Shown: positions 1 through 34,620 of the stretch, piece by piece
Layout: the number at the start of each line of letters is the position of its first letter
How positions within the stretch are numbered: the stretch's first letter is position 1
Source of the DNA: a virus
Virus record (IMG/VR): IMGVR_UViG_3300042484_000208
Location: 1 to 34,620 of that record
Reading direction: 5' to 3' (one strand)
DNA length: 34,620 bases
Program-made: the position numbers and the translations under genes
The notes under the pieces: model-generated
Seen by the model: only the letters and a program-made list of their open reading frames with translations
The model's database searches: none
What the model was told of the DNA's origin: nothing

Positions 1-135
1 AACGGTCGCCGTCCCGTTGTTCACGATGCGAACGGTAACGGGAGCGTTTCGCTTGGCGACAAGAACACGCTGGGATGACCCAGAAACGGTAATGTTTACC
101 GTGCCTGCGCTTGCTGGGGAAAAAGACCTAATCAT
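1..135 (-). CDS. Partial duplicate: N-terminus of the 103-aa late protein
   Basis: This is the first 45 codons of the small late protein encoded in full at 34190-34501, cut by the window edge because of the terminal redundancy. The start codon is ATG at 135, preceded by a good ribosome-binding site (AAAGGAG about 6 nt upstream on the minus strand). The only base difference from the full copy (position 127) is synonymous, AGG versus AGA for Arg3. It is not an independent gene. Confidence 0.85.
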   Translation of the reverse strand, partial: MIRSFSPASAGTVNITVSGSSQRVLVAKRNAPVTVRIVNNGTATV

Positions 136-254
136 TCGAGACTCCTTTATTCCGCTTTAGCAGAAACCATTCTGCGCGTCACCACTTCACTTTGTCGGCC
201 CAATATGCCGCGCTCATCTTTCCCTTGGCAATGTTGGCAGCATGGCGGGCCTTG
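1..254. repeat. Terminal redundancy, left copy (assembly/circle overlap)
   Basis: These 254 bases reappear at 34367-34620 with one difference: C at 127 here, T at 34493 there. Genes read straight through the joint, because the gene at 34190-34501 and the gene at 179-460 are each whole only on one side. This fits a circular or circularly permuted headful-packaged genome of 34,366 unique bases better than a T7-type physical end. Confidence 0.9.
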
Positions 255-460
255 AAGCTGGCTCGCTTGGCTTTCATCGCCGCACCTTCGCCAGCCTTTG
301 CTTTGCCAGCAGTCTTTGCGCCTTGCTCGCCAAACCGAATCGTCTTGATCTCATCGCCAACCTTAGCAACGACGATGTGCGACTTTTTCGGATGGCCCGG
401 CGTTGCCTTTGGCTTGTTGTAACCAGAGACACCAGCCCGAGCGAGGCGGCTATCCGCCAT
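179..460 (-). CDS. Small basic late protein (93 aa), conserved phage type
   Basis: This is a 93-residue Lys/Ala/Gly-rich protein that is strongly basic in its second half, with a C-terminus of the KGKMSAAYWADKVKW type. I recognise it as a conserved protein of unknown function in the head/adaptor block of P22-like phages, but cannot name a function. It lies directly downstream of the 109-aa structural protein and upstream (across the circle joint) of the 103-aa protein, so it belongs to the late leftward operon. The composition suggests nucleic-acid contact or a role in the virion interior, which is inference. Its last 25 codons are duplicated at the right end of the window through the terminal repeat. 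Confidence 0.85.
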   Translation of the reverse strand: MADSRLARAGVSGYNKPKATPGHPKKSHIVVAKVGDEIKTIRFGEQGAKTAGKAKAGEGAAMKAKRASFKARHAANIAKGKMSAAYWADKVKW

Positions 461-463
461 TGT

Positions 464-793
464 TTAGCCAACCTTCCAGTTGGTGCCATCGCTGTAGATC
501 GGCACCTTGTTAGCGCCGCCACCAGCAACCGTTGCGGCGAATGTGGCGGTTGACCCGTCAGTGATGAATGCCCGCGTTCCTGCGCCCGCTACGGTTGCCG
601 TGGGAAGCTGCACAAATGTCACCGGAATGGTATTGACGGTCTGCGCCACAACAGCACCGAAGTTCACCTCCATGTAAGCAATCATGGTGGTGATTGAACA
701 GCGCCGCGCATCACCCTGATTGGTGACGAATAGCGGAATCTGGTCGCCGCCGGAGACCTGCGTTACAGTGGGAAGCTGGTTGATTGTTGGCAT
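464..793 (-). CDS. Conserved structural protein (109 aa) next to gp4-like adaptor
   Basis: This 109-aa protein starts MPTINQLPTV and contains a segment of the GGDQIPLFVTNQGDARR type. It is a widespread but functionally undefined protein that sits next to the tail adaptor in P22-like phages of non-enteric hosts. The C-terminus ends in a YSDGTNWKVG-like motif, common in short phage fibre or decoration proteins that pack as beta structure. The ATG at 793 is chosen because GGAG lies 9 nt upstream; the longer reading frame would need a TTG start. It is probably a virion protein (inference from position). A role in head completion or a tail-associated role is equally possible. Confidence 0.85.
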   Translation of the reverse strand: MPTINQLPTVTQVSGGDQIPLFVTNQGDARRCSITTMIAYMEVNFGAVVAQTVNTIPVTFVQLPTATVAGAGTRAFITDGSTATFAATVAGGGANKVPIYSDGTNWKVG

Positions 794-797
794 TGCG

Positions 798-1277
798 TTA
801 GCTCCATTCAAACGGGCCGTCTGGCCCAGCGTCTAGGGGATCAGCCGGAATCGGCATAAACGGCGTATCCCAGCGCCAAGGCTTGTTGCCAGCGCCAAGC
901 GGCATGGTCGACGGCAACTGCTGCTCCAGCGGGAACGTCGCGCGCTGCAACAGAGTGTTGTAAGCGTTCTTGGCGACCATCTTGGTGTCGGGCGAAACGG
1001 TCTTGCCGTAGCCCGGCGCAATGCGCACAGCCAGATTCCCAATGATGGCTTCCCATGCGCTGTCTGGCGCGTTGGTCGGATCGTCTAGGTCGCTATCCTG
1101 TGGGCTGCTGGGCATGGAGTAGCCAAGGCGCAGCCCCTTCGCGTTCCATTCGGCCATCATTGCATCAAGGCGACGAAGCGCGCTCTGCAACTGCTCCGGC
1201 TGCAAATCGAACACGTAGTTAGCAAGCCCGATTTCCTCGAAGGCCGCTTCGATAAACTGGCGCTTGCTGTAACCCAC
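798..1277 (-). CDS. Head-to-tail adaptor, P22 gp4-like tail accessory factor
   Basis: This is a 159-aa protein similar in length and pattern to P22 gp4 (166 aa). Shared features are an N-terminal helix, the ...LDAMMAEWNAKG... segment, a helical ...NLAVRIAPGYG... segment and a C-terminal Pro-rich tail after a MPLGAGN motif (P22 has MPTGSGN). The P22 protein binds the portal ring after packaging, extends the portal channel and serves as the platform for gp10. The start is GTG at 1277, immediately after the stop of the upstream gene, with GGAGG 5 nt upstream on the minus strand. The position after coat and before tail hub agrees with P22 order, although several extra genes are inserted around it here. 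Confidence 0.9.
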   Translation of the reverse strand: MGYSKRQFIEAAFEEIGLANYVFDLQPEQLQSALRRLDAMMAEWNAKGLRLGYSMPSSPQDSDLDDPTNAPDSAWEAIIGNLAVRIAPGYGKTVSPDTKMVAKNAYNTLLQRATFPLEQQLPSTMPLGAGNKPWRWDTPFMPIPADPLDAGPDGPFEWS

Positions 1278-1586
1278 CTAAACCTCCAGAGCCAACGCGA
1301 TACGCTCCGCAATCGTCTTATCAGAAGTGCGAGCATTAAACGAGACCCCAAGTTCTTTAGCCTTGGCCTCCAGTTCATCGCGTGTTGCAGGCGATACGGT
1401 ATCGATCTCGCTAACGGCAGCGACGATCTTTCCCACCACCGCGTCCTCGTAAGACGGGAACCAGCCCCGGCCTAGCAGCACATCAAACTCTGCCTGATCG
1501 GCAGCGCCCTTGTATGCGTAAGTGCCGCCGCGCGGCTTCTTGTGCGGCCCCGGCGTCCGATACATGATGGTGGGAAAGTCGGTCAT
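1278..1586 (-). CDS. Late protein with HeH/LEM-like C-terminal domain (102 aa)
   Basis: The 102-aa protein has two parts. The N-terminal half (about 1-50) carries a pattern MYRTPGPHKKPRGGTY that recurs in phage proteins next to tail adaptors. The C-terminal part (about 65-100, ...SPATRDELEAKAKELGVSFNA...) resembles a HeH/LEM-type helix-extended-helix domain, which often contacts DNA or protein. The start overlaps the upstream stop as ATGA. Function is unknown. The position between coat and gp4-like adaptor suggests a head or packaging role (inference). Confidence 0.8.
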   Translation of the reverse strand: MTDFPTIMYRTPGPHKKPRGGTYAYKGAADQAEFDVLLGRGWFPSYEDAVVGKIVAAVSEIDTVSPATRDELEAKAKELGVSFNARTSDKTIAERIALALEV

Positions 1587-1762
1587 TTCTTCTTGGCTTT
1601 CGCTGGCTTGGCAGTCTTGGCGGATGCAATGAAAGCGGCCTTGGTCGGCGCGCCCTTGCTGCCCGGTTTCTTCATGCGTTCCGGCGTTTCGCCCGCAGCC
1701 TTTTGGGCTTCGATGCGCTTACGCTTGGCGTTGATGTTCGCATAGAGACCCGGCTTCATCAT
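1583..1762 (-). CDS. Small Lys-rich late protein (59 aa)
   Basis: The reading frame gives MMKPGLYANINAKRKR... ending in a ...KTAKPAKAKKK tail. It resembles short conserved phage proteins of the type KPGLYANIxAKRKRI. The first ATG (1762) overlaps the preceding stop as ATGA; the second ATG (1759) is also possible. The stop overlaps the next start as ATGA. About a third of the residues are Lys or Arg, and the tail looks like histone H1 or polyamine-type tails. It may be a virion-interior DNA-contacting protein. Function is unknown. Confidence 0.8.
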   Translation of the reverse strand: MMKPGLYANINAKRKRIEAQKAAGETPERMKKPGSKGAPTKAAFIASAKTAKPAKAKKK

Positions 1763-1944
1763 TTCTTCTTGGCTTTCTTGGCCATGCCAGCTTCGCTCAG
1801 AGCGATAGCAATAGCCTGCTTGGCATTCTTCGCCATCGGTGCCTTCTTAGGCCCCTTGGGATTCACACCAGCGTGAAGTTTGCCCTCTTTGTATTCGCCC
1901 ATGACCTTTGCGATCTTGGCGGCTGCTTTGGTCGGTTTCTTCAT
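1759..1944 (-). CDS. DUF6496-type small Lys-rich protein (61 aa)
   Basis: This 61-aa protein has the pattern KVMGEYKEGKLHAG...KNAKQAIAIALSEAG followed by a KKAKKK tail. I recognise it as the DUF6496 type, found in phages and bacteria with unknown function. The ATG at 1944 is preferred over the one at 1950. The ribosome-binding site GAGGGA is 6 nt before 1944, whereas it directly abuts 1950. It is the first gene after the coat gene and follows a strong hairpin (1962-1991). Like its two basic neighbours it could coat or neutralise packaged DNA (inference). Confidence 0.85.
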   Translation of the reverse strand: MKKPTKAAAKIAKVMGEYKEGKLHAGVNPKGPKKAPMAKNAKQAIAIALSEAGMAKKAKKK

Positions 1945-1961
1945 GCCCATTCCCTCAAGTG

Positions 1962-1991
1962 ATTGGGGGAGAGCCGAAGCCCTCCCCCGCT
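1962..1991 (-). terminator. GC-rich hairpin with UUCG tetraloop just after the coat gene
   Basis: Read on the minus strand, GGGGGAG pairs with CTCCCCC (1965-1971 with 1982-1988). An inner GGC/GCT pair encloses a TTCG tetraloop, giving about a 10-bp stem. It begins a few bases after the coat stop codon. There is no U-tract after the stem, so it is more likely a leaky attenuator or an RNA-stability element protecting the coat mRNA 3' end than a full terminator. Confidence 0.6.
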
Positions 1992-1995
1992 CAGT

Positions 1996-3273
1996 TTAGA
2001 CCTGATTGAAAAGCAGGATGCCTGCCATTTCAGGGTTGGTCATCACGACACCATAGAGCGTGTCCAGCGTGTAGAGGGTCTGGAACGTCAGCGGGTCGAA
2101 CTTCTTCGTCATCACCAGTTCAATGCCCTGATCCGTCGAAGCGCGGAGAACGTCAACGCCAGCGCCATCCGGCACAGCGTAACGGCCCGGAAGCAGTTCG
2201 ATGGAGTCCTTGCGCCAGAACGGGTTAATGTTCGAAGCGGCAATGTTCAGGAAGTTCAGCGGGGCAGTCGCGGAGACCGACACCACTTCAACATTCTGAT
2301 ACTGCTGCTCGGCATCGGTTGGCGACGAGTTTGCACCGATGATCGGCGGGCTGATGACGAGCGTGGTGCCGCCAGCAGGAACGCTGATAACGCGGAACGT
2401 CTTCAACTGGCCGGTGCTGCGCTTGGTGATGTGATGCACAGCTTCGATGCCGGTGATCGTGAACGCATCGCCAGCAGTGATGCCGACCGACGAGGACACG
2501 GTAACCGTCTGATAGCGGTTATCGACGTTGAGAATGCCGCCAGTGCTGGTGGTCGTTGCCTGCGGGACATAACGCACCTGAGCGCCGTTGGTGGCGATGG
2601 TGCGGCTTGCCGAGTTGTCAGCGCAACGGTTTGCATAGTCCAGCTTATAGGTCTGGAACGATGCAACCTCACCGACGAAGCTGCGCTCGTAAGCGTTCGA
2701 CGACTTGGTGCCGGTGAACGAACGAGTAGCAACCGCCAGATTGCCAGCCATGCCGTTGTAATCGCGGCTCGACAGTGCGAGATAACGATCACCGGCCATG
2801 ACGCCCTGCTCGTTCATGATGCTGTCGCAAAGCGCGATGTCATCATAATCGCCAGCAGCTGTTGAGACCGGAACGACGAGCGTACCCTGAGCGGCAGCCA
2901 AGTCCATAACCGACAGGTTGATGTCCGAAGCAAGCTTCTGCTTTGCGGCATCGCCGAGGCGATTTTCCTGCAAGGCATCGCGCAGTTCCAGAGCATTCAT
3001 CTGCCAAGCCGAGCACTTGGCAAAGCCGAGCGTTGAAGGCACCGACAGCTGCGTCATCGTCTGAATGTCGCTGGCAATGGTGTTGCCAACGATGCGATTG
3101 AAGCTCTGTGCGATGTAGGGCTGCGGACGCCACATGGTATCACGGGCGCGTTCCATCGTAACACCATTGGTGTTGTAGATGTTGATGTTCTTCGAGAGAA
3201 TCAGGGCGTCGTTGAAACCTTCGAGGATGTTCTCGAAAGCAACGATTTCCTCCTTACTAAATGCGTTGGCCAT
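1996..3273 (-). CDS. Major capsid (coat) protein, P22 gp5-like
   Basis: This 425-aa protein is close to P22 coat in length (430 aa) and in sequence pattern. Examples are ...MERARDTMWRPQ... near residue 40 (P22 ...MQRSSNTIWMPV...), ...VDNRYQTVTVSSSVGITAGD... in the mid-region (P22 ...[20 protein letters not shown]...), and ...ILNVDNR/INPFWRKDSI... further on. The P22 family has an HK97-like core with an inserted I-domain, which the central beta-rich stretch (about 220-320) probably represents. Upstream is the scaffold gene, as in P22. It is expected to be the most abundant virion protein and forms the icosahedral shell. The ATG at 3273 follows the scaffold stop by 18 nt. Confidence 0.95.
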   Translation of the reverse strand: MANAFSKEEIVAFENILEGFNDALILSKNINIYNTNGVTMERARDTMWRPQPYIAQSFNRIVGNTIASDIQTMTQLSVPSTLGFAKCSAWQMNALELRDALQENRLGDAAKQKLASDINLSVMDLAAAQGTLVVPVSTAAGDYDDIALCDSIMNEQGVMAGDRYLALSSRDYNGMAGNLAVATRSFTGTKSSNAYERSFVGEVASFQTYKLDYANRCADNSASRTIATNGAQVRYVPQATTTSTGGILNVDNRYQTVTVSSSVGITAGDAFTITGIEAVHHITKRSTGQLKTFRVISVPAGGTTLVISPPIIGANSSPTDAEQQYQNVEVVSVSATAPLNFLNIAASNINPFWRKDSIELLPGRYAVPDGAGVDVLRASTDQGIELVMTKKFDPLTFQTLYTLDTLYGVVMTNPEMAGILLFNQV

Positions 3274-3291
3274 TGTCTTAACTCCAAAAGG

Positions 3292-4149
3292 TTAGGTTGA
3301 TTTTTTCCCGCGCTTGTAAGCCATGACCTTTGACAAATCGCCGGTCTGCAAGGCTTCCGCGCGCAAGCGGTCTAGTGTGGAATCAACAGTGCCTGAGAGC
3401 CGCCCGCCACCATTGGCGATTGTGCGCTCTGGCGCGGTCGATGCTTTGCGGGTGGTCACTTTCAACTGAGTCTCCAGTTTGGCAACCGCAAAGGCGAACT
3501 TCACGGGGTCATTGATTGAGGCGAGTTCCTTGGCGCGCTTTGTGTTCTTGCCAAGTGCGTAGATAATCAGCGCCGGGTTGTCAGAGCCTTGAATGATGAT
3601 GCCCTGCTGCGTGACCGTCAGATTGTCCTGAGCGAATGCCTCGGACTCTTCATAGTCGCGCACCTTCAACGAAGCCTTAGCCTTGTTGTAGGACGCCAGC
3701 TTTTCGCTCCATGCGTCAGCTTCGGCCTGCTGTGATTGGCGGGCCTGTGCCTCGGCCTGATCTGATTCGCGCTTGCGATCATACCAGTTGGAGAGTTTGC
3801 TTTCGTACAGATCGGAATCGTAATCGCATTCTTCCAGCGAAGGCTTGGCACCCAGCGCGACCGGCTTGTTCTCAGTCGCTGTGGTAGTCAGCTTGGCTTC
3901 AAGTTCACGAATCTTACGCTCTTTTTCCCGGTTAGACTTACGCAATTCACGAACCCAATCGGGTGCGCGAACCTCTTCCTCTTGGGGTGGCGATTCCCCG
4001 TTAATGGAAACAACTACGTCCTCGGCATCATCGTCATCGCTGTCGTTGTCCAAAACGGCTTTGGTCTCATCTTGGGCGCTGCCAGTTTCCTCGGTGTCGA
4101 TCATTACCGTATCGAGCGTGTCGTCGTTCTCCAATTCTGCCTTACTCAT
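3292..4149 (-). CDS. Scaffolding protein
   Basis: This 285-aa protein lies between portal and coat, the standard scaffold position. It has an acidic N-terminus (an Asp-rich run at about residues 34-44), a long charged helical middle with Gln/Ala-rich coiled coil (about 80-190), and a short basic C-terminus ending KRGKKST. In P22 a basic C-terminal helix-turn-helix of the scaffold binds coat, so the basic tail fits the role. The protein directs procapsid assembly and leaves before or during packaging. The ATG at 4149 is chosen because the upstream extension overlaps the portal gene. Sequence similarity to P22 gp8 itself is weak, so the call rests on position and composition. Confidence 0.85.
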   Translation of the reverse strand: MSKAELENDDTLDTVMIDTEETGSAQDETKAVLDNDSDDDDAEDVVVSINGESPPQEEEVRAPDWVRELRKSNREKERKIRELEAKLTTTATENKPVALGAKPSLEECDYDSDLYESKLSNWYDRKRESDQAEAQARQSQQAEADAWSEKLASYNKAKASLKVRDYEESEAFAQDNLTVTQQGIIIQGSDNPALIIYALGKNTKRAKELASINDPVKFAFAVAKLETQLKVTTRKASTAPERTIANGGGRLSGTVDSTLDRLRAEALQTGDLSKVMAYKRGKKST

Positions 4150-4165
4150 AGATACCCCGTCAAAC

Positions 4166-6238
4166 TCACCCAAATTGCGTGGTGGGTGGAACCACATTCC
4201 GTTGTGACTGCAATGCAGCCCCTATCTTTTCCGCAGTATCAATAGCGGACTTGCGTTCGTTAATATCAATGTTTGACAAAGTTTCAACTGTTTGCGCCTT
4301 AGTCTCTTCGGCGCGGGCCAGCGTGTACTCGGTGTCGGCCTGTGCCTTGATGGTCAGCGCCTGTGCCTTGCCAGCTTCGGCCATCAGATACATCGACTGC
4401 GGATCGGGCTGCTGTTGCTGCTGGGCTGCGGCCATCTGCTCGGCTTCGTCATCGGTCGGCTTCACAACGCCCATCGTCACCAGCTTGCGGCGGAAGTGTT
4501 CGCGGATTTCATCGATGCCCTCGCCGTCCATGTTCATAATCGCCATCGACTGCAACACCATTTGCGTCTCCGGGTCGGTCGTTACCTGCATCATTCCGGT
4601 AAGCGCGCGGACGGTGGCATCTCGGCGGCTGGTGAACGACGGGCCGACATCTACGGCAACGTCGAACGTGGCCTTGCTCAGATCGTTCTCGTAAATGATT
4701 TCGCCGGTCTCAGCATCAATGGTTGGTTTCATCAGTTCAATCGACTGCACTTCCTCCATTGCGCCGACTGACTTCATGGCGCGCTTTTCTTCGACGTAAA
4801 TATCGCGCGCCATTGACAGCCATATCTCACCGCAACGGCGCACGGCCTTCGCCATGTTGCTCATGTAGATGAAGCTCTGCATATCCAGCCGGGTCTGAAT
4901 CAACTCGACGGCCTTGCCGGAGATGTTCGACACCATCTTGTCGGATTGCTGGTTGCTGCCGAGAATCTCGGCCATGTCCTGCTCGGTCAACTGGAGCAGC
5001 GCGGCCATCGCTGGCGGGATCGACGGTGGCTTAGTGTAAGCAATCGGGCCGCTGATCTGGGATTCACCATTCGGGCCGGTAATCGGGTTGACGAGCAGAT
5101 ACGGATAGTTGCGCAGATTGTCCTCGGCCCACATGACCTGATGGCCGGAGACCTGTTCAGGAACAAGGATCGGCTTTTCAACAGATGACAGCGCGCTGAT
5201 CTCGCCCAGCTTGGAAAGCTGCATATTCTTGAGGCGCTGCGGGTCTTTGGCGAGGCGGACATGGCCCATGCAACGCTCGATGTTATCGACGAACCAGCGC
5301 TTGCCGTAGACCGGCACGATGGGGATGTTCTTGCCAGCAATGTAGCCCTGATCCTCAAGCACCTTGCTGCCGCTCATCAAATACTTGCGCACCCGGCGGC
5401 GCTTGACACGCTTCTGGCGCACTTCCTTCGTGCCGACAGCCGCAAGCATTTCCTCCAGCGTATCGTCAGCGTCGAAGTCTGCCTGACTGTAGCGCTCTTC
5501 ATCGCCGTTCAGGGTTTCAAAAATGCGGATTGTTTCGCGGGTTTCCTCGACCACATAGTATTCGGCGATGAACACAACGTCCGGCGTACACCAGTCGAAC
5601 TCGTACTGATGCACGATCTTCGGCCATGTTGCCGGGTCATCCTCGAACTCGGCAATGTATGACTTGCGAGTCATGGAATAGATAACGAAGCAATACTTCG
5701 CGTCGGCCTTGTCCTGCCGCTTGGCGTTCAGATCGAAGAATACGCTGCTATCCGCGTCGTAGATCGGCTCCATGCGGATGCGCTGCTTGTCGTTGTCGTC
5801 GTCCTCGTCGTCCTCGTAGACGGTGCGCAGACGCCATGCGCCATAGCCACCGCCGACAGCTTCTTCGAAGGCGTTGTCGTAAGCCTCTTCGGCCCCGCTA
5901 TCGCGCTCGTCGGCACGATACAGGCCGTCGCAGGTCTCGGCCAGAACGTCGTTTTTGCTGCCGTCCTTTGATACGAAGTCAACGCCAATGCGGTTGTTGC
6001 GATACTCGTTGATGATGCGAATGACGCTCAGGTGAATCTTGTTGACTTCAAAGCGCGGCTTGTTCTCAAACTGGTCTCCGAGCGGGCCTTCCCACTGTGC
6101 GCCAGCGATGCTGTAGAAGCGGCGATCTTGCAGGCATTGCAGGCGCTCGTCACGCATGACGGTCTGGCAATTGTCAAAGTCGTTCAGCGCCTGCTGGTGG
6201 ACGTTTGCCAGTCGCTGGTCTTTGGTCAATCGCGCCAT
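4166..6238 (-). CDS. Portal protein, P22 gp1-like
   Basis: This 690-aa protein is directly downstream of terL and of the size typical for P22-type portals (about 725 aa). Its N-terminus has the ...DRRFYSIAGAQWEG... and ...NEYRNNRIGVDFVSKDG... signatures. These are followed by ...AFEEAVGGGYGAWRLRTVYEDD... (about 120-145), all typical of the P22-portal family. The C-terminal 80 residues are Gln/Ala-rich and helical (QQQQQPDP at about 610), consistent with a short barrel-like extension. It forms the dodecameric ring for DNA entry and exit and docks terminase and then the gp4-like adaptor. The start ATG lies just next to the terL stop codon. Confidence 0.95.
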   Translation of the reverse strand: MARLTKDQRLANVHQQALNDFDNCQTVMRDERLQCLQDRRFYSIAGAQWEGPLGDQFENKPRFEVNKIHLSVIRIINEYRNNRIGVDFVSKDGSKNDVLAETCDGLYRADERDSGAEEAYDNAFEEAVGGGYGAWRLRTVYEDDEDDDNDKQRIRMEPIYDADSSVFFDLNAKRQDKADAKYCFVIYSMTRKSYIAEFEDDPATWPKIVHQYEFDWCTPDVVFIAEYYVVEETRETIRIFETLNGDEERYSQADFDADDTLEEMLAAVGTKEVRQKRVKRRRVRKYLMSGSKVLEDQGYIAGKNIPIVPVYGKRWFVDNIERCMGHVRLAKDPQRLKNMQLSKLGEISALSSVEKPILVPEQVSGHQVMWAEDNLRNYPYLLVNPITGPNGESQISGPIAYTKPPSIPPAMAALLQLTEQDMAEILGSNQQSDKMVSNISGKAVELIQTRLDMQSFIYMSNMAKAVRRCGEIWLSMARDIYVEEKRAMKSVGAMEEVQSIELMKPTIDAETGEIIYENDLSKATFDVAVDVGPSFTSRRDATVRALTGMMQVTTDPETQMVLQSMAIMNMDGEGIDEIREHFRRKLVTMGVVKPTDDEAEQMAAAQQQQQPDPQSMYLMAEAGKAQALTIKAQADTEYTLARAEETKAQTVETLSNIDINERKSAIDTAEKIGAALQSQRNVVPPTTQFG

Positions 6239-7462
6239 CTACCACCTGTTCATCGTTGCCATTGGCGTAACCTCGACGGCCTTTTTAGGTGCCGCCCGCC
6301 GCAGAGCCTCACACGCATAACGCAGTGCATCGATGACATGGTTATCACGATCTTGCAACACCGGCAATATAGCGCCTGTCAATGGGTCTGTTTTGTAGCT
6401 GTAGAGTGTCAATTCATCGATCATGTGCTGACAGCGCGGATGCACCACAATGTCGTAGTTCTTGAGCCATTCGATGCCTTCCTCGACCGACTTCGGGCCT
6501 TTGACCGCCGACATGATGCGCGGGAAGCCGTTCTTCTGTAGGTGGCTGATCGTCTCGGGCCGGGCGCTATCCGCCACGATAGGCCATTTCTCTGACTCCG
6601 GCACAGTCAGGAATAGCTCTGGCGTGTTGATGATCTCGCATCCGACGCGATAGGCTTCATGGTCAACGTAGAGGGTGCGCCCGATTAGGTGACAGCGCAC
6701 CAGCACCGTAGGATCGACCGCAAAGCCCCAATCAGCGCCGAAGCGGTGCGTTGCGTCTGCTGGTGCCTCGAAGTCCTCAATGCGCCAGTTCGTGAACACA
6801 CGGGCCTCGCTGCTGGCAACGTAGCTGCCGAGCCAAACGTGCTTGTATTTGTCCGGATCACGGCCACGGTCATATTCCATCTCGGCTTTAAGAACGTCAG
6901 GGAACCAAGGGTTGTCCCGATAGTTTACCTCTGCAACGGTGCTATCTGGCGGCAGCTTGTCGCCACGCAGCAACGCATCAACCGGGTCGCTATCTAGGCG
7001 CGGGTTCCATGTGAACCAGAGTTCGCTACCCGGCTTGCGGATCGTCGGGCGCAACAGATCAAGGCTGCGCTGCGACAGGGATTGCGCTTCTTCGACCCAT
7101 GCGCAGTCGTAGCCTTCAAGGCTCTTGATGCTATCAGCGGTGTGGTTCTGCATCCCCTGAAAGATTATGAGGCCATCGCCATGACGGGATTTTATCTGCG
7201 ACTCCTGCACCTCGAAATAAGACTGAACGCCCATCTCTTCGATCTTGATCTCCAGCAGCCGCTTGACCGATTGCGCCAGTGACTTCTGGATTTCGCGGAC
7301 ACAGACCGTGCGGCGCTTCTGATCCATAACGTGCGCCTCGATCACCGCCTCGGCAAAGGCGTGAGACTTGCCAGACCCGCGCCCGCCATGCGCGCCTTTA
7401 TAGCGGCTGGGCGACAAGAAAGGCTTGAACCAGCGCGGCGTCTTAATCGTTAGCGTTGCCAT
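6239..7462 (-). CDS. terL: Terminase large subunit
   Basis: This 407-aa packaging ATPase/nuclease is of the PBSX/Terminase_3 type. Walker A is GGRGSGKS at residues 26-33 and Walker B is CAWVEEA with E124/E125. The coupling-type motif LWFTWNP follows. The C-terminal RNase-H-like nuclease is marked by GADWGF (about residue 240), by VADSARP and by DNHVIDALRY near residue 375. It pumps DNA into the procapsid and makes headful cuts. The ATG at 7462 is chosen because the longer frame would overlap terS deeply; the overlap here is 20 bp. The neighbours terS and portal confirm the assignment. Confidence 0.96.
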   Translation of the reverse strand: MATLTIKTPRWFKPFLSPSRYKGAHGGRGSGKSHAFAEAVIEAHVMDQKRRTVCVREIQKSLAQSVKRLLEIKIEEMGVQSYFEVQESQIKSRHGDGLIIFQGMQNHTADSIKSLEGYDCAWVEEAQSLSQRSLDLLRPTIRKPGSELWFTWNPRLDSDPVDALLRGDKLPPDSTVAEVNYRDNPWFPDVLKAEMEYDRGRDPDKYKHVWLGSYVASSEARVFTNWRIEDFEAPADATHRFGADWGFAVDPTVLVRCHLIGRTLYVDHEAYRVGCEIINTPELFLTVPESEKWPIVADSARPETISHLQKNGFPRIMSAVKGPKSVEEGIEWLKNYDIVVHPRCQHMIDELTLYSYKTDPLTGAILPVLQDRDNHVIDALRYACEALRRAAPKKAVEVTPMATMNRW

Positions 7463-7904
7463 CAAGCACCACCCGCTTAATTGCTTCGATCTTGAGCGGG
7501 TTCGCCTCGTCACCGGCCAGCGTAAGTTTGTCGCCATACCGCTTGGGCGCAAGTTTTGACAGCAGCCACTTGCGGGTATCGACCTGTAGCCGTTGCTTCT
7601 GCACCGCGCCAGAATCGGTCGTGCCGTGTTCCGTGCTGCCAACAGGAGCGTCGGCTATCGCCAGCGTGTCAGACGCCATTCGTTCGATCAGAACTTCCCG
7701 TGCGCGCGTGTAGCTTTCACTAAGCTCCACGCTCTCAGTTGTCCATTTAATAAACGTCCCAATCGGAACACCGACAGCCTCGCAAGCCTTGAAGCAACTC
7801 AAACCTTCAAGCGCCATCCCATCGATGACCGCCTTGCCGAGTGCTTCTTTTTCTTCAGGGTTGCGCCTGACACGAGTGTGCCGCGTTTTCTTAACTGTCG
7901 TCAT
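7443..7904 (-). CDS. terS: Terminase small subunit
   Basis: This 153-aa protein has a basic N-terminus (KKTRHTRVRRN), then a helix-turn-helix-like segment (...GLSCFKACEAVGVPIGTFIKWT...) and a C-terminal ...RLQVDTRKWLLSKLAPKRYGDK... signature that is typical of phage small terminases. It recognises the pac site and recruits TerL. The start at 7904 follows the DUF6378 stop by one base. The upstream extension in frame to 7967 is not needed. By analogy with P22, the pac site may lie inside this gene, but no sequence mark for it can be identified by eye. Confidence 0.92.
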   Translation of the reverse strand: MTTVKKTRHTRVRRNPEEKEALGKAVIDGMALEGLSCFKACEAVGVPIGTFIKWTTESVELSESYTRAREVLIERMASDTLAIADAPVGSTEHGTTDSGAVQKQRLQVDTRKWLLSKLAPKRYGDKLTLAGDEANPLKIEAIKRVVLDGNAND

Positions 7905-7905
7905 C

Positions 7906-8223
7906 TCAGTTTCCGATCTCGGGCTGGTAATCACCAGATACGCCATCAGTCGATCTGTTGCAAGCAACCCCCTCCAGCCGATCCGCCACCAGCTTCAGAT
8001 ACCCCTCGGCATCCCGCCACGAATCCACATAAAGGCAATCTCCGTTCAGGATGCGCCCCAACTTATTCGCCACCATCTCCAGCGACTCCCGCGCATCAGC
8101 CGGTAGCTTCGACCAGTTGGCGCTGTGCCGCATCGCAGCCTTGATGTTCTGAGCGACCAAAGACACGCCGGTAAACTCTCCATATCGAGTGCCGCGCTCT
8201 TTTAAAATCTGATCAATTTCCAT
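7906..8223 (-). CDS. DUF6378 phage protein (105 aa)
   Basis: This 105-aa protein has the pattern ILKERGTRYGEF...NIKAAM...LPADARESLEMVANKLGRILNGD...DSWRDAEGYLKLVADRLE. I recognise it as the DUF6378 type, common in phage genomes near packaging or replication genes and of unknown function. The helical, charged character is compatible with a small regulatory or nucleotide-binding role, but nothing catalytic is visible. GGAGGG about 10 nt upstream supports ATG 8223. Confidence 0.85.
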   Translation of the reverse strand: MEIDQILKERGTRYGEFTGVSLVAQNIKAAMRHSANWSKLPADARESLEMVANKLGRILNGDCLYVDSWRDAEGYLKLVADRLEGVACNRSTDGVSGDYQPEIGN

Positions 8224-8245
8224 GCCCAATTTCCCTCCGTATCGA

Positions 8246-8464
8246 TCAGGAAATTCTCCAAATCCTGACGCCACCATCAACAACCTTGGCAGTCATTTTT
8301 TTGTCGGTTCGCCAAAAATACATTTTCGCCGCTGATACAGCCTTATGATCGTGACTGGCGTTTTCGATCAAAACGCTGTCGCCAACTTCCATATCTTTAA
8401 ACGGATAAACCTGCCTTGTTCCTGCAAGCTCTGGAACCGGGATTGAGTTTTCAATTTTGAGCAT
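8246..8464 (-). CDS. Small hypothetical protein, first gene of the late leftward operon (72 aa)
   Basis: This 72-aa protein contains a VGDSVLIENASHDHKAVSAAKMYFWR segment. The form resembles small phage proteins with a V-GDSxxV beta turn followed by a helix, which are unnamed and sometimes found upstream of terminase genes. The ATG at 8464 has a near-perfect ribosome-binding site (AGGAGGTAAT directly before it). The longer frame up to 8659 runs through the repeat-rich intergenic region and codes for Arg/Tyr-rich low-complexity sequence, so it is rejected. A candidate promoter lies 25-50 bases upstream. Function is unknown. Confidence 0.75.
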   Translation of the reverse strand: MLKIENSIPVPELAGTRQVYPFKDMEVGDSVLIENASHDHKAVSAAKMYFWRTDKKMTAKVVDGGVRIWRIS

Positions 8465-8488
8465 ATTACCTCCTGTAACTTTCGTCAC

Positions 8489-8515
8489 CTTATAACCTGA
8501 TTTTACCCATGTCAA
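8489..8515 (-). promoter_or_regulatory. Candidate sigma70-like promoter for the leftward late genes
   Basis: On the minus strand TTGACA (8515-8510) and TATAAG (8494-8489) are separated by 15 bp. The -35 is a perfect match and the -10 matches at five of six positions. The spacer is shorter than the usual 16-18 bp, which weakens the call. A start near 8482 would give a very short leader ending in AGGAGGTAAT before the gene at 8464. Confidence 0.45.
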
Positions 8516-8669
8516 TAAGCGCCTGTATCGGTACCGTCCGCATCGCCGGTAACGGTAACCCTTCCTAAAGGAAGGGGTTACATCCGTTACCGCTCGACGC
8601 CTTGCCCCATTCCTATTACCGATTCTGTTACCGGAGTATGCTTTGCTTATAGTTTTCAACGACTTCTGC

Positions 8670-8690
8670 GGTAACTTTCTAAAAGTTACC
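8670..8690. repeat. Perfect inverted repeat GGTAACTTT-CTA-AAAGTTACC
   Basis: A 9-bp perfect stem with a 3-nt loop is immediately followed by the 10-bp palindrome at 8691-8700. It starts within 15 bases of the primase-helicase stop on the minus strand. It lacks a U-tract, so it is not a classical terminator, and it is built from the same hexamer as the rest of the array. Confidence 0.8.
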
Positions 8691-8703
8691 GGTAATTACC
8701 GGG

Positions 8704-10725
8704 CTATTTCGCGCCGTTTTTGATCATGACCATCAGGCCAGCAGTTTTGGGGCAAATTACCGCAAATCCGGCGTCCGTTACCGCCACCATTTCGGCCACA
8801 ATCAGCGCGCCAATTAGCTTATCGGAGACGCTTGGTTTGATGTATTGACGGGCCGAAGATTCGGTCAATTCCAGCTTTGTTTTGACATGATCCAACAGCG
8901 CCGAGCGCGACACAAAAGGCTTTCCATCGACAATCTCGGCACCAGAAGCCCACCAAGCGGCCTCGAAAAGTTTGCGCCACATATCTAGCTTTGACTCTTT
9001 GCGGCGCTCTGGAGGCGCATCCTCGGCCACCAGCACCGCGCTGCTCACCGCCTCGCCGTCCTCATCAAGCCAGCCATTGATTGCGACCGCCTGCAACCGC
9101 GCATAGATCGGTGCAGCTTCCTCTGCATCCTTGGACTTGCGCTGCACGATCTGGATCGGTGCGTCACCCTTAGCCGGTATCACGCTGATCTCGATTTCCA
9201 GCGCGCCCTTCCATGCCGATGATCCGCGCGCCCTGTGCTGGGCTTCGTCTGACACGCCAGTGTGATGCACCAGCAGCACGGAGCAGCTAAACTCCCGCAT
9301 CAGGCTGGCACAAGCATCGATCATGGTCTTGGCATCGACGGAAGAGTTCTCATCACCCGAGAGGAACCGATGCAGTGTGTCGACGTTTATGAGGCTAGGC
9401 GGGTGTGGCAGCGCACGAATGGCATCGACTACGCGGGCGTAACCTTCCGGCGTATTCAGATCGGTGCCGGTCTTGGAAATCCACATATCCAGCCGACCAG
9501 CGCCATGATGCTGCTTCCAAGCTGCAACGCGGCTGCGCAATCCGTGGTGGCCTTCGCCCGCAAGATAGACCACCGGGCCGGGCTTGACGCGGTGGCCATG
9601 CCATTCGGTGAGACCTGATGCGATGTGAAGGCTCCAGTCCAGCACGGCGAAAGTTTTGCCGCCACCGGACGGCCCATGCACCATAATCAGCGCGGCCTCT
9701 TGCAACCAGTGTTTGACCAGCCACCGGATCGGCGCAGGCTCAAGGCAGAAGTCATCGGCTGGGGTCAGCCAATCGGTCGCGGGCAACGGCACCAGCAGAA
9801 CTTTGAGATCGTAGCCAGCCGCTAAATAATCGTTCGCATCCCCGGGTGTTGGCGGCATCACAACCCGTGCGCCATACTTGGCGCTGGCCTGATCGGCATA
9901 TTTCTGCCCGGTGCCTGACGAGTCGTTGTCAGCCACGATGGTGATGCTGCCACCAATACCAACCAGTTCACGGATGGTTCCGGTGACCGGCACGAGATTG
10001 GAGGCTGAGTAAGCCACGACGCACGGACGCCCAGTGACTTCGTATATGGTCGCGGCTGTCGCAAAGCCCTCCGCGATGTAGATCGGCCCCGGCTCGTCCA
10101 TCGTCCCGACAGTCCAATAGCAGCCGCCTGTCTGTCCACCGCTGTGATAAAGTTTGCCGCCGTCGCGATCTATATATTGGAGCGAGGCGAGTTTACCCTC
10201 TGGCGTATAGAGTGGCACCACCAGCCGACCGTCACCTGTGACGCGGGAGCCGTTGATACCTATGCCCTTGCGCGCCAGATAGGGGTGCGCCGGATCGGCC
10301 CCCATGCAATTTGTCCAGATAGCCTCGACGGTGTTCGCGGCAGTTTCACGGGTGCGGGCAATCTCAGCATCGCGCGCCGCCTTGGCCTCGTTCATCCGGC
10401 GGGCGTGGGTCATCTCTTCGGCTGGCGTCAAAGACCGACCAACGTCAGCCCGCCACGTTGATTCCATACCAGCGCGCCAGCAACCGAAGCGGCCAGCCGG
10501 GATACCATCGGAGTAAGCCACATACCAACCGGATTTGTCACCAGCACCGGGCGAGCCTTTGGTGCCAGAATTGAACCTGTGCATCTTGCCGTCCAGCACG
10601 ATCTCACGCGGCGGGGTCAGCCCTGCCCTTTGCATAGCGTCAAGCAACTGCGCGGCTGGCGGATCAGGCTGCGCCACTTTCGGAGGTGACCACGGGCCAC
10701 CTAGCACATTTGTTAGATCAGCCAT
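8704..10725 (-). CDS. Primase-helicase with Toprim and RecA-like ATPase domains
   Basis: This is a 673-aa replication protein. A degenerate N-terminal region (about 1-130) is followed by a Toprim domain at about 213-305, with the catalytic Glu in IAEG (E219) and the metal-binding DND triad (266-268). A RecA-fold ATPase comes next, with Walker A GPSGGGKT at 351-358 and a Walker B-like LINVDTLH near 435. This architecture is typical of phage primase/RepA-like helicases that open DNA and lay primers for the host polymerase. No phage DNA polymerase is seen, which fits. The N-terminal zinc-binding module of classic DnaG/T7 gp4 primases is not evident. The ATG at 10725 overlaps the end of the 45-aa gene. 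Confidence 0.9.
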   Translation of the reverse strand: MADLTNVLGGPWSPPKVAQPDPPAAQLLDAMQRAGLTPPREIVLDGKMHRFNSGTKGSPGAGDKSGWYVAYSDGIPAGRFGCWRAGMESTWRADVGRSLTPAEEMTHARRMNEAKAARDAEIARTRETAANTVEAIWTNCMGADPAHPYLARKGIGINGSRVTGDGRLVVPLYTPEGKLASLQYIDRDGGKLYHSGGQTGGCYWTVGTMDEPGPIYIAEGFATAATIYEVTGRPCVVAYSASNLVPVTGTIRELVGIGGSITIVADNDSSGTGQKYADQASAKYGARVVMPPTPGDANDYLAAGYDLKVLLVPLPATDWLTPADDFCLEPAPIRWLVKHWLQEAALIMVHGPSGGGKTFAVLDWSLHIASGLTEWHGHRVKPGPVVYLAGEGHHGLRSRVAAWKQHHGAGRLDMWISKTGTDLNTPEGYARVVDAIRALPHPPSLINVDTLHRFLSGDENSSVDAKTMIDACASLMREFSCSVLLVHHTGVSDEAQHRARGSSAWKGALEIEISVIPAKGDAPIQIVQRKSKDAEEAAPIYARLQAVAINGWLDEDGEAVSSAVLVAEDAPPERRKESKLDMWRKLFEAAWWASGAEIVDGKPFVSRSALLDHVKTKLELTESSARQYIKPSVSDKLIGALIVAEMVAVTDAGFAVICPKTAGLMVMIKNGAK

Positions 10726-10855
10726 TAGCCCTTACCCTCTCAGATATGATAGCGTCGAAACCTTCGAGCCAATCTTTGTGCTTCCGCGCATCGCGTTTAC
10801 CGCCATTCATGGCAGATTCGCGCCCAGCTTGAAACTGGAGGATGTCATTAGCCAT
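10718..10855 (-). CDS. Small hypothetical protein (45 aa)
   Basis: The frame encodes a 45-aa protein starting MANDILQFQAGRESAMNG. Its start overlaps the Cro-like gene stop by 8 bp and its stop overlaps the primase-helicase start by 8 bp, so all three are translationally coupled. The G-x-x-[SD]A-x-x-G...W-x-x-GF pattern vaguely recalls ribosome-modulation-factor-like small proteins, but the match is too weak to name it. Function is unknown. Confidence 0.65.
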   Translation of the reverse strand: MANDILQFQAGRESAMNGGKRDARKHKDWLEGFDAIISERVRANG

Positions 10856-11030
10856 CGATCAACGGCCCAGCGAGATAGTCAGACAGCAGCTTCATGGTCG
10901 CGTAAGTTGGGTTGGCATTCGCCCCTGTGCGAATCGCAGCGATGGTGTTGCGATGGATGCCGGTGCGCGCCGAGACCTTTTCAACGTTGCGATCATCAAG
11001 CGCGGTTCGAATCTGTTCTAGGTTGAGCAT
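10848..11030 (-). CDS. Cro-like small HTH regulator (60 aa)
   Basis: This 60-aa protein consists almost entirely of a Cro/XRE helix-turn-helix. The first helices are ...IRTALDDRNVEKVSARTGIHRNTIAAIRTGANANP..., with the recognition helix around residues 26-36. The small size and the position at the divergent control region suggest that it represses one or both promoters in 11031-11148. The ATG at 11030 is supported by AAGGGA 7 nt upstream; the longer frame would run into the control region. No partner CI-type repressor is present, so it is probably a timing switch in a virulent phage. Confidence 0.85.
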   Translation of the reverse strand: MLNLEQIRTALDDRNVEKVSARTGIHRNTIAAIRTGANANPTYATMKLLSDYLAGPLIDG

Positions 11031-11148
11031 TTGTGTGTCCCTTCGTTTTTTGAACATTTGACGCTTTACAAGCACACAATCGGGCTGTAAAGACATTTTC
11101 ACGCACCGACTGGATTGTCCGACTGGTGCTAAAGCGAGAGGGCCTTCA
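11031..11148. promoter_or_regulatory. Divergent early control region
   Basis: This is the only intergenic region between diverging genes. It contains the inverted repeat CTTTACA-N15-TGTAAAG (11064-11092). The repeat reads as TTTACA-N17-TAAAG(A/C) on both strands, so it can serve as overlapping weak -35/-10 pairs in either direction or as an operator. Further right is a direct repeat CCGACTGG at 11106-11113 and 11119-11126. The Cro-like protein encoded at its left edge is the obvious candidate binder. Confidence 0.6.
11064..11092. repeat. Inverted repeat CTTTACA-N15-TGTAAAG, candidate operator
   Basis: Two perfect 7-base arms are separated by 15 bases. Each arm carries a TTTACA element on one strand, so RNA polymerase and a repressor would compete here. 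Arm spacing of about two helical turns (22 bp start to start) suits a dimeric HTH protein. Confidence 0.65.
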
Positions 11149-11826
11149 ATGGCAATCAATCTAAAAAAGACGGGCGGGTTATCCGCCAACGGCGTGAAGC
11201 TGCTCTGCTACGGGCAGGCTGGCGCTGGCAAGACTTCCCTAATCCGCACACTGCCAAACCCGGTGGTTCTGTCGGCAGAGGGTGGGCTGCTGTCGATCCA
11301 AGATGCTAACCTTCCTTACATCGAAATCGCCAACATGGACGATCTCATGGAGGCGTTCGCTTGGTGCAAGTCATCGACCGAAGCGGTTGGCTTTGAAAGC
11401 GTGGCGCTCGACTCCATCAGCGAAGTGGCTGAAGTTGTTCTCCAGCACGAACTGCGCAAGAACAAAGACGGTCGCGCTGCATATGGTGAACTCAACACGA
11501 CCATGCAGGAACTGATCCGCGCCTTCCGCGACCTACCCGGCAAGCACGTTTATATGTCAGCCAAGCTGGAAAAGTCTCAGGATGAGATGGGAAAGCTCCT
11601 CTACAATCCCGGTATGCCCGGCAAGTCACTGACGCAGGGTCTGCCCTATTTCTTTGATGAGGTGCTGGCGCTGCGTGTCGAGCGTGACGCAGACGGCGCA
11701 ACCCAACGCGCCCTGATGTGTGACGGCGATGGTGCATGGCTCGCCAAAGACCGCTCCGGTAAGCTGGAAACTTGGGAAGCGCCGGACTTAGGCGCAATCA
11801 TCGCAAAGATTGGCGGTGCAGCATGA
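11149..11826 (+). CDS. Sak4-like RecA-fold ATPase (AAA_24), recombination/annealing factor
   Basis: This 225-aa ATPase has Walker A GQAGAGKT at 22-29 and a Walker B-like SVALDSIS at 84-91. It is of the short RecA-core type (AAA_24/Sak4 family) that phages use as single-strand annealing or recombination ATPases. Sak4 proteins cooperate with a phage SSB, and the DUF669 protein two genes downstream fits that pairing. The Cas4-like exonuclease that follows would supply the resected ends. The start ATG has GAGAGGG 7 nt upstream. It is the first gene of the rightward early operon. Confidence 0.88.
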   Translation: MAINLKKTGGLSANGVKLLCYGQAGAGKTSLIRTLPNPVVLSAEGGLLSIQDANLPYIEIANMDDLMEAFAWCKSSTEAVGFESVALDSISEVAEVVLQHELRKNKDGRAAYGELNTTMQELIRAFRDLPGKHVYMSAKLEKSQDEMGKLLYNPGMPGKSLTQGLPYFFDEVLALRVERDADGATQRALMCDGDGAWLAKDRSGKLETWEAPDLGAIIAKIGGAA

Positions 11827-12203
11827 CCGTCTCAATCTATCAGCAATGGCTCGACGCTAAGGCCAGCGAGACCGCCGCAATCAAGGCCCGGCGCGATCTG
11901 GAGGACGCTATGGTCAAGAGCCTTGGCATTGCCGAGAATCTTGACGGCACCGTCAACGTTGATGCGGACACTTACAAGGTCAAGATCGAAGGCCGCATCA
12001 ACCGCAAGATCAACGCAGATAAGCTGCAAGAGTTGGCGGCTGAGAGCGGTTTGACCGAGCATCTCGCAAGCCTGTTCCGCTGGAAGCCGGAAATCAACGC
12101 CGCCGCTTGGAAAGCAGCCAAGCCGGAAATTACCTCCCCACTACTTGACGCAATCACGGCAACGCCGGGGCGTCCTTCTTTCACCATCACATACAAGGAT
12201 TAA
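11823..12203 (+). CDS. Hypothetical protein of the Sak4/SSB module (126 aa)
   Basis: This 126-aa protein overlaps the Sak4-like gene as ATGA, so the two are coupled. The N-terminal half is a charged helix (IYQQWLDAKASETAAIKARRDLEDAM). The C-terminal half contains two repeated-looking phrases, WKPEINAAAWKAAKPEI. No catalytic motif is visible. Proteins of similar length and composition often accompany phage Sak4/RecT modules. Function is unknown; an accessory role in recombination is inference from position. Confidence 0.8.
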   Translation: MTVSIYQQWLDAKASETAAIKARRDLEDAMVKSLGIAENLDGTVNVDADTYKVKIEGRINRKINADKLQELAAESGLTEHLASLFRWKPEINAAAWKAAKPEITSPLLDAITATPGRPSFTITYKD

Positions 12204-12208
12204 TTGAC

Positions 12209-12724
12209 ATGGCATTTCTCGAAGAAACCTTCGTTGCTGACGATCTCCCGCAGTCCGACCGCAGCTATGACTTGCTGCCCGAAGGCTGGTACGACGCCAC
12301 GATCAGCAAGGCCGAAGTCGGCAATACCAAGGCTGGCACCGGCACCAAAATTGATGTGCGCTATGACATCACCGGGCCGACGCAGCAGGGGCGGGTCATT
12401 TTCGCCAGCCTCAACATTCGCAACCCTAATCCCGAAGCCGAGCGCATTGGCCGCGAACAGCTTGGTGAATTGATGCGCGCTATTGGCCTGACCAAAGTGC
12501 AGGACTCCGACGAACTCATCGGCGGACAAGTCTGCATCAAGGTCAAGATCAAGAAGGCATCCGCCAAGGACATCGCTAACGGTTACACGCAAGACCGCAA
12601 CGAAGTCGGCGGATGGAAGGCGACTGGCGGGTCAATGGGCGCAATGCCGAAGGCTTCAATGCCGAAGGCCGCAGCATCGTCTGCACCGGCCAGCGCAAGC
12701 GCCAAACCGCCTTGGGCTAAGTAA
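12209..12724 (+). CDS. DUF669 family protein, SSB-like
   Basis: This 171-aa protein matches the DUF669 pattern. An N-terminal ...LPEGWYDATISKAEVGNTKAGTG... is followed by a beta-rich OB-like core (about 20-125) with ...LGELMRAIGLTKVQDSDELIGG.... A low-complexity Ala/Ser/Met/Pro linker ends in PPWAK. DUF669 proteins sit beside phage recombinases and are regarded as single-strand-DNA-binding proteins. The linker contains a short repeat (MPKASMPKA). It is expected to bind ssDNA at forks and load the Sak4-like ATPase (inference). Confidence 0.85.
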   Translation: MAFLEETFVADDLPQSDRSYDLLPEGWYDATISKAEVGNTKAGTGTKIDVRYDITGPTQQGRVIFASLNIRNPNPEAERIGREQLGELMRAIGLTKVQDSDELIGGQVCIKVKIKKASAKDIANGYTQDRNEVGGWKATGGSMGAMPKASMPKAAASSAPASASAKPPWAK

Positions 12725-12732
12725 GAGAGTTT

Positions 12733-12765
12733 GCGCCCGGTCTACTGGGGACTTAGACCGGGCGC
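12733..12765 (+). other. Strong intergenic hairpin between SSB-like and exonuclease genes
   Basis: GCGCCCGGTCT (12733-12743) pairs perfectly with AGACCGGGCGC (12755-12765) around an 11-nt loop. It starts 8 bases after the DUF669 stop. No U-tract follows, so it is probably an mRNA stability or processing element, or an attenuator, that sets different levels of SSB and downstream enzymes. Confidence 0.7.
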
Positions 12766-12775
12766 GCCTCAACCG

Positions 12776-12789
12776 CAGCAACGGGAGAC
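12776..12789 (+). promoter_or_regulatory. Leader motif CAGCAACGGGAGAC (copy 1), with ribosome-binding site
   Basis: The 14-base sequence directly precedes the exonuclease start. It recurs exactly at 17678-17691 before the 49-aa gene, in both cases preceded by CTCAA and containing the GGGAG Shine-Dalgarno. The identity beyond the ribosome-binding core suggests a shared leader or a recombined segment. Confidence 0.6.
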
Positions 12790-12795
12790 TGAGCA

Positions 12796-13803
12796 ATGAA
12801 ATTGCCCGAGCCAATGAATACCATAACAAACCTGATTGACCAATACCACAAAGCGCAGAGCGAGCGGCCCCGCCCGCACATGGGTTGCAGCGCCCTTGGC
12901 CACCCTTGTGACCGCTGGTTGTGGCTGAACTTTCGCTGGGCTGTGGTGGAAGAGTTTGAAGGCCGCATCTTGCGCCTGTTCCGTCGCGGCCAGAACGAGG
13001 AAGAGATTATTGTGCGCGATCTACGCAATGTCGGGATTGATATACGCTCAAGCCAAGCGCGGGTGAGTTTCGGTAGCCACGTTTCCGGTAGTCTTGACGG
13101 CATCATTGAAAGCGGTGTGCCAGAAGCGCCGACGAAGCGCCACGTTGCCGAGTTCAAGACGCATTCGAAGAAATCCTTTGACGATATGGTCAAGCATGGC
13201 GTCGAAAAGTCGAAGCCTCAACATTGGGTGCAAATGCAAGTTTATTGCCACGGCACCGACATTGACCGCGCGCTTTATGTGGCGGTTTGCAAGGACGATG
13301 ACCGGCTCCATATCGAGCGTGTGCGCTACGACGCCGACGTTGCCACCAGAGCAGTCGCGCGCGGCCAGCGCATCGCACTAGCGGATCGTATGCCAGAGCC
13401 TCTCAGCGCCGATCCTAGCTGGTATCAGTGCCGGTTCTGCGCGGCCCACAGCCTTTGCCACAAAGCAGCGCCAACTAAACAGGCCAACTGCCGCACTTGC
13501 GCGCACAGCACGGCTCTGGCTGACTCAACATGGCGCTGCGAACGGCACGATGCCGACGACATCCCGGTTGATTTCCAGCACACCGGCTGCGACGATCACA
13601 TCATCCATCCCGATTTGGTGCCGTGGCCGATGATCCCCAGCGAGGACGGGCATAGCGTCATGTGGCGCATTGGCGACCGCGTGATTGAGAATGGAGCCAA
13701 CGGCTACAAAAGCCGGGAGATACTGGCGAACCCTGACGTTTGCGGCACCGATGAGGTCGAGGAAATGAAGCGGATATTTCCTGACGCGGAGGTGATCGGA
13801 TGA
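12796..13803 (+). CDS. Cas4/RecB-like PD-(D/E)XK exonuclease with Cys clusters
   Basis: This 335-aa nuclease has the core residues D101 (SGSLDG) and E119-x-K121 (HVAEFKTHSK), the PD-(D/E)XK triad. Four cysteines suit a Cas4/AddB-type Fe-S cluster: C31 or C38 near the N-terminus, plus three in the CRFC-x5-C region at about 214-223. A further four-Cys segment (CRTC...C...GC, about 231-265) lies after the nuclease domain and probably binds zinc. It likely resects DNA ends for the Sak4-like system. The start ATG follows the GGGAGA ribosome-binding site; ATG at codon 7 is an alternative. It is the first gene of a tightly overlapping seven-gene run. Confidence 0.87.
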   Translation: MKLPEPMNTITNLIDQYHKAQSERPRPHMGCSALGHPCDRWLWLNFRWAVVEEFEGRILRLFRRGQNEEEIIVRDLRNVGIDIRSSQARVSFGSHVSGSLDGIIESGVPEAPTKRHVAEFKTHSKKSFDDMVKHGVEKSKPQHWVQMQVYCHGTDIDRALYVAVCKDDDRLHIERVRYDADVATRAVARGQRIALADRMPEPLSADPSWYQCRFCAAHSLCHKAAPTKQANCRTCAHSTALADSTWRCERHDADDIPVDFQHTGCDDHIIHPDLVPWPMIPSEDGHSVMWRIGDRVIENGANGYKSREILANPDVCGTDEVEEMKRIFPDAEVIG

Positions 13804-14102
13804 AAATGACCGGGGTCTCTGGCGTCATTAGCGCCGCGCATCATGGCAGCGATGGCGTGCTTCACGGCCATACTTGGCAAGTGATTGTGTGGTGGTACGC
13901 AAACGGAGACATTATTCTCACCGCAGATCGGAAAAAACGCTTTCTTGCTGAACATCTTAAAAGATACGATCACAATGTTTTGCCTGAAGAGTTAGCATGG
14001 GGCGAGCATTTGGCGGAAAAAATTGGGCGCGATATGCGCGCCGCCGCTGTTGATGTATCGCGCCCCTTAGAAGGCATTTATGCAAAGTGGGTGCGTGAAT
14101 GA
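13800..14102 (+). CDS. queD: QueD-like 6-carboxytetrahydropterin synthase family protein, catalytic Cys absent
   Basis: This 100-aa protein matches the QueD/PTPS fold signatures. There is ISAAHH with zinc ligand H14 or H15, the LHGHTW motif with zinc ligands H22 and H24, the YDHNVL motif (D57, H58), a WGEHLA helix and a C-terminal Glu (E91) before GIYA. QueD converts dihydroneopterin triphosphate to carboxytetrahydropterin on the way to preQ0. The Cys that QueD enzymes carry a few residues before the LHGH motif is missing (GSDGVLHGH), so the activity may differ. The start overlaps the exonuclease stop as ATGA. It is more A/T-rich than the flanking genes (23 G/C of 60 in 13921-13980), suggesting transfer. 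Confidence 0.8.
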   Translation: MKMTGVSGVISAAHHGSDGVLHGHTWQVIVWWYANGDIILTADRKKRFLAEHLKRYDHNVLPEELAWGEHLAEKIGRDMRAAAVDVSRPLEGIYAKWVRE

Positions 14103-14782
14103 CGATCCACTATCACGGAACACCAATAACGCCGGTTGCTGTCTTTATGACGATGACAGGCAAACATTTTTGCGTGTCTCATGCTCATCCGCAGGATGTG
14201 GAGCGAGCGCATAAAATCGGTCAAAGCGTTATGTTGGACAATGGCGCATTCTCAAAGTGGCGCACTGGGAAGGCAACCGATTGGGCTGCGTATTATGATT
14301 GGGCTGATTGCTGGTTGGATTACCCGACAACGTGGGCAGTTATACCGGATGAAATATCTGGCGACGAAAATGCGCAAGATTCTCTTGTATCTCAATGGCC
14401 ACATGGGGAGCGAGGTGCGCCAGTTTGGCATTTGCATGAACCTATAGATAGGGCGCTGCGCCTTCTGGATAGGTGGCCGCGCGTTTGTTTTGGCTCATCG
14501 GCTGAATATTCCTCTGTGGGCGGATTTGCTTGGAGGCGCAGAATGGATGCGACTTTTGATTCTATTTCCAAGCGTCACAAACGAACACCATGGGTGCATA
14601 TGCTGCGCGGGATGCAGTGCGCAAAATGGGGCTACCCATTTGCAAGCATTGACAGCGCTGATGTCGCCAGAAACCACAGCGGCAATAAACTGACGGCCCG
14701 TGAAATGGCTGACAGGTGGGATGCTATGCAATGCCCGCCCACCATGATTGAAATGCAGGAAGGTCTTTTCGATGCTTCGTGA
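14099..14782 (+). CDS. dpdA: DpdA-like TGT-family enzyme, putative 7-deazaguanine DNA transglycosylase
   Basis: This 227-aa TIM-barrel-type protein carries marks of the tRNA-guanine transglycosylase superfamily in its DpdA form. MLDNGAFSKW at 45-54 (D47) corresponds to the TGT active-site Asp motif SDSGGFQ. AVIPD at 80-84 (D84) and the FGSSAEY loop at 131-137 line the base pocket. SIDSADVARN at 183-192 carries the probable nucleophile D185. DpdA enzymes swap guanine for a 7-deazaguanine base in DNA. The start overlaps the QueD-like gene as ATGA. The short length fits phage DpdA variants. The tRNA-type zinc-binding Cys cluster of bona fide TGT is not seen, which argues against a tRNA enzyme. 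The A/T content is higher than that of its neighbours. Confidence 0.78.
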   Translation: MTIHYHGTPITPVAVFMTMTGKHFCVSHAHPQDVERAHKIGQSVMLDNGAFSKWRTGKATDWAAYYDWADCWLDYPTTWAVIPDEISGDENAQDSLVSQWPHGERGAPVWHLHEPIDRALRLLDRWPRVCFGSSAEYSSVGGFAWRRRMDATFDSISKRHKRTPWVHMLRGMQCAKWGYPFASIDSADVARNHSGNKLTAREMADRWDAMQCPPTMIEMQEGLFDAS

Positions 14783-16355
14783 CTATCAGCAGCGCACCAT
14801 CGACCAGCTTTACGCTTGGTTCGCGGCAGGCAACGCTGGCAACCCATGTCTGGTGCTTCCCACCGGCAGCGGCAAGAGCCACATCGTTGCGGCGCTATGC
14901 AAAGACGCCATTCAAAGCTGGCCCGAGACACGGGTCTTGATGTTGACCCATGTTCGGGAGCTTATCAGCCAGAATGCCGCCAAGATGCGGGAACACTGGC
15001 CCAACGCGCCGATGGGGATTTATTCTGCTGGGTTAAATCGCAAGGTGCTGGGCGAGCCGATCACGTTTGCCGGAATCCAATCGGTGCGGACAAAGGCGCA
15101 ACAGATCGGTCATGTCGATCTTGTCATCATCGACGAATGCCACCTTGTCAGCCACAAGGACGAAGGCGGCTACCGGGTGCTGTTGGCTGATCTGCTTGCC
15201 ATTAATCCGGCGCTGCGCGTGGTGGGCCTGACGGCTACGCCATACCGGCTGGGGCATGGCCTCATCACCGACGCGCCCGCTTTATTCCACGCCCTGATCG
15301 AGCCGGTCTCAATTGAGGAACTGATCTATAAGGGGCATCTCTCAACGCTCCGTAGCAAGCAGTGTCAAACATCATTTGACACTAGCGGCGTTCACAAACG
15401 CGGCGGCGAATTTATCGACAGCGAGCTACAGGCGGCGGTTGATACCGAAGATAACAATCTAGCTGTTGTCTACGAAGTCATAGGGCGGGCTGGCGACCGC
15501 AAGGCATGGTTGTTCTTCTGCGCTGGCGTCCACCACGCCGAGGCTATCGCGGAGCTGCTAAACCGATATGGAATCGCGGCAGCTTGCGTGACAGGCGCAA
15601 CACCGAAGGCCGAGCGCGACAGGATTTTGACGGATTTTAAGTGCGGGAAAATCCGCGCGCTGACGAACGCCAATGTCCTAACGACTGGCTTCGACTATCC
15701 CGACATTGACCTGATCGCCATGCTGCGCCCGACGATGAGTCCGAGTTTATATGTTCAGATGGCCGGGCGCGGGATGCGGGTCAAAAGCCACACCGACCAT
15801 TGCCTCGTTCTCGACTTCGCCGGGGTCGTGGCAACGCATGGCCCGATCACCGCCATCGAACCTAGAAAGCGCCGTGGCGAAGGTGATGGCGAAGCGCCTG
15901 TGAAGGTCTGCGATGCCTGCAACGAGTTGGTGCATATCAGCGCCAAGGTCTGTCCGACTTGCGGCGAAGCCTTCCCGGCACCAGAGCCGGTGGCGTTGAC
16001 GCTGCACCACGATGACATCATGGGCGTAGAGGCGGCAGAGATGACCGTGCAAAGCTGGCAATGGAGGCGACACACCAGCCGCGCCAGTGGCAAGGATATG
16101 CTGGCGGTATCTTATTATGGTGGCCTGAGCGACCCGGCGGTGTCCGAGTATTTTCCGGTTACGCACGATGGCTATGCTGGGCAAAAGGCACTGGCGGCAG
16201 TGGCCGATATTGCGCAAAGTTCCAGAGTGGCGTTTAGTGGGGCCATCACGCTTGATGATTGGGCCGACAGGCTCAACGCTGGCGCGACACCCGCGACGAT
16301 CAACTACCGCCGCGATGGGAAGTTTTATCGTGTGCTACGGAGGGGATGGGCGTGA
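14772..16355 (+). CDS. DEAD/DEAH-box (RadD-like) superfamily 2 helicase with zinc ribbon
   Basis: This 527-aa helicase has LRDYQQRTI at the N-terminus (Q-type entry motif), Walker A LPTGSGKS at 29-36 and DECH at 121-124. GLTATPYRLG is motif III. Later come VLTTGFDYP and QMAGRGMR (motifs V and VI). A C-terminal zinc ribbon with CDAC...CPTCG lies at about 378-405. It is expected to unwind or remodel forks or recombination intermediates. The ATG at 14772 is the start; the longer frame overlaps dpdA. Its composition is GC-rich like the exonuclease, unlike the A/T-richer queD/dpdA genes upstream and the PP-loop gene downstream. Confidence 0.9.
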   Translation: MLRDYQQRTIDQLYAWFAAGNAGNPCLVLPTGSGKSHIVAALCKDAIQSWPETRVLMLTHVRELISQNAAKMREHWPNAPMGIYSAGLNRKVLGEPITFAGIQSVRTKAQQIGHVDLVIIDECHLVSHKDEGGYRVLLADLLAINPALRVVGLTATPYRLGHGLITDAPALFHALIEPVSIEELIYKGHLSTLRSKQCQTSFDTSGVHKRGGEFIDSELQAAVDTEDNNLAVVYEVIGRAGDRKAWLFFCAGVHHAEAIAELLNRYGIAAACVTGATPKAERDRILTDFKCGKIRALTNANVLTTGFDYPDIDLIAMLRPTMSPSLYVQMAGRGMRVKSHTDHCLVLDFAGVVATHGPITAIEPRKRRGEGDGEAPVKVCDACNELVHISAKVCPTCGEAFPAPEPVALTLHHDDIMGVEAAEMTVQSWQWRRHTSRASGKDMLAVSYYGGLSDPAVSEYFPVTHDGYAGQKALAAVADIAQSSRVAFSGAITLDDWADRLNAGATPATINYRRDGKFYRVLRRGWA

Positions 16356-17086
16356 GCAGAACAGTTATTTGGTATTCATGCGGAGCAGCGAGCGCAGTGG
16401 CGGCTAAACTGATACTTCGAGATGCGCCGGACGCGGTTATTGCCTATTGCGATACAGGCGCTGAACATCCCGATAACGAACGATTTATGGCGGATTGTGT
16501 GCGCTGGTTCAACGCGCCGATTACGCGCCTGTCGAACCCAGAATTTATCGACACATGGGACGTATGGGAACAGCGGCGCTATATCGCCGGTATAGCTGGC
16601 GCGCCATGCACAGGCGCACTCAAAAAACAGCCGCGCATTGCGTTTCAACAACATGATGACATTCATGTGTTTGGTTACACCAGCGACGAAACAGACCGCG
16701 CCGACCGCTTTCGTGAGCATAATTCCGATCTGCTTGTCAGCTTCCCTTTAATCGAACGTGGCATAGACAAGGCCGCTTGCCTCGCGATGGTGCAAGGCGC
16801 AGGAATTTCCTTGCCCATTATGTATGGCCTTGGCTTTCAGAACAATAATTGCATCCCATGCCCAAAGGCCACCAGTCCTAATTATTGGTCTGCAATGCGC
16901 TTGCATTTTCCGGCAGAGTTTGCGCGCATGGCGGCACTCTCTAGGGAGTTGGGAGCGCGACTGTCCCGCGTAAACGATGAGCGTATTTTTATTGATGATA
17001 TTCCTGCCGACTGGCCAACGCTCAATCCGATTGCGCCAGCCTGCGACTTTCTTTGCCACATTGCAGAACAGGATATGAAAGCATGA
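16352..17086 (+). CDS. PAPS-reductase-like PP-loop (adenine nucleotide alpha hydrolase) protein
   Basis: This 244-aa protein has a P-loop-like WYSCGAASAV at 7-16 (the SGGxDS-type PP-loop), then IAYCDTGAEHPD at 30-41. GAPCTGALKKQPR is at 83-95, VFGYTSDE at 106-113, and NNNCIPCPKATSPNYW (CxxC at 167/170) follows. This pattern is typical of a phage family related to PAPS reductase/DndC-type ATP pyrophosphatases whose substrate is unknown. The start is GTG at 16352, which overlaps the helicase stop as GTGA and has GGAGGGG 6 nt upstream; the nearby ATG at 16346 is too close to that site. QueC is also a PP-loop enzyme, but this protein lacks the QueC SGGLDS and zinc pattern. A link to the QueD/DpdA pair is inference. 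Confidence 0.82.
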   Translation: MSRTVIWYSCGAASAVAAKLILRDAPDAVIAYCDTGAEHPDNERFMADCVRWFNAPITRLSNPEFIDTWDVWEQRRYIAGIAGAPCTGALKKQPRIAFQQHDDIHVFGYTSDETDRADRFREHNSDLLVSFPLIERGIDKAACLAMVQGAGISLPIMYGLGFQNNNCIPCPKATSPNYWSAMRLHFPAEFARMAALSRELGARLSRVNDERIFIDDIPADWPTLNPIAPACDFLCHIAEQDMKA

Positions 17087-17274
17087 GACCAGACAAGCCA
17101 GATTTTCTGATCGAATACGAAAAGTGGGTGCGCGCCGGGCCACCGCAATGCTGCCACACGTGCGACCACTTCGGCGGTCGCGGCGAGTGTTTTATCTTCA
17201 ACACACACCCGCCAGCCGAGTTCACCAACAGCCAAGGGCAGTGCAAATCATGGTCTTACGAAGTCCCGTTTTGA
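17083..17274 (+). CDS. Small Cys-rich, probably zinc-binding protein (63 aa)
   Basis: This 63-aa protein has six Cys or nearby ligands in QCCHTCDHFGGRGECFIF...GQCKSW, a knuckle-like CxxC...C...C arrangement. It overlaps the PP-loop gene as ATGA and overlaps the VRR-NUC gene by 25 bp. A related CxxC-(Y/H)-(Y/F) arrangement occurs in the late protein at 29205-29609, but the two are not clearly homologous. Function is unknown. Position suggests a small partner of the nuclease or PP-loop enzyme. Confidence 0.78.
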   Translation: MRPDKPDFLIEYEKWVRAGPPQCCHTCDHFGGRGECFIFNTHPPAEFTNSQGQCKSWSYEVPF

Positions 17275-17618
17275 AGGTTGCACTCCCGACCGAGCATGAA
17301 GAACAGCGCGATCTGGTGCGCTGGTTCCGCCGCAAATATGGGCCGGTCAGAATTTTCGCCATACCGAATGGCGGCTATCGCTCCATGACTGCCGCCGCCA
17401 AGCTGAAGGCTGAAGGCGTATCGGCTGGCGTCCTCGACCTGTTCGTTCCAGCTTGGCGACTATGGATCGAAATGAAACGCCAAAAAGGCGGTCGCGTCTC
17501 GCCAGAGCAAGCCGACTGGATCGTGTATCTGGAGAGCGTCGGCTACACCTGTCTCGTCTGCCCCGGCTCAGAGAATGCGCAGGCCCAGATCGAGGCGTTC
17601 GTTGCTGCGAAGAAATAA
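17250..17618 (+). CDS. VRR-NUC domain nuclease
   Basis: This 122-aa single-domain nuclease has the VRR-NUC signatures: HEEQRDLVRWF (E17/E18, Q19), AIPNGG at 37-42, the acidic D63 in GVLDLFVP, the catalytic IEMKRQ (E74, K76) and the SPEQ motif with Q87. Stand-alone VRR-NUC proteins are structure-selective endonucleases, often encoded next to SF2 helicases as here. It probably resolves replication or recombination branches. ATG 17250 fits the conserved start; the longer frame overlaps the Cys-rich gene. Confidence 0.9.
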   Translation: MVLRSPVLKVALPTEHEEQRDLVRWFRRKYGPVRIFAIPNGGYRSMTAAAKLKAEGVSAGVLDLFVPAWRLWIEMKRQKGGRVSPEQADWIVYLESVGYTCLVCPGSENAQAQIEAFVAAKK

Positions 17619-17677
17619 TGCGCTATGTGCATTTTTGCTATTTACACCGTGCGAGGATGCTAATAGGACTGTCTCAA

Positions 17678-17691
17678 CAGCAACGGGAGAC
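17678..17691 (+). promoter_or_regulatory. Leader motif CAGCAACGGGAGAC (copy 2), with ribosome-binding site
   Basis: This is an exact 14-base copy of the leader at 12776-12789, here 6 nt before the ATG at 17698. The 79-bp gap (17619-17697) that contains it shows no convincing promoter by eye; TTTACA at 17642 has no good -10 partner. Confidence 0.55.
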
Positions 17692-17697
17692 ACCGAC

Positions 17698-17847
17698 ATG
17701 ACACCTGAAGAAAATCTGCTTGCCGACCTTAACGAAGTTTCGCACGATCTGCGCTATTGGGCAGAGGACAAACTGGACGAGGGTTGCACCGCACAGGAAA
17801 TCATCGACCTGTTGCGCGAAGCCGCCAGAATCGCAGGGAGGGACTAA
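17698..17847 (+). CDS. Small acidic hypothetical protein (49 aa)
   Basis: This is a 49-aa predominantly helical, acidic protein starting MTPEENLLADL and ending AARIAGRD. A ribosome-binding site GGGAGA 7 nt upstream and the leader motif shared with the exonuclease gene support it. It has no recognised domain. It opens a run of tiny early genes that probably modify the host (inference from position). Confidence 0.7.
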   Translation: MTPEENLLADLNEVSHDLRYWAEDKLDEGCTAQEIIDLLREAARIAGRD

Positions 17848-17849
17848 TC

Positions 17850-17993
17850 ATGAACCGCTACATCACCATCGCCGCGCTAATCGAGCGCGACCGTCGCAAC
17901 CGCCGCGTTGCCCGCGTAGCCGCCACCGTGGCCGCTGCTGGCCTTGCGCTGGCGATCATCGCCCTGCCAATCGGTTGGATGCTGACATGGTAG
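17850..17993 (+). CDS. Small membrane protein (47 aa)
   Basis: This 47-aa protein has an Arg-rich cytoplasmic N-terminus (IERDRRNRRVARV) and one hydrophobic segment at about 24-45, ending GWMLTW. The positive-inside rule places the N-terminus inside. Ribosome-binding site GGGAGG is 8 nt upstream. It overlaps the next gene, another single-span protein, by 7 bp, so the pair may act together. Function is unknown. Confidence 0.7.
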   Translation: MNRYITIAALIERDRRNRRVARVAATVAAAGLALAIIALPIGWMLTW

Positions 17994-18109
17994 ACCCCGA
18001 GCGCAACGGCAAGCGTCACCTAGGCTTTTGGCCTTCCATCGTCGTTATCGTGCTGGCTATCATCGTTGCGCTGGCACCGTGGCTGTCGCCGCTGATGCAC
18101 TACAGATAG
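17987..18109 (+). CDS. Small membrane protein (40 aa)
   Basis: This 40-aa protein starts MVDPERNGKRHLGFW, followed by a strongly hydrophobic segment (about 15-35). It starts inside the previous gene (7-bp overlap) and is followed by an AGGAGG-like site for the next gene. With its neighbour it forms a pair of single-span proteins in the early region, so it is more likely to act on the host membrane or on superinfection than as the lysis holin. Function is unknown. Confidence 0.65.
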   Translation: MVDPERNGKRHLGFWPSIVVIVLAIIVALAPWLSPLMHYR

Positions 18110-18120
18110 GAGGCTGACCT

Positions 18121-18312
18121 ATGACTGAGTTAGAGAAATTGAAGGCCGCGTACAATGCCGCCCGCGCCTCCGCCGCATGGGACGCCCTCGTTGACGCACC
18201 CGACGCCGCCCTACGCGACGCTTACGCCGCCTTCAACGCCGCCTCCGCCGCCCTCCGCGAAGCCCTCACCGCCGCACTCGCAGCGCAAGAACAGGAGCAG
18301 ACCAATGACTGA
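18121..18312 (+). CDS. Ala-rich small protein, tandem paralogue 1 (63 aa)
   Basis: This 63-aa protein begins MTELEKLKAAYNAARASAAW and ends LAAQEQEQTND. About 40 percent of it is Ala in a heptad-like helical pattern. It is a paralogue of the next gene: both share MT[ED]LE[KR]L[KR]A at the start and LAAQE at the end, with the identical 14-base string CTCGCAGCGCAAGA near the 3' end. The start follows GGAGG closely. It is probably a long amphipathic helix or coiled coil. Function is unknown. Confidence 0.75.
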   Translation: MTELEKLKAAYNAARASAAWDALVDAPDAALRDAYAAFNAASAALREALTAALAAQEQEQTND

Positions 18313-18502
18313 CTTGGAGAGACTGAGGGCCGACCGCGACGCCGCCGTATACGCCGCCCTCAACACCTTCGACGCCGTTGTATACGCCGACCGCGACGCC
18401 GCCCTTGACGCATGGGAAGCCGCGCTCGACGCCGCCCGCGCCGCCTCCGTTACCTACCTCGCCACCCTCGCAGCGCAAGAGAAGGAAACCCCCAATGAGT
18501 AA
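18305..18502 (+). CDS. Ala-rich small protein, tandem paralogue 2 (65 aa)
   Basis: This 65-aa protein begins MTDLERLRADRDAA and ends LAAQEKETPNE, with DAA-type repeats in between. It overlaps paralogue 1 by 8 bp. It looks like a tandem duplication followed by internal repeat divergence. The likely structure is an extended amphipathic helix. Short Ala-rich DAA-repeat proteins occur in phage genomes without an assigned function. Confidence 0.75.
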   Translation: MTDLERLRADRDAAVYAALNTFDAVVYADRDAALDAWEAALDAARAASVTYLATLAAQEKETPNE

Positions 18503-19112
18503 TACCAATGGCCAAGCGCATCATGGACTACACGCCCGACCCAAATTTCCCGACGCCGGGGCTGCCTCGCATCCTGCGATTGCGACAGATCAGGGAGCAG
18601 ACCTACATTACGCCCGGCGAGCGGCGCGAATTGAAGCGGCTGGAGGAAACGCAGCAAAACATCGAGTTCCTGTATCACCGGGGGAAACGTCGAGCCGCCC
18701 GAAGAAAGCAGAACACGGAGTCCTAACCGCAGCACCGCGTCTTTTACAGGGACGCACTGCCAAAGGTGAGGCCCAACAGTCGCACCGGGTTCGAGTGGCT
18801 GACGCATACCTGACCGGAGACAACACGGTCGCAGAGTTGGCCGTGGAACATGGCGTCTCAGTCTTTACGATCCGCGACTGGATTCGAGACCGCCGCGATA
18901 CGTTCATGCTCGACCATCGCAAGCGCCCGCTGGGGACACGCCGCGACCGGGCGCATGAGCCTAATCTGGTGGTTGGCGTCTACGGCACAGGCGGCACCAT
19001 GACCGACGAATCTGTGCGCCGGGCGACCCGTGATCTTGAAAAGGCCATTGTGGCAGGATTGGCAGCGCGCGGTCTTGCCCCGCTGCCGTATCGTAGGGAG
19101 GTTGCAGAATGA
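18495..19112 (+). CDS. HTH protein (up to 205 aa), start uncertain
   Basis: The C-terminal half carries a helix-turn-helix at 18798-18890 (TVAELAVEHGVSVFTIRDWIRDRRD), followed by a helical tail. The only in-frame starts are ATG 18495, which has AAGGAAA 7 nt upstream, and GTG 18795, which has no site at the right distance. If 18495 is used, the first 77 codons overlap the 72-aa gene at 18508-18726 in another frame; codon-position bias there favours the 72-aa frame. Either the region is dual-coding, or translation begins at GTG 18795 (105 aa), or re-initiation follows the 72-aa gene. It is probably a small DNA-binding regulator. Confidence is higher for the HTH half than for the N-terminus. Confidence 0.6.
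   Translation: MSNTNGQAHHGLHARPKFPDAGAASHPAIATDQGADLHYARRAARIEAAGGNAAKHRVPVSPGETSSRPKKAEHGVLTAAPRLLQGRTAKGEAQQSHRVRVADAYLTGDNTVAELAVEHGVSVFTIRDWIRDRRDTFMLDHRKRPLGTRRDRAHEPNLVVGVYGTGGTMTDESVRRATRDLEKAIVAGLAARGLAPLPYRREVAE
18508..18726 (+). CDS. Small basic helical protein (72 aa), overlapping the HTH gene
   Basis: The 72-aa frame starts MAKRIMDYTPDPNFPTPG and continues into a charged helix (...GERRELKRLEETQQN...) with a basic end (KRRAARRKQN). The third codon positions are rich in G/C, as expected for a real gene here. ATG 18508 is 5 nt after the stop of the preceding gene, so translational coupling is likely although only GAG serves as ribosome-binding site. Function is unknown. Confidence 0.6.
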   Translation: MAKRIMDYTPDPNFPTPGLPRILRLRQIREQTYITPGERRELKRLEETQQNIEFLYHRGKRRAARRKQNTES

Positions 19113-19303
19113 CACGCGAAGTCGAAATATTGCATCGCAGCGCAATAGCCTTAGCGGCTATGGAAGCCGCCAAGCGCGCGTTTAAGGCCGCTGAGAGCGA
19201 GGTGCAGCGCCTATGCCGTGAATACGAGCAGGCCAACGGCGCGCGTGGTCTAGCGCCGCATCATCTGGCACAAAGCTGCCGTGCAAGAGGGATTGAGATA
19301 TGA
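19109..19303 (+). CDS. Small helical protein (64 aa)
   Basis: This 64-aa protein is mainly a coiled-coil-like helix (LAAMEAAKRAFKAAESEVQRLCREYEQA). It overlaps the HTH gene as ATGA and the next gene as well (the next ATG begins at 19300), so it is part of a coupled string. There is no recognised domain and function is unknown. Confidence 0.7.
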   Translation: MTREVEILHRSAIALAAMEAAKRAFKAAESEVQRLCREYEQANGARGLAPHHLAQSCRARGIEI

Positions 19304-19452
19304 GCGTCAGCCAAGGCTATCAGGACGGTCTAGCAGGCCGCAACTGCGCCGACGATAGCGCCGACTATATGCGGGGCTGGGTGACCGGATGGCGCGAGCG
19401 GATGCTGGCATGGAACAGCCTGAGCCAGCCCGCCGGAATCATCGACATATGA
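19300..19452 (+). CDS. Ribosome-modulation-factor-like small protein (50 aa)
   Basis: This 50-aa protein has GYQDGLAGRN followed by YMRGWVTGWRERM. It matches the RMF pattern GYQxGxAGR...W..GWRxAM of the 55-aa ribosome modulation factor. RMF binds near the 30S anti-Shine-Dalgarno region and drives 100S dimer formation. It overlaps both neighbours by 4 nt in ATGA style (19300 with 19303, 19449 with 19452). RMF-like small proteins are seen in phages. A role in tuning host translation is inference. Confidence 0.65.
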   Translation: MSVSQGYQDGLAGRNCADDSADYMRGWVTGWRERMLAWNSLSQPAGIIDI

Positions 19453-19712
19453 CCAAGGTTGTGTTGAATCCGAAGCATTTTCATGTCCGCGCCAAGGCCG
19501 AAGATGGCACAATCTGGCTAACGCACGAAAAGCATCTGCATCCTATTTACCCGATCAAAGACATCACCAATGATGTGCTGCTCTGCCTCTGTGCTGACCT
19601 ATCGGCGGGTGGTGAGACGCAACTGGTGGAGCGATCTGTGCGATTCAATGACGGTTTTGTGTGCAAAATCACCGTCGAAGTAGTCAGGGATCTTATACCC
19701 TCGACGGTATAA
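19449..19712 (+). CDS. Hypothetical protein, last gene of the rightward operon (87 aa)
   Basis: This 87-aa protein starts MTKVVLNPKHFHVRAKAEDG and has an alpha/beta composition without a recognised motif. It overlaps the RMF-like gene as ATGA. Its stop codon is inside the first of two inverted repeats (19693-19712). It is expected to be an early host-takeover or accessory protein, but nothing in the sequence defines its function. Confidence 0.75.
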   Translation: MTKVVLNPKHFHVRAKAEDGTIWLTHEKHLHPIYPIKDITNDVLLCLCADLSAGGETQLVERSVRFNDGFVCKITVEVVRDLIPSTV

Positions 19713-19739
19713 TGTAAAATTATACCCTTTATGGTATAA
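19693..19739. repeat. Two TTATACC-N6-GGTATAA inverted repeats, 27 bp apart, at the convergent junction
   Basis: Copy 1 is 19693-19712 (loop CTCGAC) and copy 2 is 19720-19739 (loop CTTTAT). Arms are identical and the spacing start to start is 27 bp. They lie between the last rightward stop and the last leftward stop. On the minus strand copy 2 is followed by TTTTAC, a weak terminator-like tail. The identical arms with different loops suggest selection as protein binding sites, or a bidirectional terminator pair. Confidence 0.8.
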
Positions 19740-19743
19740 CCTT

Positions 19744-19760
19744 CAAGATCATTGATCCTT
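19744..19760. repeat. Short palindrome beside the Rz1 stop
   Basis: GATCA-T-TGATC lies directly beyond the Rz1 stop codon, with extra pairing AAG/CTT outside. It forms a third small hairpin in the 47-bp convergent gap and may add to termination of the long leftward transcript. Confidence 0.5.
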
Positions 19761-19998
19761 AGTCAACCTTTGGGCAGTCTGATTCGCACAGACACGCCCA
19801 TTGGCTGTTGTGGGCCTCTATCGCCGCCACTGTCTCCGCCATATCTTTAGTGGCATCGTAGCTAATTGGCGCAGCAATAATGCAATAGCTATTGACGAAA
19901 CCGGGAACGGTCGAAACGGTTGCGCAGCCGCTCATCGCGGGTAGGATCAGGCACAGCGATAGCCGCCTCGCCCAGTTTGATCTGGTGTTCCACAACAT
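19759..19998 (-). CDS. Rz1: Outer-membrane spanin lipoprotein, Rz1-like
   Basis: This 79-aa protein has an N-terminal signal (RR then LSLCLILPAMSG) ending in a lipobox MSGC with C25 as the lipidated residue. The mature part has the pattern PISYDATKDMAETVAAIEAHNSQWACLC. This matches the PIS-x-DT-xET-x2-I-x2-HN-x3-C motif seen in spanin lipoproteins next to Rz. Its start is embedded out of frame in the inner-membrane spanin gene, the usual Rz/Rz1 layout. It completes lysis by fusing inner and outer membranes. It is the last gene of the leftward late transcript. Confidence 0.85.
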   Translation of the reverse strand: MLWNTRSNWARRLSLCLILPAMSGCATVSTVPGFVNSYCIIAAPISYDATKDMAETVAAIEAHNSQWACLCESDCPKVD

Positions 19999-20107
19999 CA
20001 GCCGCTTCCTTTATGGCTTCCTGCCGTCCCTGCTGCTTCCAACGCTCTTGATCGAAGTGCGCGAACACCCGCTCAATCAGCGCCAGCAGGGACGACAGAA
20101 ATTTCAT
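19889..20107 (-). CDS. Rz: Inner-membrane spanin, Rz-like
   Basis: This 72-aa protein starts MKFLSSLLALIERVF, a hydrophobic N-terminal anchor. A charged coiled coil follows (QERWKQQGRQEAIKEAADVVEHQIKLGEAA), then a conserved VPDPTRDERLRNRFDR end. This is typical of short Rz-like spanins. The ATG at 20107 overlaps the holin-like stop by one base; GTG at 20110 is an alternative. Rz1 begins within it in the +1 frame. Confidence 0.8.
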   Translation of the reverse strand: MKFLSSLLALIERVFAHFDQERWKQQGRQEAIKEAADVVEHQIKLGEAAIAVPDPTRDERLRNRFDRSRFRQ

Positions 20108-20280
20108 CACTTGGCTTTTTCGGCCAAGACAACAGCGATCAGGCCAGCAACGGCAGCAACAGCCGACGATGCAGCGGAATACAGGTCGCTGGAGACGCCA
20201 AAGGCCAGCGCAAGGCCCGACAGGCCCGCGTAGGTCGATGGCTCTTTAAGGCGCGTCAGAACGAAGTTCACGATAGACAT
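20107..20280 (-). CDS. Holin-like membrane protein (57 aa)
   Basis: This 57-aa protein starts MSIVNFVLTRLKEPSTYAGL. It has two hydrophobic stretches (about 16-28, about 32-52) that may form a hairpin of two helices, and a short charged end. The ATG at 20280 is 3 nt after the endolysin stop. The position between endolysin and spanins makes it the best candidate for the holin. The alternative is the membrane protein at 21725-21892. No dual-start control is visible. Confidence 0.75.
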   Translation of the reverse strand: MSIVNFVLTRLKEPSTYAGLSGLALAFGVSSDLYSAASSAVAAVAGLIAVVLAEKAK

Positions 20281-20282
20281 AT

Positions 20283-20675
20283 TCAGGTTCCCTTTGGGTA
20301 TTGCTTCCAAGGCAGTTCCCAATGCGGGCCGTCCTTGAAAGTTCGCCAGTCACCGCCCCAAGTGAGCGGGACATTCTCGGCTACAGCAGCGGCCTTTATG
20401 ATCTTGGCCAACCGATGATACAAAGGCCAATCCCAAGATACACCATCGCCCACCATCGGCGCAAGATCGACAGCGTGGCCGGTTAGGTGGCGACTGTTCA
20501 ACGTTTTGGTGGCCTTGTTCTTGAGCAGCACTTCCTGCCGCGCCAGCGTCCGCCGTCCCTCCAGCACCGTGAAGTCTAGGTCAGACATCGCAGCCGCGCG
20601 CTTTACGACGCGCACTAGATCAGGATGAACATCCTGCAACCGGGACAGCGAGCGCGGGCCTAGAATGATGCTCAT
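20283..20675 (-). CDS. Endolysin, M15-family L-alanyl-D-glutamate/D-Ala peptidase
   Basis: This 130-aa zinc peptidase carries the M15 motif SRHLTGHAVD (S-x-H-x2-G-x-A-x-D; H63 and D70 as zinc ligands) and, near the C-terminus, KDGPHWEL with D115 and H118. This pattern is like the T5 and VanY-type endopeptidases that cut the peptide of peptidoglycan. No signal peptide is present, so release would depend on the holin. Lysis-cassette neighbours on both sides support the role. Confidence 0.92.
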   Translation of the reverse strand: MSIILGPRSLSRLQDVHPDLVRVVKRAAAMSDLDFTVLEGRRTLARQEVLLKNKATKTLNSRHLTGHAVDLAPMVGDGVSWDWPLYHRLAKIIKAAAVAENVPLTWGGDWRTFKDGPHWELPWKQYPKGT

Positions 20676-20678
20676 CGG

Positions 20679-21725
20679 CTATTCCTTTTGCCGCAGGAAG
20701 TTCAAGAAATCCGCCGCCATCTCGACGTTATCAAACGCCTGTATCAATGGCCGCTGGCCGGGGCGTGGCGTTACGATTGTCACCACCGACTGCCCATCAC
20801 GTTGCTCCGTAAACTGGCCTTTGAGGGCGTAGTCATCGGCATCTTTGTAGCCCCTCGCCCGCACCAGACAAGCCCTGCGACCGCCGGGTAACTCGACGTT
20901 GCCGGTTGCAAACGTATGGATATGAAACGCCGCGTAAATGTCGGCGTGTTCATCCATCATGGCCGCGCGTTTCAGCCCATGCAGTTCGTTGTAGATCGAC
21001 GAACCCTTGAAGTTGTGCCGCGCCCACACCGTAGCGTCTGAACCATCCGGCGACACCAGCTTCAGTTTGGCGTCCCAGTCGCGCATCAAGATGCGGTTAG
21101 TGTTCAGCCCCTCAAAGATTCTTTTCCCCGTGTTCCAAGTGTCGTGGTTGCCGAGTAACCAGATCAGCCACCGGACGCCAAGGTCTTTGAGCAGCCACTC
21201 GACTAACTCCCAGCCTTCGGATACCGTAGCCGATTGCTCGCCGTATAGGCGCTCCAACTTTCCAACCCAGTTGTTAATGGAATCGCCGCCGTTCGCCCCA
21301 TACATCCCTTCGGTCTCGGCGCAGATGCGCGCATGGCGCTCTACGCTTTCGAGGTCGCAAAACGGATCGTCGAGGTGCGGATCACCAAACCAACAGATGC
21401 CGTATGGCCCAGAGATCGGCACTCGCACGTTCTGCCACGACGCCGCCCTAGCGTGATTGATGCGGAGATTGTTCCGCACTTTCATGGTTGCCAAGCGTTC
21501 GTTGAACGGCAGATCGGACGGCGGGAGTTCTTCGGCTACCGTCTCTTGATGCGCCAGATTGACAGATAAATAATCAGGCCCGTAAGTCCGTCTAATGGCG
21601 TTGATGATGGCGGCACGGGAGCAACCAAGTTTGGCTGCGGCTACAGTCTGATTGCGTCCACACGCCTCCCACACAGCGATCCGCTCGGCATCAATCGCCG
21701 TGAGATCGGTTGTCTGGTTTGACAT
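20679..21725 (-). CDS. Metallophosphoesterase with N-terminal HTH-like region
   Basis: This 348-aa protein has a calcineurin-type phosphoesterase domain with D115-x-H117 (GDPHLDD), G147-D148 (NGGDSINN), GNHD at 192-195, H237 (RHNF) and H268-x-H270 (FHIH). All usual metal-binding motifs are present. The first 50 residues resemble a helix-turn-helix (NQTVAAAKLGCSRAAIINAIRR). ATG 21725 overlaps the upstream stop by one base; the longer frame would use TTG. It sits within the lysis cassette between two membrane or lysis genes. The substrate is unknown: nucleotides, DNA ends, or a peptidoglycan/lipid phosphate are possible. Confidence 0.88.
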   Translation of the reverse strand: MSNQTTDLTAIDAERIAVWEACGRNQTVAAAKLGCSRAAIINAIRRTYGPDYLSVNLAHQETVAEELPPSDLPFNERLATMKVRNNLRINHARAASWQNVRVPISGPYGICWFGDPHLDDPFCDLESVERHARICAETEGMYGANGGDSINNWVGKLERLYGEQSATVSEGWELVEWLLKDLGVRWLIWLLGNHDTWNTGKRIFEGLNTNRILMRDWDAKLKLVSPDGSDATVWARHNFKGSSIYNELHGLKRAAMMDEHADIYAAFHIHTFATGNVELPGGRRACLVRARGYKDADDYALKGQFTEQRDGQSVVTIVTPRPGQRPLIQAFDNVEMAADFLNFLRQKE

Positions 21726-21892
21726 CAATTCAGCTTCAGGACGATGGCCAGCAGCAAGGCGATGATGAAACCCGCAACGCCCAGACCAACGCCTTCAAGA
21801 CGCTTCAGCCGGGCGCATAGGCCGTCATAGCGCAACGCGCACACTTCCTCATGAGTCTGGAGGCGCGCTTTCGTTTCATCGATTTCGGCCAT
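21725..21892 (-). CDS. Small membrane protein at the head of the lysis cassette (55 aa, XhlA/holin-like)
   Basis: The frame gives a 55-aa protein. The N-terminal 33 residues are charged (MAEIDETKARLQTHEEVC...RLKRLEG). One strong membrane span follows (about 36-53, ...GVAGFIIALLLAIVL). This layout, a short coiled segment then one TM helix at the C-terminus, resembles XhlA-type proteins that assist lysis. GGAGT 6-10 nt upstream supports ATG 21892. Confidence 0.75.
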   Translation of the reverse strand: MAEIDETKARLQTHEEVCALRYDGLCARLKRLEGVGLGVAGFIIALLLAIVLKLN

Positions 21893-21903
21893 GAGTTACT
21901 CCA

Positions 21904-21934
21904 CTAATTTGAATTATTCCGAAGTCTAAATTAG
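21904..21934 (-). other. AT-rich inverted repeat between tailspike and lysis cassette
   Basis: CTAATTT and AAATTAG form 7-base arms around a 17-base loop. It lies directly after the tailspike stop on the minus strand and before the ribosome-binding site of the 55-aa gene. It could be an attenuating terminator or part of a lysis-gene promoter. No U-tract or convincing -35/-10 pair is visible. Confidence 0.4.
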
Positions 21935-21935
21935 C

Positions 21936-23900
21936 TTACGGAAGCCCGCGCCAAACGCCATCTTCGCCATATACCCACGCCCTAACTTCGTTTTCTGCAA
22001 GCACTACACTTGCATACGCTGGGTTGAGAACATTGCCTGCGCCGTTGTTTGCAACCGTGACCGAAAAAGATGCGGCGTTAAACAACGTGCAGATGTGACC
22101 GACTTCAAACGGATTGTCGTTTGCTACCGGCAACGCAAATATCGTGATTGTGATCGGCGCGACCTGTGTCAGCTTTACGAGGCTGGTGTTCTTTCCTGCT
22201 GCGTTTTGAGGGATGACAACAGTAGCCGTTGAGCCGGTCAATGTTTGAATGCTGTAGCCGTTGGCAGGACGGCCAGCACCAATAATACGCGCGCGGCGTG
22301 TGCCGAGAACATTTACGTTGCCTGCGGTTGTGTAGTTCAACGCGCCCAAACGAGACGAAACGCCGCCATTGACGAGCAACAATGCGTTGTTGATTGTGGT
22401 TTTTTTTACGCCGGCCCCAACAAAAACAGCACCATCAAGCACGGCGTCCGTTACCGCAGTGTCATAATTTGCGTACACAGTGCCAATAGTAACAGCTTGA
22501 ATTTCAGCGCCAGCCTCGTTCAACAGATTGACAACTTTTGCCGCCGGGTTGATTGATGTAATTGAGTTTATTTCTAGGCTATCGAATCTACCTCCTGCTT
22601 TCAGATTGTAGACAAATACATCGTCGCCAATCGCGTTTTCGCTGATGATCGAACCAATATATGCCGAGCCAAACTCAGCGCCAGCAAAATCTAGCACTTG
22701 CGCCAATATCGTTGTCTGATGGTTCTTGGCGCGAATCTGATTAATTTGTATATTGTCCATCACCGCGCTATCGGCCTGTAACCGAACGGCATAATCAACC
22801 GCGCCGATCACTTCGATAATATCGACCTGCACATCAGAACATTGACCATAGGTGTTGTCAGACTTGAAATAGATGCCTGTGTCGCTGGAATCGGTGGCCT
22901 TCATGCTGCCAATGCGAACGCCGCGCGTTTTTAGAACAACGCCAAAATAGCCGTTGACGCCATGCAAATTGTCCCCGGTATGCTGCGCGTACCCCTCGAA
23001 TAGTAGCGCGTGAACGGCTGACGCTGGGCTGTTGCACAAGCCGATCAGGTTTTCGGTGTGCAAAGATTTGCCGCTGTCAAGTGGTGACGCAAGGCACTTA
23101 ATAGCGTCTGCGGTCGTAACGCCGGACGCAGAGCCTATGTCAACGCCGAAGTTGCGCAAGTCGATGTAATCTCCAGTCAGGGACAGCGCGCCCTGTATGA
23201 TGGTGCCTCCTACCAGCGCAGTCTTCGCCACGTTAACCGTAGGCATACCGCTACCCCACAAGGAAACTTTATCCTCAGCAATGATTGACCCGTCCCAATA
23301 GATGCGCCGAGCCGGGAGAATGACCGGAAGCTGGTTTGTGGTGGCATATGCAATAGCCGCTTTGAGCGCGGCGCTATCGCCCGCCTGAGTGCCGCCAGTG
23401 CCAAGAGGAATATAATCCTCCATATTAACCGCTTGCCGCATTTTGGTTTGCGCTGGCATACCCACTGCGCCAGTTCCAGACTGAAGAAAGCCCACCTTGC
23501 TGGAGCCTGTTGATGCGCCGAGATCGTTAAAGCCCTGCTGAATGTTGGTCGCGGTGGTGTAGCCAGATGGTGTTAGTGCAATACCGGAGGCGTTTGCGCC
23601 TATTCCGGTGCCGTCTGGAAAGTTATAGACCAGAAGATTCTTGCTGTCGTTGACAAGGATCGAAAAGTTTGTGGCATCAACGTAAAGCTGCGCCGGGGTG
23701 CCGTTGCGGTAGACATAGCCATTGCTCGTTATGAGCGGCTGCGATGCCGTGAGCGTCAACGCCTCGTCGTAATAGACTTGCAGCGGGTTCGTCACGGGGT
23801 CGAGATTGGCGACACCGATATAGACATTGCCATTATCAAGCGGTTGCCCATCGCGGTTGTAAAAGACCGGATACGGGACTTGAACGGAAAGTGCGGCCAT
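21936..23900 (-). CDS. Tailspike with P22-type head-binding N-terminus and beta-helix body
   Basis: This is a 654-aa protein. Residues about 4-105 match the P22 tailspike head-binding domain (PYPVFYNRDGQPLDNGNVYIG...DPVTNPL...LITSNGYV). P22 has the same ordering of IYIG, DP, LI and a final hydrophobic strand before the spike body. The middle (about 170-560) has repeated short beta strands of pectate-lyase-like parallel beta-helix type, and the C-terminal about 100 residues form another beta domain. It binds the virion by its N-terminus and the host surface glycan with the body; catalytic residues cannot be assigned by eye. The middle is A/T-rich (21 G/C of 60 at 22561-22620), a sign of receptor-module exchange. 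Confidence 0.9.
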   Translation of the reverse strand: MAALSVQVPYPVFYNRDGQPLDNGNVYIGVANLDPVTNPLQVYYDEALTLTASQPLITSNGYVYRNGTPAQLYVDATNFSILVNDSKNLLVYNFPDGTGIGANASGIALTPSGYTTATNIQQGFNDLGASTGSSKVGFLQSGTGAVGMPAQTKMRQAVNMEDYIPLGTGGTQAGDSAALKAAIAYATTNQLPVILPARRIYWDGSIIAEDKVSLWGSGMPTVNVAKTALVGGTIIQGALSLTGDYIDLRNFGVDIGSASGVTTADAIKCLASPLDSGKSLHTENLIGLCNSPASAVHALLFEGYAQHTGDNLHGVNGYFGVVLKTRGVRIGSMKATDSSDTGIYFKSDNTYGQCSDVQVDIIEVIGAVDYAVRLQADSAVMDNIQINQIRAKNHQTTILAQVLDFAGAEFGSAYIGSIISENAIGDDVFVYNLKAGGRFDSLEINSITSINPAAKVVNLLNEAGAEIQAVTIGTVYANYDTAVTDAVLDGAVFVGAGVKKTTINNALLLVNGGVSSRLGALNYTTAGNVNVLGTRRARIIGAGRPANGYSIQTLTGSTATVVIPQNAAGKNTSLVKLTQVAPITITIFALPVANDNPFEVGHICTLFNAASFSVTVANNGAGNVLNPAYASVVLAENEVRAWVYGEDGVWRGLP

Positions 23901-23913
23901 TATTCAGTTTCCC

Positions 23914-26088
23914 TTAATCGAGCAATTCTTGCACTTCGCGCCGCGCGGCAGAAGTCTTAGCGGCATTGCGTAGCGCCTTGATGGTGGCAATTGCAGGGAT
24001 TGGAACCCCTATGGTTGAGAATGTCGCCATCGTGTCAATTGCATTTATCACCGCGCTAGATGTGCCTGCCGTATTTACGCTGCCCGGCGGCGCGGTGAAC
24101 ACATCCTTCGCCACGGTGTTGATGGTGCGCAGCAACTCGGCTTCCTTCTTACCAAACACAAAATCTAGTTTTCCAGATGCGTCTAGCTTCGTAATAACAC
24201 GATCTAAAGCGGCTGGGGAAATCATGGCGTTACCAGCCTCATCGCGCGCGATATTCTTGTAAGCCTGATCTCTGATATGCTCCATCGTTGCGCCTTGCAA
24301 TTCGCGCCATGCCTGTTGCCCAGCCGGGCCTTCTGTCTCCAGCAAATCCTTCAGCTTCTTGACGCTATCAAGCGGCGTTGCTTGGCTGTAGATTGATTTC
24401 TCCGCCACCTTTTCAAGCGCAACTGCGCGCTCGGTGCTTCCGCGCTTTGTGCCGATAAGCTGCTTGATTAAGGAAGTGTCCTCATAGTCCAAAGCATATT
24501 GGCGACGAGCCGCACGGGCGCGTTTGTATGCCTGCCCGCCAAGTTCAGCCGTTTCAGTGTCAATGATGCCTTTCATGTCCCCGCCAACACGGAGATCATT
24601 CGGGTCGTTGCCCTTGGCGAAGCGGTTGATGGCTTTACGCACTTCTTCCAGTTCGCCAAGCTGCAATGGCTTTGCTTGCAACGTGCCATCAGCCAACGAG
24701 CCGGTGGCACCGCCACGCATCAGCAACTCTTCCTCAACAACGCTCAGGATTGGCGCAGATCGACGGCCAGTGCGGTTGGCATTGAGATAGGTCACCAAAT
24801 CTTCGGCTGTTACCGGCTCGACCAATTCGCCCTGCTTTTCAGCAACCTTATAAAGCGCGCGAATCTTAGTCTTGTCCTTGGCGGCACGATCCCGCAGCGC
24901 CTTCGTAACAACTACGCCAAGTTCGCCAAGATTGTTCCAAATCTCCGAACCCGTCTGATCGACCAGCGCCTCAAAGTTCTGGCGAATCTGCCCTTGCTGT
25001 TGCGCCATACGTTCGCGGATCGGCCCACCAACCGCATTGTCTTTGGCCAGTTCGCGGGCGCGCTGCTGTTCTTGGAACGCACGAGTGCGCTGGAATCGCG
25101 CCAACTCAATCGGCACCGGCAATTCTTGCGCGCGTTCAACCCGCAATCTTTCTTCTGGCGTTGCGGCTGCACCGACCGACGCACGGCCTCCGGCTGTCGG
25201 TTGAGTAGCACCCGGCATTGCCGTCCTTGCCGTTCCGATGGCTTCCTCTATCGCCGTGCGGGCTTCTTGCACTAAAGGCGTGGCTGCAATGCGCGATGCG
25301 CCACCCGCAAGGCCCCTAGCAGCCGCGCTAATCCCTGTTGGCGTCAAACCACCAGCAACTGCCGCCAACGTCTGCCCGACAGGCCCAGCGCCGCTCTCAG
25401 CGGCTATCTGTTGCGCTGCGCCACCGGTTGCCCCAGCGAGAATCTGCGTACCCGGCGCTTCTGCCAATTGAGCGCCGATAAGTCCCCGCGTTGACATTGC
25501 GGGCGCACCGGCCTGCAATACGTTACCCAGACCCATTCCGGCAACACCGCCGCCAGCCGCGCCAGCCGCTGTCTGTAAGACACGCTCGGCAGCAGTGCGC
25601 GCCTCTGGTACGCCAATGCTGGTTAGTAGATTCTCCATCGCCGTTGTCGGCTCAGTGAAGCTCGTACCAAATAGCTTATTGATGCCCATCACAATCGGAT
25701 CACCGACAAGCTGTGTAAGCCCGGCGGCGGTTGCGCCAATAGCTGCACCGACTGGGACACCAACAACCGTAGGAGCGGCCAGAGCGGCCCCTAGAAGAGC
25801 GCCAGCGGCAGTTGGCGCAAGGCCACGCACCCCAGCGCCCGCAAGGCCCTCAACAGTTGTCTCTGGCTCTACCGGCGCTGGCAACGGAGGCAAACCGGCA
25901 GCTAGACGCTCTTCGGGATCGGTAATATCCGGGCGCAGCGTTACGGTAATTTCTTCTCTGGCCGGTGGTTCCTGAGCGCCAAACTGCTGCGCCGCGAATG
26001 CTGCGATCTGCTCATCGGTGGCGTTGTCAGGCCCTTCGATTTCAAGAATCGAACCATCAGGCGCTTGGACTTCGTAAATCGTTGGCAT
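23914..26088 (-). CDS. Ejection (injection) protein, P22 gp16-like
   Basis: This is a 724-aa protein. It starts with a short beta/alpha domain (about 1-40, ...YEVQAPDGSILEIEGPDNATDEQIAAFAAQQFG...). A Pro-rich linker follows, then long Ala/Gly-rich hydrophobic stretches (about 85-125, 170-290) and a charged helical C-terminal half. The third position after the 245-aa and 473-aa proteins copies the P22 7-20-16 order; P22 gp16 is 609 aa. The protein is expected to be packed in the head and sent through the envelope ahead of DNA. The Ala/Gly-rich parts suit membrane insertion. TAATG overlap with the upstream gene indicates coupling. Confidence 0.82.
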   Translation of the reverse strand: MPTIYEVQAPDGSILEIEGPDNATDEQIAAFAAQQFGAQEPPAREEITVTLRPDITDPEERLAAGLPPLPAPVEPETTVEGLAGAGVRGLAPTAAGALLGAALAAPTVVGVPVGAAIGATAAGLTQLVGDPIVMGINKLFGTSFTEPTTAMENLLTSIGVPEARTAAERVLQTAAGAAGGGVAGMGLGNVLQAGAPAMSTRGLIGAQLAEAPGTQILAGATGGAAQQIAAESGAGPVGQTLAAVAGGLTPTGISAAARGLAGGASRIAATPLVQEARTAIEEAIGTARTAMPGATQPTAGGRASVGAAATPEERLRVERAQELPVPIELARFQRTRAFQEQQRARELAKDNAVGGPIRERMAQQQGQIRQNFEALVDQTGSEIWNNLGELGVVVTKALRDRAAKDKTKIRALYKVAEKQGELVEPVTAEDLVTYLNANRTGRRSAPILSVVEEELLMRGGATGSLADGTLQAKPLQLGELEEVRKAINRFAKGNDPNDLRVGGDMKGIIDTETAELGGQAYKRARAARRQYALDYEDTSLIKQLIGTKRGSTERAVALEKVAEKSIYSQATPLDSVKKLKDLLETEGPAGQQAWRELQGATMEHIRDQAYKNIARDEAGNAMISPAALDRVITKLDASGKLDFVFGKKEAELLRTINTVAKDVFTAPPGSVNTAGTSSAVINAIDTMATFSTIGVPIPAIATIKALRNAAKTSAARREVQELLD

Positions 26089-27509
26089 TACTGCGTCCGC
26101 CTTCCAACAACTCGGAACCCGCCAGTGCCGCCCGCTGGCATCGCGCCGCTAGGCGTTGGTGCAACCGCTGGGGCTTTAGCCGTTCCCGCCATCTTGCGTG
26201 TTACCGCAACGGCTATTCCCTTGCTCAGATCGGAGAACGACTGCCCCGGCTTGATGGTGTAATCTCCAACCGTCATTGGTTGCGTAGCCTTACCAGCAAG
26301 CATTCCCTTGTTCTGTGCCATCCAATCAGCCCGCGCGGTTTCAACCGCGCCAGTGATGGCCTGTGCTTTAGCAAGACCACGGAAATAGCTTTGCAACTCT
26401 GCCGGATTGGAGAAACTGTCAGGGATTGGGCCAAGGAACAACGAGATGTCACGATCCGAAGCGGTGCCGGGCGGAAGTGATGCAACAGCCGCAGAGTTGC
26501 GCGCCCGTTCAATCTCGCCACGCAACGCCTTGGTTGTAATATCAATACCAAATTGCCGACGAAATGTCTCGCCCAATTGCCCGAATGTGCGGACTCCTGT
26601 GAGATTGGCCCCAGCAATCTTGTTAGCCAGTTCAATGTTATTCGCAGATTGCTGTTGAGCCGTCGCGCCATTCAGCGCCGCCTCGTTCACGACTTTCAAC
26701 ACTGCATCCGGCAACTTGCCTTGACGCTCGTTAATCTGGCTAACGACGTTTGCTGTGTCAGCCGCGAGGCGCTGGACGCTCAGATTGTAATTGTTGGCAC
26801 GTTCACGAATCGCGCTGGCGATATTCTGTATCTGCGCCCGCGTTTGCGCAATACCGGCTTTCTTACCCTCAACTTCCAACTGAGCAAGAACGGGAGCGAA
26901 GGCTGCTTCGACAGTCTTTTTCGTGCTTTCTGCTTCGGTGCCACGAAGTTCCGCTTGGGCCTTAGCGCCTTCGGCCAGCGTTTTGCCGGTTTCAGCTTGC
27001 AACTTTTCCGTCTGTGAAAGTTTGTTCCACAGTTCAGGATTTGTCGCGGCGATCATCGAACCAATCGAGATCATCCCAGCGTTAGGATTCTGCTCATACA
27101 CGCGCAAGTTTGCCTCAGCCTGTGCGGCTTGCTGCTCTTGTCCAGAGTTACGCGCGGCATCAGCGAACGCTTGCATCTGAGACTTGACGGCCTCAGTTTC
27201 GCCACTACGCATCAGCATATAAAGCTGCGTTCGCTGGCGCTCGTCAGCCTCACGCTGCGAGGCTGTCCGCATGGTGTAAGCCTGCTTGGCCCGTTCCGCG
27301 ATGGACGGATTCTTGAGAATCAAGTCGCTGATCTGCGTTGTCGTTGGCGTCCCACCTTCAAACGCCGTCAGCAGCGCGGCCTCACCCTCACGGGCGCGCT
27401 GTTCAACTTCCTGTGCCTTGCGCTGCTCATCAAGAACAGTGCCGACATTCAATCCCTGAACGAAACCCGCCATCGGGGAGGCTACGTTATAGTTATAAGG
27501 CTCTGCCAT
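26088..27509 (-). CDS. Ejection protein, P22 gp20-like
   Basis: This is a 473-aa, Gln/Ala-rich, almost fully helical protein with long coiled-coil character (about 25-280). P22 gp20 has 471 aa and the same general composition. It ends in a low-complexity Ala/Pro/Gly segment and an FRVVGRR tail. Position between the 245-aa and 724-aa proteins fits P22 gp20. It is expected to be inside the virion and ejected with DNA. Confidence in its being a virion ejection protein is good, but detailed homology rests on order and composition. Confidence 0.83.
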   Translation of the reverse strand: MAEPYNYNVASPMAGFVQGLNVGTVLDEQRKAQEVEQRAREGEAALLTAFEGGTPTTTQISDLILKNPSIAERAKQAYTMRTASQREADERQRTQLYMLMRSGETEAVKSQMQAFADAARNSGQEQQAAQAEANLRVYEQNPNAGMISIGSMIAATNPELWNKLSQTEKLQAETGKTLAEGAKAQAELRGTEAESTKKTVEAAFAPVLAQLEVEGKKAGIAQTRAQIQNIASAIRERANNYNLSVQRLAADTANVVSQINERQGKLPDAVLKVVNEAALNGATAQQQSANNIELANKIAGANLTGVRTFGQLGETFRRQFGIDITTKALRGEIERARNSAAVASLPPGTASDRDISLFLGPIPDSFSNPAELQSYFRGLAKAQAITGAVETARADWMAQNKGMLAGKATQPMTVGDYTIKPGQSFSDLSKGIAVAVTRKMAGTAKAPAVAPTPSGAMPAGGTGGFRVVGRRTQ

Positions 27510-27535
27510 GATCTACCTGACTTACCGTATGAAGT

Positions 27536-28273
27536 TTAGAAGCCGGGAATCGGCACCGGCGCTACGTTAGGCTGGAAGTTATAAACTGGCGTAGTCTGCG
27601 CGCTCTTAAAGGCGCTAGACAGCCCGACATTGCCAGCACCGCCAAAGCCGCCGAGTGCAGCTTGTCCAGTTGGGCTTGTGGCAAATCCTGTAACTTGTCC
27701 AAGCGCAGTGTTGAAGGCATTTGCCGATCCAAGAATGCCGCCAGCCTGAGCCTGCCCAGATTGCCCGAGCAATTCAGCAATGTTTCCGGCGCTGGTAACA
27801 CCGGCAGCGCCGACGCCAGCCGCAGACCGCTGGCCCAATGATGTCATCTCACCAAGACGCCCATATTGCTGTTCCAGAAACTGGTTGAGCAGCGATGGCC
27901 GAAACTGCGCAAGCGCGCCCTGAACATTGCCGCCACGAAGCCCGCCAGTTGCCGACGCCTTCTGCAATAAAGCCTCTTCGCCTTGGCGTGTCATTGCCTG
28001 AAACAGCGGACTTTGCTCCTGCTGGGCAACATAAGCCTGCTGGGCTTCCGGCCCGGCAAGACCGAGCGCCGCCATCTGTTGCGCCAGTGCAGGCGTCCCA
28101 GCCGCACGATAAGGTTCTAACAATGCCTCAAGTTTCTCGCGGGCGGCGCGTTGTTCTGCAACCCCAAGGTTTGCCGCCTCTGTTTGCGCTCTAGCAGCAC
28201 CCTTGGATGCCTTAGATGACACCACGCCACCGATTACAGCACTACCTACAACTGCCGCCGCCATTGCCGACAT
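27536..28273 (-). CDS. DNA transfer/ejection protein, P22 gp7-like
   Basis: This 245-aa protein has a short N-terminal hydrophobic region (AAAVVGSAVIGGVV), then a helical part containing PLFQAMTRQGEEALLQ and SATGGLRGGN. A Gly/Ala-rich tail with many phenylalanines follows. Proteins with the QEQSPLFQ...GEEALLQ...ATGGLRGGN pattern are widely annotated as DNA transfer proteins in P22-like phages. P22 gp7 is 229 aa. The start is ATG 28273, overlapping the SET gene stop by one base; the longer frame uses TTG. Confidence 0.85.
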   Translation of the reverse strand: MSAMAAAVVGSAVIGGVVSSKASKGAARAQTEAANLGVAEQRAAREKLEALLEPYRAAGTPALAQQMAALGLAGPEAQQAYVAQQEQSPLFQAMTRQGEEALLQKASATGGLRGGNVQGALAQFRPSLLNQFLEQQYGRLGEMTSLGQRSAAGVGAAGVTSAGNIAELLGQSGQAQAGGILGSANAFNTALGQVTGFATSPTGQAALGGFGGAGNVGLSSAFKSAQTTPVYNFQPNVAPVPIPGF

Positions 28274-29145
28274 CAACGCTCTCCTAGTGACAGGCGCAAG
28301 ACCTGCCTATAATCTAATGTGATTTCTTCGCCAAGTGCCGAGCCGGTTGAACCAGCGATGTCGCGAACGGCGAACAGATACACATCATCGTTCGCGGCCT
28401 TCACGGCAATAGCGTTAGGCTCTTTGGCATGGTTGACATAGCGCCCGGCTGGCGTCCGTCTGCCGGCGAGCCTCGCCGGGGCGATGGCCTCCAGTGCAGC
28501 GATGTTGCCAGACGCGAACATTCCCTTTCCGGCGATTGGCGAAGGTGCCGTGACCACCTTGTATTCGCCAAACGGGAATGGAATCAAATCGGCGGTGTTT
28601 TCGGAGATGCTTTGCACGGTCTCGGCGTCAAAGCCGAATGTTGCAATGGCGTCATGGAAGTCCGCGATGTCCTCGTCATTGCGATGCGTCAGAAACTTCT
28701 GGCCAGCCTGCCATTCCTCGCTCTTTTCAAACAATACGGCTTCCAGCTTTTCCACGTTCATCTCGTTCGTGGCGTAGATGTTCTGCCACACCATGTCCTC
28801 GATCACATACGCCAGCTTGCGCCCCGGCTCGGCTACGAAAGTGAACGGCGCGCTTATCTCCAGCGTCTCGCCGGATTCCTTGAACAGCATGACCTTGCCA
28901 GACACCAGTACATTCATATGCTGGTCAAGATGCTTGTGGCCGATCAGATATGCCCCGGCCTTAGCCGCCATCTCACGGATATAAATGCCGGGGCCGAAGC
29001 GGTGCGTAACTGGGCAATCGGCCTGCTGGTGCCGCAGAAACTCACCCTCAAGCCGCTGTATATCGCTTTCGCCAAACTTATCGCCCAGCACGATCATCTG
29101 ATCGTCTGGCGCTTCATCATATACCAAGGCGGTTTCGAGTGTCAT
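28273..29145 (-). CDS. Cupin - SET domain fusion protein, putative protein-lysine methyltransferase
   Basis: This 290-aa protein has two domains. Residues about 45-130 form a cupin barrel with GHKHLDQH (H70, H72, H76 as metal-ligand candidates), then VSGKVML and a second motif EPGRKLAYVIEDMVWQNIY. Residues about 195-282 form a compact SET domain: PIAGKGMFA (203-211), RYVNHAKEPN (235-244, with the NH motif at N238-H239) and LGEEITLDYR (271-280, Tyr279). SET domains bind S-adenosyl-methionine and methylate protein lysines; compact viral SET enzymes such as the chlorella-virus vSET are known. It lies between tail genes and ejection genes, near the P22 gp14 position. The substrate is unknown. Ribosome-binding site AAGGG is 6 nt upstream. 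Confidence 0.82.
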   Translation of the reverse strand: MTLETALVYDEAPDDQMIVLGDKFGESDIQRLEGEFLRHQQADCPVTHRFGPGIYIREMAAKAGAYLIGHKHLDQHMNVLVSGKVMLFKESGETLEISAPFTFVAEPGRKLAYVIEDMVWQNIYATNEMNVEKLEAVLFEKSEEWQAGQKFLTHRNDEDIADFHDAIATFGFDAETVQSISENTADLIPFPFGEYKVVTAPSPIAGKGMFASGNIAALEAIAPARLAGRRTPAGRYVNHAKEPNAIAVKAANDDVYLFAVRDIAGSTGSALGEEITLDYRQVLRLSLGER

Positions 29146-29162
29146 TCTGCCCTTTCAGACTG

Positions 29163-29194
29163 AGCCACCGGCTGCTCAATGACGCTCGGTGGCT
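29163..29194 (-). other. Intercistronic hairpin upstream of the cupin-SET gene
   Basis: AGCCACCG and CGGTGGCT are perfect 8-base arms around a 16-base loop, within the 59-bp gap between the Cys-rich gene and the cupin-SET gene. There is no U-tract. It may insulate or attenuate expression of the cupin-SET and ejection genes. Confidence 0.6.
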
Positions 29195-29204
29195 GCACCT
29201 TACA

Positions 29205-29609
29205 CTAATCTTCGTAGCTTTCAAACTCCCGCTCTTCTTGCGCCTGACACGCCCGCAGATCGTGACAGATGAAGTCAAACTTGTTGCAATAGCCACGGAA
29301 GCCAGCGCCTTCATCCCACTGGTTGCGCGGGATTCGTTCCATCTTGGCCTGTGTCAACGTGCTGTTGTCGTAGTATTCGCAATTGGAGCAACGACGCCGC
29401 CGGGCTTCGGCCTCATCGACTTGCATCGCCTTGCCCAGCGCCACCCAGTAAGTGCCGTTGGCGTCTGGTTCATTGCTGGGCTTTTCGGGGCCGAGCATCC
29501 AATCCTTGATGACGATCTGAGTGTTCTTCTTGTTCTCAGACGCGGTGATGAATGGCTCGCTTTCCTGCAAACCATTGAAGCCGCCAAACACGATAACAGG
29601 CTTTTTCAC
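29205..29609 (-). CDS. Late Cys-rich protein, probably metal-binding (134 aa)
   Basis: This 134-aa protein has a beta-rich N-terminal half and a C-terminal Cys cluster. The cluster is RCSNCEYYD (C..C), then GYCNKFDFICHDLRACQ with three more cysteines, ending in an acidic tail. CxxC plus GYC-x-KFDF-x-C patterns recur in small phage proteins of tail regions and suggest a zinc or Fe-S site. It overlaps the upstream gene as ATGA. Function is unknown. Confidence 0.8.
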   Translation of the reverse strand: MKKPVIVFGGFNGLQESEPFITASENKKNTQIVIKDWMLGPEKPSNEPDANGTYWVALGKAMQVDEAEARRRRCSNCEYYDNSTLTQAKMERIPRNQWDEGAGFRGYCNKFDFICHDLRACQAQEEREFESYED

Positions 29610-29944
29610 GTTACAATCTCCCGACCCGATGCGCGGATGGTAAGCGAGGTTGCCGCGCTGGCAATAGTTGAAATGATCCCGCCGGGGTCAAGCACTTGCC
29701 CGACCAATTCCGGAAACGTGTAGGTTTCATTCGGAGCGATGGCCCGCGTGTCAACGATTAGATTGCTCGCCCCAGCAGTCCCGCCGGACGCAATCAGATT
29801 GACGCTGATCGTGACATTCCCAGCCGCCGTATTGGTGGCCGTGAACTTGTCGATGATCGTGCGGCAATTGACCGCCGTATACTGTCCGGTCTGCACGGCT
29901 TCGGCCTGCTTTGCGGGAATAAGCGTTTTGACTGTGACGGCCAT
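29606..29944 (-). CDS. Small beta-rich late protein (112 aa)
   Basis: This 112-aa protein has alternating hydrophobic and polar residues (...GNVTISVNLIASGG..., ...APNETYTFPELVGQVLDPGGIISTIAS...), suggesting a beta-sandwich fold. A pattern of this kind is common in small phage decoration or tail-associated proteins. Position between the fibre/needle-like protein and the Cys-rich protein supports a virion role. Function is unknown. Confidence 0.8.
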   Translation of the reverse strand: MAVTVKTLIPAKQAEAVQTGQYTAVNCRTIIDKFTATNTAAGNVTISVNLIASGGTAGASNLIVDTRAIAPNETYTFPELVGQVLDPGGIISTIASAATSLTIRASGREIVT

Positions 29945-29952
29945 ATTGTGTC

Positions 29953-31176
29953 CTACTGCTCTGTCTGCGTTACGGCCAATATCACAGCAGGGGCTGCTGG
30001 TGCAAAGGCCGTCGCAGCAACGGTTGCGATGCTGACGTTAGTGCTATTCGCCGCGTACATGACTTCGATAAAGTCGCCTGCCAGCAGTGATACTACTTCG
30101 TTGAGCGATACTACCAGATAGCCGTTGTTGAGCGTGATCGACGCGACCCGCGCTGAGTTGGGGATGTCAGCGGTATTGTTCTTGCGTAGCCAGACCCAAA
30201 CAGATTTTTGGGATGAGTTGGTGGAAGTGATCTGCACCGACACCGAAATGTTGTAGAGACCGGCGTTGGCGATAACAACGCGGGACGCAGGCGTACCCAA
30301 AGAAACGTCGTTGGCAATCTCGGTGTTGGTAAAAACCAACGCATACGCCGTGTTAGCCGCTGCGGGCGATTGCGTGTTGAGTTTGGTAAACTCGCCGTAG
30401 TAAATCTGCTGCTCAATTGTCGGGCGCACAAAGATGATGCCGTTGGTCGTGCCGACCTGCAACACCGCCGCCACTGGAACGACGTTGTTCGGCGCTGTTG
30501 GTTTCACGTTAGTGAACGCGCCAGCAACTGTCGGGGAGGCGTAGAGAACGTCACCGAGAGCAAACGCGCTGGTGTTTACGTCGCGGACAAAGCCGAATGT
30601 GGTGCAGTAGCCCCTATCCCCGCTATCAGGCAAATCGTGCGTCATGACGCCAACGACATACAGCGTGTTTGTTGCGCCGTTGGCGAGGTAGGGCGAGACT
30701 GACAAGGCGCTATCAGGCATTGCCCCTGTGAAGCCAACGACGGTGCCGTTGGGGATCGTCACGCCGGTAAAGTTTGCAACCCTAGCGTATTGCTCCAAAC
30801 CCACTTGCTGAACGACGCCATACTCCATGCCGATGTCAAGGGTCTGGTCTGATGGATTCCAAGCGGCTCTGGCTATCGAGGACGTATGCGGAGCGTTAAG
30901 GTTGAAATCAATATAATCAGTGCCAATTGAGTTGTTGTTCTGCGTTGCCGGTTGAGATGCCGCCACATCCAAAACGTCCGTTATCGCCGCAATACTGGCC
31001 AGCGCCTCATTGGCCGTTGCGAAGGCGCTTCCCGCCGAAACGCTGATCTCGTCAAGCGTTACCGTGTTGATGTTATCGACTGTCGAGAACAGCCTTTCAA
31101 ACTGCTTTATCTGCTCAAAATCTTGCAGGAAAGACGCAAACTGGTCGCGCGTCAGACTGAGGCGCTGAACGGCCAT
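29953..31176 (-). CDS. Tail fibre or needle-like protein with C-terminal C1q/TNF-like domain (407 aa)
   Basis: This is a 407-aa protein. The N-terminal 70 residues are helical (RLSLTRDQFASFLQDFEQIKQFERLF...). A beta-rich middle and a C-terminal about 130-residue jelly-roll-like domain (ANTAYALVFTNTEIANDVSLGTPASR...AGLYNISVSVQITST...) resemble C1q/TNF-like trimer domains. It directly follows the gp10-like gene, where P22 places its tail needle gp26; a TNF-like knob ends the needle of phage Sf6. It could therefore be the needle or a fibre. TAATG overlap with the gp10-like gene indicates coupled expression. Confidence 0.78.
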   Translation of the reverse strand: MAVQRLSLTRDQFASFLQDFEQIKQFERLFSTVDNINTVTLDEISVSAGSAFATANEALASIAAITDVLDVAASQPATQNNNSIGTDYIDFNLNAPHTSSIARAAWNPSDQTLDIGMEYGVVQQVGLEQYARVANFTGVTIPNGTVVGFTGAMPDSALSVSPYLANGATNTLYVVGVMTHDLPDSGDRGYCTTFGFVRDVNTSAFALGDVLYASPTVAGAFTNVKPTAPNNVVPVAAVLQVGTTNGIIFVRPTIEQQIYYGEFTKLNTQSPAAANTAYALVFTNTEIANDVSLGTPASRVVIANAGLYNISVSVQITSTNSSQKSVWVWLRKNNTADIPNSARVASITLNNGYLVVSLNEVVSLLAGDFIEVMYAANSTNVSIATVAATAFAPAAPAVILAVTQTEQ

Positions 31177-32582
31177 TAGAAGGCCAGCGGCTCGATAGCC
31201 GCCTCTAGCCTAGCAAACGACATATGGGCCTGTGAGGTGCCTTGAAACCGCTGTATGCGCCAGTTACGCATCCATCCCTGCTGGAACCACACAAGGCGCT
31301 TTGCCCGGTCTCCCGTGGTGCCAATGTTGATGACCTTCTGCTGGCTCCATGTCTGCCCATCGGTCGAGTAAGATGTGTTGATCGTCGGATTGGTGCCGAA
31401 TGCAACCGAGCCTGTCAGACTGACAAGTTCAAGCTGCTGTATGATAGCGCCACGACCTTCGTTATAAACGATGGTGGTGCCAAACTCCCAGCGCACAGTT
31501 TCGCCCCAATGCGTCGATATATCAATGTCAAAATAGCCGATTGCCGGCGTTTCTGGATCACCAACCAGCCACTTGTTATAGCACCAGACAAAGTTCTGTG
31601 CGCGATACTTGCTGTAATCGACGATGCTGCTTGTCAGGATAAACCACACTGGCTGGCTAAGTGCCTTGGTTGCCTCACCATCAAACACCAGCGTCCGGTC
31701 TGGCAAGTGAATATAAAGATACTGGTGCGCCCGGTCGTTGCGAGCCTCCACGTTGACGGTCGCCAACTGTTCCTCGGTGTAGTTCAACAGGATCGTGTCG
31801 ATTTCCTGAGTGCTGATCTTGTTGGATGTGGCGTTTGCGCCGAGATAGATACCCGGCGCTTCGTTGAATCCACCACCCAAAAACGCCACTGTCTCTAGGT
31901 AGACGCAGCAAGCGTGAGTGCCGACAACGCCCTTTTCGACCTGTGCGCCATCAATACGCTGAAACGGGAACAGATCACCGCCTACGTTGTCGAACACTTC
32001 GATGGTCTGGCGATTAAGTGCGTAAATCTCGTTGCGTAATTTCAGCAGCGCCACCACCGGATCGGGGTCGGCCTCGGCTGAACCATACTTTAGAGGGTTG
32101 ACAGCAAACGGGTCGCTTAAATCGGTGACCACCAAAAACTCGCCATCGGTGGTCATGAAATAGCCATCGACCCAAACGACATCTAGGACGATGCCAAGAT
32201 CGGGATCGGTCACTTGCGCAAGGCCGAGGGTCTGCGACCAGTAAAACAGATTCAGATTGGAGGCGATGACGAGCCGGTCAAAGCTATAATCAAGCGTCAC
32301 ATCCCGGCCATCGTTTCCGACATCGCCGAGAATCGTTACCGCTCCCGCACTGTCAATGCTGACGAGCTTCGACCCCATAACTCGGTAGCAGACGCCGTTC
32401 CAGTTGATGCCTCCACGGTCAATGCCCGGCCCCGTTCCATTGGCGATGATGCCGTCAGCGGGCCGCATAAAGCCATCGTCAATCCCATTCGGCAACGGCA
32501 CTGGCACAAGATTCACTGGATAGGCCGTGCGAAAGTCTGGCCCGTTATCCGTGTAAATGCCTGTCAGGATCGGGATTTTCAC
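31176..32582 (-). CDS. Tail hub / packaged-DNA stabilisation protein, P22 gp10-like
   Basis: This 468-aa protein matches the Phage_stabilise (P22 gp10, 472 aa) pattern. The N-terminal ...YPVNLVPVPLPNG... corresponds to P22 YLPVNMLATPKE. It continues with VCYRVMGSKL, ...FMTTDGEFLVVTDLSDP... and ...IIHLP/IHLPDRTLVFDGEA... plus a C-terminal ...STDGQTW... block, as in P22. gp10 binds the gp4 adaptor and holds the tailspikes. The GTG start at 32582 is preferred because it follows the previous stop by 4 nt and gives P22-like length; ATG 32624 would overlap the previous gene by 38 bp. Confidence 0.9.
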   Translation of the reverse strand: MKIPILTGIYTDNGPDFRTAYPVNLVPVPLPNGIDDGFMRPADGIIANGTGPGIDRGGINWNGVCYRVMGSKLVSIDSAGAVTILGDVGNDGRDVTLDYSFDRLVIASNLNLFYWSQTLGLAQVTDPDLGIVLDVVWVDGYFMTTDGEFLVVTDLSDPFAVNPLKYGSAEADPDPVVALLKLRNEIYALNRQTIEVFDNVGGDLFPFQRIDGAQVEKGVVGTHACCVYLETVAFLGGGFNEAPGIYLGANATSNKISTQEIDTILLNYTEEQLATVNVEARNDRAHQYLYIHLPDRTLVFDGEATKALSQPVWFILTSSIVDYSKYRAQNFVWCYNKWLVGDPETPAIGYFDIDISTHWGETVRWEFGTTIVYNEGRGAIIQQLELVSLTGSVAFGTNPTINTSYSTDGQTWSQQKVINIGTTGDRAKRLVWFQQGWMRNWRIQRFQGTSQAHMSFARLEAAIEPLAF

Positions 32583-32586
32583 TGTG

Positions 32587-32868
32587 TTACGCCCACACGC
32601 GATGGGGGACTGTTGGCTCGACACTCAACGGTGTCAACGCAGCAAGCTGCTCGTCGTCAAAAGTGCCGCGCAGATTGGTATGCCAGTCGGGGTAATACTC
32701 CTCGATAGGCTCGCCTGCTTCGTCGTAGCCAATGACCTTCGTGAACGGCCCGATCTGGTCAACCGAAAAGTTTGGCGTGGGGTTGCCTTCATCGTTGGTG
32801 ACACCCGCAGCCAGCAGAGCGGCGGTCATCTCAGCTTCGGTGAGCGTCTTGAGATACAGGTCGGTCAT
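32587..32868 (-). CDS. Conserved late protein (93 aa)
   Basis: This 93-aa protein starts MTDLYLKTLTEAEM with ...IGPFTKVIGYDEAGEPIEEYYPDWHTNLRG... and ends VPHRVWA. I recognise this as a conserved protein next to fibres in podophages of non-enteric Gram-negative hosts, of unknown function, perhaps a fibre connector or chaperone. The ATG at 32868 overlaps the fibre stop as ATGA; the longer frame is not supported. Confidence 0.85.
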   Translation of the reverse strand: MTDLYLKTLTEAEMTAALLAAGVTNDEGNPTPNFSVDQIGPFTKVIGYDEAGEPIEEYYPDWHTNLRGTFDDEQLAALTPLSVEPTVPHRVWA

Positions 32869-34190
32869 GTTGTCAATGCCTGTAGCTGCGCGTTGGTGAG
32901 GCGGGAGGAGTAGTAGGTAAGAGTGCGGATGTAGCCCGTTAATGGGTTGCCGCCATCTGAGTTTTGGCAACCGATACCTATCCGGTCGGGGGAAGGTAGA
33001 GTGCCTGATGTGTCGGTACTGACCGTGCCGCCGTTCGCGGAGGCGGCAAAATTGTTCGTCTGGTAGGCATATGCAATCTTGCGGACGCTGGCGTTTCCAA
33101 GCGGCATGGCAGCGCCAAGCGCTGCCTGATCAACGCCAAGGATACTCGTTGAGGCTCTCCAGCCGGGGCCGTAGCCCGCAGACAAGACTAGCTGGTGGCT
33201 AGAGTTAGACGCCGCCGAACTGTCGATCTCGTACACAAACGGGAATGCATTACCGCCCGTCGAATTGACGCCTGTTGTGGTTGCAACAAACTGCGCGATA
33301 ATCGTCCCCTCGCTCTGGTTGTACCAACTTGAGAAGTTCGTACCCGTCATCAACGCAACGTCAACCGCGCGTGTGACCGTGGAGGCCACGGTGAAAATGT
33401 AGCTGGTGGCGAACGCACCGGCTTCGAGTTGCGCGCCGTAGAGGAACAAACTTGTAAGCCCGTTAGTGCCTAAGTATGTGCCAACGGTGTTCCCGGTTGA
33501 GCCAGAAATGTAAGACCGGACTGACCCAGTGCTTACAGCGGATGGTTTGCAAGTCAAAGAGCATCTATACCAACCGTTTCCAGCAGGCGTGATACTTGCA
33601 GAAACTAGTGAGCCAACACCAAGAGCAGAAACTGTCCCTACAACGCCGCTGGAAAGGTCAAAAAAGGCATCCGCGCCGCTTCCGCCGTTGTCGTCAATCA
33701 ATACTCTTGCCCACGATCTTCCGGACAATTTTGCAAAAAAAGTTGTAGTATATGTAGAAGTTGAGACACCAGTATAGGTTTGAGCAATTCGATGACCGGA
33801 TATTCCCCCATCTTCAACCAAACTGTCAGCGTTTGTAGTCCCATCAGGCGAAACCGTTGTATTTGCAGTGATAGTGCTGCCGGATTTTGACCACCCAGCG
33901 TTGTCAAACTGCTCCGAATACAGCAGCAAGTTTACCCGCTGCTCTTCGATCAGCAGGCCCAGCGGAGCCAGCGTGACGGGGTTGTAGTCGAAGCGCGGGG
34001 CATTGATTGCTGCTGTCTGGATCAGGCCATTACTGCCGACAAACGTAGCTGTGGTGGATCGAGTAAATGTAACGCGCGGGTCGAGGGTGTTGCTGGTCAG
34101 GAAGTCCAGCGACAGGACTGGTACACCAGTAGTGGCCACGCTCCAACGGCTGACATGGCCAGCACCGGGGCCACCCCAATGCACGGACAT
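32865..34190 (-). CDS. Tail/head fibre with carbohydrate-binding and LamG-like domains (441 aa)
   Basis: This is a 441-aa protein. After an N-terminal ...SLDFLTSNTLDPRVTFTRSTTATFVGSNG... and ...LLIEEQRVNLLLYSEQFDN... stretch comes a beta-sandwich (about 100-270) similar to carbohydrate-binding and head-spike fibre modules. A C-terminal LamG/concanavalin-like domain (about 280-438) ends ...GYIRTLTYYSSRLTNAQLQALT. It probably binds a surface glycan and serves as a second receptor-binding protein in addition to the tailspike. The part encoded at about 33540-33900 is A/T-rich (21 G/C of 60 at 33721-33780), consistent with module exchange. The start overlaps the upstream stop as TAATG. Confidence 0.8.
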   Translation of the reverse strand: MSVHWGGPGAGHVSRWSVATTGVPVLSLDFLTSNTLDPRVTFTRSTTATFVGSNGLIQTAAINAPRFDYNPVTLAPLGLLIEEQRVNLLLYSEQFDNAGWSKSGSTITANTTVSPDGTTNADSLVEDGGISGHRIAQTYTGVSTSTYTTTFFAKLSGRSWARVLIDDNGGSGADAFFDLSSGVVGTVSALGVGSLVSASITPAGNGWYRCSLTCKPSAVSTGSVRSYISGSTGNTVGTYLGTNGLTSLFLYGAQLEAGAFATSYIFTVASTVTRAVDVALMTGTNFSSWYNQSEGTIIAQFVATTTGVNSTGGNAFPFVYEIDSSAASNSSHQLVLSAGYGPGWRASTSILGVDQAALGAAMPLGNASVRKIAYAYQTNNFAASANGGTVSTDTSGTLPSPDRIGIGCQNSDGGNPLTGYIRTLTYYSSRLTNAQLQALTT

Positions 34191-34501
34191 TAGACGCCCT
34201 CACCCTGAGTGAAGTAAATTATCCCGGTGGCACCGGCTGCAATGGCGGCAATATAAAGATCACCATTTGCACCCGGCGAGAATGTCAGAACTTCATGAAC
34301 ACCCGGCCCGATTGGCGCGCTGGTTGCTGTGCTTGCGGTGACGGTTATGTCGCCAGCATTAAGCCAAACGGTCGCCGTCCCGTTGTTCACGATGCGAACG
34401 GTAACGGGAGCGTTTCGCTTGGCGACAAGAACACGCTGGGATGACCCAGAAACGGTAATGTTTACCGTGCCTGCGCTTGCTGGGGAAAAAGATCTAATCA
34501 T
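34190..34501 (-). CDS. Small late protein (103 aa)
   Basis: This 103-aa protein starts MIRSFSPASAGTVNITVSGSSQRV. It is rich in Gly, Ala, Thr and Val in alternating pattern, so probably a beta-sandwich decoration or fibre-associated protein. Its strong ribosome-binding site (AAAGGAG) and 43-bp spacing from the preceding 93-aa gene are duplicated at the left end of the window. It is the first complete late gene at the right end and continues the leftward operon across the circle joint. Confidence 0.85.
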   Translation of the reverse strand: MIRSFSPASAGTVNITVSGSSQRVLVAKRNAPVTVRIVNNGTATVWLNAGDITVTASTATSAPIGPGVHEVLTFSPGANGDLYIAAIAAGATGIIYFTQGEGV

Positions 34502-34620
34502 TCGAGACTCCTTTATTCCGCTTTAGCAGAAACCATTCTGCGCGTCACCACTTCACTTTGTCGGCCCAATATGCCGCGCTCATCTTTCCCTTGGCAATGT
34601 TGGCAGCATGGCGGGCCTTG
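34367..34620. repeat. Terminal redundancy, right copy
   Basis: This is the same 254 bases as 1-254, with T at 34493 in place of C at 127. Confidence 0.9.
34545..34620 (-). CDS. Partial duplicate: C-terminus of the 93-aa basic late protein
   Basis: This is the last 25 codons plus the stop of the basic protein encoded in full at 179-460, repeated because the window overlaps itself. It is not an independent gene. Confidence 0.85.
   Translation of the reverse strand, partial: KARHAANIAKGKMSAAYWADKVKW

Follow-up and report, generated by a model that had tools for sequence, protein, structure and literature searches.

DpdA and the modification of phage DNA with host-fed 7-deazaguanines are already known. 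The closest described systems are those of Pantoea phage MED16 and Salmonella phage 7-11, members of a phage group that carries dpdA and no preQ0 genes (PMC8306585, PMC6884629). The modified nucleoside dADG accounts for ~0.13% of G in MED16 virion DNA (PMC8306585) and for ~0.02% of G in that of 7-11 (PMC6884629), and restriction enzymes whose sites contain G still cut MED16 DNA (PMC8306585). Richer versions are found in RHEph04, Erebus, and Cellulophaga phage phiSM, which encode FolE, QueD, QueE, and QueC.

The window analyzed here is a linear IMG/VR virus record of 34,620 bases, with portal, scaffold, and major head protein genes that we read as P22-like. It contains a 100-aa ORF, which we call mini-QueD, at 13800 to 14102 and a 227-aa ORF encoding a DpdA-like protein at 14099 to 14782, both on the plus strand and overlapping as ATGA at 14099 to 14102. 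Both this overlap and the residues singled out in the original prediction, H14/H15, H22, and H24 in the first gene and MLDNGAFS (D47), VIPD (D84), and IDSAD (D185) in the second, are present. The features of the locus are as follows.

12796 to 13803, plus strand: Cas4-like exonuclease, upstream neighbor (phrog_1990, E 1.5e-95)
13800 to 14102, plus strand: mini-QueD, 100-aa tunnelling-fold (PTPS/QueD-like) protein (PF01242, AlphaFold, Foldseek, PDB profile matches)
13839 to 13871, plus strand: zinc-type histidines H14, H22, and H24 (invariant in 41/41 mini-QueD clusters)
13851 to 13853, plus strand: Asp18, where QueD has the catalytic Cys27 of CxxxHGH (Cys in only 1/41 clusters)
14061 to 14063, plus strand: Arg88, at the putative place of the substrate-anchoring Glu110 of QueD (hand alignment, last strand pair; Arg in 41/41 clusters)
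14099 to 14782, plus strand: DpdA-like guanine transglycosylase, 227 aa (phrog_887, AlphaFold, VIA-align)
14237 to 14239, plus strand: catalytic-site Asp47 of LDNGAFS (invariant in 45 homologues)
14348 to 14350, plus strand: Asp84 of VIPD (invariant in 45 homologues)
14651 to 14653, plus strand: nucleophile-type Asp185 of IDSAD (invariant in 45 homologues)
14772 to 16355, plus strand: DNA helicase, downstream neighbor (phrog_16, E 6.8e-96; order conserved in the related loci L008, L011, and L102)

MED16 and 7-11 have a lone DpdA that relies on host precursors, as the window phage probably does, and the enzymes are homologous over most of the protein. The MED16 and 7-11 DpdAs differ in their longer C-terminus and, in MED16, in the lack of an adjacent mini-QueD. 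Modification was measured in those two phages, while the window system is known from its sequence. The DpdAs of RHEph04, Erebus, and phiSM belong to the same superfamily by profile comparison and share the catalytic motifs, but where these phages encode the four-gene pathway, the window has only mini-QueD.

The 227-aa protein belongs to the TGT superfamily

The 227-aa protein matches the PHROGs family phrog_887, annotated as queuine tRNA-ribosyltransferase, with an E value of 5.4e-44. By tblastn, 103 phage records contain a homologue; Pseudanabaena phage Pam5 and Rhizobium phage RHph_N3_2 have the closest ones (63%). The MED16 DpdA is 36% identical over 96% of the protein (E 1e-28), and the 7-11 DpdA joins the family through a search with the protein of the sister locus L148 (42%). 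The three Asp residues of the DxGAF, xPD, and DSxD-type motifs are invariant in the 45 aligned homologues. Profile matches extend to RHEph04 (E 8e-10) and phiSM (E 2e-8), whose DpdAs are located in complete folE-queD-queE-queC clusters.

The AlphaFold model of the protein has a mean pLDDT of 86. In a VIA-align comparison, the best 50 matches were all TGT or TGT-like Cap10 structures (Z 13.4 to 14.5, 199 to 216 residues aligned). A Pfam scan of the protein gave no match, the Pfam TGT family PF01702 did not match the record even at E values up to 10, no TGT came up when the DpdA profile was compared with PDB by sequence alone, and the top matches of the model in plain Foldseek were weakly scoring generic TIM barrels, not TGTs. 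Fold membership therefore rests on VIA-align, PHROGs, and the homologues. Bacterial and archaeal TGTs share the TIM-barrel fold and the Asp motifs with the window DpdA but are longer (360 to 580 aa as against 227 aa), match the Pfam TGT family, and are only ~10% identical in structural alignment. On the strength of the phrog_887 match, the invariant Asp residues, the VIA-align result, the relatives, and the profile links to RHEph04 and phiSM, we call the protein DpdA-like. The proposed placement in the TGT superfamily thus held, also in the structural comparison that had been suggested for it.

Mini-QueD has a QueD fold and a probably re-made active site

The 100-aa protein matches Pfam PTPS (PF01242) at 23.6 bits, just over the GA threshold of 22.4. 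Its AlphaFold model (pLDDT 91.5) has strands predicted at residues 83 to 88 and 93 to 98, the best Foldseek matches are to E. coli QueD (TM 0.72 to 0.80), and all PDB profile matches are PTPS/QueD proteins. The tunnelling fold, the His3 zinc site, and the Asp-His dyad of QueD/PTPS-I (COG0720; E. coli QueD, 4ntk) are all present. On the other hand, the protein is ~20 residues shorter, its motif DGVLHGH fits none of the published signatures CxxxHGH (QueD), ExxHGH, and CxxxxxHGH (PMC5041015), and it scores 17.7 bits with the QueD equivalog TIGR03367, whose cutoff is 89.25. The description "QueD-like" therefore stands for the fold and the zinc histidines; by signature and by equivalog, the protein is not QueD.

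A viral alignment search gave 56 loci, which were pooled with earlier loci and clustered at 85% identity into 41 mini-QueD clusters. The zinc ligands and Arg88 are invariant across these clusters, which reach down to ~30% identity, and D57 (40/41), H58 (39/41), Glu91 (37/41), and P89 (33/41) are conserved. The place of Cys27 is otherwise variable, holding Asp in 11 clusters, Glu in 7, and Cys in 1 (PCGVLHGH, L105 to L108). Arg88 appears to replace the QueD Glu110, a match based on manual alignment of the last strand pair because the automatic alignment left this column unresolved. In the window protein, both the catalytic Cys and the anchoring Glu of QueD are absent, a point that goes beyond the original prediction. 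We regard mini-QueD as a branch of COG0720 with a probably re-made active site, not described in the open-licence literature searched.

A gene of Caulobacter phage DMCA (L002, 7708 to 8004) annotated as 6-carboxytetrahydropterin synthase lacks the QueD signature; it is a mini-QueD and probably over-annotated. DpdL, a CDG decarboxylase, was considered as a possible identity of mini-QueD; no link could be made, and phiSM instead carries a QueD-like gene that has the Cys, along with a 133-aa protein resembling QueF. A small gene upstream of the MED16 DpdA was likewise rejected as a mini-QueD, having no tunnelling-fold match.

Putative precursor-supply genes accompany many related DpdAs

The neighbors of DpdA were surveyed in 100 nonredundant loci flanked on both sides by 1.2 kb or more. 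Of these, 38 contain mini-QueD (10 with a canonical QueE), with YhhQ in 26 (3 with a mini-QueF-like gene), a mini-QueF-like gene in 6 (3 of them with no other partner), and canonical QueD in 1, whereas 32/100 have no recognized partner within 1.5 kb. Mini-QueD and YhhQ occur together in none of the 100 loci (Fisher p 3e-7); since searches with DpdA, mini-QueD, and two DNA patterns supplied the loci, these proportions carry a bias, and the p-value serves only as an indication. Members of the YhhQ family transport preQ0/preQ1 (PMC5372724), and the exclusion suggests two ways of securing the precursor, import by YhhQ or mini-QueD with or without QueE. Among cultured relatives, Pam5 and RHph_N3_2 belong to the YhhQ type and DMCA to the mini-QueD type. 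DpdA lies immediately downstream of mini-QueD in 12/12 loci of a search with a single mini-QueD protein, and mini-QueD usually adjoins DpdA whether QueE is present or not. The DpdAs of MED16 and SEN1 have no mini-QueD neighbor. The 7-deazaguanine context proposed earlier is thus borne out by co-location of DpdA with QueE, YhhQ, and mini-QueD.

Sister phages (L007 to L011 and L064 to L073) encode within the cassette, as had not been foreseen, a QueE of their own with the motifs Cx14CxxC, QGEG, and TGGEP, upstream of mini-QueD and overlapping or adjoining it. Against the TIGR04508 cutoff of 240, the L007 protein scores 240.6 and two others fall just short at 233 to 237. The order SSB-like protein, exonuclease, QueE, mini-QueD, DpdA, helicase is common to L008, L011, and L102. 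In the window, this order recurs minus QueE, which is missing exactly at the sister position between exonuclease and mini-QueD; here the exonuclease stop overlaps the mini-QueD start, and a search of the window for a hidden QueE found none. QueE and mini-QueD accompany two types of DpdA, ~40% (L068 and L128) and ~88% identical to that of the window, and since the pair occurs beside a DpdA only ~40% identical, it behaves as a supply module.

As originally reported, no FolE, QueE, or QueC was found in the record. The accompanying idea of host supply agrees with bacterial genomes in which a related DpdA locus occurs: FolE was found in 3/3 and full-length QueC in 8/9. The exception is a Devosia MAG with YhhQ beside its DpdA; the L079 genome, with QueC and also a YhhQ next to DpdA, shows that this rule is a loose one. 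QueE was recognized by TIGR04508, a model covering one QueE type only, in 1/3 such genomes.

Several other genes recur in these neighborhoods. The mini-QueF-like proteins (~80 to 110 aa, CPxD ... E ... HxG; L005 8675 to 8914, L015 7768 to 8001, L053 4465 to 4713, L057 7675 to 8004, L088 2771 to 3004, L092 2759 to 3004) adjoin DpdA and resemble QueF by eye (CPV, FHE), with no Pfam match. PAPS-reductase/PP-loop type genes, distantly of the QueC superfamily, lie near or overlap DpdA in the window (16307 to 17086, phrog_424), L005 (7171 to 8001), and L061 (6943 to 8001). A conserved protein of ~85 aa (GGLEPRFIIERxDGxPI...VLDFSGADP) is found near DpdA and YhhQ in L003 (8681 to 8941), L002 (8726 to 8980), and L088 (2518 to 2763).

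Proposed function and alternatives

We consider it quite probable that the pair is a 7-deazaguanine DNA-modification cassette, in which DpdA inserts a host-derived base and mini-QueD feeds the supply. The TGT fold, the three conserved Asp residues, the homology to phages with dADG, and the co-location with QueE, YhhQ, and mini-QueD are observed; activity on the DNA of the window phage, the identity of the inserted base, and what mini-QueD catalyzes are inferred. By analogy with TGT, a catalytic Asp of DpdA would attack a target guanosine of the DNA at its sugar and expel guanine, and the enzyme would then accept a free 7-deazaguanine base made by the host FolE, QueD, QueE, and QueC. Mini-QueD, most simply a divergent QueD-type enzyme, would raise CPH4, which the host QueE would convert to CDG; sister phages would contribute their own QueE from the same operon.

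That mini-QueD performs the QueD step has about an even chance. Next to a QueE, catalysis of the QueD type is the most economical reading, but a protein missing the QueD Cys and Glu may be incapable of the step, and their loss leaves real room for another reaction. Action on a 7-deazaguanine base or as a partner of DpdA is somewhat less probable, and a role without catalysis is improbable.

The modification of the phage DNA is probably sparse, and its benefit may therefore be site-specific instead of a general resistance to restriction. The protection from restriction first proposed was overstated: MED16 DNA remains open to enzymes with G in their sites, and dADG in MED16 and 7-11 is a trace. 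Strong protection is unsupported.

An account in which mini-QueD works with DpdA, either altering the 7-deazaguanine, as a free base or once inserted (CDG or preQ0 might, for instance, be converted to an amide or be decarboxylated), or serving as a subunit of a DpdA complex, is unlikely as an explanation of the pair, even though the active site lends it weight: Cys27 and Glu110 are lost, yet H14, H22, H24, and R88 are invariant, D57-H58 nearly so, and E91 conserved, as in a pocket kept but altered. MED16 and 7-11 have dADG though no known amide-forming gene has been reported there (PMC8306585, PMC6884629), and the usual adjacency of mini-QueD and DpdA, independent of QueE, would suit a DpdA partner. 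The account sits poorly, however, with the dADG of MED16, made with no mini-QueD beside DpdA, with the similar arrangement in SEN1, and with QueE and mini-QueD moving as a unit between DpdA types, like a supply pair.

It is quite unlikely that the DpdA-like protein acts on tRNA, so that the phage would alter host queuosine and not its own genome. Two family members, from MED16 and 7-11, have 7-deazaguanine in virion DNA, the window protein is far shorter than TGT and without a PF01702 match, and dpdA of phage 9g, a more distant relative, failed to complement a tgt deletion (PMC6884629). Against this, a tRNA target would fit the TGT fold of the model, the MED16 DpdA was grouped by its authors with bacterial TGT homologues (PMC8306585), and YhhQ and QueE as neighbors would serve tRNA-Q as well.

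Finally, decay of the cassette, with mini-QueD a QueD relic and a pair that no longer matters, would account for the lost QueD signature residues and the absence of QueE from the window but is highly improbable given zinc ligands and an Arg88 invariant over 41 clusters that reach down to ~30% identity, the tight ATGA coupling, and mini-QueD ORFs that are continuous in all sister phages examined.

Many related DpdA genes change frame

A second feature of the family concerns DpdA itself. Its coding region carries on in another frame at 60 related loci, which form 29 clusters at 90%, always by a +1 shift and always with an in-frame TTT followed by C at the junction (60/60 for each). Three sites are used: in 18 clusters ATG_TTT_CGA before D47, in 10 clusters CCN_TTT_CGC/CGT/CAC/CAT ahead of the nucleophile motif, and in L171 CCC_TTT_CTA. 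Positions among the 60 loci include L113 5465, L114 5465, L118 1067, L125 5408, L148 10259, L154 816, L172 ~840, L174 ~1340, and L171 ~2290. The zero frame after the first site usually stays open for 137 to 198 codons; in one locus it stops after 3. In L132 (5031 to 5759), Glu occupies the place of the catalytic Asp47 (MYENGE), and a late frame change is also present.

Selection has to be considered here, as 43/60 split loci were fetched with DNA patterns containing TTTCG. The same +1 TTT_C rule holds in the 17/60 reached by protein searches (L113, L114, L117 to L119, L125, L132, L136, L167 to L169, and L171 to L176), including L132, L171, and L175, whose sites lie outside both DNA patterns. 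Conversely, matches to the patterns were split DpdA genes in 20/20 cases for the first and 24/28 for the second. Other homologous ORF pairs in 25 split-DpdA loci were continuous in 225 cases and split in 1, so the frame change is particular to DpdA. The first motif was also searched for in 385 genomes from the class to which the Bosea genome belongs; none was found, and no bacterial genome of that set thus backs it.

A precedent exists in influenza PA-X, where tRNA-Phe slips +1 from UUU to UUC at UCC_UUU_CGU (PMC3498833). Judged by conservation, the pattern looks like recurrent programmed +1 frameshifting in sister DpdA genes. At the corresponding places, the window gene runs on without a frame change (ATG TTG GAC and CCA TTT GCA). 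Taking both genes together, we think it likely that this is a DNA-modification system combining an undescribed, re-made mini-QueD with a DpdA that in many sister phages becomes active only via a programmed +1 frameshift on UUU_C, at three places at or near the catalytic motifs, and that the window version is ungated.

Implications

The open-licence literature searched contained no account of the mini-QueD branch, its QueE operon, or the exclusion of YhhQ. For the questions of precursor source and final base in lone-DpdA phages, mini-QueD provides a named and directly testable partner gene. Deposits annotated as 6-carboxytetrahydropterin synthase without the signature, as in phage DMCA, call for correction. 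If the frame change is programmed, it would be a rare case of +1 frameshifting among viruses of bacteria, and one enzyme would have three such sites. Such frameshifting would ration DpdA, whose measured product in relatives is a trace only, and could explain why the modification stays at that level.
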